This document shows positions 1 to 55,855 of a stretch of 55,855 bases of DNA, piece by piece. The notes below the pieces were generated by a model. It made no database searches, had not been told where the DNA came from, and saw nothing but the letters and a program-made list of their open reading frames with translations. A program made the position numbers and the translations under genes. The stretch is from positions 1-55,855 of the forward strand of contig CAMQTJ010000007.1 in assembly GCA_947037125.1 (NCBI GenBank), in the 5' to 3' direction. Every line of letters begins with the position of its first letter. The stretch's first letter is position 1. The DNA comes from an uncultured Holdemania sp. (GTDB taxonomy: Bacteria; Bacillota_I; Bacilli_A; Erysipelotrichales; Erysipelotrichaceae).

Positions 1-339
1 TGTTTGATTATCTGCAAGACTACCATTAATTATTACTGTATCATTAAGACAAATAGTGCCAATATCATCAACATAAGCTAAAAAATTACTTGATTCATTT
101 TTAATTATCATATAATTATCACTGATACTAATAACTTTACCACTAAGAGTATTATCAATTGGTTTTTGATAGATACTAAAAACTAAATAAATGCATATAA
201 TAATCAAATATAAACTTAACTGCTTAATATTTTTAGATAAATGGTAGTTTATAATTAAAATGACTACAGCACATATTAATAAGTTATTACACAAAAGTGT
301 AAAATATAATAACATAAAAACTTTCAGATAATTAATCAT
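1..339 (-). CDS. comEC: ComEC/Rec2 competence protein, N-terminal part (cut by window edge)
   Basis: An open frame starts with ATG at 339 and runs off the left edge, giving the first 113 residues. It shows hydrophobic segments at about residues 8-30 and 36-55, then a short soluble stretch with SGKVISISDNYM, as in the DUF4131/OB-like region of ComEC. The start overlaps the comEA stop by four bases (ATGA), which suggests translational coupling. In the family, ComEC is the membrane channel that takes single-stranded DNA into the cytoplasm during transformation. The identification rests on position directly after comEA and on the N-terminal pattern; the channel and metallo-beta-lactamase parts lie outside the window. 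Confidence 0.8.
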   Translation of the reverse strand, partial: MINYLKVFMLLYFTLLCNNLLICAVVILIINYHLSKNIKQLSLYLIIICIYLVFSIYQKPIDNTLSGKVISISDNYMIIKNESSNFLAYVDDIGTICLNDTVIINGSLADNQT

Positions 340-803
340 AAGATAATTAATTCCTTAATTTTATTGTATTTAGCAATACCTATACCGCTAACATTCATAA
401 TATCTTCAAGTTTTAAAAATGGTGTATCATTTCGATAATCAATAATTTTTTGAGCTGTTTTTTCCTTTATGCCCGGTAAAGTAATTAATAGGTTTAATGA
501 TGCTTTATTAATTGAAATTTTTTCTTCATCAACTTTACCAATAACTACAACTTGTTTATTTACAAGGTTTTGATTAATATTGATTTGATCATAGACACTA
601 TCATCATGTAATTTTAATAAAAGTAATAAATCATTAAAATTATCACCTTTATCCAATGTAAATACTCCAGGATTAACTAAGTGACCTTTTACTTCAATAT
701 TTACTAAATCACTAATTTTATCTTGGTAAATATCTTGGTAATTATAGTCAACTTTAGAAATAACACATAAAAAAAGCATAAAAAAAATAAGTAGTTTAGT
801 CAT
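336..803 (-). CDS. comEA: ComEA family DNA-binding competence protein
   Basis: The protein has 155 residues. A hydrophobic N-terminal anchor (residues 1-18) is followed by an SLBB-like segment (about 36-90, with VNIEVKGHLVNPGVFTL) and a C-terminal double helix-hairpin-helix (about 95-155, INKASLNLLITLPGIKEKTA). This order is typical of ComEA, the membrane-anchored receptor that binds double-stranded DNA outside the cell and hands it to ComEC. RBS GGAG lies 8 nt before the ATG. The gene is shorter than many homologues (about 200 residues) because the linker is short. It is followed at once by comEC. No other competence genes are in the window, so competence itself cannot be judged. Confidence 0.92.
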   Translation of the reverse strand: MTKLLIFFMLFLCVISKVDYNYQDIYQDKISDLVNIEVKGHLVNPGVFTLDKGDNFNDLLLLLKLHDDSVYDQININQNLVNKQVVVIGKVDEEKISINKASLNLLITLPGIKEKTAQKIIDYRNDTPFLKLEDIMNVSGIGIAKYNKIKELIIL

Positions 804-845
804 AAATTCACTCCTACTTATTTATAATCATATATTTATTAATTC

Positions 846-1313
846 CTATTTAGATTTAATATTAATAATTTTTACTTCGTATGGTACATCAACATCAACT
901 ATTCCAAGACTTCCTGCTTTTTTATCTAAGATAGCTAAAGCAAGTGGTGTTACATTTGAAAGTTTTCCATTAAGTGGATCAGCTTCAACTGAACCAACTA
1001 TTGTATATGTACTTTCAATATTTGTTTTAATTTCTAAAATAGTAACTGTTGTACCAAGTTTAACTGTATCAGATGAAATTAAACCAATTATTTCGATGTT
1101 TTTAAACATTTCATCAAGTTTACTTACACGAGCCTCTACTTGAGCTTGGTGATCTCTTGCAGCATCATAATCAGCATTCTCTGATAAATCGCCTTGTGCA
1201 CGAGCATTTTTTAAGTCTTCAATAACTTCTTTTCTTACTACATGAATTAGATTTTGATATTCTGCTTTTAGTTCTGCTAATCCCTCTTGTGTTACATAAA
1301 TTTTTTCAGCCAT
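846..1313 (-). CDS. greA: Transcription elongation factor GreA
   Basis: The 155 residues match full-length GreA. The N-terminal coiled coil carries the acidic tip motif (ARAQGDLSENADYDAA, about residues 38-53) that reaches into the RNA polymerase secondary channel and stimulates transcript cleavage in backtracked complexes. The C-terminal FKBP-like domain includes the usual GSVEADPLNGKLSN-type segment. RBS AGGAG lies 7 nt before the ATG. The gene sits 22 nt after udk in the same direction, as in many Bacillota. Confidence 0.97.
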   Translation of the reverse strand: MAEKIYVTQEGLAELKAEYQNLIHVVRKEVIEDLKNARAQGDLSENADYDAARDHQAQVEARVSKLDEMFKNIEIIGLISSDTVKLGTTVTILEIKTNIESTYTIVGSVEADPLNGKLSNVTPLALAILDKKAGSLGIVDVDVPYEVKIINIKSK

Positions 1314-1335
1314 AGTTTATCTCCTAACTAATCTA

Positions 1336-1962
1336 TTATACCATATTTTTGCTTATAATACTATTAATTTTAGTTGCAAGCAAATCAATTGCTACGTTAT
1401 TTTTACCACCTTCAGGAATAATAACATCAGCATATCTTCTTGAAGGTTCAATGAATAAATCATGCATAACTCTAACCGTATTTGTGTATTGGGCAATAAT
1501 ATTATCCATTGCACGACCACGATCATTAACATCACGAATTAAACGGCGAATAAATCGAATATCTGCATCAGTATCAACAAATATTTTAATATCTAACTTA
1601 CTTCGTAATTGTTCATTTTCTAAGACAAACAGACCTTCAATAACGATTACATCGCAAGGTTCAATAATTTCTGTTTCATTGCTTCTAGTATGATTTGTAA
1701 AATCATATATTGGTTTTTCAATACTTTTGTTTTGATTAAGTTGTTCTAAATGGCAAATCAATAAATCAATGTCAAAAGCTAATGGATGATCATAATTTGT
1801 TAATACTCTAACTTCCATCGCTAAATCGGATTGATCTTTGTAATAATCATCTTGACGAATAATTACTACTGATTTACTCGCTCCAAAATCATTTTTTAAA
1901 TGTTTTGCAATTGATGTCTTACCTGAAGCACTACCTCCAGCAATTCCTATTATTATTGGCAT
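1336..1962 (-). CDS. udk: Uridine kinase
   Basis: The 208-residue protein begins with a P-loop (GIAGGSASGKTS, residues 6-17). It has the uridine kinase motifs RQDDYYKD and YDHPLAFD, and the EGLFVLENEQLR segment of the NMP-kinase-like fold. It phosphorylates uridine and cytidine with ATP or GTP for pyrimidine salvage in the cytoplasm. The start codon is 4 nt past the mltG stop and its RBS (GAGGT) lies inside the last codons of mltG, so the two genes are probably cotranscribed and translationally linked. Confidence 0.96.
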   Translation of the reverse strand: MPIIIGIAGGSASGKTSIAKHLKNDFGASKSVVIIRQDDYYKDQSDLAMEVRVLTNYDHPLAFDIDLLICHLEQLNQNKSIEKPIYDFTNHTRSNETEIIEPCDVIVIEGLFVLENEQLRSKLDIKIFVDTDADIRFIRRLIRDVNDRGRAMDNIIAQYTNTVRVMHDLFIEPSRRYADVIIPEGGKNNVAIDLLATKINSIISKNMV

Positions 1963-1966
1963 CTAA

Positions 1967-3049
1967 TTACCTCAAATATTTATTTACATACTCTTGATGC
2001 TGAGAATATGTTTTTGAATAATAAACCGTACCATCACCATAAACATCTGCCATAAAATATAAATAATCACTTTCTATAGGATTTAGTGTTGCTTCCATTG
2101 CCATTTCACCAAAATTTAAAATTGGACCAGGTGGTAATCCATTATACTTATAAGTATTATAAGGACTATCAAGATTTGGATTAACTTCACAATCAATCCA
2201 ACTATCATCTTCGCCAATATCTAGTGCATAACAAACAGTAACACTACTTTGAAGCATCATATCTTTTTCTAAACGATTATAAAAAACACCAGCAATAGAT
2301 TCCATATCGTCCATTGAAGAAGCTTCATATTGAACAATAGATGCTAAAGTGAATATTTCATGAATTGATAATTCACTACTTTCAATTTGATTTGAATATT
2401 TAGTATAGATTTTATTGGTTTGATCAAGTAACTTACGTGTAACTTGATCAGCTGTAGAATTTTCATCAAATAAATATGTATTAGGCATTAAATAGCCCTC
2501 TAATAAATGACGTGAATCATTATTAAATATTTCATCAGTTAAAAACAAATAGTCGTTCATTAACGTTTTAATATATTCTTCATCATTCCATAAAGTTAAT
2601 AATTCATTCGCATCAATATTTAAAGTTTCTTCAAATTTATCAGCCATATGTTTTACCCATTCACCTTCAATAAAGGTAATTTGGACATCATTATTAATGA
2701 TGAATTTCTCATTGCTTAAAGTATTAATAATTTGTGATACACTCATATTCTCACTTAAACTAAATTTACCTGCAACAAGATTTTCATCAGAAGTAAACTT
2801 GTAATAAAGTTTAGCACTTATCGCACTTTTAATAATTTCTTGTTCTTCTAATTGTTTAAAAACAGTATTAAATGTCGTATTTTTATCAACTTCAAAAATA
2901 AATTGTTCATCATTACTTGAAATTGGTTGAAGATTTATGAATATAAATGCAACACTTGCTAATAAAGCAACAATTACTGACAAAATTAAAATTAATACTA
3001 TTTTAAAACCAGAATTAGGCTTGTTTTTCTTCTTCTTGCTCATAGTCAT
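1967..3049 (-). CDS. mltG: Endolytic murein transglycosylase MltG
   Basis: The 360-residue protein has a short basic cytoplasmic tail (KKKKNK), one membrane helix (about residues 17-38) and a YceG-like extracellular domain. The region LASIVQYEASS carries the expected catalytic Glu, and YNTYKYNGLPPGPI is the conserved C-terminal signature. MltG cuts nascent glycan strands and sets their length. The ATG at 3049 has GAGG 6 nt upstream; a second ATG at 3043 is possible. The start overlaps the DUF1292 gene by 35 nt. The position next to udk and greA is usual for Bacillota. Confidence 0.95.
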   Translation of the reverse strand: MTMSKKKKNKPNSGFKIVLILILSVIVALLASVAFIFINLQPISSNDEQFIFEVDKNTTFNTVFKQLEEQEIIKSAISAKLYYKFTSDENLVAGKFSLSENMSVSQIINTLSNEKFIINNDVQITFIEGEWVKHMADKFEETLNIDANELLTLWNDEEYIKTLMNDYLFLTDEIFNNDSRHLLEGYLMPNTYLFDENSTADQVTRKLLDQTNKIYTKYSNQIESSELSIHEIFTLASIVQYEASSMDDMESIAGVFYNRLEKDMMLQSSVTVCYALDIGEDDSWIDCEVNPNLDSPYNTYKYNGLPPGPILNFGEMAMEATLNPIESDYLYFMADVYGDGTVYYSKTYSQHQEYVNKYLR

Positions 3050-3293
3050 CCATTTCCTCTACAAATGCTCCAAAAACTTCTTCAATCATAATCCATTCTT
3101 GTTCATCTTCAACAGGAACCATTTCAAATTCGTCATTGTAACGGCATGCGAATACTTCACCGTCTTCATCATTTGGGTCAGTAAATAGAACATAACTACG
3201 CTCATTTGCTTCATCATCAAATGTGAAAATTATTTCCATTTCTTTTTCTTCACCTGATTCATCTTTAATTATTATTTTACTTGTGTCTGCCAT
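3015..3293 (-). CDS. DUF1292 family protein (YrzB-like)
   Basis: A 92-residue, very acidic protein of the DUF1292 family. It has the family pattern of a beta-rich N-terminal half (residues 7-50, with a FTDPNDEDGEVFACRYND-type stretch) and a Glu-rich C-terminal tail. Its function is unknown in the literature I know. It normally lies with ruvX and ireB, as here. The stop codon lies inside mltG. RBS GGAG precedes the ATG. The protein is likely cytoplasmic. Confidence 0.9.
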   Translation of the reverse strand: MADTSKIIIKDESGEEKEMEIIFTFDDEANERSYVLFTDPNDEDGEVFACRYNDEFEMVPVEDEQEWIMIEEVFGAFVEEMDDYEQEEEKQA

Positions 3294-3312
3294 ATAGTTA
3301 GCTCCTTCTCTT

Positions 3313-3334
3313 TAAAAAAGGCGAATATTCGCCT
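3313..3334 (-). terminator. Intrinsic terminator after ruvX
   Basis: On the minus strand a GC-rich hairpin (GGCGAATATTCGCC) is followed by six T. It begins directly after the ruvX stop, so it separates or attenuates alaS-ireB-ruvX transcription from the DUF1292-mltG-udk-greA group. Confidence 0.8.
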
Positions 3335-3335
3335 A

Positions 3336-3758
3336 TTATTTTGAATCTAAATAACCTTGTAAAAATTGTAATGCTGCTACTTGATCAACAACTTTTTTAC
3401 GATTTTTACGTGATACATCTGCTGATATTAAAATTTTATGAGCAGCTACCGTACTTAATCTTTCATCAATTAAGATTACTGGTGTATCACATCTTGCTTC
3501 AATCATTTCTTTAAAATCAATTGAAATTTGTGCTCTAATTCCTATGTCACCATTCATGTGCTTAGGAAGTCCTAAAACTATTTCTTTAACATCTAACTCT
3601 TCAATTAATTCTAAAACTCTTTCAACTGCAGCTTTATAATTATCAGGGTTAAAACGATAAGTTTCAACAGTTCTTGCAATCATACATAAACCATCAGATA
3701 CAGCAACGCCTAGTGTAACACTACCAAGATCAAGACCTAAAACTCGTGTCTTCATCAT
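3336..3758 (-). CDS. ruvX: RuvX/YqgF family pre-16S rRNA nuclease (putative Holliday junction resolvase)
   Basis: The 140-residue RNase H-like protein has the first-strand motif GLDLGSVTLGVAVSD with the catalytic Asp, LGLPKHMNG, and the DERLSTVAA motif with its acidic residues. In E. coli YqgF the role is processing of the 16S rRNA 5' end; a Holliday junction role has also been proposed. The start overlaps the ireB stop by four bases (ATGA). A second ATG follows directly, so the exact start is uncertain by one codon. Confidence 0.95.
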   Translation of the reverse strand: MMKTRVLGLDLGSVTLGVAVSDGLCMIARTVETYRFNPDNYKAAVERVLELIEELDVKEIVLGLPKHMNGDIGIRAQISIDFKEMIEARCDTPVILIDERLSTVAAHKILISADVSRKNRKKVVDQVAALQFLQGYLDSK

Positions 3759-4015
3759 TTTTTATCAGCCAAATAATAACGAACTAATTCTTCTATTATT
3801 TCATATCTTTCAACTGATTGAATAATACTTCTTGCATTATTGTGACTTGAAATATAAGCAGGATCATTTGATATCAAATACCCAGCTAACTGATTCACCG
3901 AATTGTAACCACGTTCTTTTAGCGCCTGTTCAGTTAATCTTAATACTTGTTTTATATTATCACGTTTTATTTCGTCTGTTTTAAAAGACATTGTTTCCAT
4001 AATATCTTGTGACAT
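3755..4015 (-). CDS. ireB: IreB family regulatory phosphoprotein (DUF965)
   Basis: The 86-residue protein matches the DUF965/IreB family along its full length, with the conserved NSVNQLAGYLISNDPAYISS core and two N-terminal Thr-containing motifs (ETMSFKTDE). In Enterococcus faecalis IreB is a substrate of the PASTA kinase IreK and affects cephalosporin resistance; in Bacillus its homologue is YrzL. RBS GGAGG lies before the ATG. No PASTA kinase is in the window. It sits between alaS and ruvX as in most Bacillota. Confidence 0.95.
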   Translation of the reverse strand: MSQDIMETMSFKTDEIKRDNIKQVLRLTEQALKERGYNSVNQLAGYLISNDPAYISSHNNARSIIQSVERYEIIEELVRYYLADKK

Positions 4016-4114
4016 AATAATACCTCCTTATTAACTATTATTTTACCCTATTTACACTTAAAAATAAATATCTTTTTAGCTTTTTTATTAATTACACAAA
4101 ACTTTCACCCTTTT

Positions 4115-6745
4115 TTAATTAGCTTGAGCAATTTTATCACTGATTATTACTAGTATTTCATCAACTTTAGATGTATCTTTTCCCCCAGCTTGTGCAAGGT
4201 CAGGTCTTCCACCGCCCTTACCATCACTTAGTGATGCAGCAAGTTTAACCATATCACCAGCTTTAAAATCTAAATCAGTAACAAATTTAGTGCAAGCTGA
4301 AACATAAATTGCTTTACCATCATCAACACCTGCTAAAAAGACAAATGAATTTGCACACTTATTACGTAAAATTTCTGCTAAGTTTTTAAGTGAAGCTCCA
4401 TCACAATTATCAATTCTTTTAATGATTGTATTGATATTGTTTAATGCAACTGCTTCTTGAACCATTGAATCAGCTTTTAATACCATCATATCAAGATTTA
4501 ATTTAGCCAATTGTTTCTTTAATAAAGAGTTTTCATCAATTACTTGCATTACTTTTTCATCAACATTTACAAGTCCATTCATTTTAAGTTTTTTTGCAAT
4601 AACTTTTAACGTAGTTAATGAATCATTTAAATCATTATAAGCATCAAGTTTAGTTTTAATACTAATTCTTCTAATACCTGAACCAATACTTTCTTCACTA
4701 GTAATTTTAAACAAACCAATTTCTTGTGTATTTGATACATGAGTACCACCACAAAATTCAACAGATTGATCATTCATATTTACGACACGTACAAAATCAC
4801 CATATTTTTCATCAAATAATGCGATTGCATTTGTCTGTTTTGCTTCTGCTACTGTTAATACTTGAGTAATTACAGGATTATCAGCCATAATTTTTTGATT
4901 AACTAATAATTCAATTTGTTCTAATTGAGTATCACTTACTTTTTCAAAATGAGAAAAGTCAAATCTTGCATAAGAATCACAAACATATGAACCCGCTTGA
5001 TGAATATGATCACCTATTACATTAATTAGTGCACTTTGTAATAAATGTAGCGATGAATGATTTGCTTTAATTTTTAAACGTTTAATTTCATCAATTTCAC
5101 ATTGCACTACATCGTTATTTTTTATCATACCACTTGTAATTTTAATTTTATGCAAATGTTGACCGTTAGGTGCTTTTTTACAATCAAGGATTTCAGCACT
5201 AAAACTATCACTATAAATAACACCAGTGTCACCTACTTGACCACCACTTTCAGCATAAAAACATGTTTGATCTAAAATTACTTCTCCAATATCGTCAATA
5301 CTTTTCACTTGAATACCATCTTTAAATAAAGCAATTACAGTACTTTCACACTTAATCATATCATAACCAATAAATTTAGATTCTTCATTGAATTTCATTA
5401 ATTCAATTGATTGAGAATTCATTGATTGTTCATCATTTCTAGCATTCTTAGCACGTTGTTTTTGCATATTCATTTCTTCTTCAAACCCTTGTAAATCAAC
5501 ACTTACATTTAATTCTTCACAAATTTCAGTTGTAAGCTCTTTTGGAAAACCATATGTATCATAAAGTTTAAACATAACAGCACCACTTAACACTTTATTA
5601 GTAGCACTAGCAATTTCACTCATTAATAATTTTTCACCTTTATAAAGTGTTGAATGAAATGCTTCTTCTTCATTTTTTACAAGTTTACTAATTAGTTCAA
5701 CCTTTGCATTTACATAAGGATAAAAATCTTCCATTGTACTTGCAACAACACCTACTAATTTATAGATGAATGCTTCACTAATACCAAGTTTTATTCCATA
5801 ACGAACAGCACGTCTTAAAACACGTCTTAAAACATAACCACGACCATCATTAGAAAAACTTGCTCCATCAGCTAATGCAAATGTTACAGTTCTGATATGG
5901 TCAGCTATAACACGATATGCCATTTTATATTCACCAGCATATTCAAATTTACTTAGTTTAGCACATTCATTAATAATTGGCATAAATAAATCAGTATCAA
6001 AATTTGTTTCACCATTTTGAATTAAACATACAAGTCTTTCAAGCCCCATACCTGTATCGATATTACGTTGAGGTAGTTCTTCATAATCTTTACGATCAAC
6101 ACCAGTCTTTGCATCATATTGCGAAAATACAACATTCCAAACTTCTATATAACGATCATTATCAATTTCTTCAAAAAATAATTTTTCTCCAATATTTTCA
6201 GGATCATATTGTGGACCACGATCATAAAAGAATTCACTATTAGGACCACTTGGACCATCACCTATTTCCCAAAAATTATGTGGTGTTCTTAAAATATGAG
6301 TAGGATCTATTTTAAGATCATTTACCCAAATGTCATAAGCAACTTGATCATCAATATAAACAGTTACATACATTTTATCTTTATCAAAACCAATCCATTT
6401 TTCATCAGTTAAAAATTCCCAAGCAAATTTTAGTGCATCTTCTTTAAAATAATCGCCAATAGAAAAATTCCCTAACATTTCAAAAAATGTATGATGACGT
6501 GCAGTTTTACCTACATTTTCAATATCATTTGTACGAATACTTTTTTGAGCATTACAAATACGATTACTATTTGGTGTTTGAGAACCATCAAAATATTTCT
6601 TTAATGCCGCAACCCCCGAATTGATCCATAACAGCGTAGCATCATTATGCGGAACAAGTGAAGCACCAGGTTCTACCATATGACCTTTTTCTTTAAAATA
6701 ATCTAAAAACAATTGTCTTACTTGACTACCAGTTAAATTTTTCAT
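4115..6745 (-). CDS. alaS: Alanyl-tRNA synthetase
   Basis: The full-length 876-residue class II enzyme charges tRNA-Ala. Visible parts in order: the catalytic core with FLDYFKEKGH and the motif 2 region, the tRNA-recognition middle domain (VLRRVLRRAVRYG), the editing domain with HSSLHLL zinc ligands and the FCGGTHV motif, and the C-terminal Gly-rich DHHA1 part (SDGKGGGRPDLAQAGG). RBS AGGAG lies before the ATG. Expression is controlled by the T-box leader directly upstream. Confidence 0.98.
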   Translation of the reverse strand: MKNLTGSQVRQLFLDYFKEKGHMVEPGASLVPHNDATLLWINSGVAALKKYFDGSQTPNSNRICNAQKSIRTNDIENVGKTARHHTFFEMLGNFSIGDYFKEDALKFAWEFLTDEKWIGFDKDKMYVTVYIDDQVAYDIWVNDLKIDPTHILRTPHNFWEIGDGPSGPNSEFFYDRGPQYDPENIGEKLFFEEIDNDRYIEVWNVVFSQYDAKTGVDRKDYEELPQRNIDTGMGLERLVCLIQNGETNFDTDLFMPIINECAKLSKFEYAGEYKMAYRVIADHIRTVTFALADGASFSNDGRGYVLRRVLRRAVRYGIKLGISEAFIYKLVGVVASTMEDFYPYVNAKVELISKLVKNEEEAFHSTLYKGEKLLMSEIASATNKVLSGAVMFKLYDTYGFPKELTTEICEELNVSVDLQGFEEEMNMQKQRAKNARNDEQSMNSQSIELMKFNEESKFIGYDMIKCESTVIALFKDGIQVKSIDDIGEVILDQTCFYAESGGQVGDTGVIYSDSFSAEILDCKKAPNGQHLHKIKITSGMIKNNDVVQCEIDEIKRLKIKANHSSLHLLQSALINVIGDHIHQAGSYVCDSYARFDFSHFEKVSDTQLEQIELLVNQKIMADNPVITQVLTVAEAKQTNAIALFDEKYGDFVRVVNMNDQSVEFCGGTHVSNTQEIGLFKITSEESIGSGIRRISIKTKLDAYNDLNDSLTTLKVIAKKLKMNGLVNVDEKVMQVIDENSLLKKQLAKLNLDMMVLKADSMVQEAVALNNINTIIKRIDNCDGASLKNLAEILRNKCANSFVFLAGVDDGKAIYVSACTKFVTDLDFKAGDMVKLAASLSDGKGGGRPDLAQAGGKDTSKVDEILVIISDKIAQAN

Positions 6746-6764
6746 CTAATTTCTCCTAATTTCC

Positions 6765-6979
6765 ATAAAAAAAGCTCCTGTAAAAAATTACAGGAACGAA
6801 ATTTCGCGGTACCATCCTATTTCATATCATCGATATGCACTTAATTCTTCATAACGTGAAGTGACGGTGTTTATTAACACACTAATAAAGGAGCTTCATT
6901 TTATAATTATCAAAGTTTTCACCAACCACTTTGTCGCTAAAATTAATTAATAAACTACTTATCTTTATCTAAGATTTAC
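6765..6979 (-). promoter_or_regulatory. T-box riboswitch leader (alanine) of alaS
   Basis: Read on the minus strand, the leader has a stem I distal arm with the GGTTGGTG loop (about 6912-6934) and a likely specifier GAA-GCT at 6892-6897, GCT being an alanine codon. The T-box sequence GGATGGTACCGCG follows at 6805-6817, then a terminator hairpin (TCCTGTAA/TTACAGGA, 6776-6795) with a T run. Uncharged tRNA-Ala is expected to stabilise the antiterminator and permit alaS transcription. The motif is clear; the exact stem I pairing was judged by eye. Confidence 0.93.
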
Positions 6980-6985
6980 TCAAAA

Positions 6986-7013
6986 ATTATACCACATTAG
7001 ATAATAAATGCAA
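6986..7013 (-). promoter_or_regulatory. Promoter of the alaS T-box leader
   Basis: On the minus strand, TTGCAT (7008-7013) and TATAAT (6986-6991) are 16 bp apart. Transcription would start near 6979, just before stem I of the T-box. Confidence 0.72.
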
Positions 7014-7041
7014 TACGTTAGCACTAATTGATTTTATAAAT

Positions 7042-7073
7042 AAAAAAAAGAGCTTTCAAATATCTGAAAACTC
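7042..7073 (-). terminator. Terminator of the flavin lipoprotein gene
   Basis: The minus strand has a 9-bp stem (GAGTTTTCA/TGAAAGCTC, one G-U pair) followed by a run of T. It lies 16 nt after the stop codon at 7089. Confidence 0.85.
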
Positions 7074-7088
7074 CTTAATTATTATTTT

Positions 7089-8276
7089 TTAAAGTCCGCT
7101 ATTATATTCAATAGCAAATTTAACAGCATTGATTAATGCATTAGATGTTATAGTAGCACCACTTACAACATCAAGATTTTCTAAATCACTTTGAGTATCA
7201 ATTAGTGAATTAATAAATTTTGAATCAGCCTTTGTTAATACAGAACCAATATCAGGAGTTTCATTTGCATCTCTAATTTCAATACTTACAATTTTAGCGT
7301 CAGCATCAAATGTTACATGAGTTTCGATTTCTCCACCATAACCTTGAGTTACAACTTCAACTTTAGTATTACCATCAGTTGTAGTATGTGTTGTTACACC
7401 TTCAAAGATTTCACCATTGATTGCAAGATAAACCATTCTAGAAAAATCGCCTACAAATGCAATAGTTGCACCTGATACAGTATCTCTTTCCATGATTGGT
7501 TCACTATGTTGATTTACAGTTTTAAACATTTCATATACTTGTTCAAGTGTCATATTTGAAGCTAAAATATGGGCTGAAATAGCATCGATTTGTTCACCAA
7601 AACTTCTACCGCCATTAATACCATCAAATGAAACTCTGTTTTTTCCTTCAACAAAAGTAGAATCAGCATATAAACCATGAGCACTTAATAGTTCGAAAAC
7701 TAGTGTATCTTGTGTTAATTCAGTAATTCCTGCTTCAGCAGCTAATCCTTTATAAGCAATTAGGGCTTGTTCTAATTCTACACCCATAAAATTTTCTGGT
7801 GTTGAACCAAAACTTGAGAATGTTAAATCTTTAAATGTTGTAGTATCCGTAATTGATTCATGTGTTGCAACAACCATGTATTGTGCAGCTTGTCCATCAA
7901 TATAATTTTCGTCATATCCATTTGATGTTAAAGTAATTTTGAAATCATCGTCAATTTTTTCAACAGTCGCATCAGATACATTCATATAATATCCCATAAT
8001 ATCAGTCTTTGAATATTCACCTTCAAGACCCTTGTTTCTAATAACATCAAAAACTAAATCAGTAATAATACCATCTGTTGTTGTTCCTTCAAATATAAAA
8101 GTATCATTTTTAGGTTCTCCTCTTGATGTAGTACCCTTCATTTCATATTGAACGGCAAATTGTTCAACAACATCACTATTAGGAGATGTGTCTGGTGTTT
8201 CTTCAATAGATGTATTTTGTGTACATCCACTTAACGTTAACAAGCTAACTAAAGCTAAAGCAAGAATTTTTTTCAT
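7089..8276 (-). CDS. Surface lipoprotein with FMN-binding domains, two flavinylation motifs
   Basis: The 395-residue protein has a lipoprotein signal peptide (lipobox LSGC, Cys18), so it should be anchored outside the membrane. Two FMN-binding-type regions end in motifs of the D-x-x-S/T-G-A-T form: DTVSGAT at 265-271 and DVVSGAT at 369-375. In known proteins the ApbE enzyme attaches FMN to the last Thr of this motif. The N-terminal half (about 45-160) has a third, related beta-rich region but lacks the motif. The gene stands alone, with its own terminator. A role as an extracytoplasmic flavin electron carrier is inferred from the motifs and from the flavin reductase at 53132. No ApbE gene is in the window. 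Confidence 0.85.
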   Translation of the reverse strand: MKKILALALVSLLTLSGCTQNTSIEETPDTSPNSDVVEQFAVQYEMKGTTSRGEPKNDTFIFEGTTTDGIITDLVFDVIRNKGLEGEYSKTDIMGYYMNVSDATVEKIDDDFKITLTSNGYDENYIDGQAAQYMVVATHESITDTTTFKDLTFSSFGSTPENFMGVELEQALIAYKGLAAEAGITELTQDTLVFELLSAHGLYADSTFVEGKNRVSFDGINGGRSFGEQIDAISAHILASNMTLEQVYEMFKTVNQHSEPIMERDTVSGATIAFVGDFSRMVYLAINGEIFEGVTTHTTTDGNTKVEVVTQGYGGEIETHVTFDADAKIVSIEIRDANETPDIGSVLTKADSKFINSLIDTQSDLENLDVVSGATITSNALINAVKFAIEYNSGL

Positions 8277-8399
8277 TTTTATCCCTTTCGTCTATTCGAC
8301 ATAATTGTTAAACTTCTTTTATATAAAAATTCAACTTGTGAATTATAGCATTAATAAATATAATTTACAATAAATAAATAAGCATCAAATTTAACAAAT

Positions 8400-8442
8400 A
8401 AAAAAAGCTTAATATTCTCCACCTAAGTAAGATATTAAAGCT
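8400..8442 (-). terminator. Terminator of the AI-2E-family permease gene
   Basis: On the minus strand an imperfect stem with arms at 8406-8417 and 8431-8442 (one bulged base) is followed by seven T. It lies just past the stop at 8456. Confidence 0.7.
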
Positions 8443-8455
8443 ATTAATAATTCAT

Positions 8456-9409
8456 TTAAGTTTTACTACCTTGTAATTTTTGATAAAAAGCTTGAATTAC
8501 AACTGCTAATATTGGTGCAAGTATAATTCCAAAAAAACCAAACAACGCAGAAAATAAACATAATGATAATATAGTATAAAATGGTTTAATATTTAATATT
8601 TTACCAAATAAATATGGTTGTATCCAATTTGATTCGATTTGTTGTATTGCAATAATTGTAAAAATTAGTACGTAATCAATTTGATTAGTTGTAATAAATG
8701 AAATAAGAAAAATTATTATTTGACCAAAAAATGCACCAATATATGGGATCAAATTTAGAACAGCCATTAAAATAGCTAAGCCAATTGCGTATTTTACTTT
8801 AAATAAACTTAAAGTAATAAACATTATTGTAAATAATAGTAATAAGTCAATTGATATTGATTTTAAATAATTGAATACTATTGATTTAATATCATCATAA
8901 AAGATAAAAAATTGTTTGAAAAAATTAGAATTCCTAATTAATAATGAGCTTATTGATTCAAAATCTAACGATAAATATAATGCAGCAACAAAAATAATTA
9001 CACCATTACTAAGTGAATTAAAGACATTGATAGTTGAATCATAAGCTAAATCAAAAGAATCATCAAGTTGAATATAATTTGATAAATCTAAATCATTAGT
9101 AAAGCCACTAAATAAATTTTGGATATTAATACTCTCATTTACTATAATTGGAACTAAAACAATACCAATTAAAGATAATATTAACACCAGTGAAAAGTAG
9201 ACTATACAACATCTAAGTCCATGGCTTTTAATTTTTATTTTTTCAATTACAGGTTGCACAAGTAAAGCTATAACAAAACTATATAAAAATGGTATAAGTG
9301 CTAATAGTATTTTGTAGATAAAGGGAAATAAGTTAAGATTTTTTATACATAATATAACTATTAATAATAAAAGTGAATATTGAAGATAGTATTTAAGTTT
9401 ATTTTCCAT
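8456..9409 (-). CDS. AI-2E transporter family (PerM-like) membrane protein
   Basis: The 317-residue polytopic membrane protein has about seven to eight helices. It shows the family pattern of two N-terminal helices, a soluble stretch (about 70-130) and a C-terminal cluster with LNLIPYIGAFFGQ and a QIESNWIQPYLFG-like motif. This family includes YtvI, TqsA and PerM. Substrates vary and include AI-2 export and Na+/H+ exchange, so no substrate is assigned. The SD is weak (AAGGG 11 nt upstream). It may be cotranscribed with the small gene at 9433-9582. Confidence 0.88.
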   Translation of the reverse strand: MENKLKYYLQYSLLLLIVILCIKNLNLFPFIYKILLALIPFLYSFVIALLVQPVIEKIKIKSHGLRCCIVYFSLVLILSLIGIVLVPIIVNESINIQNLFSGFTNDLDLSNYIQLDDSFDLAYDSTINVFNSLSNGVIIFVAALYLSLDFESISSLLIRNSNFFKQFFIFYDDIKSIVFNYLKSISIDLLLLFTIMFITLSLFKVKYAIGLAILMAVLNLIPYIGAFFGQIIIFLISFITTNQIDYVLIFTIIAIQQIESNWIQPYLFGKILNIKPFYTILSLCLFSALFGFFGIILAPILAVVIQAFYQKLQGSKT

Positions 9410-9432
9410 AAAATAAGTAACCCTTTTAAGGG

Positions 9433-9582
9433 TTACATATCTAAGTGATTAATTTTTTTCATTATTTTTCTACGAGTACGTACAGCTCTATGACAATAAA
9501 AGTCTAATTCATCTTCATAATTATGTGCAATATAAGCACCTGCAATCATACCAGTAACTATAGTTATCAATGTTTTTTTCAT
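9433..9582 (-). CDS. Small hypothetical protein (49 residues)
   Basis: A frame of 49 codons starts MKKTLITIVTGMIAGAYIAH and ends in a basic tail (RTRRKIMKKINHLDM). The SD AAGGAGATAA lies 9 nt before the ATG. One short N-terminal hydrophobic segment with small residues is followed by an acidic patch (NYEDELDF), like YtxH or DUF3042-type small proteins, but I cannot assign a family. Its stop lies in a short inverted repeat (9418-9435) ahead of the AI-2E-type gene. The good SD and the fit between two genes support it as real. Confidence 0.7.
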   Translation of the reverse strand: MKKTLITIVTGMIAGAYIAHNYEDELDFYCHRAVRTRRKIMKKINHLDM

Positions 9583-9638
9583 AATTTATTATCTCCTTAT
9601 AAAGTTATTATGGAGTAAATAAAATTAATTATACTAAA

Positions 9639-11816
9639 TTAATTAAACTTTTCAATAAGCATTTGTTTTAAAGTAGTTTTACGATTAAGTTGATCAACTT
9701 TTTGTAAAGATGATAAAAACAATTGTTTATTCCCTACTAATATTAATGATTTTTTTGCCCTTGTAATAGCAGTATACAAAAGACGCTTTTGTAACATAAA
9801 ACTAGCCTCGCTAACAATAGGAATAATAACAATTGGATATTCACTACCTTGTGATTTATGAATCGATACACAATAAGCATGAGTTATGTTATGAAAATTT
9901 TCTGAAGTATATTCAACATAATTACCACTAAAATTCACTACAAAACGAATTTGATTATTGACATCTTCACTAGGATAAATAATTTGACTAAGTATTCCGA
10001 TATCACCATTAAAAACTCCATCACTCACTTGATTTTTAAGTTGTAATATTTTATCATTTTCTCTATAAGTTTTGTAACCAACTTTATAGCTGTTTAAATC
10101 AGGATTATAAGGATTGTAATATTGTTGGACAAGATTATTTAAGTTATCAATTCCTGCAACTCCTGAATACTTACTAGCTAACATTTGAATACTTGTAATA
10201 TCATAACCTTTTTCAATAGCTTGTTTTAATATACTTAATACAACATCCTTTACTTGATATTTATCACATTCAAAAAAAGCAACATCACCTTTAAAGCAGA
10301 TTTCATCAAAATTATTCATTTTAATTTTATGGGCCAAATCAATAACATCACTACCCTCTTTTTGTCTAAAGATAGTACTTAATTGAATTGTATTAAAAAA
10401 ATTAGTATCAATTAAATCTTTTAAAACACACCCACAAGAAACAGAAGGTAATTGATCCTCATCACCAATTATACATATTTTTTTGACATTGATCGATGCC
10501 TTTAATAAATTCGAAAATAAATACGAATCAACCATTGAAAACTCATCGATAATTAAACAATCAATTTCTAATGGGTCTGTTTCATTTTTTCCAAAAGTAT
10601 TAGCCTCTAAATCCCATTTAAGTAAACTATGAATTGTATAACATTCATTATTACAAAGCTCACTCATTCTTTGTGCAGCTCTGCCTGTTGGTGCACACAA
10701 AGCTATTGTGTTGTGTGGATACAGTTGTTTATATAAATATACCATTGCTTGGGTTATTGTAGTCTTACCAGTACCAGGACCACCTGTTAAGATTGAAAAA
10801 TCATTACTAAAAAAGCTTAATATTGCAGCCTGCTGCTTTTGCTCATACGTAATATTAATACTGTTTTGAAATTGATCTAATCCATTTTTTAAATCAATAT
10901 CATTAATTTGAGGCAATTTAAACAAAGGAAATTCACTTAAATATTCAGAAATAAATACTTCAGCATTATATTGAGTATGGTGATAAATACGGTTTTCAAC
11001 TACTACAATCATTTTTCTAGCAACAAGATCACTAATAAGTTCATCGAAATTAAAACTATCTTGATCAATTTGTTTTCTAAAGTAATTAAAAAGTTCATCA
11101 TAATCACAATAAGTATCTTTATTTCTCATGCACAAATCCATAACACTTGCTAAAAGAGCAGCTACTAATCGTTTTTTATCTTCCGGATTAAAACCTAGTG
11201 CACTTGCTAACTTATCTGATGTACTAAAACCTATTCCATCAATATCAAAAACTAAACTATATGGATTATTAGTTATTATTTCTAATGCTTTATCCCCATA
11301 AATTTTATCAATTTTCATAATATTACGAATACCTAATCCATGTGAATTTAAAAATGAAATAGTTTTATCTAAACTTTCTTCTACATTTATAACACCATTA
11401 ATTATTGCTGTTTTTCTTTTCGCATTAATTTTTGGTACTGTATCTAATACATCAGGATTTTCTTTTATTATTTCTACAAGCTCACTTCCCAAAAACTCTA
11501 CAAGTTCAGTTGCGAATTTCTTACCAATACCTACAAATAATGGACCAGAAAAATAACGAATTAACGAATCATCATCATTAGGTAATATTTTTTCAATCTT
11601 ACTTACTTTAAATTGCATCCCATATTTTTGATGTTCTTGATAATTACCATATAAATTATATAAAATATCTTTTTCTAATTTCGCAAAGTTTCCAGTAATA
11701 ATTATTTCTTTTTCATCTAAATCATATAAATTAAAAGAGCACACCGAAAAAAGTGTGCTTTCACTATAAAAGATTATATTTTTTATTTTACCACATATTT
11801 TAGATACTTCTTCCAT
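9639..11816 (-). CDS. recD2: RecD2-type SF1B DNA helicase
   Basis: The 725-residue protein has the layout of RecD2: an N-terminal OB-like region, helix-hairpin-helix repeats (about 85-215, VGIGKKFATEL and DIDGIGFSTSDKLA), a Walker A motif (GGPGTGKTT, 345-353), the DEFSMVD motif of Walker B, and a C-terminal UvrD-like motif (YCVSIHKSQGSEYPIVI). RecD2 is a 5'-3' helicase that works without RecBC and helps replication fork repair in Bacillota. RBS GGAGG lies just before the ATG. No partner genes are nearby. Confidence 0.95.
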   Translation of the reverse strand: MEEVSKICGKIKNIIFYSESTLFSVCSFNLYDLDEKEIIITGNFAKLEKDILYNLYGNYQEHQKYGMQFKVSKIEKILPNDDDSLIRYFSGPLFVGIGKKFATELVEFLGSELVEIIKENPDVLDTVPKINAKRKTAIINGVINVEESLDKTISFLNSHGLGIRNIMKIDKIYGDKALEIITNNPYSLVFDIDGIGFSTSDKLASALGFNPEDKKRLVAALLASVMDLCMRNKDTYCDYDELFNYFRKQIDQDSFNFDELISDLVARKMIVVVENRIYHHTQYNAEVFISEYLSEFPLFKLPQINDIDLKNGLDQFQNSINITYEQKQQAAILSFFSNDFSILTGGPGTGKTTITQAMVYLYKQLYPHNTIALCAPTGRAAQRMSELCNNECYTIHSLLKWDLEANTFGKNETDPLEIDCLIIDEFSMVDSYLFSNLLKASINVKKICIIGDEDQLPSVSCGCVLKDLIDTNFFNTIQLSTIFRQKEGSDVIDLAHKIKMNNFDEICFKGDVAFFECDKYQVKDVVLSILKQAIEKGYDITSIQMLASKYSGVAGIDNLNNLVQQYYNPYNPDLNSYKVGYKTYRENDKILQLKNQVSDGVFNGDIGILSQIIYPSEDVNNQIRFVVNFSGNYVEYTSENFHNITHAYCVSIHKSQGSEYPIVIIPIVSEASFMLQKRLLYTAITRAKKSLILVGNKQLFLSSLQKVDQLNRKTTLKQMLIEKFN

Positions 11817-11934
11817 ATAACCTCCATCTATAAAGCTAAAAACTTCGTAACATATTAATCATGAAAAATAAACTTGTAAATTTATTTTTACCTTCAATGC
11901 TTTTATGATTATAACAAAACAACATTAAATTATT

Positions 11935-12675
11935 TTATAAAGTTAAAAACATTAATACTACACCTAATAAATTATTTAAAAAGTGTACAAAGATCGGAGT
12001 AGCAATTGTATCTGTTTTAATATATGCATAAGATAACCAATAACCTAATCCAATATACACAATAACATTAACTACATCTAAATAATTACCCATTAAAACA
12101 GAACCAAATACATGAATGAAACCAAATAAACATGAAGCTAATATTATTTGTAATTTCTTATTATTGCGACATAAACTAAAAATCGCTGATCTAAATACTA
12201 ATTCTTCAATAATTGGAGCAAAAATAATTGTAACAAAAGCTATTTTAAAAGGGCTAAGCATAAATGCCGCTTCCACTAATTCCTGATTACCAGATGAAGA
12301 AAGATTAAATATTAAATCAATAGCTAATGATAATACGATTTGAGTCACATACATAAAACCAAAACACTTTAATGAAATAATCAAATTATATTTTAAATTA
12401 CCAAAAAATTTAACAACGTCACTTTTTAAGTATTTGAAACAAATTAATATAAATATAATAATAAATCCAATGTATAAAATCCATTCTGCACAATTTAAAA
12501 TAGACATTAATTCCGCACTGGCCATCATAGCATCAAAATCTTGTGACAATGTAGGATATTTAAACATACAAATAGATATTGCTGCAAAAGTCATAACAAA
12601 TGGAGCAATTAATGTATAGCCTAAAAAATAAACTAACAACGAAGCAACTGATTTATTTTTACTTAGATATTGCAC
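11935..12675 (-). CDS. CPBP family intramembrane glutamic endopeptidase
   Basis: The 246-residue protein has about seven to eight membrane helices. It contains the three CPBP/Abi motifs: EELVFR (Glu157, Glu158, Arg162), FGFIH (His188) and HFLNN (His231, Asn235). Eukaryotic Rce1 belongs to this family; bacterial members act in self-immunity to bacteriocins and in membrane protein processing. The target here is unknown. The start is GTG at 12675 with an AGGAGG SD. The first 17 nt overlap the end of mnmA, so it is probably the second gene of an mnmA operon. Confidence 0.92.
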   Translation of the reverse strand: MQYLSKNKSVASLLVYFLGYTLIAPFVMTFAAISICMFKYPTLSQDFDAMMASAELMSILNCAEWILYIGFIIIFILICFKYLKSDVVKFFGNLKYNLIISLKCFGFMYVTQIVLSLAIDLIFNLSSSGNQELVEAAFMLSPFKIAFVTIIFAPIIEELVFRSAIFSLCRNNKKLQIILASCLFGFIHVFGSVLMGNYLDVVNVIVYIGLGYWLSYAYIKTDTIATPIFVHFLNNLLGVVLMFLTL

Positions 12676-13810
12676 TCTCTAATACCTCCTGTATTTTTAT
12701 GTCAATATTGATTTCATCAATAAATACTTGATCAATTACACCACCACCAATAACAATGTCATCAAGATAAAATACAGCTTGTTGACCACAGGTAACGGCT
12801 GCAACTTTTTGAGGATATAGTACTTCTACCGTTGTATCATCTATTTTTTTAATTGTAACTTCATTATCATTTTGACGATATCTAAATTTAGCACCACATT
12901 TAACTTCATTTTCGATATCATATAACCAATTTACTTCACTAACAATACATCTATTAGAATATAACATATCGTTATGAATTTCATTTGCAACATATAATTC
13001 ATTTTTAATTACATTTTTCCCAACAACAAACCATGGACCTCCGTCACCGCCAATATCAAGACCTTTACGTTGGCCAATTGTATAGTAAAGTACCCCTTCA
13101 TGTTGTCGTAAAACTTTCCCACTAAAAATATCAATAATATTTCCTGATTTACTTGGTAAATAATTTTTTAAAAATTCTTTAAAATTTCTTTCACCAATAA
13201 AACATATCCCCGTAGAATCTTTTTTATACGCAATAGGTAAATCTAATTCAATTGCAAGTTCACGAACTCTTTTTTTATCAATTTCACCTAAAGGAAATAA
13301 AGTTTTTGTTAAAGCACTTTTAGATACTTGACTCAAAAAATATGTTTGATCTTTATTATGATCAAAAGCTTTTTTCATTATTGAATTATTATCACTATGA
13401 TCAACTTTAGCATAATGACCTGTAGCTAACATATCATAACCATTTTCCATTGCATAATCTAAAAAGCTTGCAAACTTAATATATTTATTACATAAAATAT
13501 CAGGATTAGGTGTACGCCCTTTTTTATATTCTTCTATAAATGCTGTAAAAACATGATCCCAATATTCCTTTATGAAATCAATTCTTTCCATCTTTAAACC
13601 TAATTTTAAAGCCACAGCTTTAGCGTCATTATAATCAACTTCTTGAGGACATACAGGCTGATTTAAGGTAGGATTACCTAAAGTATCATTATTTGCTGCA
13701 CTATCCCAATTACGCATAAAACAACAAGTAACATCATGTCCTTGTTCTTTAAGTAAATAAGCACAAATCGCTGAATCTACTCCGCCTGATAAACCTACTA
13801 AAACTTTCAT
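12659..13810 (-). CDS. mnmA: tRNA-specific 2-thiouridylase MnmA
   Basis: The 383-residue enzyme makes 2-thiouridine at U34 of Lys, Glu and Gln tRNAs. The PP-loop (GLSGGVDSA) sits at the N-terminus. The catalytic cysteines are seen in NPDILCNKYIKF and STGICFIGE, and the HYAKVD and YYTIGQRKGL motifs are present. I chose the ATG at 13810 because GGAGG lies 7 nt before it; an upstream in-frame start would add 12 unlikely residues. The sulfur donor is probably the cysteine desulfurase encoded at 30863-32008. Confidence 0.97.
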   Translation of the reverse strand: MKVLVGLSGGVDSAICAYLLKEQGHDVTCCFMRNWDSAANNDTLGNPTLNQPVCPQEVDYNDAKAVALKLGLKMERIDFIKEYWDHVFTAFIEEYKKGRTPNPDILCNKYIKFASFLDYAMENGYDMLATGHYAKVDHSDNNSIMKKAFDHNKDQTYFLSQVSKSALTKTLFPLGEIDKKRVRELAIELDLPIAYKKDSTGICFIGERNFKEFLKNYLPSKSGNIIDIFSGKVLRQHEGVLYYTIGQRKGLDIGGDGGPWFVVGKNVIKNELYVANEIHNDMLYSNRCIVSEVNWLYDIENEVKCGAKFRYRQNDNEVTIKKIDDTTVEVLYPQKVAAVTCGQQAVFYLDDIVIGGGVIDQVFIDEINIDIKIQEVLESAISK

Positions 13811-13829
13811 ATTTCTACCTCCATAATAT

Positions 13830-13858
13830 AATATAAAGAAGCACAATAAATATGCTTC
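13830..13858 (-). terminator. Weak terminator between spx and mnmA
   Basis: On the minus strand a GAAGCA/TGCTTC stem with a 9-nt AT loop is followed by TTTATATT. The T run is poor, so some read-through into mnmA is likely. Confidence 0.5.
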
Positions 13859-13866
13859 CCTTAAAC

Positions 13867-14298
13867 TTAATTTTCTTTTCTACAAATCCCACAACTATCG
13901 AAATTAGGACAGGTATCATTACACGCAACTTTTGCAAGATTACGTAATTCAGGTGGTATAAACGCACTAATTTCTTCTTCATCATATCCTACTTGAAAAA
14001 CTCTTTCACTAATAATAATTGGTCTTTTTAAAACTGATGGATTTTTTTGGATAAATAAAACAACATCGTTGAATGATAAATCATCTAAATCAATATTTTT
14101 TTCCTGCATAATTTTTGATCTTTTAGATATCAAATCATCAGTACCATTTTCTGATCTAGTTAATAAATGCTTTATCTCTTTTTCATTCAATAAAGTTTTA
14201 AAAATGTTTTTTTCTATATAATTTAAATTGCGATCCTTTAACCATGCTTTAACTTTTCTACAAGATGCACAGCCAGGAGAAGTATATACTACTATCAT
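13867..14298 (-). CDS. spx: Spx/ArsC family redox regulator with extra C-terminal cysteine cluster
   Basis: The 143-residue protein has the thioredoxin-like Spx fold: redox CxxC (CASC, Cys10-Cys13), Gly52 in ENGTDDLIS (the residue that in B. subtilis Spx contacts the RNA polymerase alpha C-terminal domain) and the KRPIII segment with Arg92. Spx binds RNA polymerase and switches on thiol-stress genes. I chose the ATG at 14298, which has AGGTG 6 nt upstream and gives the family start MIVVYTSPGC. The C-terminus has four further cysteines (126, 130, 136, 139) in a CxxxC-x5-CxxC pattern, which I do not know from B. subtilis Spx and which could bind a metal. Confidence 0.9.
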   Translation of the reverse strand: MIVVYTSPGCASCRKVKAWLKDRNLNYIEKNIFKTLLNEKEIKHLLTRSENGTDDLISKRSKIMQEKNIDLDDLSFNDVVLFIQKNPSVLKRPIIISERVFQVGYDEEEISAFIPPELRNLAKVACNDTCPNFDSCGICRKEN

Positions 14299-14542
14299 AT
14301 TAATCACCTACTAAAAATATTATATCATTATTATTAAAAAAAATATAGAAAATATTATAATTCGAATAATTTAAAATATCATTTTATATTGCTATAAAGT
14401 TGAATAATAAGTCTTAAAACAATATATGTTTATAATATTGATGAATAAATACCATTATTTATAAGTAATTCATCAAAATAACTAATGATTTTTTTATTAT
14501 ATATAGTTATTAATTACACAAATAATATACTTAAAATATATA

Positions 14543-14570
14543 TTGACGTACTAATTATAAAATGTAATAA
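14543..14570 (+). promoter_or_regulatory. Probable promoter of the APC permease
   Basis: TTGACG (14543-14548) and TAATAA (14565-14570) are 16 bp apart, about 28 nt before the ATG. Nothing else is recognised in the 290-nt intergenic stretch 14308-14597, which is almost pure A/T. Confidence 0.5.
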
Positions 14571-14597
14571 TTTTAATAAAATTTAGGGGGATTAATT

Positions 14598-15965
14598 ATG
14601 GAAGATAATAATCAAAAAAGAAAATTCGGCTTAATACCAACAGTTGCAATGATTGTTGGTATAGTTATAGGATCTGGTATATTTTTTAAAACACCAGAAG
14701 TACTAATGGCTACCGATGGAAATATAGTAATGGGAGCTTTCGCATTTATCATTGCAGCAATATCAATAATTTTTGGAGGTTTAACAATAGCACAATATTC
14801 TGCCCAAGATGATAAAATCGGTGGAATTATTACATATTGTGAAGTTTCTTGGGGTAAAAATATTGGCTTTTTAGCTGGTTGGTTTCAAACTATTTTGTAC
14901 TATCCTGCACTTTTAGGTGTAATATCATGGGTAGGTGCATCATATACAATGGGGCTATTTGGGGCTGATTCATTATTAACATCAGGTAATTTAAATCCTA
15001 ATGTATGGTTATTAGCATTTGCTTATCTAGTATTTTTCTTTGTATTTAATACATTTCAAACTATTAGTGCTGGAAAATTTCAAAGTTTTTCTATGTTTGC
15101 TAAATTATTTGCACTAGTTGTATTAGGTGTTGCAGGACTTATGTTTGGTAATCCATCAAGTATTACTTCATCTTATAATGCTTATCCAACAACTATAGCA
15201 GGATTTCAAACAGCATTAATTGCCGTTGCATTTGCCTTTGATGGTTGGATGATAGCCCCATCAATTGCCCATGAAATAAAAAATCCAAAAAAAAACTTAA
15301 CTAAAGCATTAATTATTGCTCCAATTTGTATTGCAATTATATACTTACTTTACTATTTTGGAATTAGTGCTTTTGTTGGAAGTGAAGCGATTATTAATGG
15401 AGCTGATCCTTTAGCTATTTTAGCTAATAGTCTATTTGGTGATATAGGAATGCGTATTGTTTATTTATTTGTCGTTATTTCAGTACTTGGTACATTAAAT
15501 GGAATAATATTAGGATATATTCGCTTACCATATGCTTTAGCAATTAGAAATCAATTACCGTTTAGTAATCAATTAAGTAAAATTAATAAAAAATATGATA
15601 TACCCGTCAATTCAAGTATTTTCACTTTCATTTTATCAATTATTTATCTAATATTACATTGGTGTTCACTTGAAGGTGTTATGTTATATAATTTAACTAT
15701 TTTTACAGGACTAGAAGTTGATAGTTTACCCATAGTTACAAACTATTTATTCTTAACAATTATGTACTTTGGAGTTATCTTTAAGCCATCAAAAGTTAAA
15801 ACAACATCATTTGTTACAAGATATGTTTACCCTACTTTAGCGATTATTGGTGCATTTATTATTATGTATGCAGGCGCTTCAAAGCCACAATTCAATATTT
15901 ATTTATTAATTTCAATTGGAGTAATTTTAATTGGGGTATTGATTAAACCTAAAAAAAGTGTTTAA
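14598..15965 (+). CDS. APC superfamily amino acid permease
   Basis: The 455-residue protein has about 12 membrane helices and begins with the APC signature region (AMIVGIVIGSGIFFKTPEVL), followed by the AFDGWMIAPSIAHEIKNPKKN segment found in LAT/SteT-like amino acid exchangers. The SD is strong (TTTAGGGGGA). The gene lies just before the tryptophan T-box and trpS, but the T-box is downstream of it, so tryptophan control of the permease is not shown. The substrate is unknown; serine/threonine exchange or aromatic amino acid uptake are options. Confidence 0.9.
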   Translation: MEDNNQKRKFGLIPTVAMIVGIVIGSGIFFKTPEVLMATDGNIVMGAFAFIIAAISIIFGGLTIAQYSAQDDKIGGIITYCEVSWGKNIGFLAGWFQTILYYPALLGVISWVGASYTMGLFGADSLLTSGNLNPNVWLLAFAYLVFFFVFNTFQTISAGKFQSFSMFAKLFALVVLGVAGLMFGNPSSITSSYNAYPTTIAGFQTALIAVAFAFDGWMIAPSIAHEIKNPKKNLTKALIIAPICIAIIYLLYYFGISAFVGSEAIINGADPLAILANSLFGDIGMRIVYLFVVISVLGTLNGIILGYIRLPYALAIRNQLPFSNQLSKINKKYDIPVNSSIFTFILSIIYLILHWCSLEGVMLYNLTIFTGLEVDSLPIVTNYLFLTIMYFGVIFKPSKVKTTSFVTRYVYPTLAIIGAFIIMYAGASKPQFNIYLLISIGVILIGVLIKPKKSV

Positions 15966-15984
15966 ATAGATATAGCAACGATAA

Positions 15985-16193
15985 GAAATATAGACTTTAA
16001 TTTATTTTCAAGAGATGTGATGGTTGGTGTAAATCACAAGTAAATAAAGTTCAATTGGGTTCTTATGGCACGAAATAGCAAAAGTTATTTCCGGTAAAAC
16101 CGTTATCTTAAAGCGATCTTAAGAAATTAAGATAAGTCGGGTGGTACCGCGATTATGTCGTCCCTTCATTTTTTTGAAGGAGCGACTTTTTTA
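15985..16193 (+). promoter_or_regulatory. T-box riboswitch leader (tryptophan) of trpS
   Basis: The leader contains a stem I distal loop (GATGGTTGGTG, about 16018-16028), a specifier TGG (Trp) at 16056-16058 in AATTGGGTTC, the T-box GGGTGGTACCGCG at 16139-16151, and a terminator stem (16157-16192) with a T run. Uncharged tRNA-Trp should allow read-through into trpS. The 5' limit is a guess because I could not place the promoter. Confidence 0.93.
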
Positions 16194-16214
16194 TATTATT
16201 AAGGAGAAAATTAT

Positions 16215-17207
16215 ATGAAAAGAATGTTAAGTGGAATTAAACCAAGTGGTCAACTTACTTTAGGTAACTACATTGGCGCATTAAAAAACTTTGTAAAGTA
16301 TCAAGATGATTATGAAATGGTTGTCTTTATTGCAAATTTACACTGTATAACAGTTTATCAAGATCCACAAGAATTAAAGAAAAATTTGAAGGATGCAGTT
16401 GCTTTATATTTAGCTGTAGGACTTGACCCTGAAAAATCAATTATCTTTTTACAATCAGAAGTACTACAACACGCACAATTAGGCTTTATTATGGCTTGTA
16501 ACACGTATTTAGGCGAACTTAACCGTATGACTCAGTTCAAAGATAAACAAGCTAAAAACGAGACTAATTTAAGCGCTGGTATATATACCTACCCTACTTT
16601 AATGACTGCAGACATTTTAATGTATGACCCAGATTTTGTACCTGTTGGAGAAGATCAAAAACAACACGTTGAATTATGTCGTGATACTGCACAAAGATTT
16701 AATAATAAATATGGTGAAACATTTAAAATACCTGAACCATTAATACCTACAGTTGGTGCAAGAATTATGTCATTGTCTAATCCAACTAAAAAAATGAGTA
16801 AATCAGATCATGGTGATAAAGGATGTATCTATCTTTTAGATGATTTAAATGTTGCAAGAAAAAAAGTTATGTCTGCGGTTACAGATGATCTTGGCAAAGT
16901 AAACTTTGATACAGTAAATCAACCAGGTATTTCTAACTTATTACAAATTCATTCTAGTTTATCTCATACACCTATAAAAGAATTAGTTGAAACATTTAAA
17001 GACAGTGGTTATGGAGAGTTTAAAAAAGCTGTTGCTCAAGTAGTAGTTGATGAATTAACGATAATACAAGAACGATATAAACAAATCATCACTTCTAATA
17101 TTATCGAAGAAACACTTGATAATGGAGCAAAAAAAGCATCTTATTTAGCAAGTAAAAAACTAAATAAAGTACAAAGAAAAATCGGTATTGAAATTAGAAA
17201 AAGATAA
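16215..17207 (+). CDS. trpS: Tryptophanyl-tRNA synthetase
   Basis: The 330-residue class I enzyme is of normal length. It has the KPSGQLTLGNYIGAL region (HIGH-like), the tryptophan pocket with the QDPQELK and AGIYTYPTLMTADIL segments, the VPVGEDQKQHVEL motif, and KMSKS near residue 195. The SD (AAGGAG) lies before the ATG. The Trp T-box leader ends 21 nt upstream. Confidence 0.98.
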   Translation: MKRMLSGIKPSGQLTLGNYIGALKNFVKYQDDYEMVVFIANLHCITVYQDPQELKKNLKDAVALYLAVGLDPEKSIIFLQSEVLQHAQLGFIMACNTYLGELNRMTQFKDKQAKNETNLSAGIYTYPTLMTADILMYDPDFVPVGEDQKQHVELCRDTAQRFNNKYGETFKIPEPLIPTVGARIMSLSNPTKKMSKSDHGDKGCIYLLDDLNVARKKVMSAVTDDLGKVNFDTVNQPGISNLLQIHSSLSHTPIKELVETFKDSGYGEFKKAVAQVVVDELTIIQERYKQIITSNIIEETLDNGAKKASYLASKKLNKVQRKIGIEIRKR

Positions 17208-17214
17208 AAAAAAT

Positions 17215-17258
17215 AGTATCACAATACATCCTAATTGGATTTATTGTGATACTTTTAT
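17215..17258. terminator. Bidirectional terminator between trpS and the 63-residue membrane protein gene
   Basis: A 12-bp perfect stem (AGTATCACAATA/TATTGTGATACT) has T-rich tails on both strands, so it can serve the convergent genes on either side. Confidence 0.85.
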
Positions 17259-17273
17259 TATTGTAATTGAATC

Positions 17274-17465
17274 TTAATTATCGATTTCTTTTTCTTTATT
17301 AATTCTTTCAATTTCCATCTCTTTAATTTCTAATTTGATCTTAATTGCTGTTGGTAAAATTATTAATGCAAATCCCAGAATTACTGAGGCATAATAAAAA
17401 TCCCACCAAAGTGCAAATAAAATATACATCCCAAATATAAAATATTCTAATCTATGTTTTTCCAT
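17274..17465 (-). CDS. Small membrane protein of unknown function (63 residues)
   Basis: The protein has two hydrophobic helices (about residues 8-22 and 25-43), then a highly charged tail (KEMEIERINKEKEI) that probably forms a cytoplasmic helix. The SD (AAGGTGG) is good. I do not recognise a family. It is the last gene of the accessory group 17274-25576, 53 nt after the MacB-type module gene, and may be cotranscribed with it. The layout of two helices and a charged tail resembles small toxin-immunity or regulatory membrane proteins, but that is only a resemblance. Confidence 0.6.
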   Translation of the reverse strand: MEKHRLEYFIFGMYILFALWWDFYYASVILGFALIILPTAIKIKLEIKEMEIERINKEKEIDN

Positions 17466-17518
17466 AACTTACCACCTTTATAAATTTAGTATAACATAAG
17501 AATCAAAAGCAAACTATT

Positions 17519-18535
17519 TTATTTATCATTAAATAACGAATTCTTATAATTCATATAAAAAAATGGATCTAATTTATCTTCATAATCAAGTATGAAATCT
17601 TTTAAATCATCTTTATCTTTAAGTAAAAAAGATGGTGTTATACTATCATAATAATCTTGCTCAGTATAGACAATTTTTTCATGATCGCCCCACACATAAG
17701 CAGCTCTTAATCGATAAGATTTAGCATACATATTTTCAAAATCAATAACTGCAGACTGAGGAGCTAAAAACAAATTTTCAGTTAATCCCTCATGTATAAA
17801 CGTATCGTAATCATTAACGTTATAATTATTATATATTCCAATAATTTCAAATTCTATAATCCCATCAAAATTATCGGGATAATAATTACACAATGAATCA
17901 TAAACAACTTCACAACCAACACATTCTACATCACCATAAAATTCAATCATATCACCTAGTTTTAAATTATTTAACCTTGCATATTCACTAGTTACAAGAA
18001 TTACTCTTTCGCCATCTTTAATTTCTTGATTATTATAAAAACGACCTTCAACTATTTCATATAAGCCATTTTCAAACTCTATCATATTATCCTTATTACT
18101 TGTTGCAATATATCCATGGATTAAATCATATTCACTTAAAGTTATTGAACCATCCAAGTTGTCTGGCACTACAATTTTTTTATCAATAGGAAATATTCTT
18201 AGAAAATTTAATTTATTTGAAGCTAAAACTCGTTCATCATTTTGCATTTGATCAAATAAATCCATTAGTTCATCATTATAAAAATCCGGATAATTTCTAG
18301 TGTCTGTTACTGCAATTTGTATTAATGGAATATGTCTTACAAGTAAATCATATATTCTATCTTGTTCTATTTTAAAATTAGTTATAAATTCTTGTTCTTC
18401 TTTATGTTGAGATTCTATAATAAGGTTTATTTTGTTGTTTTTTTTACTATTTTTAACAACTGTAAAATCTAAAAATAGAATGATTGCAAATAATAATATA
18501 ATTAATAAATATTTATATTGCATAATTTTTTTCAT
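17519..18535 (-). CDS. Membrane-anchored MacB-type extracellular module without permease domain
   Basis: The 338-residue protein has one N-terminal membrane helix (about 8-27), then only an extracellular part. That part shows the pattern of the MacB periplasmic core of FtsX-type ABC permeases: YEIVEGRFYNNQEI, VILVTSEYARLNNLKLGDMIEF, and FEIIGIYNNY, followed by a LFLAPQSAVI segment. The three C-terminal FtsX helices are absent, and the protein ends shortly after LKDFILDYEDKLDPFFYMNY. The frame is intact and the SD (GAGGGGA) is good, so this seems to be a stable product. It is a paralogue of the broken gene upstream. It could act as a decoy, accessory sensor or immunity protein for the neighbouring ABC transporters; function is unknown. 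Confidence 0.7.
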   Translation of the reverse strand: MKKIMQYKYLLIILLFAIILFLDFTVVKNSKKNNKINLIIESQHKEEQEFITNFKIEQDRIYDLLVRHIPLIQIAVTDTRNYPDFYNDELMDLFDQMQNDERVLASNKLNFLRIFPIDKKIVVPDNLDGSITLSEYDLIHGYIATSNKDNMIEFENGLYEIVEGRFYNNQEIKDGERVILVTSEYARLNNLKLGDMIEFYGDVECVGCEVVYDSLCNYYPDNFDGIIEFEIIGIYNNYNVNDYDTFIHEGLTENLFLAPQSAVIDFENMYAKSYRLRAAYVWGDHEKIVYTEQDYYDSITPSFLLKDKDDLKDFILDYEDKLDPFFYMNYKNSLFNDK

Positions 18536-18584
18536 GTCATAATCCCCTCTTTTATCTTTTAATATAAATTATTGCAATAAAAAA

Positions 18585-19519
18585 TCAATAGTAATTAACT
18601 AATTCATTTTTAAAACTCATTGAATAATAAGGTTTTAATAAATCTTCATAATCTAAAATAAATTGCTCTAAGTCTTTACGATCTTTTAGTTGAATATTAA
18701 TTGCAAACGTTCTATATACAATTTCTCTTTTCAAAAACGTTTCTCCACCACTCATAAATTTTTGGTGATTATCCACTAAAGGAATTATAGAAGTAACAGG
18801 TGCTAAAAGAGTATTTTCATTATATTGTGCAGGTGAATTACTGTAACTATATTGATAAAAATCATCATAAACTTCATAATCTTTAGTAAAATTATTATTG
18901 AATATACCAATTATTTCATATTCTATAAAACCATCATAATCTCCACTAGAAACAAGAAATTGGATTTTATCACCAATTTGTTTACTATTTATTTTTGCGA
19001 ATTCACTTGTCACTAAAATAACCTTTGAACCATTATTTACTTCATCCATCGTATAAAATCTACCTTCAACAATATCATATGTACCATCAATTATATTAAT
19101 CATTTTATCACAATCATTTGCTATTAAGAGCATTTCATTAATATTATATTCATATGGCATTTGTGACATTAAAAGATCATCTGGTAAATAGACATTTTCA
19201 TTTATTGGGTAAAGAGAATGACTGTCTAAGTGGTTGTATGTTAATACTCTATCATCTTTTTTAATTTGATCAAAAGCATTAATAATTTCATCACTTATAT
19301 CAATGTCATCATACATTGTCATTGGATTTGATTTCGAGCAAAATCAATTGTCACATAACTATTAACCGTAAATTCTTTTTCTATTTCAACTATTTCATTT
19401 TCTTGATCTTCTATTTTTTGTTGTTGTTCCTTATTAATATCTACTTTAATAAGTAAAAATAATGCAAAAAAGACCATTAAACTTAATGATATATATTTTA
19501 ATAACTTCATACTTTTCAT
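18585..19519 (-). pseudogene. Second MacB-type extracellular module, frameshifted
   Basis: Two frames together make one protein of about 309 residues related to the 338-residue neighbour. The first (from ATG at 19519) gives a membrane helix and a linker, ending at 19319; the second (to 18585) resumes with MTMYDDIDISDEIINAFDQI and continues as YDIVEGRFYTMDEVNNG and KVILVTSEFAKINSKQIGD. The break is at a tandem copy of the 5-mer GATTT (plus strand 19325-19334). Removing one copy joins the frames as ARN-PMTMYDD, matching TRN-YPDFYND of the intact paralogue. It may be a recent null mutation, a phase-variable state, or two coupled genes, since the frames overlap by ATGA. It is the first gene after the LytTR-type operator. 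Confidence 0.75.
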
Positions 19520-19602
19520 AACTTATTCCCCTTTTTTCTTGTTGAATTGATTGAAAATTATTTTTAATATTAGAAATTTTAATTGAAAATTATTCCTAAT
19601 TT

Positions 19603-19670
19603 ATATTATCATATCGTATATCGTATTACAATTGATTGGGATTAAGTGTCTTTTATTTGAGCTTAAGCGT
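19603..19670 (-). promoter_or_regulatory. Candidate LytTR operator and promoter of the MacB-module genes
   Basis: Read on the minus strand, two direct repeats (ACGCTTAAGCTC at 19659-19670 and ACACTTAATCCC at 19638-19649) start 21 bp apart. A -35 (TTGTAA, 19626-19631) begins 18 bp after the second repeat start, and a -10 (TAATAT, 19603-19608) follows after 17 bp. The same geometry occurs at 48867-48934. Paired 9-10-bp repeats two helical turns apart, upstream of a poor -35, are how known LytTR activators (for example AgrA) bind. The site begins right after the HK1 stop codon. Confidence 0.72.
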
Positions 19671-19672
19671 AA

Positions 19673-20569
19673 TTATATATTCTTTATCTTACTTTTTTTA
19701 GTTACTATCGATATCATTTCAACACTTGTAATACTTTCATTATAACCGTCAATACATTTTTTAGCTTCAATTATCTTACCGTCATCAATACAACTATTTA
19801 TATAGCTTAATACATGCCTCATATCGTGTTTTAGACTTATAATATTATCATTTAATTGATAAACTTGCTTAATACTTTGTAGCTTATTATTTTTAAGTAA
19901 TAAACTTATTTCATCATCACTTATTTTTTTATTAATGCTTAATAAGTTAAAGAATGTCGTAATCATTACAATAGTAAAAATAGATAAAGCTGTAAAGCCT
20001 ATAACATAAATATCATTACTAAAACTATTAGTATAAATTAACTCTTTAAAAGGCAAATAGATAATTATGATAAAAACAGTGAAAATAAACATCGTTAAAA
20101 TTTGATTCTCACTAATCACAGCTTGATATTTTTTTCTTATACTTAAAATAGTATATAACGTAACCATTAAAACTAATTCAATAAATATCTTAGTTGGATA
20201 AATCAGATTAGATACTAAAAGCTTATCTACACTAATGTTATCAAATAATATTATACTAAAAAGCAACATAACTAAACCATCCATTATTAAAGTTAAAACA
20301 AATGTAAAAAAACAAATGAATAATTTTTCTATCAATAAATTTTTAGTAAACTTAAATACAAAAATTAGGTTTATCAATAATATTAAATAAGGCATTAAAA
20401 TTTGATTACTAAAAAATAACTGTGAACAAATTATTAAGAAAAAACTGATAATTGAATACAGTAAAAAAGCTTTTTTATTATACAAAGATTTCATCGTTAA
20501 GTATTTTGAAAAAAATAATAAACTAATAATTACTTCAAACAATGAAATTATTAAATCAAAAGTATTCAT
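19673..20569 (-). CDS. Sensor kinase-like protein HK1: membrane sensor and phospho-His helix, no ATPase domain
   Basis: The 298-residue protein has about six membrane helices (residues 5-210) and a dimerisation helix with the GHKL/AgrC-type phospho-acceptor motif LKHDMRH (His248). It stops at residue 298, a few residues past the helix pair, so the whole HATPase domain (N-box, G-boxes) is absent. No ATPase remnant is found in the 150 nt downstream; the operator starts 3 nt after the stop. The membrane and DHp parts align with HK2 (21333-22661) without a large gap. It is preceded by the response regulator, 9 nt away, with an AGGAT SD. It could accept phosphate in trans from HK2, act as a receptor subunit, or simply be a truncated gene. 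Confidence 0.8.
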   Translation of the reverse strand: MNTFDLIISLFEVIISLLFFSKYLTMKSLYNKKAFLLYSIISFFLIICSQLFFSNQILMPYLILLINLIFVFKFTKNLLIEKLFICFFTFVLTLIMDGLVMLLFSIILFDNISVDKLLVSNLIYPTKIFIELVLMVTLYTILSIRKKYQAVISENQILTMFIFTVFIIIIYLPFKELIYTNSFSNDIYVIGFTALSIFTIVMITTFFNLLSINKKISDDEISLLLKNNKLQSIKQVYQLNDNIISLKHDMRHVLSYINSCIDDGKIIEAKKCIDGYNESITSVEMISIVTKKSKIKNI

Positions 20570-20578
20570 AATTTAATC

Positions 20579-21265
20579 CTATAATATAAAATTACAATAA
20601 GCTTCTTTTGTATCTTTAAGCTTTCTTGCACTAATATATAATTCTTTCCCATTTTTTAAAATTAGTGAATCTTCATTAACACTTAAATTTTTAATCCATA
20701 ACATATTTACAACTACTCCACGATATACTTCGTAAAAATCATTTTCCATAAATTGATCAATGACCTTTTTAATACTACAACGCTGTTCAATAACTATTTT
20801 ATTAGTATGTATGGAAATATAATTATGCTTTGATTCTATATAAAGTATATCTTTAAATAAAATAAATTGATCATTAACTTGATAGAATCGATTGTTTTTT
20901 TTCATTACTAACATAAATTTTTTCATGGCATCACTAAAATCTTCTTTAAATTTACTTTTACGTAAAAAGAAAAAGGTATCTACTTTATAAGTATCAAAAA
21001 CTAAATCCTCACGATTTGAACAAAATATTAACTTAGGACTATTTTGTTTATTTTCAATAGCCAATGCTATATCAATTCCATTAATATTAGGCATACTGAT
21101 ATCTAAAAAATATAAGTCAAACTCAGTATTGATTAGCAACTCAACATTACTTCCATCATATGTAACTATATCAAAATCAATATTATTATCATATTGATTC
21201 AATTGATCACATAACTTTTTTGTATCATTTAAACAATCATCAACTATTGCAACTTTATAAACCAT
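20579..21265 (-). CDS. LytTR family response regulator
   Basis: The 228-residue protein has a CheY-like receiver (residues 1-120; acidic pair Asp9-Asp10, phospho-acceptor Asp55 in YFLDISMPN, Lys near 103) and a LytTR DNA-binding domain (about 128-226, with DILYIESKHNYISIHT and EVYRGVVVNMLWIKNL). It belongs with AgrA/VirR-type regulators that control peptide-related functions. The SD (GGGAGAATAG) is good. It lies between the two kinase-like genes HK2 and HK1. Its likely targets are the paired CTTAA repeats at 19638-19670 and 48867-48899. Confidence 0.92.
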   Translation of the reverse strand: MVYKVAIVDDCLNDTKKLCDQLNQYDNNIDFDIVTYDGSNVELLINTEFDLYFLDISMPNINGIDIALAIENKQNSPKLIFCSNREDLVFDTYKVDTFFFLRKSKFKEDFSDAMKKFMLVMKKNNRFYQVNDQFILFKDILYIESKHNYISIHTNKIVIEQRCSIKKVIDQFMENDFYEVYRGVVVNMLWIKNLSVNEDSLILKNGKELYISARKLKDTKEAYCNFIL

Positions 21266-21332
21266 ATACTATTCTCCCTGCAATTATATATGCATTAATT
21301 TTACTATATTTATTGAATCCTTTAAAACTCTA

Positions 21333-22661
21333 TTAAATGATATTATTTTTAGCTGTTAAGATATCATCAATAATGCTTATATCTTTTTCACTTTTAAATA
21401 ATAGTTTGCAAACAAATAAATAATTACTACTTTCAAATTGAATTTTGCTATTTGTATGGTTCATTATATCCACCGTGTTATTAATACCATATCCATGACC
21501 CTTTGATAGTTTAGATGTTTTTATATCATTATTTAAAATTATACTTTCTACTTCAATACTATTTTCTATACGTACTATAATATACTCATTTTTATCTTTA
21601 ATATTAATTCGTATTTTATTATCACCTTTACAGTTTTCATAAGCATTTTCAAATATATTACTTAATACAATCATAAGATCATTGTCACCTAAATTAAAAT
21701 TACATAATGAACTAATCGTAAATACACAATCAATATTAAGTCGATCACATGATTCTTGCAATTGATTTATTGCATGATTTAAAACATTATTATTAGTTAT
21801 TTTACTTGATACTACACTTTTAATACTAAGATCATAATTACTGATAATATTTTGTGCTTTTTCATAGTTATTATTATCTAACATGTCATCAATTGTTTTT
21901 AATGTATTATTCATTTCATTTTTAATCATTATAATTTTATCATTCATTTCCTCAATCTTACCATCTTGTTTTAACTTACTTTCTAAAACCACAAGCTTTA
22001 CTTCAGAATCAGTTATTTGTTTATTTAATTTTAATAAGCTAATAAAAGCAATATATAGACCTATTAATAATAAGAAAAGAAATAGCATACCTAATAAAAA
22101 CACCATTTCATTATGATTTGAACCATGTATTAATAAACCATAAGTTGTTTGAATAAATGAAACAATAATAATCAAAAGAAATAGCACAACGATTTGCGAT
22201 TTAATAATTATGTTATTATATTTTTTTCTTCCTTTACAAATTAGTGCATACGCAAAAAATAACACTATATTTACTATAATTGTAAATAACCAAAAATATT
22301 GTGAACTATAAAGATTAGGTGAAATTATATCACCATAAAATACTAAACTTGTTCCAATTATTAAAAAGTTCGCAACTAAACTAATTATATTATATGATAA
22401 AAAGTTTACAAATATTTTTTCTATTAAGTCATTTTCAGAATATAATAAAGTAAATATAAAACATGGCAACATAAATACATAAATATATATTCCTTCAAAA
22501 CCAATAATTAAATTACTTAAACTCATTACTACAGTACTAATTGCTACAAACAAAAAGAAAATCTTTATGTTATATTTTTTATTCATTGTAAGATAATTAG
22601 CTAAAAACCAATAGATTATCATGTTTTGTAATATGTTAATACCAATATCAAATAGGTTCAT
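21333..22661 (-). CDS. GHKL sensor kinase HK2 with ATPase domain but Asn in place of the phospho-His
   Basis: The 442-residue protein has about six membrane helices (residues 5-210), a coiled DHp helix pair (215-285) and a C-terminal GHKL ATPase (about 295-425) with N-box NIFENAYEN (335-343), IENSIE, and G-box GHGYGI (388-393). Where GHKL kinases have H-D, this protein reads IKNEMNN: Asn248 and Glu249. HK1 has LKHDMRH at the same residue numbers. I chose the ATG at 22661, which lies 8 nt after AGGAGG; an in-frame TTG at 22667 would add two residues. HK2 may be unable to autophosphorylate but able to phosphorylate HK1 in a heterodimer. It has its own promoter upstream. Confidence 0.88.
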   Translation of the reverse strand: MNLFDIGINILQNMIIYWFLANYLTMNKKYNIKIFFLFVAISTVVMSLSNLIIGFEGIYIYVFMLPCFIFTLLYSENDLIEKIFVNFLSYNIISLVANFLIIGTSLVFYGDIISPNLYSSQYFWLFTIIVNIVLFFAYALICKGRKKYNNIIIKSQIVVLFLLIIIVSFIQTTYGLLIHGSNHNEMVFLLGMLFLFLLLIGLYIAFISLLKLNKQITDSEVKLVVLESKLKQDGKIEEMNDKIIMIKNEMNNTLKTIDDMLDNNNYEKAQNIISNYDLSIKSVVSSKITNNNVLNHAINQLQESCDRLNIDCVFTISSLCNFNLGDNDLMIVLSNIFENAYENCKGDNKIRINIKDKNEYIIVRIENSIEVESIILNNDIKTSKLSKGHGYGINNTVDIMNHTNSKIQFESSNYLFVCKLLFKSEKDISIIDDILTAKNNII

Positions 22662-22697
22662 ATACAAGACCTCCTATATGAATAATTAATAATACAT

Positions 22698-22742
22698 AAT
22701 TATCCCTTGATAATTATATCACACTAGATAATTATTAATCAA
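22698..22742 (-). promoter_or_regulatory. Promoter of the HK2-RR-HK1 operon with overlapping dyad
   Basis: On the minus strand, TTGATT (22737-22742) and TATAAT (22713-22718) are 18 bp apart. A perfect inverted repeat AATTATC-CCTT-GATAATT (22698-22715) covers the end of the -10 and the start site, a place where a repressor could act. Confidence 0.7.
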
Positions 22743-22745
22743 AAA

Positions 22746-22773
22746 AAGTAAATCATATTTAAATGACTTACTT
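22746..22773 (-). terminator. Terminator after the ABC ATPase gene
   Basis: On the minus strand an 11-bp stem with one mismatch (AAGTAAGTCAT/ATGATTTACTT) is followed by a run of T. It separates the ABC operon from the kinase operon. Confidence 0.75.
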
Positions 22774-22780
22774 AGTTAAT

Positions 22781-23422
22781 CTATAATTTAATAATTCTAT
22801 CACAATAGTTCGCTACATCAATGTCATGTGTTACAATTATAACACTAACGCCTAATTTATTAATTGATTTAAATAAATTCATTAAATCAATACTAGATTT
22901 TTCATCTAAGGCACCTGTAGGTTCATCAGCTAAAACAACTTTACTATTAGTTATTAAAGCTCTTGCCACTGCTACACGTTGTTTTTCACCACCTGATAAA
23001 TATTCAATTTTATGTTTTATTAGATAATTAATACCTAAGTTATTTAATAGTTCAATTGCTCTTTTTTTACCATCTTTTTTATTAAAATATTTATACTCTA
23101 AAGGTAATAAAATATTATCCATAACACTGTACTCATTAATAAGGGCAAAATTTTGAAAAATAAATGAAACATTATGCCTTCTAAATTTGAGTAATTCCTT
23201 TTCACTATATTGTGAAACATCACAAGAATCAAATAAATATTGACCACTACTAAGTGATTCAAGGCCTCCAATAATATTTAATAATGTCGTTTTACCACAA
23301 CCACTTTTCCCCATTATTGCAACCATTTCACCATCATTAATTTTAAATGATAAATCATCAAACAAAACTCTACTATTATTTTCCTTACCAAAAATCTTAT
23401 TTATTTTTTTCATTTCAATCAT
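22781..23422 (-). CDS. ABC transporter ATPase, MacB/LolD-type (peptide or lipoprotein class)
   Basis: The 213-residue ATPase has Walker A (GKSGCGKTT, about 38-46), the Q-loop in FIFQNFALI, signature LSGGEKQRVA, Walker B (VVLADEPTGALD) and the H-loop (VIIVTHD). It belongs to the MacB/LolD/FtsE group that pairs with FtsX-type permeases. Its SD (GGAGG) lies within the end of the permease gene upstream. It is the third gene of an operon with two half-size permeases (24665-25576 and 23425-24672). Confidence 0.95.
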   Translation of the reverse strand: MIEMKKINKIFGKENNSRVLFDDLSFKINDGEMVAIMGKSGCGKTTLLNIIGGLESLSSGQYLFDSCDVSQYSEKELLKFRRHNVSFIFQNFALINEYSVMDNILLPLEYKYFNKKDGKKRAIELLNNLGINYLIKHKIEYLSGGEKQRVAVARALITNSKVVLADEPTGALDEKSSIDLMNLFKSINKLGVSVIIVTHDIDVANYCDRIIKL

Positions 23423-23424
23423 TA

Positions 23425-24672
23425 CTAAATCCTCCTGATAAAATGCACAATATTCAACTGTTTTAACTTAGTCCATACGCAAATAAATATAATAATATAA
23501 AGCAGCAAATCATTAAATATCATTAATGATATAATCAAAAATAATAATCTAATAAAATTAGCATCAAGTATCTTACCATATAATAGGAAAATAATTAATC
23601 CTAAAACATTTGATACACTGACAATAACAACTAAATCACTTGCAATTAAATAAACGATGTCTTTATAGCTTGCACCCATTGCTAAATGTATTGCATAGCG
23701 ATTAAAGTTAATTGCTAAACGTTTCATATATGATACCACTAAAATAATTAAACTAAATACTTGGATAAATAAATAACCAAATACTGCATACTTAATGATG
23801 CTTTGATAGGTATTATAGTTATATTCACTTTCTTTATTTAAATTGTGTAACGAGTACATATTTTCATATTCTGATTCTTGTATGATATCATTAATTTCAT
23901 TTGTAACATCGTCATCTTCGACAATTATACCTGGCATTAAAACAGAATAATTGATCATTTCTATTCTATCAAACAAAGCATTAGTACTATCAATAATTGT
24001 AGTAGGTATTAAAATATACTGATCAAGTAGTTGATAATCACCTGATGAAAAATTATAACTTTTACTATTTTTTTGTAAAAAACCAACGATTTCAAATTCA
24101 CTATTTTCTTCAAATATAAAATAATTACCAATAATTTTATCACTTATATTAAAATATTGTTTATATTCATACCCTAGTAAAATAGGTATTGAACTTCCTT
24201 TTTTATAATGAAATTGAATAAATTTATTCAATAACCCACTATCTAATTTTAAATTATTAGTATTAATATAATTTTCATTTACTGTTATGGATTTATACAA
24301 ATATAAATCATTACCTAATTCACTAAATATAAAATCAGTAAGTTTTGAATCAAATGAAGATGTGAAACTTTGATTAGCTTCTATCACAACATTATATTCA
24401 TTTAGTTTACTATATAAATCGATTACATCTAACTTATGTTCACTATCATACATTTCATCAAAAACATCACTTGTTCCAATATCAGATATTCTTATAACAT
24501 TTTTATTACCATAGTTTTTTAAAAAATCATTTCTTGCACTTGTTTGAATATCATAAAAAATCAATAATAGCCCCATAATTACAACTGATAATGTCAGTTG
24601 AATAATAAAAATAACAATTAAATATGGTGTATTAGTTAAATTTATTTTTATTTCTTTAAGTATTTTATTCAT
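23425..24672 (-). CDS. FtsX/MacB-type ABC permease (subunit 2)
   Basis: The 415-residue protein has an N-terminal helix (about 14-38), a large extracellular core (about 40-285), and three C-terminal FtsX helices (about 293-313, 345-365, 375-400). It overlaps the upstream permease by eight bases and ends 2 nt before the ATPase start, so the three genes form one operon. The permeases differ from each other, so the transporter is probably a heterodimer. Such MacB-type machines do not move substrate through the membrane but pull on extracellular peptides or lipoproteins. The substrate is unknown; bacteriocin resistance or peptide signalling fits the neighbours. Confidence 0.88.
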   Translation of the reverse strand: MNKILKEIKINLTNTPYLIVIFIIQLTLSVVIMGLLLIFYDIQTSARNDFLKNYGNKNVIRISDIGTSDVFDEMYDSEHKLDVIDLYSKLNEYNVVIEANQSFTSSFDSKLTDFIFSELGNDLYLYKSITVNENYINTNNLKLDSGLLNKFIQFHYKKGSSIPILLGYEYKQYFNISDKIIGNYFIFEENSEFEIVGFLQKNSKSYNFSSGDYQLLDQYILIPTTIIDSTNALFDRIEMINYSVLMPGIIVEDDDVTNEINDIIQESEYENMYSLHNLNKESEYNYNTYQSIIKYAVFGYLFIQVFSLIILVVSYMKRLAINFNRYAIHLAMGASYKDIVYLIASDLVVIVSVSNVLGLIIFLLYGKILDANFIRLLFLIISLMIFNDLLLYIIIFICVWTKLKQLNIVHFIRRI

Positions 24673-25576
24673 TTATTTTATACCTCAACTTTTTATAAAT
24701 ATTACTAGTTGGTAAATAAATTGAAATCATTGATATAATTATTACAAGCAATATGTACGACATTTCAATTAATTGTTTGGTAAAGATAAATGTTAAAACA
24801 TAAGAAAATAATATTAAAAGTAAATATTCAATTAATATATCCATAAATATTTTCATTTTACCACAACCAAAAATAATTTTGATTTTAATAACTTCTCTTT
24901 TCATTTCTACATAATATGAAGATATACTTAAAATAGTAATCAGAAAAAAGCATACAATTATCCAAACTATTACATCAACGCCTGTAAAATCACTGGCAAA
25001 TATAATCGATGAATCAGAAATTTTATTCAAATTAGGATTATTATTTAAGTACTCAAATAAATCATTGTTTTCATATGAATCAATTCCATATTCTTTATTT
25101 GAATATACGTCACTTTGTTGTATGCTAAAATATACTTTATTTTCTAATACTTGATCATCTTTACTAATTACCCCAATTACTTTATATTCAATTTGATTAA
25201 ATATATAAATATCATTTATTTTTTTATCAACTTCAAAACCAACTACACAAACATTATTACCATTATCGCTTTGACTCAAAAAACGTCCATTAGCTAATTT
25301 TGGTTCTACAACATTACCAAAAATCCCAACAAAGCGATGATTATCATCAATTTTTAAATGAATTGAATAATCATTATAATTATTTTCGATATATTTTAAC
25401 TCTGTCTGTGTTTTATCATCTACTGATATATTTAAATAAGTATCACTTTGATAATTGTTTGAAATTATTGATAAGTAATTTATATTTTGCTTATAAATAT
25501 TATTAAATGTTAAGAAACTAAAAATAATTGTCATAGTAAATATAATTACGATATTGTTTAAATTTATTTTTTTCAT
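24665..25576 (-). CDS. FtsX/MacB-type ABC permease (subunit 1)
   Basis: The 303-residue protein has an N-terminal helix (about 8-26), a small extracellular core (about 30-195; VGIFGNVVEPKLANGRFLSQ, then YKVIGVISKDDQV) and three to four C-terminal helices. It lacks the larger core insert seen in subunit 2. The SD is GGGGAG, 4 nt before the ATG. It is the first gene of the ABC operon. The 52-nt element shared with the second ABC operon lies 66 nt upstream (25643-25694). Confidence 0.87.
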   Translation of the reverse strand: MKKINLNNIVIIFTMTIIFSFLTFNNIYKQNINYLSIISNNYQSDTYLNISVDDKTQTELKYIENNYNDYSIHLKIDDNHRFVGIFGNVVEPKLANGRFLSQSDNGNNVCVVGFEVDKKINDIYIFNQIEYKVIGVISKDDQVLENKVYFSIQQSDVYSNKEYGIDSYENNDLFEYLNNNPNLNKISDSSIIFASDFTGVDVIVWIIVCFFLITILSISSYYVEMKREVIKIKIIFGCGKMKIFMDILIEYLLLILFSYVLTFIFTKQLIEMSYILLVIIISMISIYLPTSNIYKKLRYKINE

Positions 25577-25642
25577 TTTTCTCCCCTATTTTATATCAAA
25601 TATTATTATATCTATTAAAATCATAAACTATTAAAGTATATT

Positions 25643-25694
25643 CAACCATAACTTAAACTTACAAAGATCTACTTAACATTACAATTATGTAAGA
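25643..25694 (-). promoter_or_regulatory. 52-nt element shared by two ABC operon promoters (copy 1)
   Basis: This stretch aligns without gaps to 52005-52056, with 37 of 52 positions equal by my count. The best-kept parts are CAACCATAACTTAA plus CTTACAAA at one end and TGTAAGA at the other; on the coding strand these read TCTTACA ... TTTGTAAG ... TTAAGTTATGGTTG. It contains several TTACAA-type half-sites. Both copies lie upstream of FtsX-type permease operons in the same orientation, so a common regulator is likely. No matching OmpR-type regulator is in the window. Confidence 0.6.
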
Positions 25695-25749
25695 TTGAAC
25701 ATATAATCTTTTTGAAAATTGATTATTTAATATTTAATATTTAATGTAT

Positions 25750-25780
25750 AAAAAAAACAATGCAGAAATATACATTGTTT
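25750..25780 (-). terminator. Terminator of the S9 peptidase gene
   Basis: On the minus strand an 8-bp stem (AAACAATG/CATTGTTT) with a 10-nt loop is followed by a T run, 17 nt after the stop at 25797. Confidence 0.85.
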
Positions 25781-25796
25781 CATTATTATATAAAAA

Positions 25797-27776
25797 TCAA
25801 TCCAAATATGTAGTTATCCAATTTATAATTTCTTGTAATCTTTTAATACGATGTAATGGTTTACCACTACGCGATAATTCATGATTTTCATCATTAAATA
25901 ATACCATACGACTTTCAACATTATTCTTTTTAATTGCTGTAAACATTTGCATTGCTTCAACCATGTTACAACGATAATCATTTTTAGAATGAATAAATAA
26001 AGTTGGTGTTGTTACGTTACTCGCATATTTTAAGGGTGATTGATCCCACATTGATAATTGTGAGTCAATCTCATTCATATTAGCAGCACACTGATCAGTT
26101 GCGAATCTAAAACCAATATCTGTAGTACCAAACATACTGATCCAATTAGAAATTGATCTTTGCGAAATAGCACATTTAAATCTATTAGTATGTGATATAA
26201 TCCAATTTGTCATAAAGCCACCATAACTACCACCTAAAACAACTAAATTATTTTCATCAACATTTGGAAACAGTTTTAAAACATCATCAACAAATAACAT
26301 GATATCATCATAGTCACAAGAACCATAAAGTCCACGTATATCACCAAATTCATTTCCTTTACCATCAGAACCTTTTGGATTACAAAACATTACTACATAG
26401 CCACTGCTAGCTAAAACTTGCATTTCATGATAATAAACTTCACCAAACACAGTTTTAGGTCCACCATGAATATCTAAAATAGCACTATATTTTTTATTTT
26501 CATCAAAATTTTCAGGTAATAAAACAAACCCATCAATATTACGATCATTAATTGAATTAAAATGAATATAAGAACTAACGTATTTTTGATACAACATATC
26601 ACTATTAACATATGTTATGTTTTGTATAGTCTTATCAAATAAATCAAAAACATAAACCTCTTGTAATGAACCATTAAGCATACCAATAAAATAAATCTTA
26701 TCTTCAAAAATATCAAAGCAATCAATTGAACCATCAATTTCTAATACTGGAGCAATTTTATTATTACAATCAAGTTTATATATGTGAGATTGATAGTTAA
26801 TTGTTGTTATAAAATATAATTCATTATTATAATAATTTAAGTTTTCACCACCAAGATAGCGACAATCACTACCAACACTTGATCCTATTGAATCTTGATA
26901 ATCACATATTAATACTAAGCTATTATGAATTAATTGGTAAAAACAATTATTTTGATTAATCCCATATTTAGCTTTATCACTAGCAATAACTATAATTTTA
27001 TCATCACTACCACTTATTTCACTTATACTATAAATACTATTTTCTAATTCACATACTAATTCATCACTCAAATAATTATAAGACATAATCATCTTTGCTT
27101 CATTTTCAATTGTTTCAAAAGTAGATACACTCATATATATTTTATCTTCAATTATATAATAGCTATCAACATTATGATATTTATCAAGTTTGATATATGT
27201 TAAACAATTTAATTCAAGATCATATATAAATAATTTAGACCTTATCATATTAGTAAAACTTGCACCATTATTAATAAACGGTATTTGTTCTACAATACTG
27301 TAATCTTCATTATCTTTTTTATTTTTTACATACAATGTTTTTTCTTCTAAACTTAATTCATGATAATCTTCACATTCAAGATCAACATCTGCCTTAATAA
27401 GCATTTTATTTGAACCAATCATTTTATAATCACTTACATTTAAATCAACAGAAAAGGCAAATGTTGCTTCCCCTTTATTTAGTGATATACGATAAAAATC
27501 AGTTAACTGATAACCTTGCTTTTGTAAGTCAATATGTCTTTGATCACGCATGTTTTTAAACAAGATACTATTGTTATTTTCATAAGTAAAAGATGTTTCA
27601 TTATTAAAGCTTGTTAAAGAGAAAAGTTCTCCATTACTAAATTGATTAATGTTATGAATATAATCATTATTTGCTATATCACATTTTGAATTAATATAAG
27701 TAACTCCATTTTGATTAGCTTTTATCTTACCTAAATAATTAAACTCTAAAAAATCATTTATCTCTATTTTATTCAT
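25797..27776 (-). CDS. S9 family peptidase (acylaminoacyl-peptidase/DPP-like)
   Basis: The 659-residue protein has an N-terminal beta-propeller (about 1-400) and a C-terminal alpha/beta-hydrolase with the nucleophile elbow GGSYGGFMTNW, an Asp in HSKNDYRC and a His in NDENHELSRSGKP. The HGGP oxyanion segment is also present. It has no signal peptide, so it probably trims peptides in the cytoplasm. I chose the ATG at 27776, because GGAGG lies 5 nt before it while the ATG at 27791 has no SD. It lies next to the peptide-type ABC operon but is probably a separate unit. Confidence 0.93.
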   Translation of the reverse strand: MNKIEINDFLEFNYLGKIKANQNGVTYINSKCDIANNDYIHNINQFSNGELFSLTSFNNETSFTYENNNSILFKNMRDQRHIDLQKQGYQLTDFYRISLNKGEATFAFSVDLNVSDYKMIGSNKMLIKADVDLECEDYHELSLEEKTLYVKNKKDNEDYSIVEQIPFINNGASFTNMIRSKLFIYDLELNCLTYIKLDKYHNVDSYYIIEDKIYMSVSTFETIENEAKMIMSYNYLSDELVCELENSIYSISEISGSDDKIIVIASDKAKYGINQNNCFYQLIHNSLVLICDYQDSIGSSVGSDCRYLGGENLNYYNNELYFITTINYQSHIYKLDCNNKIAPVLEIDGSIDCFDIFEDKIYFIGMLNGSLQEVYVFDLFDKTIQNITYVNSDMLYQKYVSSYIHFNSINDRNIDGFVLLPENFDENKKYSAILDIHGGPKTVFGEVYYHEMQVLASSGYVVMFCNPKGSDGKGNEFGDIRGLYGSCDYDDIMLFVDDVLKLFPNVDENNLVVLGGSYGGFMTNWIISHTNRFKCAISQRSISNWISMFGTTDIGFRFATDQCAANMNEIDSQLSMWDQSPLKYASNVTTPTLFIHSKNDYRCNMVEAMQMFTAIKKNNVESRMVLFNDENHELSRSGKPLHRIKRLQEIINWITTYLD

Positions 27777-27950
27777 ATAATCCTCCTGCATTTTAAATAT
27801 TATAACATAATAACAACCAAAATTAATTTGCTATTTTAATCAATTATTATTATCAAAATATCTTTAGCGTTATCATAATGCATAAGACAATATTTTTAAT
27901 TATTATCCAATAGAACAAATAACAATAGGTACACTTAAATAATAAATTAA

Positions 27951-27984
27951 AAGAATAGCTACTATTTATAGTAAGCTATTCTTT
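27951..27984 (-). terminator. Hairpin after the 58-residue protein gene
   Basis: A perfect 10-bp stem (AAGAATAGCT/AGCTATTCTT) with a 13-nt loop lies 8 nt after the stop at 27991. The T tail on the minus strand is short, so it may be a weak terminator or an RNA-stabilising hairpin. The rest of 27777-27950 shows nothing I recognise. Confidence 0.55.
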
Positions 27985-27990
27985 ATACTA

Positions 27991-28167
27991 CTATTCTGGT
28001 TTTTTTACATCCTTATTTAAATTTTTACTTTTGATATAGTCCTTATGTTCCATTTGAAATTGCATTAAATCTCTTTGATATTCAACTCCAAGTTCATAGG
28101 CAGTTTCTAATTCATAGTCTTTATTCTTTTTTTGAATTAACTGTTTTTCACTAAATTTATTATTCAT
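27991..28167 (-). CDS. Small hypothetical soluble protein (58 residues)
   Basis: A frame of 58 codons begins MNNKFSEKQLIQKKNKDYEL and ends with KDVKKPE. The SD GAGGTGATATT is good. It is highly charged, probably one long helix (AYELGVEYQRDLMQFQMEH), with no membrane segment. I recognise no family. It sits between the S9 peptidase and the headless permease. Confidence 0.65.
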   Translation of the reverse strand: MNNKFSEKQLIQKKNKDYELETAYELGVEYQRDLMQFQMEHKDYIKSKNLNKDVKKPE

Positions 28168-28254
28168 AATATCACCTCATTAATATTATGTAACCAAATA
28201 GTAAAATTATTAAAAAAATAACTTTATATCTAAAGTACTAAACTTATTTATTAA

Positions 28255-29526
28255 CTAGTTAGATCTTGTTAGGATTGTTTTAGGATTATACTTTAGGATA
28301 ATTATCGTAGGAATTATAATTGATAATGAAACAATGCTTAAACAAATTAGATAAATTTTGATAATAGTAATTAAACTAATATCAACAACATACACTTCTT
28401 TAACATCATTTAAAGTGACTTTAGTAAAATAATTATTATTACGATCATTCCAATATTGTTCACCATCACTATCTATTTGATTATCATCTACATTATATAC
28501 TGTTAATTGAAAATCAAGAATATTTTGACTAATTTTATTGGCAATTAAAGTTCCAGTAATTGATGACATTGAAAAAATAATAATTGCTATAATAAAATAT
28601 TCCATAAATAATTGGCAAATTATCTTTAATTTACTTACTCCTATTGATAGCAATACACCAATTTCATACTCTCTACTTTTTATAGAAAGTGTAGCAACTA
28701 AAGTAATTATAACAATTGCATTAATAAAGATTATTATTAAGATTATCTTTGAAAATACTGATAGCATCTTTAAAGGTATTACAAGTTTATCATAATCATC
28801 CATATTAGCATCAAAAATAAATAGCTCATTATCAAATTTATCACTATAGTCCTCAATAAAACTTGGTATGTCCTCAATATCATTCATTAATATAACAACT
28901 GATGTAAAGCTCAATTCTTCATTGATTTCTTCTATTAATCCTTCAGGATGTGTTTTTTGATATTCTTTATATTTAATTTGAGCCATTTGATTATATTTAT
29001 TTACAATAGTTGTAGTAGGCATTAAAATTACATTTTCATTTGAACGATTCCCTGATATCCATTCATAGTATAAAATATTATTTTTATCAGTTTCTTTTTT
29101 ATTATCATAGATTCCAATAATTTTTACATCAAACTGACACATATCAAAACTCATCTCGCCATATTGATTAAAACCTTCTTGTAAGTCCCTAGTCTTTAGT
29201 GTGTCAATAGTAATAATATCCCCTACTTTAAATCCGTTTAAATCAGCTAAAGTATCTGTTATTAAACAAACATTATTTGCATTATCTATATCATTTTGTG
29301 TATACATATTTCCATCTATCATCACAAAGTTTTCATCAGCAAAATCGATAGAATTTGTATCAAGCCCTCCTTTAATCAATATATTAGGGGCAATGGGTTC
29401 ACCCATTTCATTGTAGTTACTGTTATCTCCATCATTATCCATTGGAACACTATTAAATGTTGAAGCGTACCAATTTTGATTATAGATAACATCCATCGCT
29501 TTAATACAATTATATCTTTTTCGCAA
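28255..29526 (-). pseudogene. 5'-truncated FtsX/MacB-type permease (headless)
   Basis: The frame gives about 420 residues: most of an extracellular MacB-type core (NMYTQNDIDNANNVCLITDTLADLNGFKVGD written in pieces: NMYTQND, VCLITDTLADLNGFKVGD, FDVKIIGIYDN, VILMPTTTIV) and three C-terminal FtsX helices (about 255-280, 300-325, 380-405). The N-terminal membrane helix and the start of the core are missing. There is no ATG at the 5' end; the frame opens from a TTG within the remnant of a response regulator gene. A deletion has evidently fused two genes. No ATPase gene accompanies it. Whether any product is made is doubtful. Confidence 0.75.
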
Positions 29527-29552
29527 TCGTCCAAAATAGCAATATTTACCAT
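29499..29552 (-). pseudogene. N-terminal remnant of a second LytTR-type response regulator
   Basis: From ATG at 29552 the frame reads MVNIAILDDCEKDIIVLK, which matches the receiver start of the regulator at 20579-21265 (MVYKVAIVDDC). After about 18 codons the similarity ends and the sequence continues, in another frame, as permease. This marks the upstream side of the deletion junction. Confidence 0.65.
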
Positions 29553-29644
29553 AATATATACACCTTGCATTCTAATTTACCAAATTAATTAACCCCTATC
29601 TATATATTTTAGTATAGATTGCTATAATTTAATATAGCGATATT

Positions 29645-29676
29645 AAAAAAAAGCCAAATTATTTTGACTTTTTTTT
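29645..29676 (-). terminator. Terminator of the iscS-thiI operon
   Basis: On the minus strand an 8-bp stem (AAGTCAAA/TTTGGCTT, one G-U pair) is followed by a T run, 10 nt after the thiI stop. Confidence 0.8.
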
Positions 29677-29685
29677 ACAAATTTA

Positions 29686-30879
29686 TTAAAATAAATTATC
29701 TTCTTTTTTCGCAGGTCTTACAACAGTAGTTCTTGTTTCTTCTAAACATTCAGCAATTAATGTTTCAAAATCAAATTTTGCTTCATGATATAGACATTTT
29801 TTAAGACTTGGTCTTGTAACAGGTTTTTTAGGTGTAAAAATTGTACAACAATCTTCAAAAGGTAAAATAGATGTAGCATAAGTATCAATTTTAATACTTA
29901 CATCAATAATTTCTAATTTATCATAACAAACAACCGGTCTTAAGATTGGAATATTTGTTACTTCATTGATTGCTGCCATACTATGTAGTGTTTGTGATGC
30001 AACTTGTCCAACACTTTCACCAGTAACTAGTGCTAAACATTTATGTTTTTCAGCAAGTTGTTCTGAAATTCTTAACATCATACGTCTCATAATAGTAATA
30101 GCATAACTTTCATCACAATTATCATAGATAGCTAATTGTAATTTTGTAAATGGTACAACATGAACTCTAATTTTACCTTGGTACTTAGAGATGATTTGAG
30201 CCAAATCAAGCACTTTTTGCATAGCACTATCAGAAGTATATGGAGGAGATGAAAAGTGAACACAATCGATTTCAATTCCTCTTTTTTGAGCTAAATAACC
30301 AGCAACAGGAGAATCAATACCGCCTGATAGTAATAATAATCCCTTACCACCTGAAGATACAGGATAACCACCTGCTCCTTTATAAACATCAGCCATAATA
30401 TAAGTAAATTCTTGACGAACTTCAACCTTAACTCTTAAGTCAGGATTATGAACATCAACTGTTAGTTCACTGTTTTGTAATATTTTAGTAGCTACTGCTC
30501 TATTAATTTCATCAGATGTCATAAAGAATTGCTTATCATGACGACGAGCTTCAACTTTAAAAGTGACTTTATTTGATTGATTCATAGCCAAGTCAAACCC
30601 GTTAGCAACTATTGATTCAATATCACTACTAACCTTAATTGTAGGTGAAAATGAACTAATACCAAAAACATTAGCCAAAGATTCTTTAACGTCATCAAAA
30701 TTTGTTCCATTTAAATGAATATATAAACGATCATAAGTTTCCTGATAAGTTAATAATTCAAATCCTGCCAAAGTATTTTTTGTGTTATTTAATAATTTTC
30801 TTGTAAAATCCTTACGATTTTTACCTTTAGTTGTAAGCTCACCGTATCTTACTAGTATATGATCATATATTTGTTCCAT
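29686..30879 (-). CDS. thiI: tRNA 4-thiouridine synthase / thiazole sulfur transfer protein ThiI
   Basis: The 397-residue protein has the N-terminal ferredoxin-like and THUMP domains (about 1-165) and a PP-loop ATPase (LLSGGIDSPVAGYL, about 183-196) with the FSSPPYTS motif. There is no C-terminal rhodanese domain, as is usual in Bacillota ThiI. It makes s4U8 in tRNA with sulfur from the neighbouring cysteine desulfurase, whose gene overlaps its start by 17 nt. The SD (AGGAG) is rather far from the ATG. Confidence 0.96.
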   Translation of the reverse strand: MEQIYDHILVRYGELTTKGKNRKDFTRKLLNNTKNTLAGFELLTYQETYDRLYIHLNGTNFDDVKESLANVFGISSFSPTIKVSSDIESIVANGFDLAMNQSNKVTFKVEARRHDKQFFMTSDEINRAVATKILQNSELTVDVHNPDLRVKVEVRQEFTYIMADVYKGAGGYPVSSGGKGLLLLSGGIDSPVAGYLAQKRGIEIDCVHFSSPPYTSDSAMQKVLDLAQIISKYQGKIRVHVVPFTKLQLAIYDNCDESYAITIMRRMMLRISEQLAEKHKCLALVTGESVGQVASQTLHSMAAINEVTNIPILRPVVCYDKLEIIDVSIKIDTYATSILPFEDCCTIFTPKKPVTRPSLKKCLYHEAKFDFETLIAECLEETRTTVVRPAKKEDNLF

Positions 30880-32008
30880 AATTTTTTATTATCTCCTTTA
30901 AACTATTTATAAAATAATCGATTTCATCTAATGTATTATCTTTACAAAAACTAAGTCTAATACAAGTTTTACTAATTTTTTCACTATAACCCATGCACTT
31001 AAGTACATAAGATCCAGTATTTGATTTACTATGACAAGTGCTTTGTGCACTTATACAAATATTTTTTTGATTAAGTGCATTCATCATAACTTCAGAATAT
31101 AAATTTGCACAAGAAATATTTAATATATTTACAACACTATCATCACTACTATTAATACTAATACCCTCAATTTCACTTAACTTTGTAACACAATACTCTT
31201 TTAATTTAGCACAATGTAATTGTGAACCATGCATTTGTTCAAGTGCTAAACGAAGTGTCTTTGCAAATACAATATTAGCACAAGCATTACTTGTACCACC
31301 ACGTGTATTTAACTCTTGTTGACCACCACTAATTAAGGGAACAAGTTTAATGTGTTTACGCTTCATTAAAATAGCACTACCCTTTAAACCATTTAGTTTA
31401 TGAGCAGAAATACTCGCTAAATCAATATCACTTAAATCAACTGCAATTTTACCAACTGCTTGAACACAATCAACGTGTAAAAAAGCATTACTTTCTTTTT
31501 TGATATATTTTTTAATTTTATCAATTTGATTAATACTACCAACTTCATTATTAACATACATAATAGAAACTAAAATCGTTTCAGGTCTAACAGCATTAAC
31601 CAATTGATTATAATCAACACAACCACTTTTATCTACATCTAAATATGTAACATCAAAACCAAACAGCTCTTCCAACTGTTTAAAAGCATTTAAAACGCTA
31701 GAATGTTCTACCTTAGACGTTATTAAATGCTTGTTTTGGTTTAAATATTTAAAGGCTATTCCTTTAATTGCAAGTGAGTTAGCCTCACTTGCACATGATG
31801 TAAATATTATTTCTTTTGCTTCAACATTCAAAATAGAAGCGACAGCCACACGGCTTTTCTCAACTAATTGATGAACCTTAACACCATTACTATAAAGCGA
31901 TTCACTATTTTCAAAATACTCATCTAATAATTTAAAATAAGTATTTTTAACTTCAACGTTTAACTTAGTAGTACTAGCATTATCAAAATATACTTGATTA
32001 TGCAACAC
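30863..32008 (-). CDS. iscS: Cysteine desulfurase (NifS/IscS family)
   Basis: The 381-residue PLP enzyme has the N-terminal YFDNASTTK motif, the PLP lysine in SAHKLNG, and a catalytic Cys loop in CISAQSTCHSKS. It removes sulfur from cysteine as a protein persulfide. Its overlap with thiI at one end and with ezrA at the other suggests an ezrA-iscS-thiI operon; it is likely the sulfur donor for ThiI and perhaps MnmA (12659). The start is GTG at 32008 (or TTG at 32005), inside the end of ezrA. Confidence 0.94.
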   Translation of the reverse strand: MLHNQVYFDNASTTKLNVEVKNTYFKLLDEYFENSESLYSNGVKVHQLVEKSRVAVASILNVEAKEIIFTSCASEANSLAIKGIAFKYLNQNKHLITSKVEHSSVLNAFKQLEELFGFDVTYLDVDKSGCVDYNQLVNAVRPETILVSIMYVNNEVGSINQIDKIKKYIKKESNAFLHVDCVQAVGKIAVDLSDIDLASISAHKLNGLKGSAILMKRKHIKLVPLISGGQQELNTRGGTSNACANIVFAKTLRLALEQMHGSQLHCAKLKEYCVTKLSEIEGISINSSDDSVVNILNISCANLYSEVMMNALNQKNICISAQSTCHSKSNTGSYVLKCMGYSEKISKTCIRLSFCKDNTLDEIDYFINSLKEIIKNYGTNI

Positions 32009-33740
32009 TTTTAGCGTTATCCTTAATCAATTCTTCATAAGTATTCGGGAAGATTTTTTCAATAGTACCAATAGCAATTGTTAGTGCTTGAGTGTATTCA
32101 CCATTGCGATAACATAATTCAGCTCTTGTTAGTTCTGAATCGATATCTGGGTATGTAGAACGATATTTATTACCAAATACAATTGTATTTTCAACCATAA
32201 TTGCCATACCAACAATATTATTTACGTTATTGTATAGTTTATAAATATAATCAATTGCTTCTTGTAATGTAGAATTTAAGAATGTAATATCTAATAATTT
32301 TTCTTTTAATAATACTTCAACACTATGAATATAATTGTAAGCCTTAACTAGATCATCTTCATATTTACCTGAAATACTTGGCAATTTATTTTTTCTAATT
32401 TTAACTTGCATTTCATTCATAATTAATTGTAATTTAAGTAATTGTTTTTTAGCTCGTTCTTCATCTTTTTTAGAATTATCTAAACCAACTTTTAATTCTT
32501 GTAAGTCAGCATGAATTATTTCGGCATCTTGTACAAGTTCTTTTAATGAAATCAAAATTGTAGTTGATGGAACAACTTTTTTAATCATCATTGTTGTTAT
32601 TTTTTCACACAAATTTGAAACATCATTTATTTTTTTAGTTTTGGTAACCATTTTAGATGTAATATCTTCTAAACCATAGCGATCTTTAGAATCATCATAA
32701 CTTGAGATGATATATTCTTGTAATTGTTTGCAATCATCAATTAATTCATCCGTTTTCTTTTTATTCAAGCTTACTTCATCAAAACTAATTGATTCTCTAT
32801 GTATTTGATTAAGTAATTGATTTAAACGCACTTTATAATCGGCAAGAATTGTTGAAATATTTAAGAAGTTTCCAACTTTTAATGCTGCTAAGTTTTCTTG
32901 TAAAGATGTATAAATAACATCAACATTTTTCTTAACTTCTAAATGATCTAAGTAAACTCCACGATTTTTTTCTAAACTATAAACATGCATTACTTCATCA
33001 ATTAAATTTGGAATAAACCCTCGTGCCTCTTGTAATAATGATGGGAATTCATTATTAATTGTTTCAAGTCCTGATATTTTATCATAAATTTCACCAGAAA
33101 TATTATGTGCCTTTTCAAACTCAGAGGCATACATCCACTCTTCAAACATTGAAAATAATTTTTCACACTCACTAATTTTATTTTCAATCATATCATAACA
33201 ATATGCAAGTTGAGCATTTTTATCGATTAAATTAGCCTTGATTTCTCTAAAATTTTCTTTAGCTTTAGAAATTTCAACTCGTTGAATTGTCTCTTTTTCT
33301 AATATTGTGTCTAAAAATTCATTTAATTTACTAATTTGATTCTCTGCTAATTCACAAGTAGCTTCAAGATCTAGTAAAATTTCTTTTGCTATTTTGATTT
33401 TACGAGTAGCAATTGCATCTTCAGCATCAGCAAGTAAAGATGCTAACTGTTTTAAATTAGATTGACATAGTACATAATCATCTTTACATAAAGTAACTTG
33501 ATTCATTGTCTCTTCATTTAATCTTGCAATTGCAACTGATTTATTTAGTTTAAATGATAAAGGAATACTTTTTAAAGTATTGTATTTAACTTCATAATCA
33601 CTGATTTTAACAACAAGTTTCTTTTTTGAATTACCCTTAAAAACCAATAATAAAATTAGTAATAATATTACAAGTCCAACACCTACTAAAAATGCTGGGT
33701 TAGTGATAATAGTTTGTATTTCTTTCATATCCATATTCAT
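31998..33740 (-). CDS. ezrA: Septation ring formation regulator EzrA
   Basis: The 580-residue protein has one N-terminal membrane helix (about 13-33) and a long spectrin-like coiled-coil cytoplasmic region, the known EzrA layout. EzrA restrains FtsZ ring formation and links it to the cell wall machinery. The gene order ezrA-iscS-thiI, next to rpsD divergent, is a known Bacillota arrangement. An ATG at 33740 with GAGG very close, or the third-codon ATG, is the start. Confidence 0.93.
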   Translation of the reverse strand: MNMDMKEIQTIITNPAFLVGVGLVILLLILLLVFKGNSKKKLVVKISDYEVKYNTLKSIPLSFKLNKSVAIARLNEETMNQVTLCKDDYVLCQSNLKQLASLLADAEDAIATRKIKIAKEILLDLEATCELAENQISKLNEFLDTILEKETIQRVEISKAKENFREIKANLIDKNAQLAYCYDMIENKISECEKLFSMFEEWMYASEFEKAHNISGEIYDKISGLETINNEFPSLLQEARGFIPNLIDEVMHVYSLEKNRGVYLDHLEVKKNVDVIYTSLQENLAALKVGNFLNISTILADYKVRLNQLLNQIHRESISFDEVSLNKKKTDELIDDCKQLQEYIISSYDDSKDRYGLEDITSKMVTKTKKINDVSNLCEKITTMMIKKVVPSTTILISLKELVQDAEIIHADLQELKVGLDNSKKDEERAKKQLLKLQLIMNEMQVKIRKNKLPSISGKYEDDLVKAYNYIHSVEVLLKEKLLDITFLNSTLQEAIDYIYKLYNNVNNIVGMAIMVENTIVFGNKYRSTYPDIDSELTRAELCYRNGEYTQALTIAIGTIEKIFPNTYEELIKDNAKSVA

Positions 33741-33827
33741 ATACCTCGCCTATCTAGTATTGTATCATATTTAGCGTTAATTTAATAATACTTTTGCAAT
33801 AAAATATTAACTTATTGCCTTATTTAT

Positions 33828-33856
33828 TTGACATATCTGCCATTTTTTGCTATTGT
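33828..33856 (+). promoter_or_regulatory. Promoter of rpsD
   Basis: TTGACA (33828-33833) and TATTGT (33851-33856) are 17 bp apart, a strong vegetative promoter about 180 nt before the rpsD start. Confidence 0.75.
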
Positions 33857-33862
33857 TAATAC

Positions 33863-34032
33863 GCACCAAATGATAGCAGCATACAAAGTTGTTGTATTAT
33901 GCGTTGATAACAGTTATCTGTAATGAAGTAGCTTGCTGCAAAATAAGTGAAACATAATTATATCAACACTTTACATCGATGATTTGTACCTGTTGTTGTT
34001 TTATTGCGATAAAACACATAGGAGGACATACA
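33863..34032 (+). promoter_or_regulatory. Long rpsD leader, probable S4 autoregulatory RNA
   Basis: About 170 nt of transcribed leader precede rpsD and contain several self-complementary parts (for example GCATACAAAG..TATTATGC near 33879-33903). In Bacillota rpsD is commonly autoregulated by S4 binding to such a leader. Position and size fit; I have not matched the consensus structure. Confidence 0.5.
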
Positions 34033-34635
34033 ATGTCAAGAATTAATGGACCGGTTTGGAAAATATCTCGCCGCTTAAGTTTCTCAATTTTAGAAACTGG
34101 TGAAGAATTACAACGCCGCGCTTACGCACCTGGTCAACACGGACCTACAAAAAGAATCAAATTAAGTAACTACGGAACTCAGTTAAGAGAAAAACAAAGA
34201 ATCAGACACATCTACGGAGTTAGCGAAAAGCAATTCTTTAACACTTTCACTAAAGCTACTAAAATGAAAGGTGTTACTGGACACAACTTCTTATTTTTAC
34301 TTGAATCTCGTTTAGATAACGTTGTATTCCGTTTAGGTTTTGCTAGAACTCGTCGTGGAGCAAGACAACTTGTTAATCACGGTCACATTTTAGTAAACGG
34401 TAAAAAAGTTGATATCCCTTCATTCAAAGCTATTCCTGGAATGGAAATCTCAATCAGAGAAAAATCAAAAAACATGCCTTGTGTTGTTGAAGCTCTTGAA
34501 GTTAACATCAGTACAGTTGCATATGTTAAAATTGATAAAGAAGCTAAAAAAGGAACATTTGTACGTTTACCAGAACGTAACGAATTAAACCAAGAAGTAA
34601 ATGAATTATTAGTTGTTGAATACTACAACAGATAA
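34033..34635 (+). CDS. rpsD: 30S ribosomal protein S4
   Basis: The 200-residue protein is full-length S4, starting [18 protein letters not shown], with the S4 RNA-binding domain at about 90-155 ([20 protein letters not shown]). It is a primary 16S rRNA binder. The start at 34033 is fixed by AGGAGG 7 nt upstream; an in-frame start 54 nt earlier is part of the leader. Base use is less AT-rich than in neighbouring genes, as expected for a highly expressed gene. Confidence 0.98.
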
Positions 34636-34644
34636 ATCTAATTA

Positions 34645-34667
34645 AAGTCCGAAAGGACTTTTTTTTA
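34645..34667 (+). terminator. rpsD terminator
   Basis: Stem AAGTCC-GAAA-GGACTT with a GNRA loop, followed by seven T, lies 9 nt after the stop. Confidence 0.93.
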
Positions 34668-34700
34668 TCCCCTACTATTTAGTATTTTTATAATTTAGAT

Positions 34701-34738
34701 AAAAAAAAGATATTATAATCAAATAATATCTTTTTTTT
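34701..34738. terminator. Bidirectional terminator
   Basis: A perfect stem (GATATTAT/ATAATATC) is flanked by eight A on one side and eight T on the other, so it works on both strands. It separates rpsD from the decayed regulator gene. Confidence 0.85.
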
Positions 34739-34740
34739 CA

Positions 34741-35085
34741 TTACTTTATTTTAATATTTGCTTTTTTACTCATAAAATATGTTGAAGCAATTAGTAAAAT
34801 GACAATTATTACCGCATATATAACAATATTCTTACCATAGAAATTAATATTATGCAATCCTAATATGTCCCTTAGATTATTGAAGTAAAATCCCCTTACA
34901 AAAAGAAATATAATACCCGCTAAAATAATACTAATGATAAAAACTAAAATTTTTATATCAGGAAAATTTTTATCATTTTCCCAATTTGAACTAGTTTGAC
35001 GCGATACAAAAATTTAAAATGCCAATTGTTCCTGCGATAAATTCTGTTTTTATCTATATTTTTTTATTTGTTTACCAATTTCCAT
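34741..35085 (-). pseudogene. Decayed XRE-family regulator with membrane tail
   Basis: From ATG at 35085 one frame of 115 codons reads MEIGKQIKKYR, stop, KQNLSQEQLAF, stop, then IFVSRQTSSNWENDKNFPD and about 65 residues with two hydrophobic helices to a final stop at 34741. The first part is the classic XRE helix-turn-helix (QNLSQEQLA, VSRQT, NWEN). Two in-frame stops (codons 12 and 24) and the abrupt join from the HTH to the first helix, with the usual linker missing, show a pseudogene. Intact relatives are membrane-linked HTH regulators often next to transporters; here the neighbour is the MATE exporter. Confidence 0.85.
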
Positions 35086-35270
35086 AAGTTTTATTCCTGT
35101 ATTTAGAGTTTATAACCATCTTCAATTTATCACAATCTAATGTGTTTGTCATTAGTGGTATTGAAATATATATATGATGTCAAAATGTTTGGCATTAAAA
35201 AACTAGCTATTTAAATGTATTATATTAGTTTTAAGTAATAGTAACACTAACATGAAGATTTATCAAATTA

Positions 35271-35305
35271 TAAAATAAAAAGTTGAATATATCATCCAAC
35301 TTTTT
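35271..35305 (-). terminator. Terminator of the MATE gene
   Basis: Stem AAAAAGTTG/CAACTTTTT with an 11-nt loop, 34 nt past the stop at 35339. The remaining 35086-35270 shows no gene; it is AT-rich and probably holds the promoter of the decayed regulator. Confidence 0.75.
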
Positions 35306-35338
35306 CATCCATAACCAAAATGGCAACTATTTCATGAA

Positions 35339-36670
35339 TCAATAGTAATAATATTCATCTTTTAGCTTCACAATACAATAAATACTCACAACCATTGTAA
35401 GTAGTTCAGCCAACGGAATCGCTAAATAGACACCATTGATGTCAATTACATTAGGTAATATCAATAAACTTAATATAATAAACACAAATGATCTGCAAAA
35501 TGAAATAAAAGCAGAAATCCACCCATTTGATAATGCTGTAAACATTGATGATGCAAATATATTGATTCCTGCAAATAAATAGCATATTGAAAATAAATCA
35601 AAGCCTGAATAAGCTATAGCGAATACTTCAGGTTCATTAGAAGCAAAAATATTGATGATCATTCCTTTTGCAAAAAAGGCTGTAACAAACATTATTATTG
35701 ATGCACCTACTACAAAAATTATACTATATTTAAAATTTGCTCTTAATTGTTCATAATCTTTACTACCATAATTAAAACTAATAACAGGTGCTATTCCACT
35801 TGAATAACCCATAAATATCGCTGTCAGTAAAAATTGGGCATATAAAATAATTGATATAGCTGCAATTCCTTGTTCTCCCACAAATTTCATCATGTAATAA
35901 TTAAACATAACAGTAGTGATTGCAACTGCAAGATTAGTTACCATTTCAGAAATACCATTTGAACATATTTTTAATAAATCACTTAAGATAAATTTAAACT
36001 TAACAAAATTAAGTGTTGATCCTCTAAAAATACTAAAATATAATATACCAAAAAGTGCTGGAATACTATAACCAATACCTGTTGCAAGGGCTGCACCTTG
36101 TACTCCCATATCAAAATTAACAATAAAAACATAGTCCAATACAATATTAGCAACACCTCCCAAAATTGTTACAATCAAACCATAATTGGGTTTACCTGCT
36201 GTTGTAAAGAAAAATTGAAACAATAATTGTAATATCGACATTGGGGCAAATAACATTAATACACTTAAATAATCATAACAATATTGATAAATAGCATCAT
36301 TAGCTCCTAATAATTTTATAATTGATTCAATATTTAATAATGTTATACTTGAAATTAATATACCAACTATTATACCGATAACAACAATACTAGAAAAAAC
36401 TTGCTTTGCTTTTTGATAATTATTTTCTCCCATCTCTTTACCAATTATGGCACTTGCTCCTGTAGAAAACATAATACCAAATCCAATAATAATTGAAGAT
36501 ATTGGATAGACAATATTAAGTGAAGCTAGAGCATTATCGTCAATGAAATTCGCAACAAATACTCCATCAACCATTGTATACATTGATAAAAATACCATCA
36601 TAATAATTGATGGCATTGCAAACTTTAATAAAGATGCAAATGTGTGTTTTATTGCTAATTGATTATTCAT
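35339..36670 (-). CDS. MATE family efflux transporter (MepA-like)
   Basis: The 443-residue protein has 12 membrane helices in two similar halves, starting with the MATE pattern (FAMPSIIMMVFLSMYTMVDGVFVANF). It is a cation-coupled exporter of drugs or metabolites; the substrate is unknown. The SD is weak (AGG). The XRE pseudogene downstream may once have been its regulator. Confidence 0.93.
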   Translation of the reverse strand: MNNQLAIKHTFASLLKFAMPSIIMMVFLSMYTMVDGVFVANFIDDNALASLNIVYPISSIIIGFGIMFSTGASAIIGKEMGENNYQKAKQVFSSIVVIGIIVGILISSITLLNIESIIKLLGANDAIYQYCYDYLSVLMLFAPMSILQLLFQFFFTTAGKPNYGLIVTILGGVANIVLDYVFIVNFDMGVQGAALATGIGYSIPALFGILYFSIFRGSTLNFVKFKFILSDLLKICSNGISEMVTNLAVAITTVMFNYYMMKFVGEQGIAAISIILYAQFLLTAIFMGYSSGIAPVISFNYGSKDYEQLRANFKYSIIFVVGASIIMFVTAFFAKGMIINIFASNEPEVFAIAYSGFDLFSICYLFAGINIFASSMFTALSNGWISAFISFCRSFVFIILSLLILPNVIDINGVYLAIPLAELLTMVVSIYCIVKLKDEYYYY

Positions 36671-36692
36671 ACTTTAACCTAACTTCTTCCCA

Positions 36693-36718
36693 TAAAAAAA
36701 TAGTAATTGAATACTATT
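36693..36718 (-). terminator. Terminator of gmk
   Basis: On the minus strand AATAGTA/TACTATT with a short loop and seven T. The stem includes the gmk stop codon. Confidence 0.75.
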
Positions 36719-37283
36719 AATTTTGCATGTGTCTTTTAATAATTAATGATACTATATCTGATGCTAATTTAACATCTTCATTACAAACCACATATTTATA
36801 ACCACAAATAAGCTTCATTTCAGAAACAGCCTTGCTTAATCTTTGTTGTATTACTTCTTCAGCCTCTGTACCACGTGATCTAATGCGATTTTCTAATTCT
36901 TGCATATTTGGCGGAGTGATAAAAATAGTAAGTGCATCAGAACATTTTTCAGCTATTTGCATACACCCTTCAACTTCTATTTCTAAAATAACATTACGCC
37001 CTTGATTAATTAAATCTTGTGCTCTTTTCATTGGAGTACCATAATAATTCCCAACAAATTCAGCGTATTCTAATAATTCACAATTCTCAATTGCTTGCTT
37101 AAATTGGTCTTTAGTTACAAAATCATAATTAACACCGTCAACTTCTCCATTACGTGGAAGTCTTGTTGTCATTGAAATACTATAAGATAACTTTAATTCC
37201 TCATCACTCATTATCTGTTTAACAACACAACCCTTACCAACCCCACTTGGTCCACTTAATACAATTAAAAGTCCTTTTTTCAT
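36717..37283 (-). CDS. gmk: Guanylate kinase
   Basis: The 188-residue enzyme has the P-loop SGPSGVGKG (9-17), the GMP-binding TTRLPRNGEVDGVNYDFV region and the RSRGTEAEEVIQQRL lid segment. It turns GMP into GDP. The SD (AGGAGAG) lies before the ATG. It is divergent from rqcH. Confidence 0.97.
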   Translation of the reverse strand: MKKGLLIVLSGPSGVGKGCVVKQIMSDEELKLSYSISMTTRLPRNGEVDGVNYDFVTKDQFKQAIENCELLEYAEFVGNYYGTPMKRAQDLINQGRNVILEIEVEGCMQIAEKCSDALTIFITPPNMQELENRIRSRGTEAEEVIQQRLSKAVSEMKLICGYKYVVCNEDVKLASDIVSLIIKRHMQN

Positions 37284-37478
37284 GTCAATTACTCTCCTAT
37301 AATATACTATATTTTACTGATTACTTGGTCATAAGTCAAATATTTTTAAATAAAGTTTCTATTTCGATCATTCTTGGTGAAAAATACAGTAAAAAAATAA
37401 TAAAAGTTGTTTACTCAAAACAAATAAAGCATAAAAATTTGTGTTATAATAATAAAACAAATGAAAGTTGGAATAAAT

Positions 37479-39134
37479 ATGGCGTTAGATGGAATCATTT
37501 TAAGTAAAATAAACAGCGAATTACAAAATTATCTACCTTTTAAATTAAATAAAATATATGATATTTCAAGTAATGAAATATTACTACAATGTCGTAGTAA
37601 CAGAAGTAAATTAAGTTTAATTATTTCGTGTCATTCAATATATAATCGTATTAACATTACAACCAATACTTATCCTACACCTTTAACACCTTCACAATTT
37701 GTAATGGTCTTAAGAAAATATACTGAAAGTGGATTAGTTGTTTCAATAGAACAATATGATTATGATCGTTATTTGAAATTAGAAATTCAAATACGTAATG
37801 AAATTGGTGATAAGGTAACAAGATTTTTATATATTGAATTAATGGGTAAATATGCAAATATTATCTTAGTTAATGAAGAAAATAAAATAGTTGATGCTTT
37901 AAAAAGAATTCCGCCTTTTGAAAACTCATCAAGAACTATTTTACCTTCAGCTATTTTTAAACAAGCTAAAGTTCAAGAAAAACAAAATCCTTATGAAAAT
38001 CCAGTTATTGATTTTGAACAAAACCTTACTAGTCAACTTCAAGGATTTTCACCTTTGCTTACAAAGGAATTTGAATATCGTTTAGCTAATGGTGAACAAT
38101 ATAAAGATATAATTGAATTAATGAAAAATTCAAATAATTTATATGTGCATGATAGTTTAAAAGATGATTCTTATCATGTATTACCTCTTACTCATTTAAA
38201 ATCAAAATATAAAAATTACCCAATTAATCAAGCTCTTGATATTATCTATTTTAGTAAAGAAGAAAAAGATCGTATTAGACAAACTACTGGAGATTTATTT
38301 AAACTTGTTAAAAGAGAAATTAAACACTTAACTCAAAAATTACCAAAGCTAACTGAAAGTTATAATCAAGCACTAGATTGTGAAAAATGGCAAGAGTATG
38401 GCGACTATTTAAACGCATATAGCTATCAAATTAATAAAGGTGATACAAACATTACTTTTGAACGATTTGACATGGATGGAGACATTACAATACCTTTAGA
38501 TAGTAAATTAGATGGTAAAGGTAATGCGAAACTATGTTTCAAAAAATATAACAAAGGAAAAAAAGGTCAAATACATTTATTACAACAAATAGAAATCTGT
38601 AAAGAAGAACTAGAATACTTTAATGCCCTATTCATGCAACTAGAAATAGCTAACTTTAATGATGCTATTGAAATTAGAGATGATCTTGTTAAAAACAATT
38701 ACTTAAAAGCAAAACAAACTAAAAATAAAAAACCTAAAAAAATTGTAGCACCTAATATTACTACATTAAAAATTGATGATTATGAAATAACGTTTGGTAA
38801 AAATAATATACAAAATGATTATATTACATTCAAATATGCAAAAAAAGACTATACATGGTTTCATGCTAAAGACTTTCATGGAAGTCATTTAGTTATTAAT
38901 AGCAGTGATTTAAATGAAAAAATAATTCGTATAGCTGCAAATATAGCTGCCTATTATTCAACAGGTAAAATGTCTAGTAGTGTACCTGTAAATTATTGTA
39001 AGGTATCACAATTAAAAAAAATACCAGCATCAAAACTTGGACTTGTCCAACTAACAAGTTACAAAACCATATATATTGATCCTGATAAAGATTTAATTGA
39101 AGATTTATTAAGTGAACACAAAATAACAAAGTAA
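37479..39134 (+). CDS. rqcH: Rqc2-like ribosome quality control protein RqcH (NFACT family)
   Basis: The 551-residue protein has NFACT-N (MALDGIILSKINSELQNYL at the start), a long coiled-coil middle (about 260-420), and the C-terminal NFACT-R domain (YTWFHAKDFHGSHLVI). In B. subtilis RqcH binds stalled 50S subunits and adds C-terminal alanine tails. I chose MALDGI at 37479 as in the family, although the SD there is weak; an ATG at 37461 would add six residues. An extended -10 (TGTTATAAT, 37442-37450) lies just upstream. Confidence 0.94.
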   Translation: MALDGIILSKINSELQNYLPFKLNKIYDISSNEILLQCRSNRSKLSLIISCHSIYNRINITTNTYPTPLTPSQFVMVLRKYTESGLVVSIEQYDYDRYLKLEIQIRNEIGDKVTRFLYIELMGKYANIILVNEENKIVDALKRIPPFENSSRTILPSAIFKQAKVQEKQNPYENPVIDFEQNLTSQLQGFSPLLTKEFEYRLANGEQYKDIIELMKNSNNLYVHDSLKDDSYHVLPLTHLKSKYKNYPINQALDIIYFSKEEKDRIRQTTGDLFKLVKREIKHLTQKLPKLTESYNQALDCEKWQEYGDYLNAYSYQINKGDTNITFERFDMDGDITIPLDSKLDGKGNAKLCFKKYNKGKKGQIHLLQQIEICKEELEYFNALFMQLEIANFNDAIEIRDDLVKNNYLKAKQTKNKKPKKIVAPNITTLKIDDYEITFGKNNIQNDYITFKYAKKDYTWFHAKDFHGSHLVINSSDLNEKIIRIAANIAAYYSTGKMSSSVPVNYCKVSQLKKIPASKLGLVQLTSYKTIYIDPDKDLIEDLLSEHKITK

Positions 39135-39158
39135 AAAAAACTCATAAGAGTTTTTTTT
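39133..39158. terminator. Bidirectional terminator
   Basis: AAAAAACTC-ATAA-GAGTTTTTT with A and T runs on its two sides. It overlaps the rqcH stop region and the end of the M28 gene on the other strand. Confidence 0.88.
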
Positions 39159-40070
39159 ACTTAATAATTTTTAATAATGAATTTGTAATAAGTTCAATAT
39201 TTTTTAAATCAAAAACAATATCTTTATTAGTATGAATCTTATCTAAATAATATCCAAAACGATTTTTATTACAAGAACAAATCCCTATATTAACAGGAAA
39301 ATATATTTGATCAGATGGGTATAAAAATAATTTATCTTTACTTCCAATTATATTTTTCTTATCATTTTTAAATGCATTCATAATCTTATCATAAAATTCT
39401 TGTGTTATTTTTTTGAAGGTAAAATCAAAATATTATCACCATCAGAAACACAATCTAAGTTAATTAATATTTTTTCATTAAAATTAATCTTTGAATTTTT
39501 TATAAATTGTCCACTACCTAACAATCCTTTTTCCTCATTATCAAAAAAAATAAAAGCTACATCATTTAACTTATCTAATTTATTTATCATTTCAATTAAA
39601 CAAACAACGCCTGATGTATTATCATTATAATTATTCTTATTTGAAATACCAAAAAATATCATTATTACTACTAAAAATATAAATAATATACAAAACAATA
39701 TAACATTATAGTTAATTCCTAAAAACATGTTAAGTCCTAAATATACTATACCACATATTAAAAGCATAACTATTGTTAAAAACATTTGATAAATAATATA
39801 TAAACAAATAGAAAATGGAAAACAGATATTTGGTACAAATAAATTTGCACATGTATCATAATGAGCACTAATAATAATTTTACAACTATTAATATCCCCT
39901 ACTACAATGTTTCTGCTTTTCATAATTCCTTCAGACTTTATTGTATATTTAAAATTCTTTTTGTCTAAAAATTCACTAATAACTTTTATAAAAATTGACT
40001 TTTGTTTATTGGAGTTTCTAACTATATGATTATCTAAAATATCTTGTGCAGTACTTGAACTTAAGATAAT
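39157..40070 (-). pseudogene. M28 family zinc peptidase with membrane helices, frameshifted and without normal start
   Basis: The reading frames carry the M28 pattern: AHYDT (zinc His/Asp), two to three hydrophobic helices, NYNDNTSGVV (bridging Asp), FFDNEEKGLLGS (Glu pair), LINLDCVSDG (Asp) and, in another frame, GYYLDKIHTNKD with the last His. The frames break at a run of seven A (plus strand T 39408-39414). One more A, or a -1 slip on A_AAA_AAA, gives SKKITQEFYDKIMNAFKND. The 5' end is also odd: the homologous frame extends to 40070 without ATG, GTG or TTG; the first ATG (39923) lies after about 49 codons of plausible coding sequence. It is most likely a decaying gene; slippage plus an AUU start at 40070 is an alternative. 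Confidence 0.75.
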
Positions 40071-40792
40071 TTACCTTCGTTAGCAAGTCTTTTTAATTGT
40101 TTGATTTCAAAAGGTTTTAATAAACGATATTCACCTTGTCTTAAACCATCTACAGTTAAGAATCCCAATTTTTTACGATGTAATCTTTTTACTTCAAAAC
40201 CAAAATATTCACACATTCTTTTAACTTGACGATTACGACCTTCTTGTATCGTTAAATCAAAAGTTGTTAATTTCTTACTGAAATCTTTATTAGTAATCCA
40301 TACTTTTGCAGGTAATGTTTTGATACCATCATCTAAAGTAATACCTTTTTCCATTTCCTTAATTTGATCAGTTTCAAATATTCCATCAATATGTACTTCA
40401 TAAGTTTTAGGTATATGAAAAGATGGGTGAATAATTTGATTCGCAAATTCTCCATCATTAGTCATAATTAAAACACCTGTAGTATCATAATCTAAACGTC
40501 CTACAGGAAATACTCTTTCCTTAACTCCCATTACATCAATAACAGTTAAACGACTATGTTCATCATTTAACGTGCATAAAGATTTTTTAGGTTTATTCAT
40601 TACATAATAAACTTTACTTTCTTTATTTATTTGTTTTCCTTCAACTATAATTTGAGCACCACTTTTCACTTTAAAACCAAGTTCTGTAATGATAACTCCA
40701 TCAACACTAACTTTACCTTGTTTCATTAATTCTTCTGCTTTTCTTCGTGATGTAACACCACTTTGAGCAATAACTTTTTGTAGTCTTTCCAT
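40061..40792 (-). CDS. rluB: RluB/RsuA family pseudouridine synthase
   Basis: The 243-residue protein has an N-terminal S4 domain (1-60, SGVTSRRKAEELMKQGKV) and a catalytic domain with GRLDYDTTGVLIMTNDGE (catalytic Asp) and the EGRNRQVKRMCEYFG C-terminal motif. It modifies a uridine in 23S (RluB) or 16S rRNA; RluB-type fits B. subtilis homologues. I chose the ATG at 40792, 6 nt after GGATGTG. The 3' end overlaps the open M28 frame. Confidence 0.93.
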   Translation of the reverse strand: MERLQKVIAQSGVTSRRKAEELMKQGKVSVDGVIITELGFKVKSGAQIIVEGKQINKESKVYYVMNKPKKSLCTLNDEHSRLTVIDVMGVKERVFPVGRLDYDTTGVLIMTNDGEFANQIIHPSFHIPKTYEVHIDGIFETDQIKEMEKGITLDDGIKTLPAKVWITNKDFSKKLTTFDLTIQEGRNRQVKRMCEYFGFEVKRLHRKKLGFLTVDGLRQGEYRLLKPFEIKQLKRLANEGKLS

Positions 40793-40846
40793 AAAATCAC
40801 ATCCATTCATCTACATTTTAACATTAATCGTTAAATATTAATAGCA

Positions 40847-40878
40847 AAAGATATTATAGTGTAAACTATAATATCTTT
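40847..40878. terminator. Hairpin terminator after spmB
   Basis: A perfect 14-bp stem (AAAGATATTATAGT/ACTATAATATCTTT, loop GTAA). The T tail on either strand is only three bases plus the stem end, so efficiency is uncertain. Confidence 0.6.
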
Positions 40879-40977
40879 ATAGGACTAAATTTTAAGCATT
40901 GATATAACTACTGTATCGATTTACTCGAACTTATTAATTATGAAAGCTTTCAAAACATTAAAAATTTTTAATGCTTA

Positions 40978-41496
40978 TTATTTAAAAAATATAATAGTTA
41001 GCAATATGCCAACACTTATGCCTACAAAATCCGCAAATAATCCTATAGGAATTGCATTTTTTATTTTTTTAATTCCAACTGAAGAAAAATATAAAGTTAA
41101 TACATAAAATGTTGTATCAGTTGATCCCTGAATTACACTGCCCATTAATCCACTTAATGAATCAGGTCCATACACCTTAAATAAATCAACCATAATAGCC
41201 ATGGAAGCACCACCTGAAATTGGTCTAAACATGCACATTGGTACAATTGCATCAGGAATGTCTTTAGATAATGGAGCTAAAATACCAGAAAATATTTCAA
41301 ATAATTGTACTTCTTTAAGTAAGTTTACAATAAATATCATTGCTAAAAGACTAGTGAATATCGAAACAAATAAACTAATCCCTTCAACTGCTCCTTCAAT
41401 AAATAAATCAAAGGCATTACTTTTCTTAAAAAATGAAGTTAAAAATATAATTAGAATTAATATTGGTAGAATATAACTACTTAGACTTTCGATAAT
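40978..41496 (-). CDS. spmB: Spore maturation protein B (SpmB), apparent AUU start
   Basis: The full-length product would be 172 residues. The conserved C-terminal part (MCMFRPISGGASMAI, GSVIQGSTDTTFYVLTLYF) is clear from 41340 on. The frame continues upstream as IIESLSSYILPILILIIFL and FDLFIEGAVEGISLFVSIF, the normal SpmB N-terminus. No ATG, GTG or TTG lies there before an upstream stop. ATT at 41494-41496, 3 nt after AGGTGG, is the best start. It overlaps spmA by 20 nt. SpmA and SpmB act together in spore core dehydration in Bacillus. Confidence 0.85.
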   Translation of the reverse strand: MIESLSSYILPILILIIFLTSFFKKSNAFDLFIEGAVEGISLFVSIFTSLLAMIFIVNLLKEVQLFEIFSGILAPLSKDIPDAIVPMCMFRPISGGASMAIMVDLFKVYGPDSLSGLMGSVIQGSTDTTFYVLTLYFSSVGIKKIKNAIPIGLFADFVGISVGILLTIIFFK

Positions 41497-42055
41497 TCCA
41501 CCACCTATCTAATGTTAAACCGGCAATTGAGGCACAAAATGTGGCTATAATTGCCAGTGGTATAAATGATGTAGCATCAACTGAACCATATTTATTACGA
41601 AGTGCAATAATATTTGTAGCGACTAATGTAACACCTGCTGTATTTAAAACTAGAAAAGTGACCATCGATCTTGTTGCTGTATCTTTATTTAAATTTTTTT
41701 CTTGCATTAACTTCATAGCTTTAAGTCCACTTGGTGTTGCAGCAAATCCTAGACCAAACATGTTAATTACAACATTTGCAGCTATATATTGAAGTATTTC
41801 ATCTTCGTCTTTTAAATCAGGAAACAAAAATTTTAATAATGGATTTAAACATTTTTGTAAAAATGCTAATACACCATTGTGTCTTGCTACATTTAAAATA
41901 CCCGCCCAAAATGATGTAGTAACAATAATTGGTATAACAAAATTTAAGGTATCCTCACCTACGTTAATAATTACATTATTAATTTCCACAATTCGATTAT
42001 TTATAAGACCAAAAATAATTGCGATAATAACTAAAACACTCCAAATTTTATTCAT
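41477..42055 (-). CDS. spmA: Spore maturation protein A (SpmA)
   Basis: The 192-residue protein has about four to five membrane helices and the family core (FVIPIIVTTSFWAGILNVA, NMFGLGFAATPSGLKAM). I chose the ATG at 42055, which overlaps the dacF stop by four bases (CTATGA), so translation is likely coupled. The order dacF-spmA-spmB is as in B. subtilis, where this operon is part of sporulation. Confidence 0.94.
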   Translation of the reverse strand: MNKIWSVLVIIAIIFGLINNRIVEINNVIINVGEDTLNFVIPIIVTTSFWAGILNVARHNGVLAFLQKCLNPLLKFLFPDLKDEDEILQYIAANVVINMFGLGFAATPSGLKAMKLMQEKNLNKDTATRSMVTFLVLNTAGVTLVATNIIALRNKYGSVDATSFIPLAIIATFCASIAGLTLDRWWNYRKSK

Positions 42056-43047
42056 AGACAAAAACCAAATAAACAATATTTTTTTTCTTTAACAGCTTTA
42101 TATACTTTACTCACAATATAATCTTCATATTTATATTGGACAACATATTCATTATTTTCTTTATCTAATTTTGCAAATATCTCTGCTTTTTGCAGTTCTT
42201 GATCATTACCTACTACTTGAAACGGTTCATCAATTACTATTTTGTAATCATCAATTATAAATTCTTGTTTATCTAATAGCGTTATCTTTTGAAATTCATT
42301 AAAATATTGAGTGTACTTTTCTTGTTGAAATTCGTAGCGTTCACCCATATTTAAGGTTACAATGGTCAATGTTAAATCTTCACTTTTAGCTGATGTTAAA
42401 AGACTTGATCCTGCCTTATTAGTAAATCCTGTTTTACCACCAATACATAAAGGAAAACTGTTCAACAACTTATTAGAATTATGAAAGGTAGTTCCCCAAT
42501 CACTTTTAAATTCCTTAGTTTTTATAATTTCACAAAACATTTCATTTTGAAGGGCATAATTCATTAAAATAGCTAAATCAACACAAGTTGAATAGTTACC
42601 AGCTTCAACAACATCCATACCATTAGGATTATTAAATTCTGTATTAACCATTCCAATTTCTTTGGCTTTTTCATTCATCATTTCCACAAATTTTTCAACA
42701 GTTCCACCGACTCTTGCACCAATTACTAAACTTGCATCATTGCCACTTTCAAGCATTAATCCATAAAGTAATGTACCCATCGATACTAATTGATCTTCTT
42801 TTAAGTAAATCATTTTACCACTAGCTGTATTTACTTCATCACCTACATACCAAACATCGCTAAAATCTCCATACTCAAGTGCAATAATGGCTGTCATTAT
42901 TTTCGTAATTGATGCAATACTTCGTATTTCTTCACTCCCGCTACTTTCTAAAATACGATTATCATCTGTCATTACGATATAATTACTCGCACTAACACTT
43001 GTAAAACTTATTGATAAAACAAATAGTAAAATCACAATTTTTCTCAT
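42052..43047 (-). CDS. dacF: D-alanyl-D-alanine carboxypeptidase (DacF-like)
   Basis: The 331-residue protein has a signal peptide (about 1-20, ending SVSA), then the peptidase S11 motifs: SITK (active-site Ser), SGN, and KTG in IGGKTGFTNKAG. It trims the terminal D-Ala from peptidoglycan stem peptides outside the membrane. The start ATG at 43047 has GGTG 6 nt upstream; ATG at 43053 or GTG at 43059 are alternatives. It leads the operon with spmA and spmB. Confidence 0.93.
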   Translation of the reverse strand: MRKIVILLFVLSISFTSVSASNYIVMTDDNRILESSGSEEIRSIASITKIMTAIIALEYGDFSDVWYVGDEVNTASGKMIYLKEDQLVSMGTLLYGLMLESGNDASLVIGARVGGTVEKFVEMMNEKAKEIGMVNTEFNNPNGMDVVEAGNYSTCVDLAILMNYALQNEMFCEIIKTKEFKSDWGTTFHNSNKLLNSFPLCIGGKTGFTNKAGSSLLTSAKSEDLTLTIVTLNMGERYEFQQEKYTQYFNEFQKITLLDKQEFIIDDYKIVIDEPFQVVGNDQELQKAEIFAKLDKENNEYVVQYKYEDYIVSKVYKAVKEKKYCLFGFCL

Positions 43048-43094
43048 TTTCATCACCACACTTTATTCTATTATCTTAATAATTTAAATAGAAC

Positions 43095-43123
43095 AAAAAA
43101 AGTCATTATCAAATGATAACAAC
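43095..43123 (-). terminator. Terminator after the ParB-like gene
   Basis: On the minus strand, TTATCA-TT-TGATAA with flanking partial pairing, followed by seven T, 17 nt past the stop at 43140. Confidence 0.65.
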
Positions 43124-43139
43124 TTAATTTATAAATGTT

Positions 43140-43406
43140 TTAATGTGTATTTTTACTACTCCAATTACCAGAACCTGCACAACTATGATCGTTAACAATC
43201 ATTACACTTGCAATATTTGCAGTATTTAAATCTTTAATGATACTACATCTTTTATGACCATCAAGTACTTCATATAAATCAGCATCAATTTTATTTACTC
43301 TTATTGGGATACTATTCCCAACACGTTTTACACTATTAAATAAATCTTCACTATAACTTGTATAATTAAACTTTATGTTTTCTATTCCTATTTTTATTAC
43401 TCGCAT
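43140..43406 (-). CDS. Small orphan ParB/sulfiredoxin-like domain protein
   Basis: The 88-residue protein begins MRVIKIGIENIKFNYTSYSE and has the ParB N-terminal pattern: an alternation of short helix and strand (SEDLFNSVKRVGNSIPIRV) and the VLDGHKRCSIIKDL motif, like the I-x-DGHxR box. There is no HTH domain, so it is not a chromosome-partitioning ParB. The last part (CAGSGNWSSKNTH) is odd and Ser-rich. The SD (GGGGAAAGC) precedes the ATG; the first 41 nt overlap the end of the surface glucosaminidase gene. Function is unknown. Confidence 0.6.
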   Translation of the reverse strand: MRVIKIGIENIKFNYTSYSEDLFNSVKRVGNSIPIRVNKIDADLYEVLDGHKRCSIIKDLNTANIASVMIVNDHSCAGSGNWSSKNTH

Positions 43407-46053
43407 GCTTTCCCCTTTTTCTTTTGATTATTAATAAAATAAATATTACTAATATTAAGAATACAATAATCGAAGCAACTATTTTAATTACAATCGTATA
43501 ATCAAAACCATTATTTTCTATACTTATATTACCAATAACATCATCACTGATATAAACATTATTACTTTCATAAGCAAAGATACCATAATCAGTAAAACTA
43601 TTAGCTTTAAAACTGATAGTATTTTCACCTTGTTGACTACTATATTTAATAATATCACCATCATCTATACCGTAAACCACATATTTTAAATTAGGATCCA
43701 AGTTATCAACTTTTACACTTACCACAAAATGATTAAAACTATTATTAATAAAGCTATTTCTTAGTAATTCCAAATTAAAATATTCAACTTCCTTTAGATT
43801 GTTGTAATTAATTAAACCTTCAAATAATTGTTTATTAGAATCGTCAATTTCATTTTTATTAATAAATAATGTATCTTTAAATATTACTTTATCAATTGCC
43901 CTTTTATAATCAACACTAAAATTAATTCCAGAAATTGATATTGATTCATCATTCATAATAGTTGAAAAATTACTTCCAAAGGCATTTTGATAAATTTTAT
44001 CCATTTTAATAATTGTATCAATTTTAAGATATGGTGAAAAATTATCCATGATTGTCTGTTTTAAAGTTAATAATTCATTTAATGCTTCATCATCAAATTC
44101 TAACACATTCTCATAAGTTAAAAGTATATTTTCAATATCATCACTCATTTGATTACGTAAAGTATCTAAATCATCAGAAATATTTATATCAAATGAATCA
44201 CTAATACCTTGATATTGTACCGATCCTTGATAATCATTTGCAACACTAATATCAAAATTAGATATCATTGAAGTATTAATTGGTAATTTATGTTTTGATT
44301 CATCTTCTAATGTAAATTCTAAATACATATTACTTAAATCAAACTTTTCATTAATTTCTAAAATAATATTATCCATATTAATTAATTTATAATCAACAAC
44401 TTTTAAATAACTTGCACTATACCCAATATCGCTTTTAATCCATTTATCAAAGACAAAACCTTGTTTTATTGGTATTTCACAAATAGCATCATCACTATTT
44501 TGATTTAAATGTTTAATTGTTTCATTATTTTTAAAACTACCATCTAATGCATCATAAGTAATATTTTGATAATTGATAATATTACCATTATTAATTAGAT
44601 TATCAATTTGCGAAAGCTTTATATAACCAATATTTTTAGTAATATCATAGTTTAATTCTTCACTAAAGTTAGTATCCAATTGCACTTTTATTACATCACC
44701 AATTTGCTCTAAGATAATATAAGACATGTTTGGCTGCTGATAAGTATATAATAATTCTTCAAGTATTACATCACTATAAACATCAACTAATTGTGATGTA
44801 ATTGCGAAAGAATAAAAATCTTTATCTTTCAAACCATTTTTTTCATCAAAGCGAAAATAAAATGCTGCCGCCTTTATTGACCAATAAGGATCTGAGGCAT
44901 AGCTTACATTCATTCCACTTCCCTTATCACCTAAAAATGATCCATGATACATATATTTATCTTGGTTGCTATAACTATTAGATATGTAGTTTTTAGCATG
45001 AGATGCAATACTAGAACTTACATCAAGATATCGCTTAGCATTTTTTTCAACATCACTATCATAAGCAGCATGACCAAATAAATTATTGCGATTATAACTT
45101 AAAGCACTTTTTCCATAAGCTGTTTCATTCATCGATATAACAAGCATCAACATTGCATTTGCACCATATTCATTTTGATACACCATAAAATCATTTAACT
45201 TATTGTAATATTGTGACATATTATAATAATCATTAACTGAATTTTTATCTTGATCACTATATTTATTGATACTTTTATCTATTTTTAAATAATCATAAAA
45301 ATAACTTTCTAAATCAATAGTTGTATAATTAGTATAACTACGATTAGGTAAATATAAATAATAGTTAAAATAACAATCATCACTATTAACAGCATTATCA
45401 TGAGTTTCATTTCTTAAATCATCAATCAATAAGTAATAATCATCATAAAAATAATGATTGTCATAGCTATAATATTTTATATCTTCATCAAAATAGTCAT
45501 AATTATTAAAATCAATTCTTATATTATTAGATCCTGTAGCTGTATATATTTTATGATATAAATATTCATCTTCAATATAAAAATATGATAATAAATCATT
45601 ACCATCATTTTTATATTCAACAATTTCAACATCACCTAAATTTGCATAACCATTAGCCCCTGCCAATAAAAAATTAACGCGACTTTTATCAGTAGTTTCA
45701 ATATAAGCAGCATCTAATCCATAACATGCATTAGTATACCCTGCACTTTTAGTATCAGAATTATAATAATCTATATTTACTGTGCAATCATCACTTTTAA
45801 AATTCCCAATACCATACTCAATTTTAAAAATATCATCATTTAATTTAATTCCTAAGTTTAAATATTTTTCTGTATTATCATCATAAAATTCATTAGCTTG
45901 TTTTAATGAATTAAAACTTGTAATGTATTTGTCTTCACTAAAATCATAAATCTGATAATCACTATCTTTGGCACGTACACTTATAAAAGCACCCCCAAAA
46001 GATGTAAATAACATAAAAATCATTAAAAATGACAACGATATTTTTTTAAGCAT
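43366..46053 (-). CDS. Large surface glucosaminidase (GH73-like) with C-terminal membrane anchor
   Basis: The 895-residue protein has a signal peptide (about 1-27), an Asn/Asp/Tyr-rich region, a glucosaminidase-like catalytic part (about 300-430: MLVISMNETAYGKSALSYN with the likely catalytic Glu, NNLFGHAAYD, DPYWSIKAAAFYFRF), an Ig-like region (about 560-640, ISVANDYQGSVQYQGISDSF-type), and a C-terminal helix (about 855-880) with a basic tail. It should hydrolyse peptidoglycan while fixed to the membrane. I chose the ATG at 46053, 6 nt after GGGGG; an in-frame upstream start would add an implausible hydrophobic stretch. Confidence 0.85.
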   Translation of the reverse strand: MLKKISLSFLMIFMLFTSFGGAFISVRAKDSDYQIYDFSEDKYITSFNSLKQANEFYDDNTEKYLNLGIKLNDDIFKIEYGIGNFKSDDCTVNIDYYNSDTKSAGYTNACYGLDAAYIETTDKSRVNFLLAGANGYANLGDVEIVEYKNDGNDLLSYFYIEDEYLYHKIYTATGSNNIRIDFNNYDYFDEDIKYYSYDNHYFYDDYYLLIDDLRNETHDNAVNSDDCYFNYYLYLPNRSYTNYTTIDLESYFYDYLKIDKSINKYSDQDKNSVNDYYNMSQYYNKLNDFMVYQNEYGANAMLMLVISMNETAYGKSALSYNRNNLFGHAAYDSDVEKNAKRYLDVSSSIASHAKNYISNSYSNQDKYMYHGSFLGDKGSGMNVSYASDPYWSIKAAAFYFRFDEKNGLKDKDFYSFAITSQLVDVYSDVILEELLYTYQQPNMSYIILEQIGDVIKVQLDTNFSEELNYDITKNIGYIKLSQIDNLINNGNIINYQNITYDALDGSFKNNETIKHLNQNSDDAICEIPIKQGFVFDKWIKSDIGYSASYLKVVDYKLINMDNIILEINEKFDLSNMYLEFTLEDESKHKLPINTSMISNFDISVANDYQGSVQYQGISDSFDINISDDLDTLRNQMSDDIENILLTYENVLEFDDEALNELLTLKQTIMDNFSPYLKIDTIIKMDKIYQNAFGSNFSTIMNDESISISGINFSVDYKRAIDKVIFKDTLFINKNEIDDSNKQLFEGLINYNNLKEVEYFNLELLRNSFINNSFNHFVVSVKVDNLDPNLKYVVYGIDDGDIIKYSSQQGENTISFKANSFTDYGIFAYESNNVYISDDVIGNISIENNGFDYTIVIKIVASIIVFLILVIFILLIIKRKRGKHASNKNRNRKHKV

Positions 46054-46100
46054 ATTAATCCCCCATAATTGAATTATCAATAATACAGTTACTTTATACC

Positions 46101-46190
46101 TTAAATACTTAAAAGCATTGCAATCAAACCACCTAAAGATGTAAATAATAAAAATAAAACTAATAACCAAATAACTATTTTCCTACCCAT
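46101..46190 (-). CDS. 29-residue membrane miniprotein (Prli42/DUF4044-like)
   Basis: A frame of 29 codons begins MGRKIVIWLLVLFLLF and ends in LIAMLLSI: a basic start and one full membrane helix. GGAG lies 7 nt before the ATG. It resembles the conserved single-helix miniproteins of Bacillota (Prli42 and DUF4044), which have the same size and layout; Prli42 anchors the stressosome in Listeria. The assignment is by length and pattern only. It lies 1 nt after the murE stop and is likely in that operon. Confidence 0.65.
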   Translation of the reverse strand: MGRKIVIWLLVLFLLFTSLGGLIAMLLSI

Positions 46191-46191
46191 T

Positions 46192-47670
46192 TTAATTCTC
46201 CTTTTTTTTACTTCCAACAAAATCACTTACAATTTGAAAATCTGAATTTATTTCTACAAATTTGCCACAAACTTTTTGGTAAACTTCTTCACCTTTTCCA
46301 GCAACAATTAATATTTGTTTTCCATCAATTTGATTTAATTGATCCAATATTGCTTTTTCTCGATCTATTTCAATTATAACTTTTTGTTTATTTGCTGTAT
46401 ATTCTAACATTTCAATACAAATTAAAGATGGATCTTCAAATCCTGGATCTTCAGTTGTATAAATAATTTTATCAGCATATTCACTACATAATGTCGCAAT
46501 ATCACTGCGTCTTTGAAATGCTTTATCACCAGGTGCACCTGTTATTACAGTAATTTTATAATCACTATAATCAAAATTAAAAGATTCAAATAATTGCTTA
46601 AAACTTAAATTATTGTGAGCATAGTCAACAACAATTAAACTTTCATTTAATTTAAAAGAATTCATACGACCTTGAATTGTTAAATGTTTAATTCCCTGTT
46701 TAATACTGTCTTCATCAACATTAATTTGCTTAGCACAAATAATAGAACACATTGCATTCACAATATTAAAACGTCCTTCATTATTAATTGCATAATCATT
46801 ACATCCATCAGGACCTATAACATTAAATTTATATCCTAATTCTAACTTAGTAATATTCGTACAATAATAATCACAACTATCATTGTGACCAAAGACAATT
46901 ACTTTATCAGCATAATTTTTAGCGGTTTGGTAAATAATATCAAAATCTTTGCTATCTTGGTAAATAATTGCTGTCTTACAATTTTTCATTAATTGTAATT
47001 TACAATTAAAATAATCATCATAATCCCTATGTTCAAAAGCACCAATATGATCCAAATCAATATTTAAAAAGACTCCAATATCAAAACGAATACCATAAAC
47101 ACGATTAAGTTTATAAGCTTGACTAGAAACTTCCATTGTTAAATAATTAATATCATTATTTACACACATTTCAAAACGAGAATACAGTTCATTAGCTTCA
47201 GGTGTCGTTAAATGAGCTACTTGCATTTCATCACCTGTATACATTTCAACCGTTGATAAAATACCTGTTTTACTATTTTCATACTTATCTAAAATACTTT
47301 TTAAAAAATATGATGTACTTGTTTTACCTTTAGTTCCTGTAATCGCTGTTGTAAATAATTGTTTATGCGGATAATCATAATAATAAGCATATACTACTGC
47401 CATTGCAATACGTGAATCACTTACAATAATACATTGTATATCAACTTGTAAATCAACCTCGCTTATGTAAGCAATAGCTCCACCATCAATAGCATCTAAT
47501 AGGTATTGCTTCTTAAAATTAAAACCTTTACATATAAACAATGTATCACTTAATATTTCTTGCGAATTAATTGATACATTCTTAATAACTAAGTCACTTT
47601 CAACTTCTTTAACAAGTAAATTATGCATTTTTAATAAATTTATAATTTCACTAATTCTTATATTTTTCAT
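46192..47670 (-). CDS. murE: MurE-type UDP-MurNAc-tripeptide synthetase, likely L-Lys type
   Basis: The 492-residue Mur ligase has the ATP loop ITGTKGKTSTS, the substrate segment LTTPEANELY, HRDYDDYFNCK with the carbamylated Lys region, and VVDYAHNN. It adds the third amino acid to the peptidoglycan stem peptide. The specificity loop, DNPR in meso-DAP enzymes, reads EDPGFEDP here, so DAP is unlikely; Lys or another amino acid is more probable. I chose the ATG at 47670, 6 nt after GAGG. The miniprotein and the surface glucosaminidase follow. Confidence 0.9.
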   Translation of the reverse strand: MKNIRISEIINLLKMHNLLVKEVESDLVIKNVSINSQEILSDTLFICKGFNFKKQYLLDAIDGGAIAYISEVDLQVDIQCIIVSDSRIAMAVVYAYYYDYPHKQLFTTAITGTKGKTSTSYFLKSILDKYENSKTGILSTVEMYTGDEMQVAHLTTPEANELYSRFEMCVNNDINYLTMEVSSQAYKLNRVYGIRFDIGVFLNIDLDHIGAFEHRDYDDYFNCKLQLMKNCKTAIIYQDSKDFDIIYQTAKNYADKVIVFGHNDSCDYYCTNITKLELGYKFNVIGPDGCNDYAINNEGRFNIVNAMCSIICAKQINVDEDSIKQGIKHLTIQGRMNSFKLNESLIVVDYAHNNLSFKQLFESFNFDYSDYKITVITGAPGDKAFQRRSDIATLCSEYADKIIYTTEDPGFEDPSLICIEMLEYTANKQKVIIEIDREKAILDQLNQIDGKQILIVAGKGEEVYQKVCGKFVEINSDFQIVSDFVGSKKKEN

Positions 47671-47697
47671 AATATACCTCATTTCTTAATTAAGCAT

Positions 47698-47758
47698 AAC
47701 AAAAAAACTTAATTATTACAAATAATTTTAATTCTCATTATTTGTAATTTTTAAGTTT
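47698..47758 (-). terminator. Long hairpin terminator inside the end of the arginase gene
   Basis: Arms at 47705-47725 and 47738-47758 pair over 19 of 21 positions. On the minus strand seven T follow. The 5' arm encodes the last ten codons of arginase. Confidence 0.85.
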
Positions 47759-48636
47759 TCTAATATCATCTGTATAATATCTAATACAATTTTAAGATTA
47801 TTTTGATCCTTATCAAGGATAGGACTATATTCAACTATATCCATTGAAACAATATTTAATTCTGTTATTAATCGCTTTAATATATACTTAACATCTCTAA
47901 CACTCATTCCAGCAGTTTCGCAAGTTCCCGTTGCATAAAAAACATCACAATCAATAACATCTACATCAAAACTTAAATGTACTTTTTTATCACGATTATT
48001 TTTAATCAATGTATCTAATTGAGCAATAAGACTTGTTTGCTTAATGATTGCATCACTATATAAATTAACGTTATTAAGTGCAATATTTATATATTCACCC
48101 TCATCAATACTTCTAGCACCAAATATGTGGACATCGTCCCCTTTGATTTTTTTACCTGTATAATAAACATCATTAATATTACTTGCACATATCCCAAGAC
48201 TTGCCGCAATAGGCATTCCATGAACATTTTTTGAATCCGATGTTTTTTCCGTATTGATATCAGTATGAGCATCCACCCATATTAATGAATGTTGATTTGG
48301 ATATTGTTTTGTAAAGGCTGCAATACTTCCCATCGCTAAAGAATGATCACCACCAATAATTATTGGAAAATTATTATTTTCATAACTATTAGTAATATTT
48401 TGTGCTAATAAATTACATGTATCAATTATTTCATTTTTATATTTACAACCATCAATAATTAAATTATTTTGATCATAAATATCAACTTGTTTAATATTTT
48501 CATTTAAAACATATTCATATTTACACTTATCTAATAATTCAATTAATCCATTTGCTTTTAGATATTCATAACATTTCGCAGTACCCCAATTTTGACAACC
48601 ATAATTAAGTGGTACATTTATAATTTCTAATTTCAT
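47728..48636 (-). CDS. rocF: Arginase
   Basis: The 302-residue ureohydrolase has the manganese motifs GGDHS (His), WVDAHTDIN, and SFDVDVIDCD, plus HGMPIAASLG, which is typical of arginase rather than agmatinase. It cleaves arginine to ornithine and urea. GGTG lies before the ATG. It stands alone, upstream of murE. Agmatinase or formimidoylglutamase activity is less likely. Confidence 0.9.
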   Translation of the reverse strand: MKLEIINVPLNYGCQNWGTAKCYEYLKANGLIELLDKCKYEYVLNENIKQVDIYDQNNLIIDGCKYKNEIIDTCNLLAQNITNSYENNNFPIIIGGDHSLAMGSIAAFTKQYPNQHSLIWVDAHTDINTEKTSDSKNVHGMPIAASLGICASNINDVYYTGKKIKGDDVHIFGARSIDEGEYINIALNNVNLYSDAIIKQTSLIAQLDTLIKNNRDKKVHLSFDVDVIDCDVFYATGTCETAGMSVRDVKYILKRLITELNIVSMDIVEYSPILDKDQNNLKIVLDIIQMILENLKITNNEN

Positions 48637-48866
48637 ATGTCTTCACCATCCACCTATTAATCTATCACAGTTTAACTATAAATACAATTCTAACATCATT
48701 TATTATTCAGGCATAATTTACTAATTTTTTCTTTTAATTTTATATTCCAAACTACTTTAAATCTTTTACTAAAAATTATTTAAATAAATAAAAATATTAT
48801 TATATACATCTCATAATAAAATAATTATATACTATTAAAATGAAACATATAAATGATACATATACT
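48637..48866. other. AT-rich intergenic stretch, no gene seen
   Basis: Together with the operator that follows, 48637-48956 is a 320-nt stretch without a coding region. The left part probably holds the arginase promoter; I could not choose between several A/T-rich candidates. Confidence 0.4.
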
Positions 48867-48934
48867 ACACTTAATCCCAAATTTAGTACACTTAAGCTCA
48901 TTTGATTGCGCAGTATTTTTTACTATGCTACAAT
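48867..48934 (+). promoter_or_regulatory. Candidate LytTR operator and promoter of the lipoprotein gene
   Basis: Direct repeats ACACTTAATCCC (48867-48878) and ACACTTAAGCTC (48888-48899) start 21 bp apart. The -35 (TTGCGC, 48906-48911, poor) begins 18 bp after the second repeat start, and the -10 (TACAAT, 48929-48934) follows after 17 bp. Half-site sequences, 21-bp period and 18-bp distance are the same as at 19603-19670. The weak -35 fits an activator-dependent promoter. The SD lies about 15 nt further on. Confidence 0.75.
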
Positions 48935-48956
48935 TAAAATATTAAAAGGAGTTTTT

Positions 48957-49421
48957 ATGAAGAAAATAATTATAGTTTTATTTGTTTTAATGCTATGTAA
49001 TGGATGTTCTATACAAAATAATGATAATTCACCCAAAAATTCTATTGTTCCAACAATTATTCCAAGCATTGATGATATTATCCCTAACGAAGATTTTATG
49101 AATGGTGATTTTTCTACAATTGCTGGTGATTATATTAATGTAAATAACGAGGTAATCACAATTGATGATGAAGGATTACAAGCTAATGAATTAGTTAATG
49201 ATACAGATATTAATTTTTATAAAGGTATTTACCAAATGGGTGTTAGAGATCAATATAACCAAGGATATTCACTGACTATATACCCTGTTGGAATTGAAAT
49301 ACAAAATTTTTATGTCACAGGCGATGAAATAGTTTTTTATGATACTGATATAACCAAAGTACGTATTTCTCATGGTCAAGCTGACCCTATGTCTATTGAA
49401 GAAATTTACACGAAAAAATAA
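48957..49421 (+). CDS. Small lipoprotein, possible DUF6287 family
   Basis: The 154-residue protein has a lipoprotein signal (lipobox LCNGC, Cys17), a Pro/Ser/Thr-rich linker, and one domain starting NGDFSTIAGDYINVNNEVIT and ending with DITKVRISHGQADPMSIEEI. The DFSSIAG-type start is like DUF6287 lipoproteins of Streptococcus and Lactobacillus. Function is unknown. It is the only gene after the LytTR-type promoter and faces the ABC operon 49506-51816. The ATG at 48957 has AAAGGAG 7 nt upstream. Confidence 0.8.
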   Translation: MKKIIIVLFVLMLCNGCSIQNNDNSPKNSIVPTIIPSIDDIIPNEDFMNGDFSTIAGDYINVNNEVITIDDEGLQANELVNDTDINFYKGIYQMGVRDQYNQGYSLTIYPVGIEIQNFYVTGDEIVFYDTDITKVRISHGQADPMSIEEIYTKK

Positions 49422-49444
49422 GAGATTAATTCTCTTATTTTTAA
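49416..49444. terminator. Terminator of the lipoprotein gene
   Basis: Perfect 10-bp stem (AAATAAGAGA/TCTCTTATTT) with a T-rich tail. It includes the stop codon; A/T runs on both sides let it work for the convergent ABC operon as well. Confidence 0.8.
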
Positions 49445-49505
49445 TATGCATTATAAGAACATGTTTCATTAGTAAATTTGTAATTCATATTTTGATTTTT
49501 TATTA

Positions 49506-50183
49506 TTACATTATTTTTATATCAACTATTTTTCCATCGTGAAATTTTATGATTTTTTTACATTGTCTTGCAATAGATTCTTCATGAGTTACCAAGATAA
49601 TTGTTGTCCCATTATCATTAATTTGCTTTAGTATATCAATTATATTTTGAGAGTTTTCACTATCAAGTGCCCCTGTTGGTTCATCCGCAAAAATTACCTT
49701 AGGATTATTTATTAAAGCTCTAGCAATTGCGACTCTTTGTTTTTGTCCACCTGATAATTGATATGGCAATGCTTTTGTTTTACTATCAATTTTGAGTATT
49801 GATAGTTTTTCTATTGCGATATTTTTATATTTTCTTTTATTTTTTTTAATTGGAAGTAAAACATTATTTAACACGTTTAGTGTATTTATTAAACCAAAGT
49901 TTTGCATTACATACCCTAAAGATAAATTTCTGTAATCAGATAATTGTTTGTCATTCCAATTCAAAATATTTTCATTATCAAGTAATACTTGTCCATCTGT
50001 TGCAGGAATTAGGCCTGCAAGTATATTTAAAAAGGTTGTCTTTCCTGAACCCGACAATCCTGTAATTGCAATAAAATCACCTTCAAATATTTCTAAATCA
50101 ACCGATTTTAATGCAGTAACACAGTTTTGATCTTTTCCAAATATTTTTGTTAGGTTATTTACTTTATATAATAATTTAGACAT
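49506..50183 (-). CDS. ABC transporter ATPase, MacB/LolD-type
   Basis: The 225-residue ATPase has Walker A (GLSGSGKTT), Q-loop (YVMQNFGLI), signature (LSGGQKQRVA), Walker B (VIFADEPTGALD) and the H-loop (ILVTHEE). I chose the ATG at 50183, with GGAGG in the end of the permease gene before it; the two genes overlap by eight bases. It works with the two-halved permease upstream. It is similar but not near-identical to the ATPase at 22781. Confidence 0.95.
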   Translation of the reverse strand: MSKLLYKVNNLTKIFGKDQNCVTALKSVDLEIFEGDFIAITGLSGSGKTTFLNILAGLIPATDGQVLLDNENILNWNDKQLSDYRNLSLGYVMQNFGLINTLNVLNNVLLPIKKNKRKYKNIAIEKLSILKIDSKTKALPYQLSGGQKQRVAIARALINNPKVIFADEPTGALDSENSQNIIDILKQINDNGTTIILVTHEESIARQCKKIIKFHDGKIVDIKIM

Positions 50184-51816
50184 TTTCTCCTCCAATTATT
50201 TCTACGACTTTTATGTCTTTGATGAACTTGATTGAATTATATGAAATCACACCCAACACTATTAAAACAATTATAATAACAATTATTGTAACTAGCATTG
50301 ATAATCTTAAAGTGTAATAGGTTATTATCATAGCTATTAGAAATGATGATATAAGTATCATTATTATTGAACTAAGATATTTAGCACTAATATATTTATT
50401 TGTATAACCAACAACTTTCATAATTGAAAATTCTGTTTCCCTACTATTAATATCAACATAAGTAACAAATACTAATCCCATTAGACTGAAGACAAGATTA
50501 ATGAATCCTGCCATAAAATAGGCTGATAACATATCCATTTTACTATCATAATTATTTTGTTGAATATCTTTAATAGACTCATAAGTATATTTTAGATTAG
50601 GTTGGTCTATATAATCATTGATATCCTGCATTATTTCAGCACTTGTGTCGTAAAAGAAAAGATTGTGTAAAAAATTAGTATTACCATAATATAGTTCTCT
50701 TGAAATAAATTGATTATTAAACAATGCGAAATTTTCACTTTCTGAAGTATGTTCTCCATTATCAATTGGACCTAAAACTTTCATAATTTCATCATCTTTT
50801 AATACTTTAGCAACAACATAATCAAATTCACCATTTTCGATAATATCACCAACTTGATATGTGCCATAAAAACCACCATTTAAAACAATTGGCACATAAT
50901 TTGAATCTAAATACGGCTCAAACATTTTCATATCGATATTATTTAATTCCCATGCTTTTTCACTTAGATGGACTACACTTCCAATATCTTTATTTCTAAT
51001 TCCACTTGGATAATAAACAATCATATTATCAAAATAATTTTTGTATATATTTTCAATTTTCCCTAGTAAATTTGTATGATATTTTTCAGGATTTTTACTG
51101 ATTTCATAAAATTGTTCACCAGTATTATCATCTCTTAATAGCCAAGCATTTTCTAGTTCAGCATAATTTTTATACGGTGATATTTCTTGATTTACATCAA
51201 AAAACATAGTTATTCCAACAAAAACAAGTATTAAAGACGTTGAAAATTGCAGTACTACAATCATTTTTTTTGCATATTTAAAGCCAAAAACTTTACCATT
51301 TTTATATTTATTCATACAATACACTAAAATACTGATTATTAATATGCTTAATAGAATAAATATGCTTATAAAAGCTATCAATATTGGTATTATTATAGGT
51401 TTATCTTGATAATACAAAATAGGAATACATGTTAAACAAGCAGCACTAATTGATATTAAAAATTCAGATATAAACTTAAGATAATAATCTTTAATGACAT
51501 CTGTATATGTATAACCTACGATTCTTTTGATTTTTATTTCTTCTCTTGTAGAAAACACCAAAAATTCCGCAATATAAAATAAATTAGATAATATTGATAT
51601 TAATACAATACCAAAGATAAAAATCATTGTATTATTATCTTTAATTAGATATAAAAAATCAGTTAATAGCGATGGCTCCATTTTAACCAACGATGAACGT
51701 TGTGTTATATTTTCATTTATAATTATTAGAAATTGATTATAAAGAAAAGAAGTACTAAATATTGCATATATTGATAGTGCATAATAATATAACTTTAACC
51801 ATATTTTATTTTTCAT
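50176..51816 (-). CDS. Large two-halved FtsX-type ABC permease (bacteriocin-associated type)
   Basis: The 546-residue protein has an N-terminal helix, a first FtsX block (about 60-170), a helix near 190-207, an extracellular domain (about 210-425), and a second FtsX block (about 430-535, with RETEFSIMKVVGYTNKYISAKYL). Both blocks carry the cytoplasmic loop typical of FtsX (TREEIKIKRIVGYTYTDVIKDYY). This layout is like the DUF1430 bacteriocin-associated permeases and BceB. A role in peptide resistance or export is inferred. The SD GGAGGGG precedes the ATG. Confidence 0.85.
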   Translation of the reverse strand: MKNKIWLKLYYYALSIYAIFSTSFLYNQFLIIINENITQRSSLVKMEPSLLTDFLYLIKDNNTMIFIFGIVLISILSNLFYIAEFLVFSTREEIKIKRIVGYTYTDVIKDYYLKFISEFLISISAACLTCIPILYYQDKPIIIPILIAFISIFILLSILIISILVYCMNKYKNGKVFGFKYAKKMIVVLQFSTSLILVFVGITMFFDVNQEISPYKNYAELENAWLLRDDNTGEQFYEISKNPEKYHTNLLGKIENIYKNYFDNMIVYYPSGIRNKDIGSVVHLSEKAWELNNIDMKMFEPYLDSNYVPIVLNGGFYGTYQVGDIIENGEFDYVVAKVLKDDEIMKVLGPIDNGEHTSESENFALFNNQFISRELYYGNTNFLHNLFFYDTSAEIMQDINDYIDQPNLKYTYESIKDIQQNNYDSKMDMLSAYFMAGFINLVFSLMGLVFVTYVDINSRETEFSIMKVVGYTNKYISAKYLSSIIMILISSFLIAMIITYYTLRLSMLVTIIVIIIVLIVLGVISYNSIKFIKDIKVVEIIGGENV

Positions 51817-52004
51817 CTAAACCCCTCCATAATTCATTATCAAAATATTATAGTTATTATAATTTTTGATATTTAAACAATAAACCAACTATTCTATAAG
51901 TTAAACAACTAAATACTATTATACCTTTCCTTTAATTTTTTTCATTATTAATTTATAGACATGAATATTATTTATATCTTAATTATATATAAATCATGTT
52001 ATAA
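51817..52004. other. AT-rich promoter-proximal stretch, no gene seen
   Basis: Part of the 466-nt gap 51817-52282. Apart from the shared 52-nt element (52005-52056) and the terminator at 52142-52170 I see nothing coding here. A -10 (TATAAT on the minus strand near 51984-51989) may start the ABC operon. Confidence 0.4.
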
Positions 52005-52056
52005 CAACCATAACTTAACCTTACAAAATAGATTACAATCTTACAAACTTGTAAGA
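52005..52056 (-). promoter_or_regulatory. 52-nt element shared by two ABC operon promoters (copy 2)
   Basis: Gap-free match to 25643-25694 (37 of 52 positions). In this copy there is also a clean dyad, CTTACAA-AC-TTGTAAG at 52040-52055. The element lies 188 nt upstream of the permease start, further than in copy 1 (66 nt), with the promoter between. Confidence 0.6.
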
Positions 52057-52141
52057 CTACGTTATTATTTTAATAAGCTTATGATAATTTAAATATTGAT
52101 TTCTTGATTTAATATAATACTAATAATTTATTTACATAATA

Positions 52142-52170
52142 ATAAAAACAATACCGATAATTTGGTATTG
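52142..52170 (-). terminator. Terminator of the DUF554 gene
   Basis: On the minus strand CAATACC/GGTATTG with an 8-nt loop and TTTTTATT. It lies 113 nt past the stop at 52283. Confidence 0.8.
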
Positions 52171-52282
52171 TATATTTAATATTGTTGTACTATTTTTATA
52201 GTTAGTTAATAAATAAAATATTGTATACTTAGCTAATTAAGTTTGAAAAGTATAAATATATTATATCAATTATGAATTTATT

Positions 52283-52960
52283 CTAAAACAAATAAGCTAA
52301 TAAAGTTGTTAAAACAATTGACACTACAAGCGCTGGTAACATATTTAATGTTTTAAACTTCTTGATATTTAAAATATTAAAACCTGAAGTTAAGATTAAA
52401 AATCCACCTACAATTGATAATTCACACATTGCACTAACACTTAATAAAGGAGCTAGAAAACCTGCAAGTAAATATATAGATCCTTGCGTACAAAATAAAA
52501 TTACTGCTGCAACAATAATTATTGGCCCAGAAACTGCTGCAAAGGCAATTGATGATACAAAATCAAGACTTGCATTAGTAAATAACAAAGTATAATTATT
52601 ATTTAATGCTGCTTCAATTGGTCCTAATATTGCAAGTGTACCAATACAAAAAAGTAAAACTGCATTTACTAAAGGATCTATTGAATTTTTTTCTGTTTTA
52701 TTACTTAAACGCTTAACCTTTTCATCAATATCAAAATACGTCCCTATAAGACTCCCTACAGCTAAGGAAATAATGAATAGCACATGATACTCACTATTAT
52801 TCATATTAGTCACTATTGAATTAATACCTATCCCCATTGCACACAAACCTAAAACATCAAATACTGCTTTTTCATATTTTTCACACATAAAATTCTTGAT
52901 GCAACATCCTATAATTGTACCTATAATAATTGCTGTCACATTCACAATTGTACCTAACAT
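52283..52960 (-). CDS. DUF554 family membrane protein (YdfK-like)
   Basis: The 225-residue protein has about six to seven membrane helices and the family features: a Gly-rich N-terminus (GTIVNVTAIIIGTIIGC), CAMGIGI, SLAVGSLIGTYFDIDE, and the C-terminal GGFLILTSGFNILNIKKFKTLNMLPALV. It is a possible transporter, of unknown substrate. The SD (AAGGGGTGA) is good. It is divergent from the flavin reductase gene. Confidence 0.93.
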   Translation of the reverse strand: MLGTIVNVTAIIIGTIIGCCIKNFMCEKYEKAVFDVLGLCAMGIGINSIVTNMNNSEYHVLFIISLAVGSLIGTYFDIDEKVKRLSNKTEKNSIDPLVNAVLLFCIGTLAILGPIEAALNNNYTLLFTNASLDFVSSIAFAAVSGPIIIVAAVILFCTQGSIYLLAGFLAPLLSVSAMCELSIVGGFLILTSGFNILNIKKFKTLNMLPALVVSIVLTTLLAYLF

Positions 52961-53060
52961 CTAATCACCCCTTGCTATTATAACATCTGTTTGATAAATA
53001 TTAATATATTTATTAGATTGTTGTTTAAATGGCGTAAGTTAATTTATTATTAATATGATA

Positions 53061-53088
53061 TTGTAAAATAAATAACATATGTTATAAT
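53061..53088 (+). promoter_or_regulatory. Promoter of the flavin reductase with palindromic operator candidate
   Basis: TTGTAA (53061-53066) and TATAAT (53083-53088) are 16 bp apart. A perfect 14-bp palindrome, ATAACATATGTTAT (53072-53085), fills the spacer and enters the -10. A small hairpin (TTCACT/AGTGAA, 53104-53119) lies between the start site and the SD. Confidence 0.65.
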
Positions 53089-53131
53089 ATAATTATGAAC
53101 ACGTTCACTTTTAAGTGAATTAGGAGGAAAA

Positions 53132-54895
53132 ATGAAGAAAACCGTATTATTAGTACTTTGCCTACTTATGGCAATTAGTACAACAGGATGTACAAGTAGT
53201 GAAAAAAAAGAAGAATCAGTAACACCATCTTATACAGCTGGAGTTTACACAGGCACAGCTACAGGTCATAACCAAGGTGAACTTAATGTTGAAGTTACAT
53301 TAAGTGAAACAGCTATTACTGACATTAAAGTTTTAAGCCACACTGAAACTTATGGTATTGGTTATGGTTTAGCTACTACACCTATTGAATCTGTTCCTAC
53401 ACAAATTGTAGAAACACAATCTTTAGCTATCGATACAATAACTGGTGCTACAATTACAGCAAATTCTGTTGTACTTGCGGTAACTAATGCATTAGAATCA
53501 GCGAATGTTGATGTAGCTGCATTAAAAGTTGCGAATGAAGATAGTACTGAAGTTAAAGACGAACGCGTAATCGATACAGATGTTGTTGTAATTGGTGCAG
53601 GAGCTGCAGGATTATCAGCTGCTATTGAAGCACAAAATGCAGGAGCAAATGTTGTTATTTTAGAAAAACAAGGTGTTACAGGTGGTGCTACTGCAAGATC
53701 TGGTGGTAAACTATTAGCGGCAGGTTCTACTTGGCAACAAGATCAAGGAATTGAAGACAATAGTGATGATATGCATGAATACTTAAGTGATATTGGTGGG
53801 GTTTTAATTAATCAAGACCTATTAACAGAATTCACTGCAAATGCATTAACTGATTTACAATGGCTAGAGCAACTAGGAGTAAAAATTAAAGATGTAGAGC
53901 CTATTCACTCATCACTTACTCCAAATCGTGTACACAATACCCTTGGTGGCGGTGGAATGACATCAGGACATGGTGGTCAAATCACAGTACCTTTAACAGA
54001 TACATATACAAATGCTGATGGTGAAATTATTTATCACGCAACAGCTAATGAATTAATCACAAACGAGGATGGTGATGTAGTTGGAGTTAAAGCAACTACA
54101 AAAGATGGTCAAGCAATCACTGTTAATGCAAAATCAGTTATCATGGCAACAGGTGGTTATGCTAGTAATCGTGAAATGATGGCAAGATATACAAACTCTG
54201 CAAACTATGTAACTTCAGTTCCTGCTGGAAATGTTGGTGATGGTCTTGTTATGGGTGAAGCTGTAGATGCTCAAATCTTTGATGCTCCAGGTACACAAAC
54301 TGTATTCTTAGACTTTTATTCAGGTGTTGGAATCAATGAAGAAGCTGGATTAATCGTTACAAATGATGGTCAACGTGTTGTTAATGAATTTACTTATCAA
54401 TATCATGTTGCTGAGGGTTTAATTGAAAATAATAGTAATGGTGGATATTATATTGCAAGTGCAAATGATCCATACCCTACTGTTCAATATGCTACAACTT
54501 TAGATTCAACACTAAAAGCTGAATCAGTTGAAGAACTTGCTATATTAATGGGTGTTGATGCTGCTAGTTTAAATGAAACAATTACAAGATACAATGAATT
54601 ATGCGATAAAGGATCTGATGATGATTTTGGTAAACCATCAGAACACATGAACAAGCTTGAAGGTACATTATATGCACTTAAATTACAACCATCAGTAACT
54701 GTAACATTTGGTGGTTTAGTAACTGATGTTAATGCACAAGTATTAAACAATTCAAACGAAGTAATCAATGGTTTATATGCTGCTGGTGAAGTTGCATTCA
54801 CAGGATTATTTGGAACTGAATACCCTTGCTGTGGTATGGCAATTGGTGGAGCAGTTAGATTTGGTCGTACAGCTGGAATTAATGCTGCTAAATAA
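53132..54895 (+). CDS. Extracytoplasmic flavin reductase lipoprotein (FMN-bind plus FAD-dependent, fumarate/urocanate reductase class)
   Basis: The 587-residue protein has a lipoprotein signal (lipobox TTGC, Cys20), an FMN-binding domain (about 34-125) with flavinylation motif DTITGAT (101-107), and an FAD-dependent reductase domain starting at VVVIGAGAAGLSAA (152-165), with ATARSGGKLLAAGS and GGGGMTSGHGGQ. This is the layout of secreted flavin reductases such as UrdA-like and Listeria FrdA-type enzymes, which use extracellular organic acceptors. The C-terminal segment reads GLFGTEYPCCGMAIGG rather than the HGxNRLGGN of true fumarate reductases, so the acceptor is unknown. The gene has its own promoter and terminator. 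No heme motif (CxxCH) is present. Confidence 0.9.
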   Translation: MKKTVLLVLCLLMAISTTGCTSSEKKEESVTPSYTAGVYTGTATGHNQGELNVEVTLSETAITDIKVLSHTETYGIGYGLATTPIESVPTQIVETQSLAIDTITGATITANSVVLAVTNALESANVDVAALKVANEDSTEVKDERVIDTDVVVIGAGAAGLSAAIEAQNAGANVVILEKQGVTGGATARSGGKLLAAGSTWQQDQGIEDNSDDMHEYLSDIGGVLINQDLLTEFTANALTDLQWLEQLGVKIKDVEPIHSSLTPNRVHNTLGGGGMTSGHGGQITVPLTDTYTNADGEIIYHATANELITNEDGDVVGVKATTKDGQAITVNAKSVIMATGGYASNREMMARYTNSANYVTSVPAGNVGDGLVMGEAVDAQIFDAPGTQTVFLDFYSGVGINEEAGLIVTNDGQRVVNEFTYQYHVAEGLIENNSNGGYYIASANDPYPTVQYATTLDSTLKAESVEELAILMGVDAASLNETITRYNELCDKGSDDDFGKPSEHMNKLEGTLYALKLQPSVTVTFGGLVTDVNAQVLNNSNEVINGLYAAGEVAFTGLFGTEYPCCGMAIGGAVRFGRTAGINAAK

Positions 54896-54901
54896 ATAAA
54901 T

Positions 54902-54935
54902 AAAAAACTTGTAGATAAATTCTACAAGTTTTTTT
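54902..54935 (+). terminator. Terminator of the flavin reductase gene
   Basis: An 11-bp perfect stem (AAACTTGTAGA/TCTACAAGTTT) followed by a T run, just after the stop codon. Confidence 0.92.
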
Positions 54936-54974
54936 ATGGTGTTATTGTTTTGAATCTTTAATAATTAATCTATT

Positions 54975-55625
54975 TTATAAACCAAGATTTTCAATAATAA
55001 ATTCTCTTAATCTTTTAATTCCTTTGTCTTTTCTAGCATTTTGTTCAGCTAACATTTCTATTGATAAATCATCTTTTGTTATATCAATGCGATATTTACC
55101 TAAATTAAAATCATAAGCTAAAGAATCTAATGGCCAACCAACATTACGCTTACTTGATGGTTTATCTATCATCATAAATGTTCTAAAATCATTGCCCTTT
55201 TGATTCACAAATAAAGCATATCCTTTATTATTTTCATCAATCAAATAATTAACGTCTTCATAATATGCTTCTATAAAACCACCATTTTCTTTCGCTAAAT
55301 TACTATAATAATCAATCATTTCTTCATCACTTAATTCTTTATTATTTACTCTTCTTACATGAGCTTTTGGTTGTATTGGATCATCCATTGCAAAATTTGT
55401 AAAATATAGCCCCGAATCAATTGAAAATGTAGGTATTTGTGCTATATCATAATATTCTTGGGCTTTTTGTTTCGCATTTTCATAAACACTATTTCCATCT
55501 TCGTTAGCATTATGAGTAATTCCTAAATCATCTAAATAATATATTTGTATATCTAATCCTTGTAGCATCATTTTAATGTGTTCTAATTTAGATTTATTTC
55601 TTGTAGCAATTAATAATTTTTTCAT
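54975..55625 (-). CDS. HAM1/RdgB-like non-canonical purine NTP pyrophosphatase family protein
   Basis: The 216-residue protein starts MKKLLIATRNKSKLEHIK, the HAM1 nucleotide-binding motif, and has the EDGNSVYENAKQKAQEY and FSIDSGLYF segments expected for RdgB (active-site Asp in SIDSG). The middle and C-terminal parts differ from typical RdgB and the usual C-terminal SHRxxA box is not clear, so it may be a divergent subfamily. The family clears ITP and XTP. I chose the ATG at 55625, 5 nt after GGAGG. Confidence 0.8.
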   Translation of the reverse strand: MKKLLIATRNKSKLEHIKMMLQGLDIQIYYLDDLGITHNANEDGNSVYENAKQKAQEYYDIAQIPTFSIDSGLYFTNFAMDDPIQPKAHVRRVNNKELSDEEMIDYYSNLAKENGGFIEAYYEDVNYLIDENNKGYALFVNQKGNDFRTFMMIDKPSSKRNVGWPLDSLAYDFNLGKYRIDITKDDLSIEMLAEQNARKDKGIKRLREFIIENLGL

Positions 55626-55780
55626 TAAGACCTCCATATTATTTCTAAGTATATTAATTTATTTATTATAGCATATTCATTACAATTATATTAATTATCA
55701 TATATTGTAGTAATAAAATAATATATCAATCTGATATTTATAATAAAGTTTAGATCAACATTTTAATTACACATTATATT

Positions 55781-55808
55781 AAAAAAGATATCAATTAAGA
55801 TGTCTTTT
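55781..55808 (-). terminator. Terminator after the gene cut by the right edge
   Basis: On the minus strand AAAAGACATC/GATATCTTTT (one G-U pair) with a 6-nt loop and further T. The stem includes the stop codon of the partial gene. Confidence 0.75.
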
Positions 55809-55855
55809 ATTGTGGTTTAACTTTTAAAAGAGCACTAACTTCATCCTCAGTTAAA
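55807..55855 (-). CDS. C-terminal end of an unidentified gene (cut by window edge)
   Basis: An open frame enters from the right edge and ends LTEDEVSALLKVKPQ, stop at 55807. Only 15 residues are visible, so the product cannot be named. The terminator right at its stop supports that it is a real gene end. Confidence 0.5.
   Translation of the reverse strand, partial: LTEDEVSALLKVKPQ

Follow-up and report, generated by a model that had tools for sequence, protein, structure and literature searches.

Genomic organization of the HK2-regulator-HK1 locus

The window considered here is the whole stretch of DNA that was analysed, 55,855 nt of one contig from an uncultured Holdemania sp. of the family Erysipelotrichaceae, whose genome is available as a draft of 2.49 Mb (135 contigs, 95.7% complete). 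ORF analysis places three genes head to tail on the minus strand, in the order HK2, LytTR response regulator and HK1 (Table 1). This order agrees with an earlier note on the same DNA, which had described two half-kinases flanking one LytTR regulator. The gap from the regulator stop to the HK1 start is 9 bp, and a Shine-Dalgarno-like (ribosome-binding-like) sequence precedes each of the three genes. A promoter-like site before HK2 weakly suggests that HK2, the regulator and HK1 would be carried on one transcript; sites of this kind are found in the AT-rich region around HK2 only at chance density. The regulator retains the receiver residues D9, D10, D55 and K103, and all 13 of its 13 family-conserved positions are kept.

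In agr loci, agrB and agrD adjoin the regulator and the kinase. With respect to agrB the present locus departs from this arrangement, as the gene was not found in the window and its four copies in the genome are all located on other contigs. The position of HK1 after the regulator reproduces the regulator-kinase order of complete loci, and HK2 is found at the place that agrB occupies there.

Table 1. Features of the HK2-regulator-HK1 locus and its surroundings
Feature	Position	Strand	Description
ABC transporter upstream of HK2	22781..25576	-	ATPase and two permease ORFs
ABC ATPase	22781-23422	-	TIGR03608 match
ABC permease	24665-25576	-	MacB_PCD and DUF1430 matches
Promoter-like site before HK2	22713..22742	-	TTGATT-18-TATAAT, TGn
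HK2 alternative start	22667	-	In-frame TTG
HK2	22661-21333	-	442 aa; ATG at 22661; AgrC-like (HPK10) membrane histidine kinase
LytTR response regulator	21265-20579	-	228 aa; Response_reg and LytTR matches
HK1	20569-19673	-	298 aa; AgrC-like membrane receptor and DHp, without ATPase domain
Direct repeats	19547..19600 (starts 19547, 19579)		Two 22-nt repeats, period 32 bp, between HK1 and next gene; candidate operator
Tandem lone MacB_PCD-type proteins downstream of HK1	17519..19519	-
Frameshifted tandem gene	18585-19519	-	ORFs of 66 and 245 aa
Open tandem paralogue	17519-18535	-
Regulator-like N-terminus, by eye	29500-29560
N-truncated MacB/FtsX permease	28255-29526

Neighbouring genes and a candidate operator

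The locus is surrounded by transporter-type genes. The ATPase of the upstream ABC transporter scores 237 bits against TIGR03608, the model for lactococcin-972-type bacteriocin exporters, just under its cut-off of 254.85, while one of the permeases gives a MacB_PCD match and a weak DUF1430 match, both below the Pfam gathering scores. Downstream of HK1, the first of the tandem MacB_PCD-type genes is frameshifted with respect to its tandem paralogue and is divided into two ORFs that overlap at ATGA; the paralogue stays open. We infer that what the regulator controls is probably peptide transport or immunity.

Elsewhere in the window, near 29.5 kb, a short segment (MVNIAILDDCEKDIIVLKR) resembles, by eye and with no scored hit, the beginning of a response regulator of the LytTR type. 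Read in the same manner, this regulator-like start runs into an N-truncated MacB/FtsX permease and has the appearance of a deletion fusion.

The two direct repeats located between HK1 and the next gene are a candidate operator for the regulator. LytTR sites usually have a period of about 21 bp, and because the repeats differ from this in their spacing they can be regarded as a candidate only. Further copies with fewer than 2 mismatches were not found elsewhere in the genome.

HK1 retains the phosphoacceptor histidine and lacks the ATPase

The H-box of HK1, KHDMRH, carries His248, and residues 248 and 252 are the sole histidines of the protein. The tested positions were those with at least 75% conservation in the family whose residue also occurs in the complete paralogue described below; among those in the HK1 H-box only a K>R change was seen. 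Both kinases were also compared with 32 homologous kinases, each sequence being scored against a profile of the others, and in HK1 this gave z-scores of +0.5 for the H-box core and -1.4 for the rest of the DHp. In the structure model, which like that of HK2 is of moderate confidence (four sequences lie behind the HK1 model and five behind the HK2 model), the DHp hairpin is predicted to be complete (185-262/266-293), after which the protein stops; the tail at 282-298 is of low confidence.

HK1 terminates at residue 298, which corresponds to the DHp-ATPase boundary, and it had no match in Pfam or NCBIfam. An ATPase domain hidden by a frameshift was considered and ruled out: the 153 bp between HK1 and the next ORF contain no ATPase remnant above shuffled controls, and thus the domain is absent rather than frameshifted. 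Of the features expected of an AgrC-like HPK10 kinase, HK1 therefore has the phospho-His and is without the ATPase domain.

HK2 retains the ATPase and lacks the phosphoacceptor histidine

HK2 has Asn248 at the phospho-His position, where all 32 of the homologues compared have His. A histidine shifted to another site in the DHp was likewise ruled out, there being none between residues 184 and 295. The change at 248 is accompanied by D249E, K251N and H252N, so that all four tested positions of the H-box are altered and Asn248 is no single-base oddity. Within the ATPase domain, however, 13 of 15 tested conserved residues are kept and two are changed, a contrast with the H-box that is significant by Fisher's test (p=0.004). 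The z-scores follow the same division, at -3.1 for the H-box core against -0.2 for the N-box, 0.0 for the G-box and -0.5 for the ATPase domain as a whole, with +1.5 for the membrane part and +1.3 for the rest of the DHp.

The GHKL ATPase of HK2 matches HATPase_c_5 in Pfam (E 4.8e-12) and retains N335, N339, N367, H389, G390 and G392 of the N and G boxes. One departure is S405, which replaces a Gly that is invariant in the 32 homologues; the aligned residue of AgrC 6e52 is likewise not Gly. The HK2 model (moderate confidence, mean pLDDT 70.8) contains seven long helices, and together with the hydrophobic stretches of the sequence these identify a polytopic membrane domain, the seventh helix being predicted to continue into the DHp. 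For the CA part of this model, the match to 4bxi, the ATP-binding domain of AgrC, has a TMt of 0.74. HK2 thus has the HPK10-type ATPase with its N and G boxes and is without the phospho-His. These results bear out the earlier description of both proteins, namely that HK1 has His248 and ends at residue 298 before any ATPase, and that HK2 combines Asn248 with a GHKL ATPase.

Paralogues, relatives and phylogeny

Identity between HK1 and HK2 is only 27-28%, and neither is clearly the closest relative of the other. A kinase encoded elsewhere in the same genome (contig 4), an intact paralogue, shares 40% identity with HK2; its locus consists of an AgrB-like gene, a LytTR regulator 45% identical to that of the window, and a kinase with both His and ATPase. 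In the tree, HK1, HK2 and the contig-4 paralogue cluster together (support 96/86), and next to them stand kinases that are associated with agrB in one other member of the family. The two kinases of the locus have longer branches (1.09 and 0.90) than the intact paralogue (0.60).

The genome as a whole holds about 14 AgrC-type kinases in 2.5 Mb, a rich set of what are likely peptide-sensing systems. At the complete paralogous locus the AgrB-like ORF (L056 8039-8374) seems N-terminally short. Counted from its first ATG it has 111 aa, but the match to the family begins at profile position 36 and stays open further upstream, to 156 aa. The His is kept in 13 of the 14 HPK10-type ATPase-bearing kinases found in this genome, and the lone His-less kinase and the lone ATPase-less receptor found there belong to the same operon.

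An orthologous HK1-HK2 pair was not found in 60 relatives, 273 genomes of the family, 316 of the order or 395 sampled genomes of the class, these being overlapping sets that were each searched at one fixed E-value limit. No relatives turned up when named genome contigs were first scanned; a C-terminal query recovered three, all of them distant, with Breznakia pachnodae among them. The pair is known from one draft genome. The earlier note had proposed asking whether the two losses always occur together in related genomes, and the relatives searched offered no second pair for this comparison. It had also proposed that complete homologues of HK1 or HK2 in close strains would point to independent decay. 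All of the close homologues are indeed complete; the complete kinases are paralogues and distant homologues, and in the relatives searched none was found as an orthologue of the pair.

A possible split histidine kinase and its alternatives

The domain content described above suggests that HK2 and HK1 may together make up one AgrC-type histidine kinase whose functions are divided between two proteins, both of which have a polytopic membrane receptor part as well as a DHp hairpin. If the two formed a heterodimer, HK2 would supply the ATPase that phosphorylates His248 of its partner in trans. From HK1 the phosphate would then pass to Asp55 of the LytTR regulator, whose gene lies between theirs. 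The phosphorylated regulator would in turn switch the nearby peptide or bacteriocin-type ABC transporter genes. Homodimers of either protein would be incapable of autophosphorylation. A 2009 paper on asymmetric AgrC dimers reportedly found trans-phosphorylation in AgrC itself. Histidine kinase autophosphorylation has been described as primarily in trans (PMC5956149).

Under such a division of labour the catalytic partner could dispense with its own His as long as it had an ATPase and a DHp able to dimerise, while the acceptor would need an H-box but no ATPase. The losses in HK1 and HK2 fit this prediction, and are less well predicted by plain decay. As far as can be judged from sequence, the phospho-His and the catalytic domain lie on two proteins that share one regulator, which is the arrangement that defines a split kinase. 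Tentatively, and without regarding it as probable, we favour the reading that HK2 and HK1 form a working split kinase.

It is also quite possible, though to us more doubtful, that the locus is a decaying duplicated quorum-sensing cassette in which neither HK1 nor HK2 is a working kinase. In that case a deletion would have taken the HK1 ATPase and joined HK1 to the downstream transporter-type genes, with the HK2 H-box drifting later, once signalling had failed. The HK1 ATPase could have gone by deletion in the same way as at the regulator-permease fusion, a remnant that lies in the same window as the frameshifted neighbour; with adjacent genes broken, the neighbourhood evidently tolerates decay. 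The existence of a complete paralogue in the genome and of complete homologues in relatives is in keeping with this history, as is the lack of conservation of the pair in the other species searched. The long branches of HK1 and HK2 and the Gly change at S405 count against a working split kinase. Decay should not, however, strike every tested H-box residue of HK2 yet spare 13 of 15 in its ATPase, and it is at odds with an untouched regulator, with the retention of the H-box in HK1, and with reading frames of 442 and 298 codons that stay open in AT-rich DNA. Since a decaying locus would likewise put both losses together, their sharing of an operon cannot by itself separate function from decay; the pattern within each protein does so better. 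If decay is the correct explanation, the locus is a well-defined snapshot of how a quorum-sensing cassette breaks down.

An improbable alternative is that HK2 is a His-less modulator of the pseudokinase type, like DivL or RetS, and HK1 a phosphotransfer, phosphatase or decoy receptor, the phosphate coming from another kinase such as the complete contig-4 paralogue through mixed dimers or cross-talk. The identities to the contig-4 kinase and regulator make cross-dimers plausible, and regulation by pseudokinases is established, DivL being an example (PMC4211667). In HK2, nevertheless, no core residue of the N and G boxes is lost, whereas DivL is devoid of kinase activity, possibly through poor ATP binding (PMC4211667), and a free-standing role would leave the loss of the ATPase from HK1 only unexplained. 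It is very improbable that the 3' end of HK1 was created by an error of assembly or sequencing. Misjoins can arise in a draft assembly in which many kinase genes are related, but no other place in the genome matches across the HK1 junction, and the second-best match to the junction region (92 bp, 76% identical) lies inside the coding sequence of the paralogue. The loss in HK2 spans four separate codons rather than one error.

With respect to a split kinase formed by HK2 and HK1, the trans-complementation put forward in the earlier note stands in part: the anatomy is as it proposed and the losses fit it better than random decay, but the broken neighbours keep decay a serious rival. The wider proposal is of a naturally occurring quorum-sensing receptor of the AgrC type, a heterodimer whose members are not kinases on their own and in which two receptors are obligately integrated through one LytTR regulator; it seems to us unlikely, if well worth considering. 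The signalling gate of the earlier note, open only when both receptors meet, would go beyond the anatomy if it demanded both ligands: a split pair needs its two proteins, but not necessarily the ligand of each. Should the split-kinase reading be true, the locus would supply a natural obligate heterodimer for the study of trans-phosphorylation and signal integration, and nature would hold asymmetric kinase dimers of a type made elsewhere artificially by mutation.

Comparison with known systems

AgrC/AgrA and other HPK10-LytTR systems share with the locus a polytopic receptor, DHp, GHKL ATPase and LytTR regulator. AgrC, however, is one complete homodimeric kinase encoded with agrBD, whereas the HK1/HK2 locus is without agrB and its kinase functions are divided. 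DivL resembles HK2 in that its histidine kinase fold has another residue in place of the phospho-His. It senses a phosphorylated regulator and has no kinase activity, possibly through poor ATP binding (PMC4211667), while the ATP motifs of HK2 are retained.

Closer parallels to a divided kinase are found among CheA proteins. In Synechocystis, two-hybrid and mutant evidence supports Hik36/Hik43 as a split CheA, with the HPt half and the catalytic half on separate genes and one regulator, as in HK1/HK2 (PMC7656254). That pair differs from ours in being of the CheA class, with unlinked genes and no duplication of a membrane receptor. In Rhodobacter sphaeroides the phospho-His and the kinase domain are likewise on different proteins, CheA3 and CheA4, neither of which autophosphorylates alone although a mixture of the two does (PMC3591291). 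Unlike HK1 and HK2, these are cytoplasmic chemotaxis kinases, joined to the receptor cluster by P5 domains (PMC3591291). Their His is on a separate P1 domain rather than on the DHp dimer helix as in HK1, and HK1 and HK2 would both be membrane receptors. A working HK1-HK2 pair would thus extend to membrane peptide receptors a principle known from cytoplasmic CheA; the split-kinase principle itself is already established by CheA3/CheA4, and what would possibly be new is its occurrence in a membrane receptor of the AgrC type.
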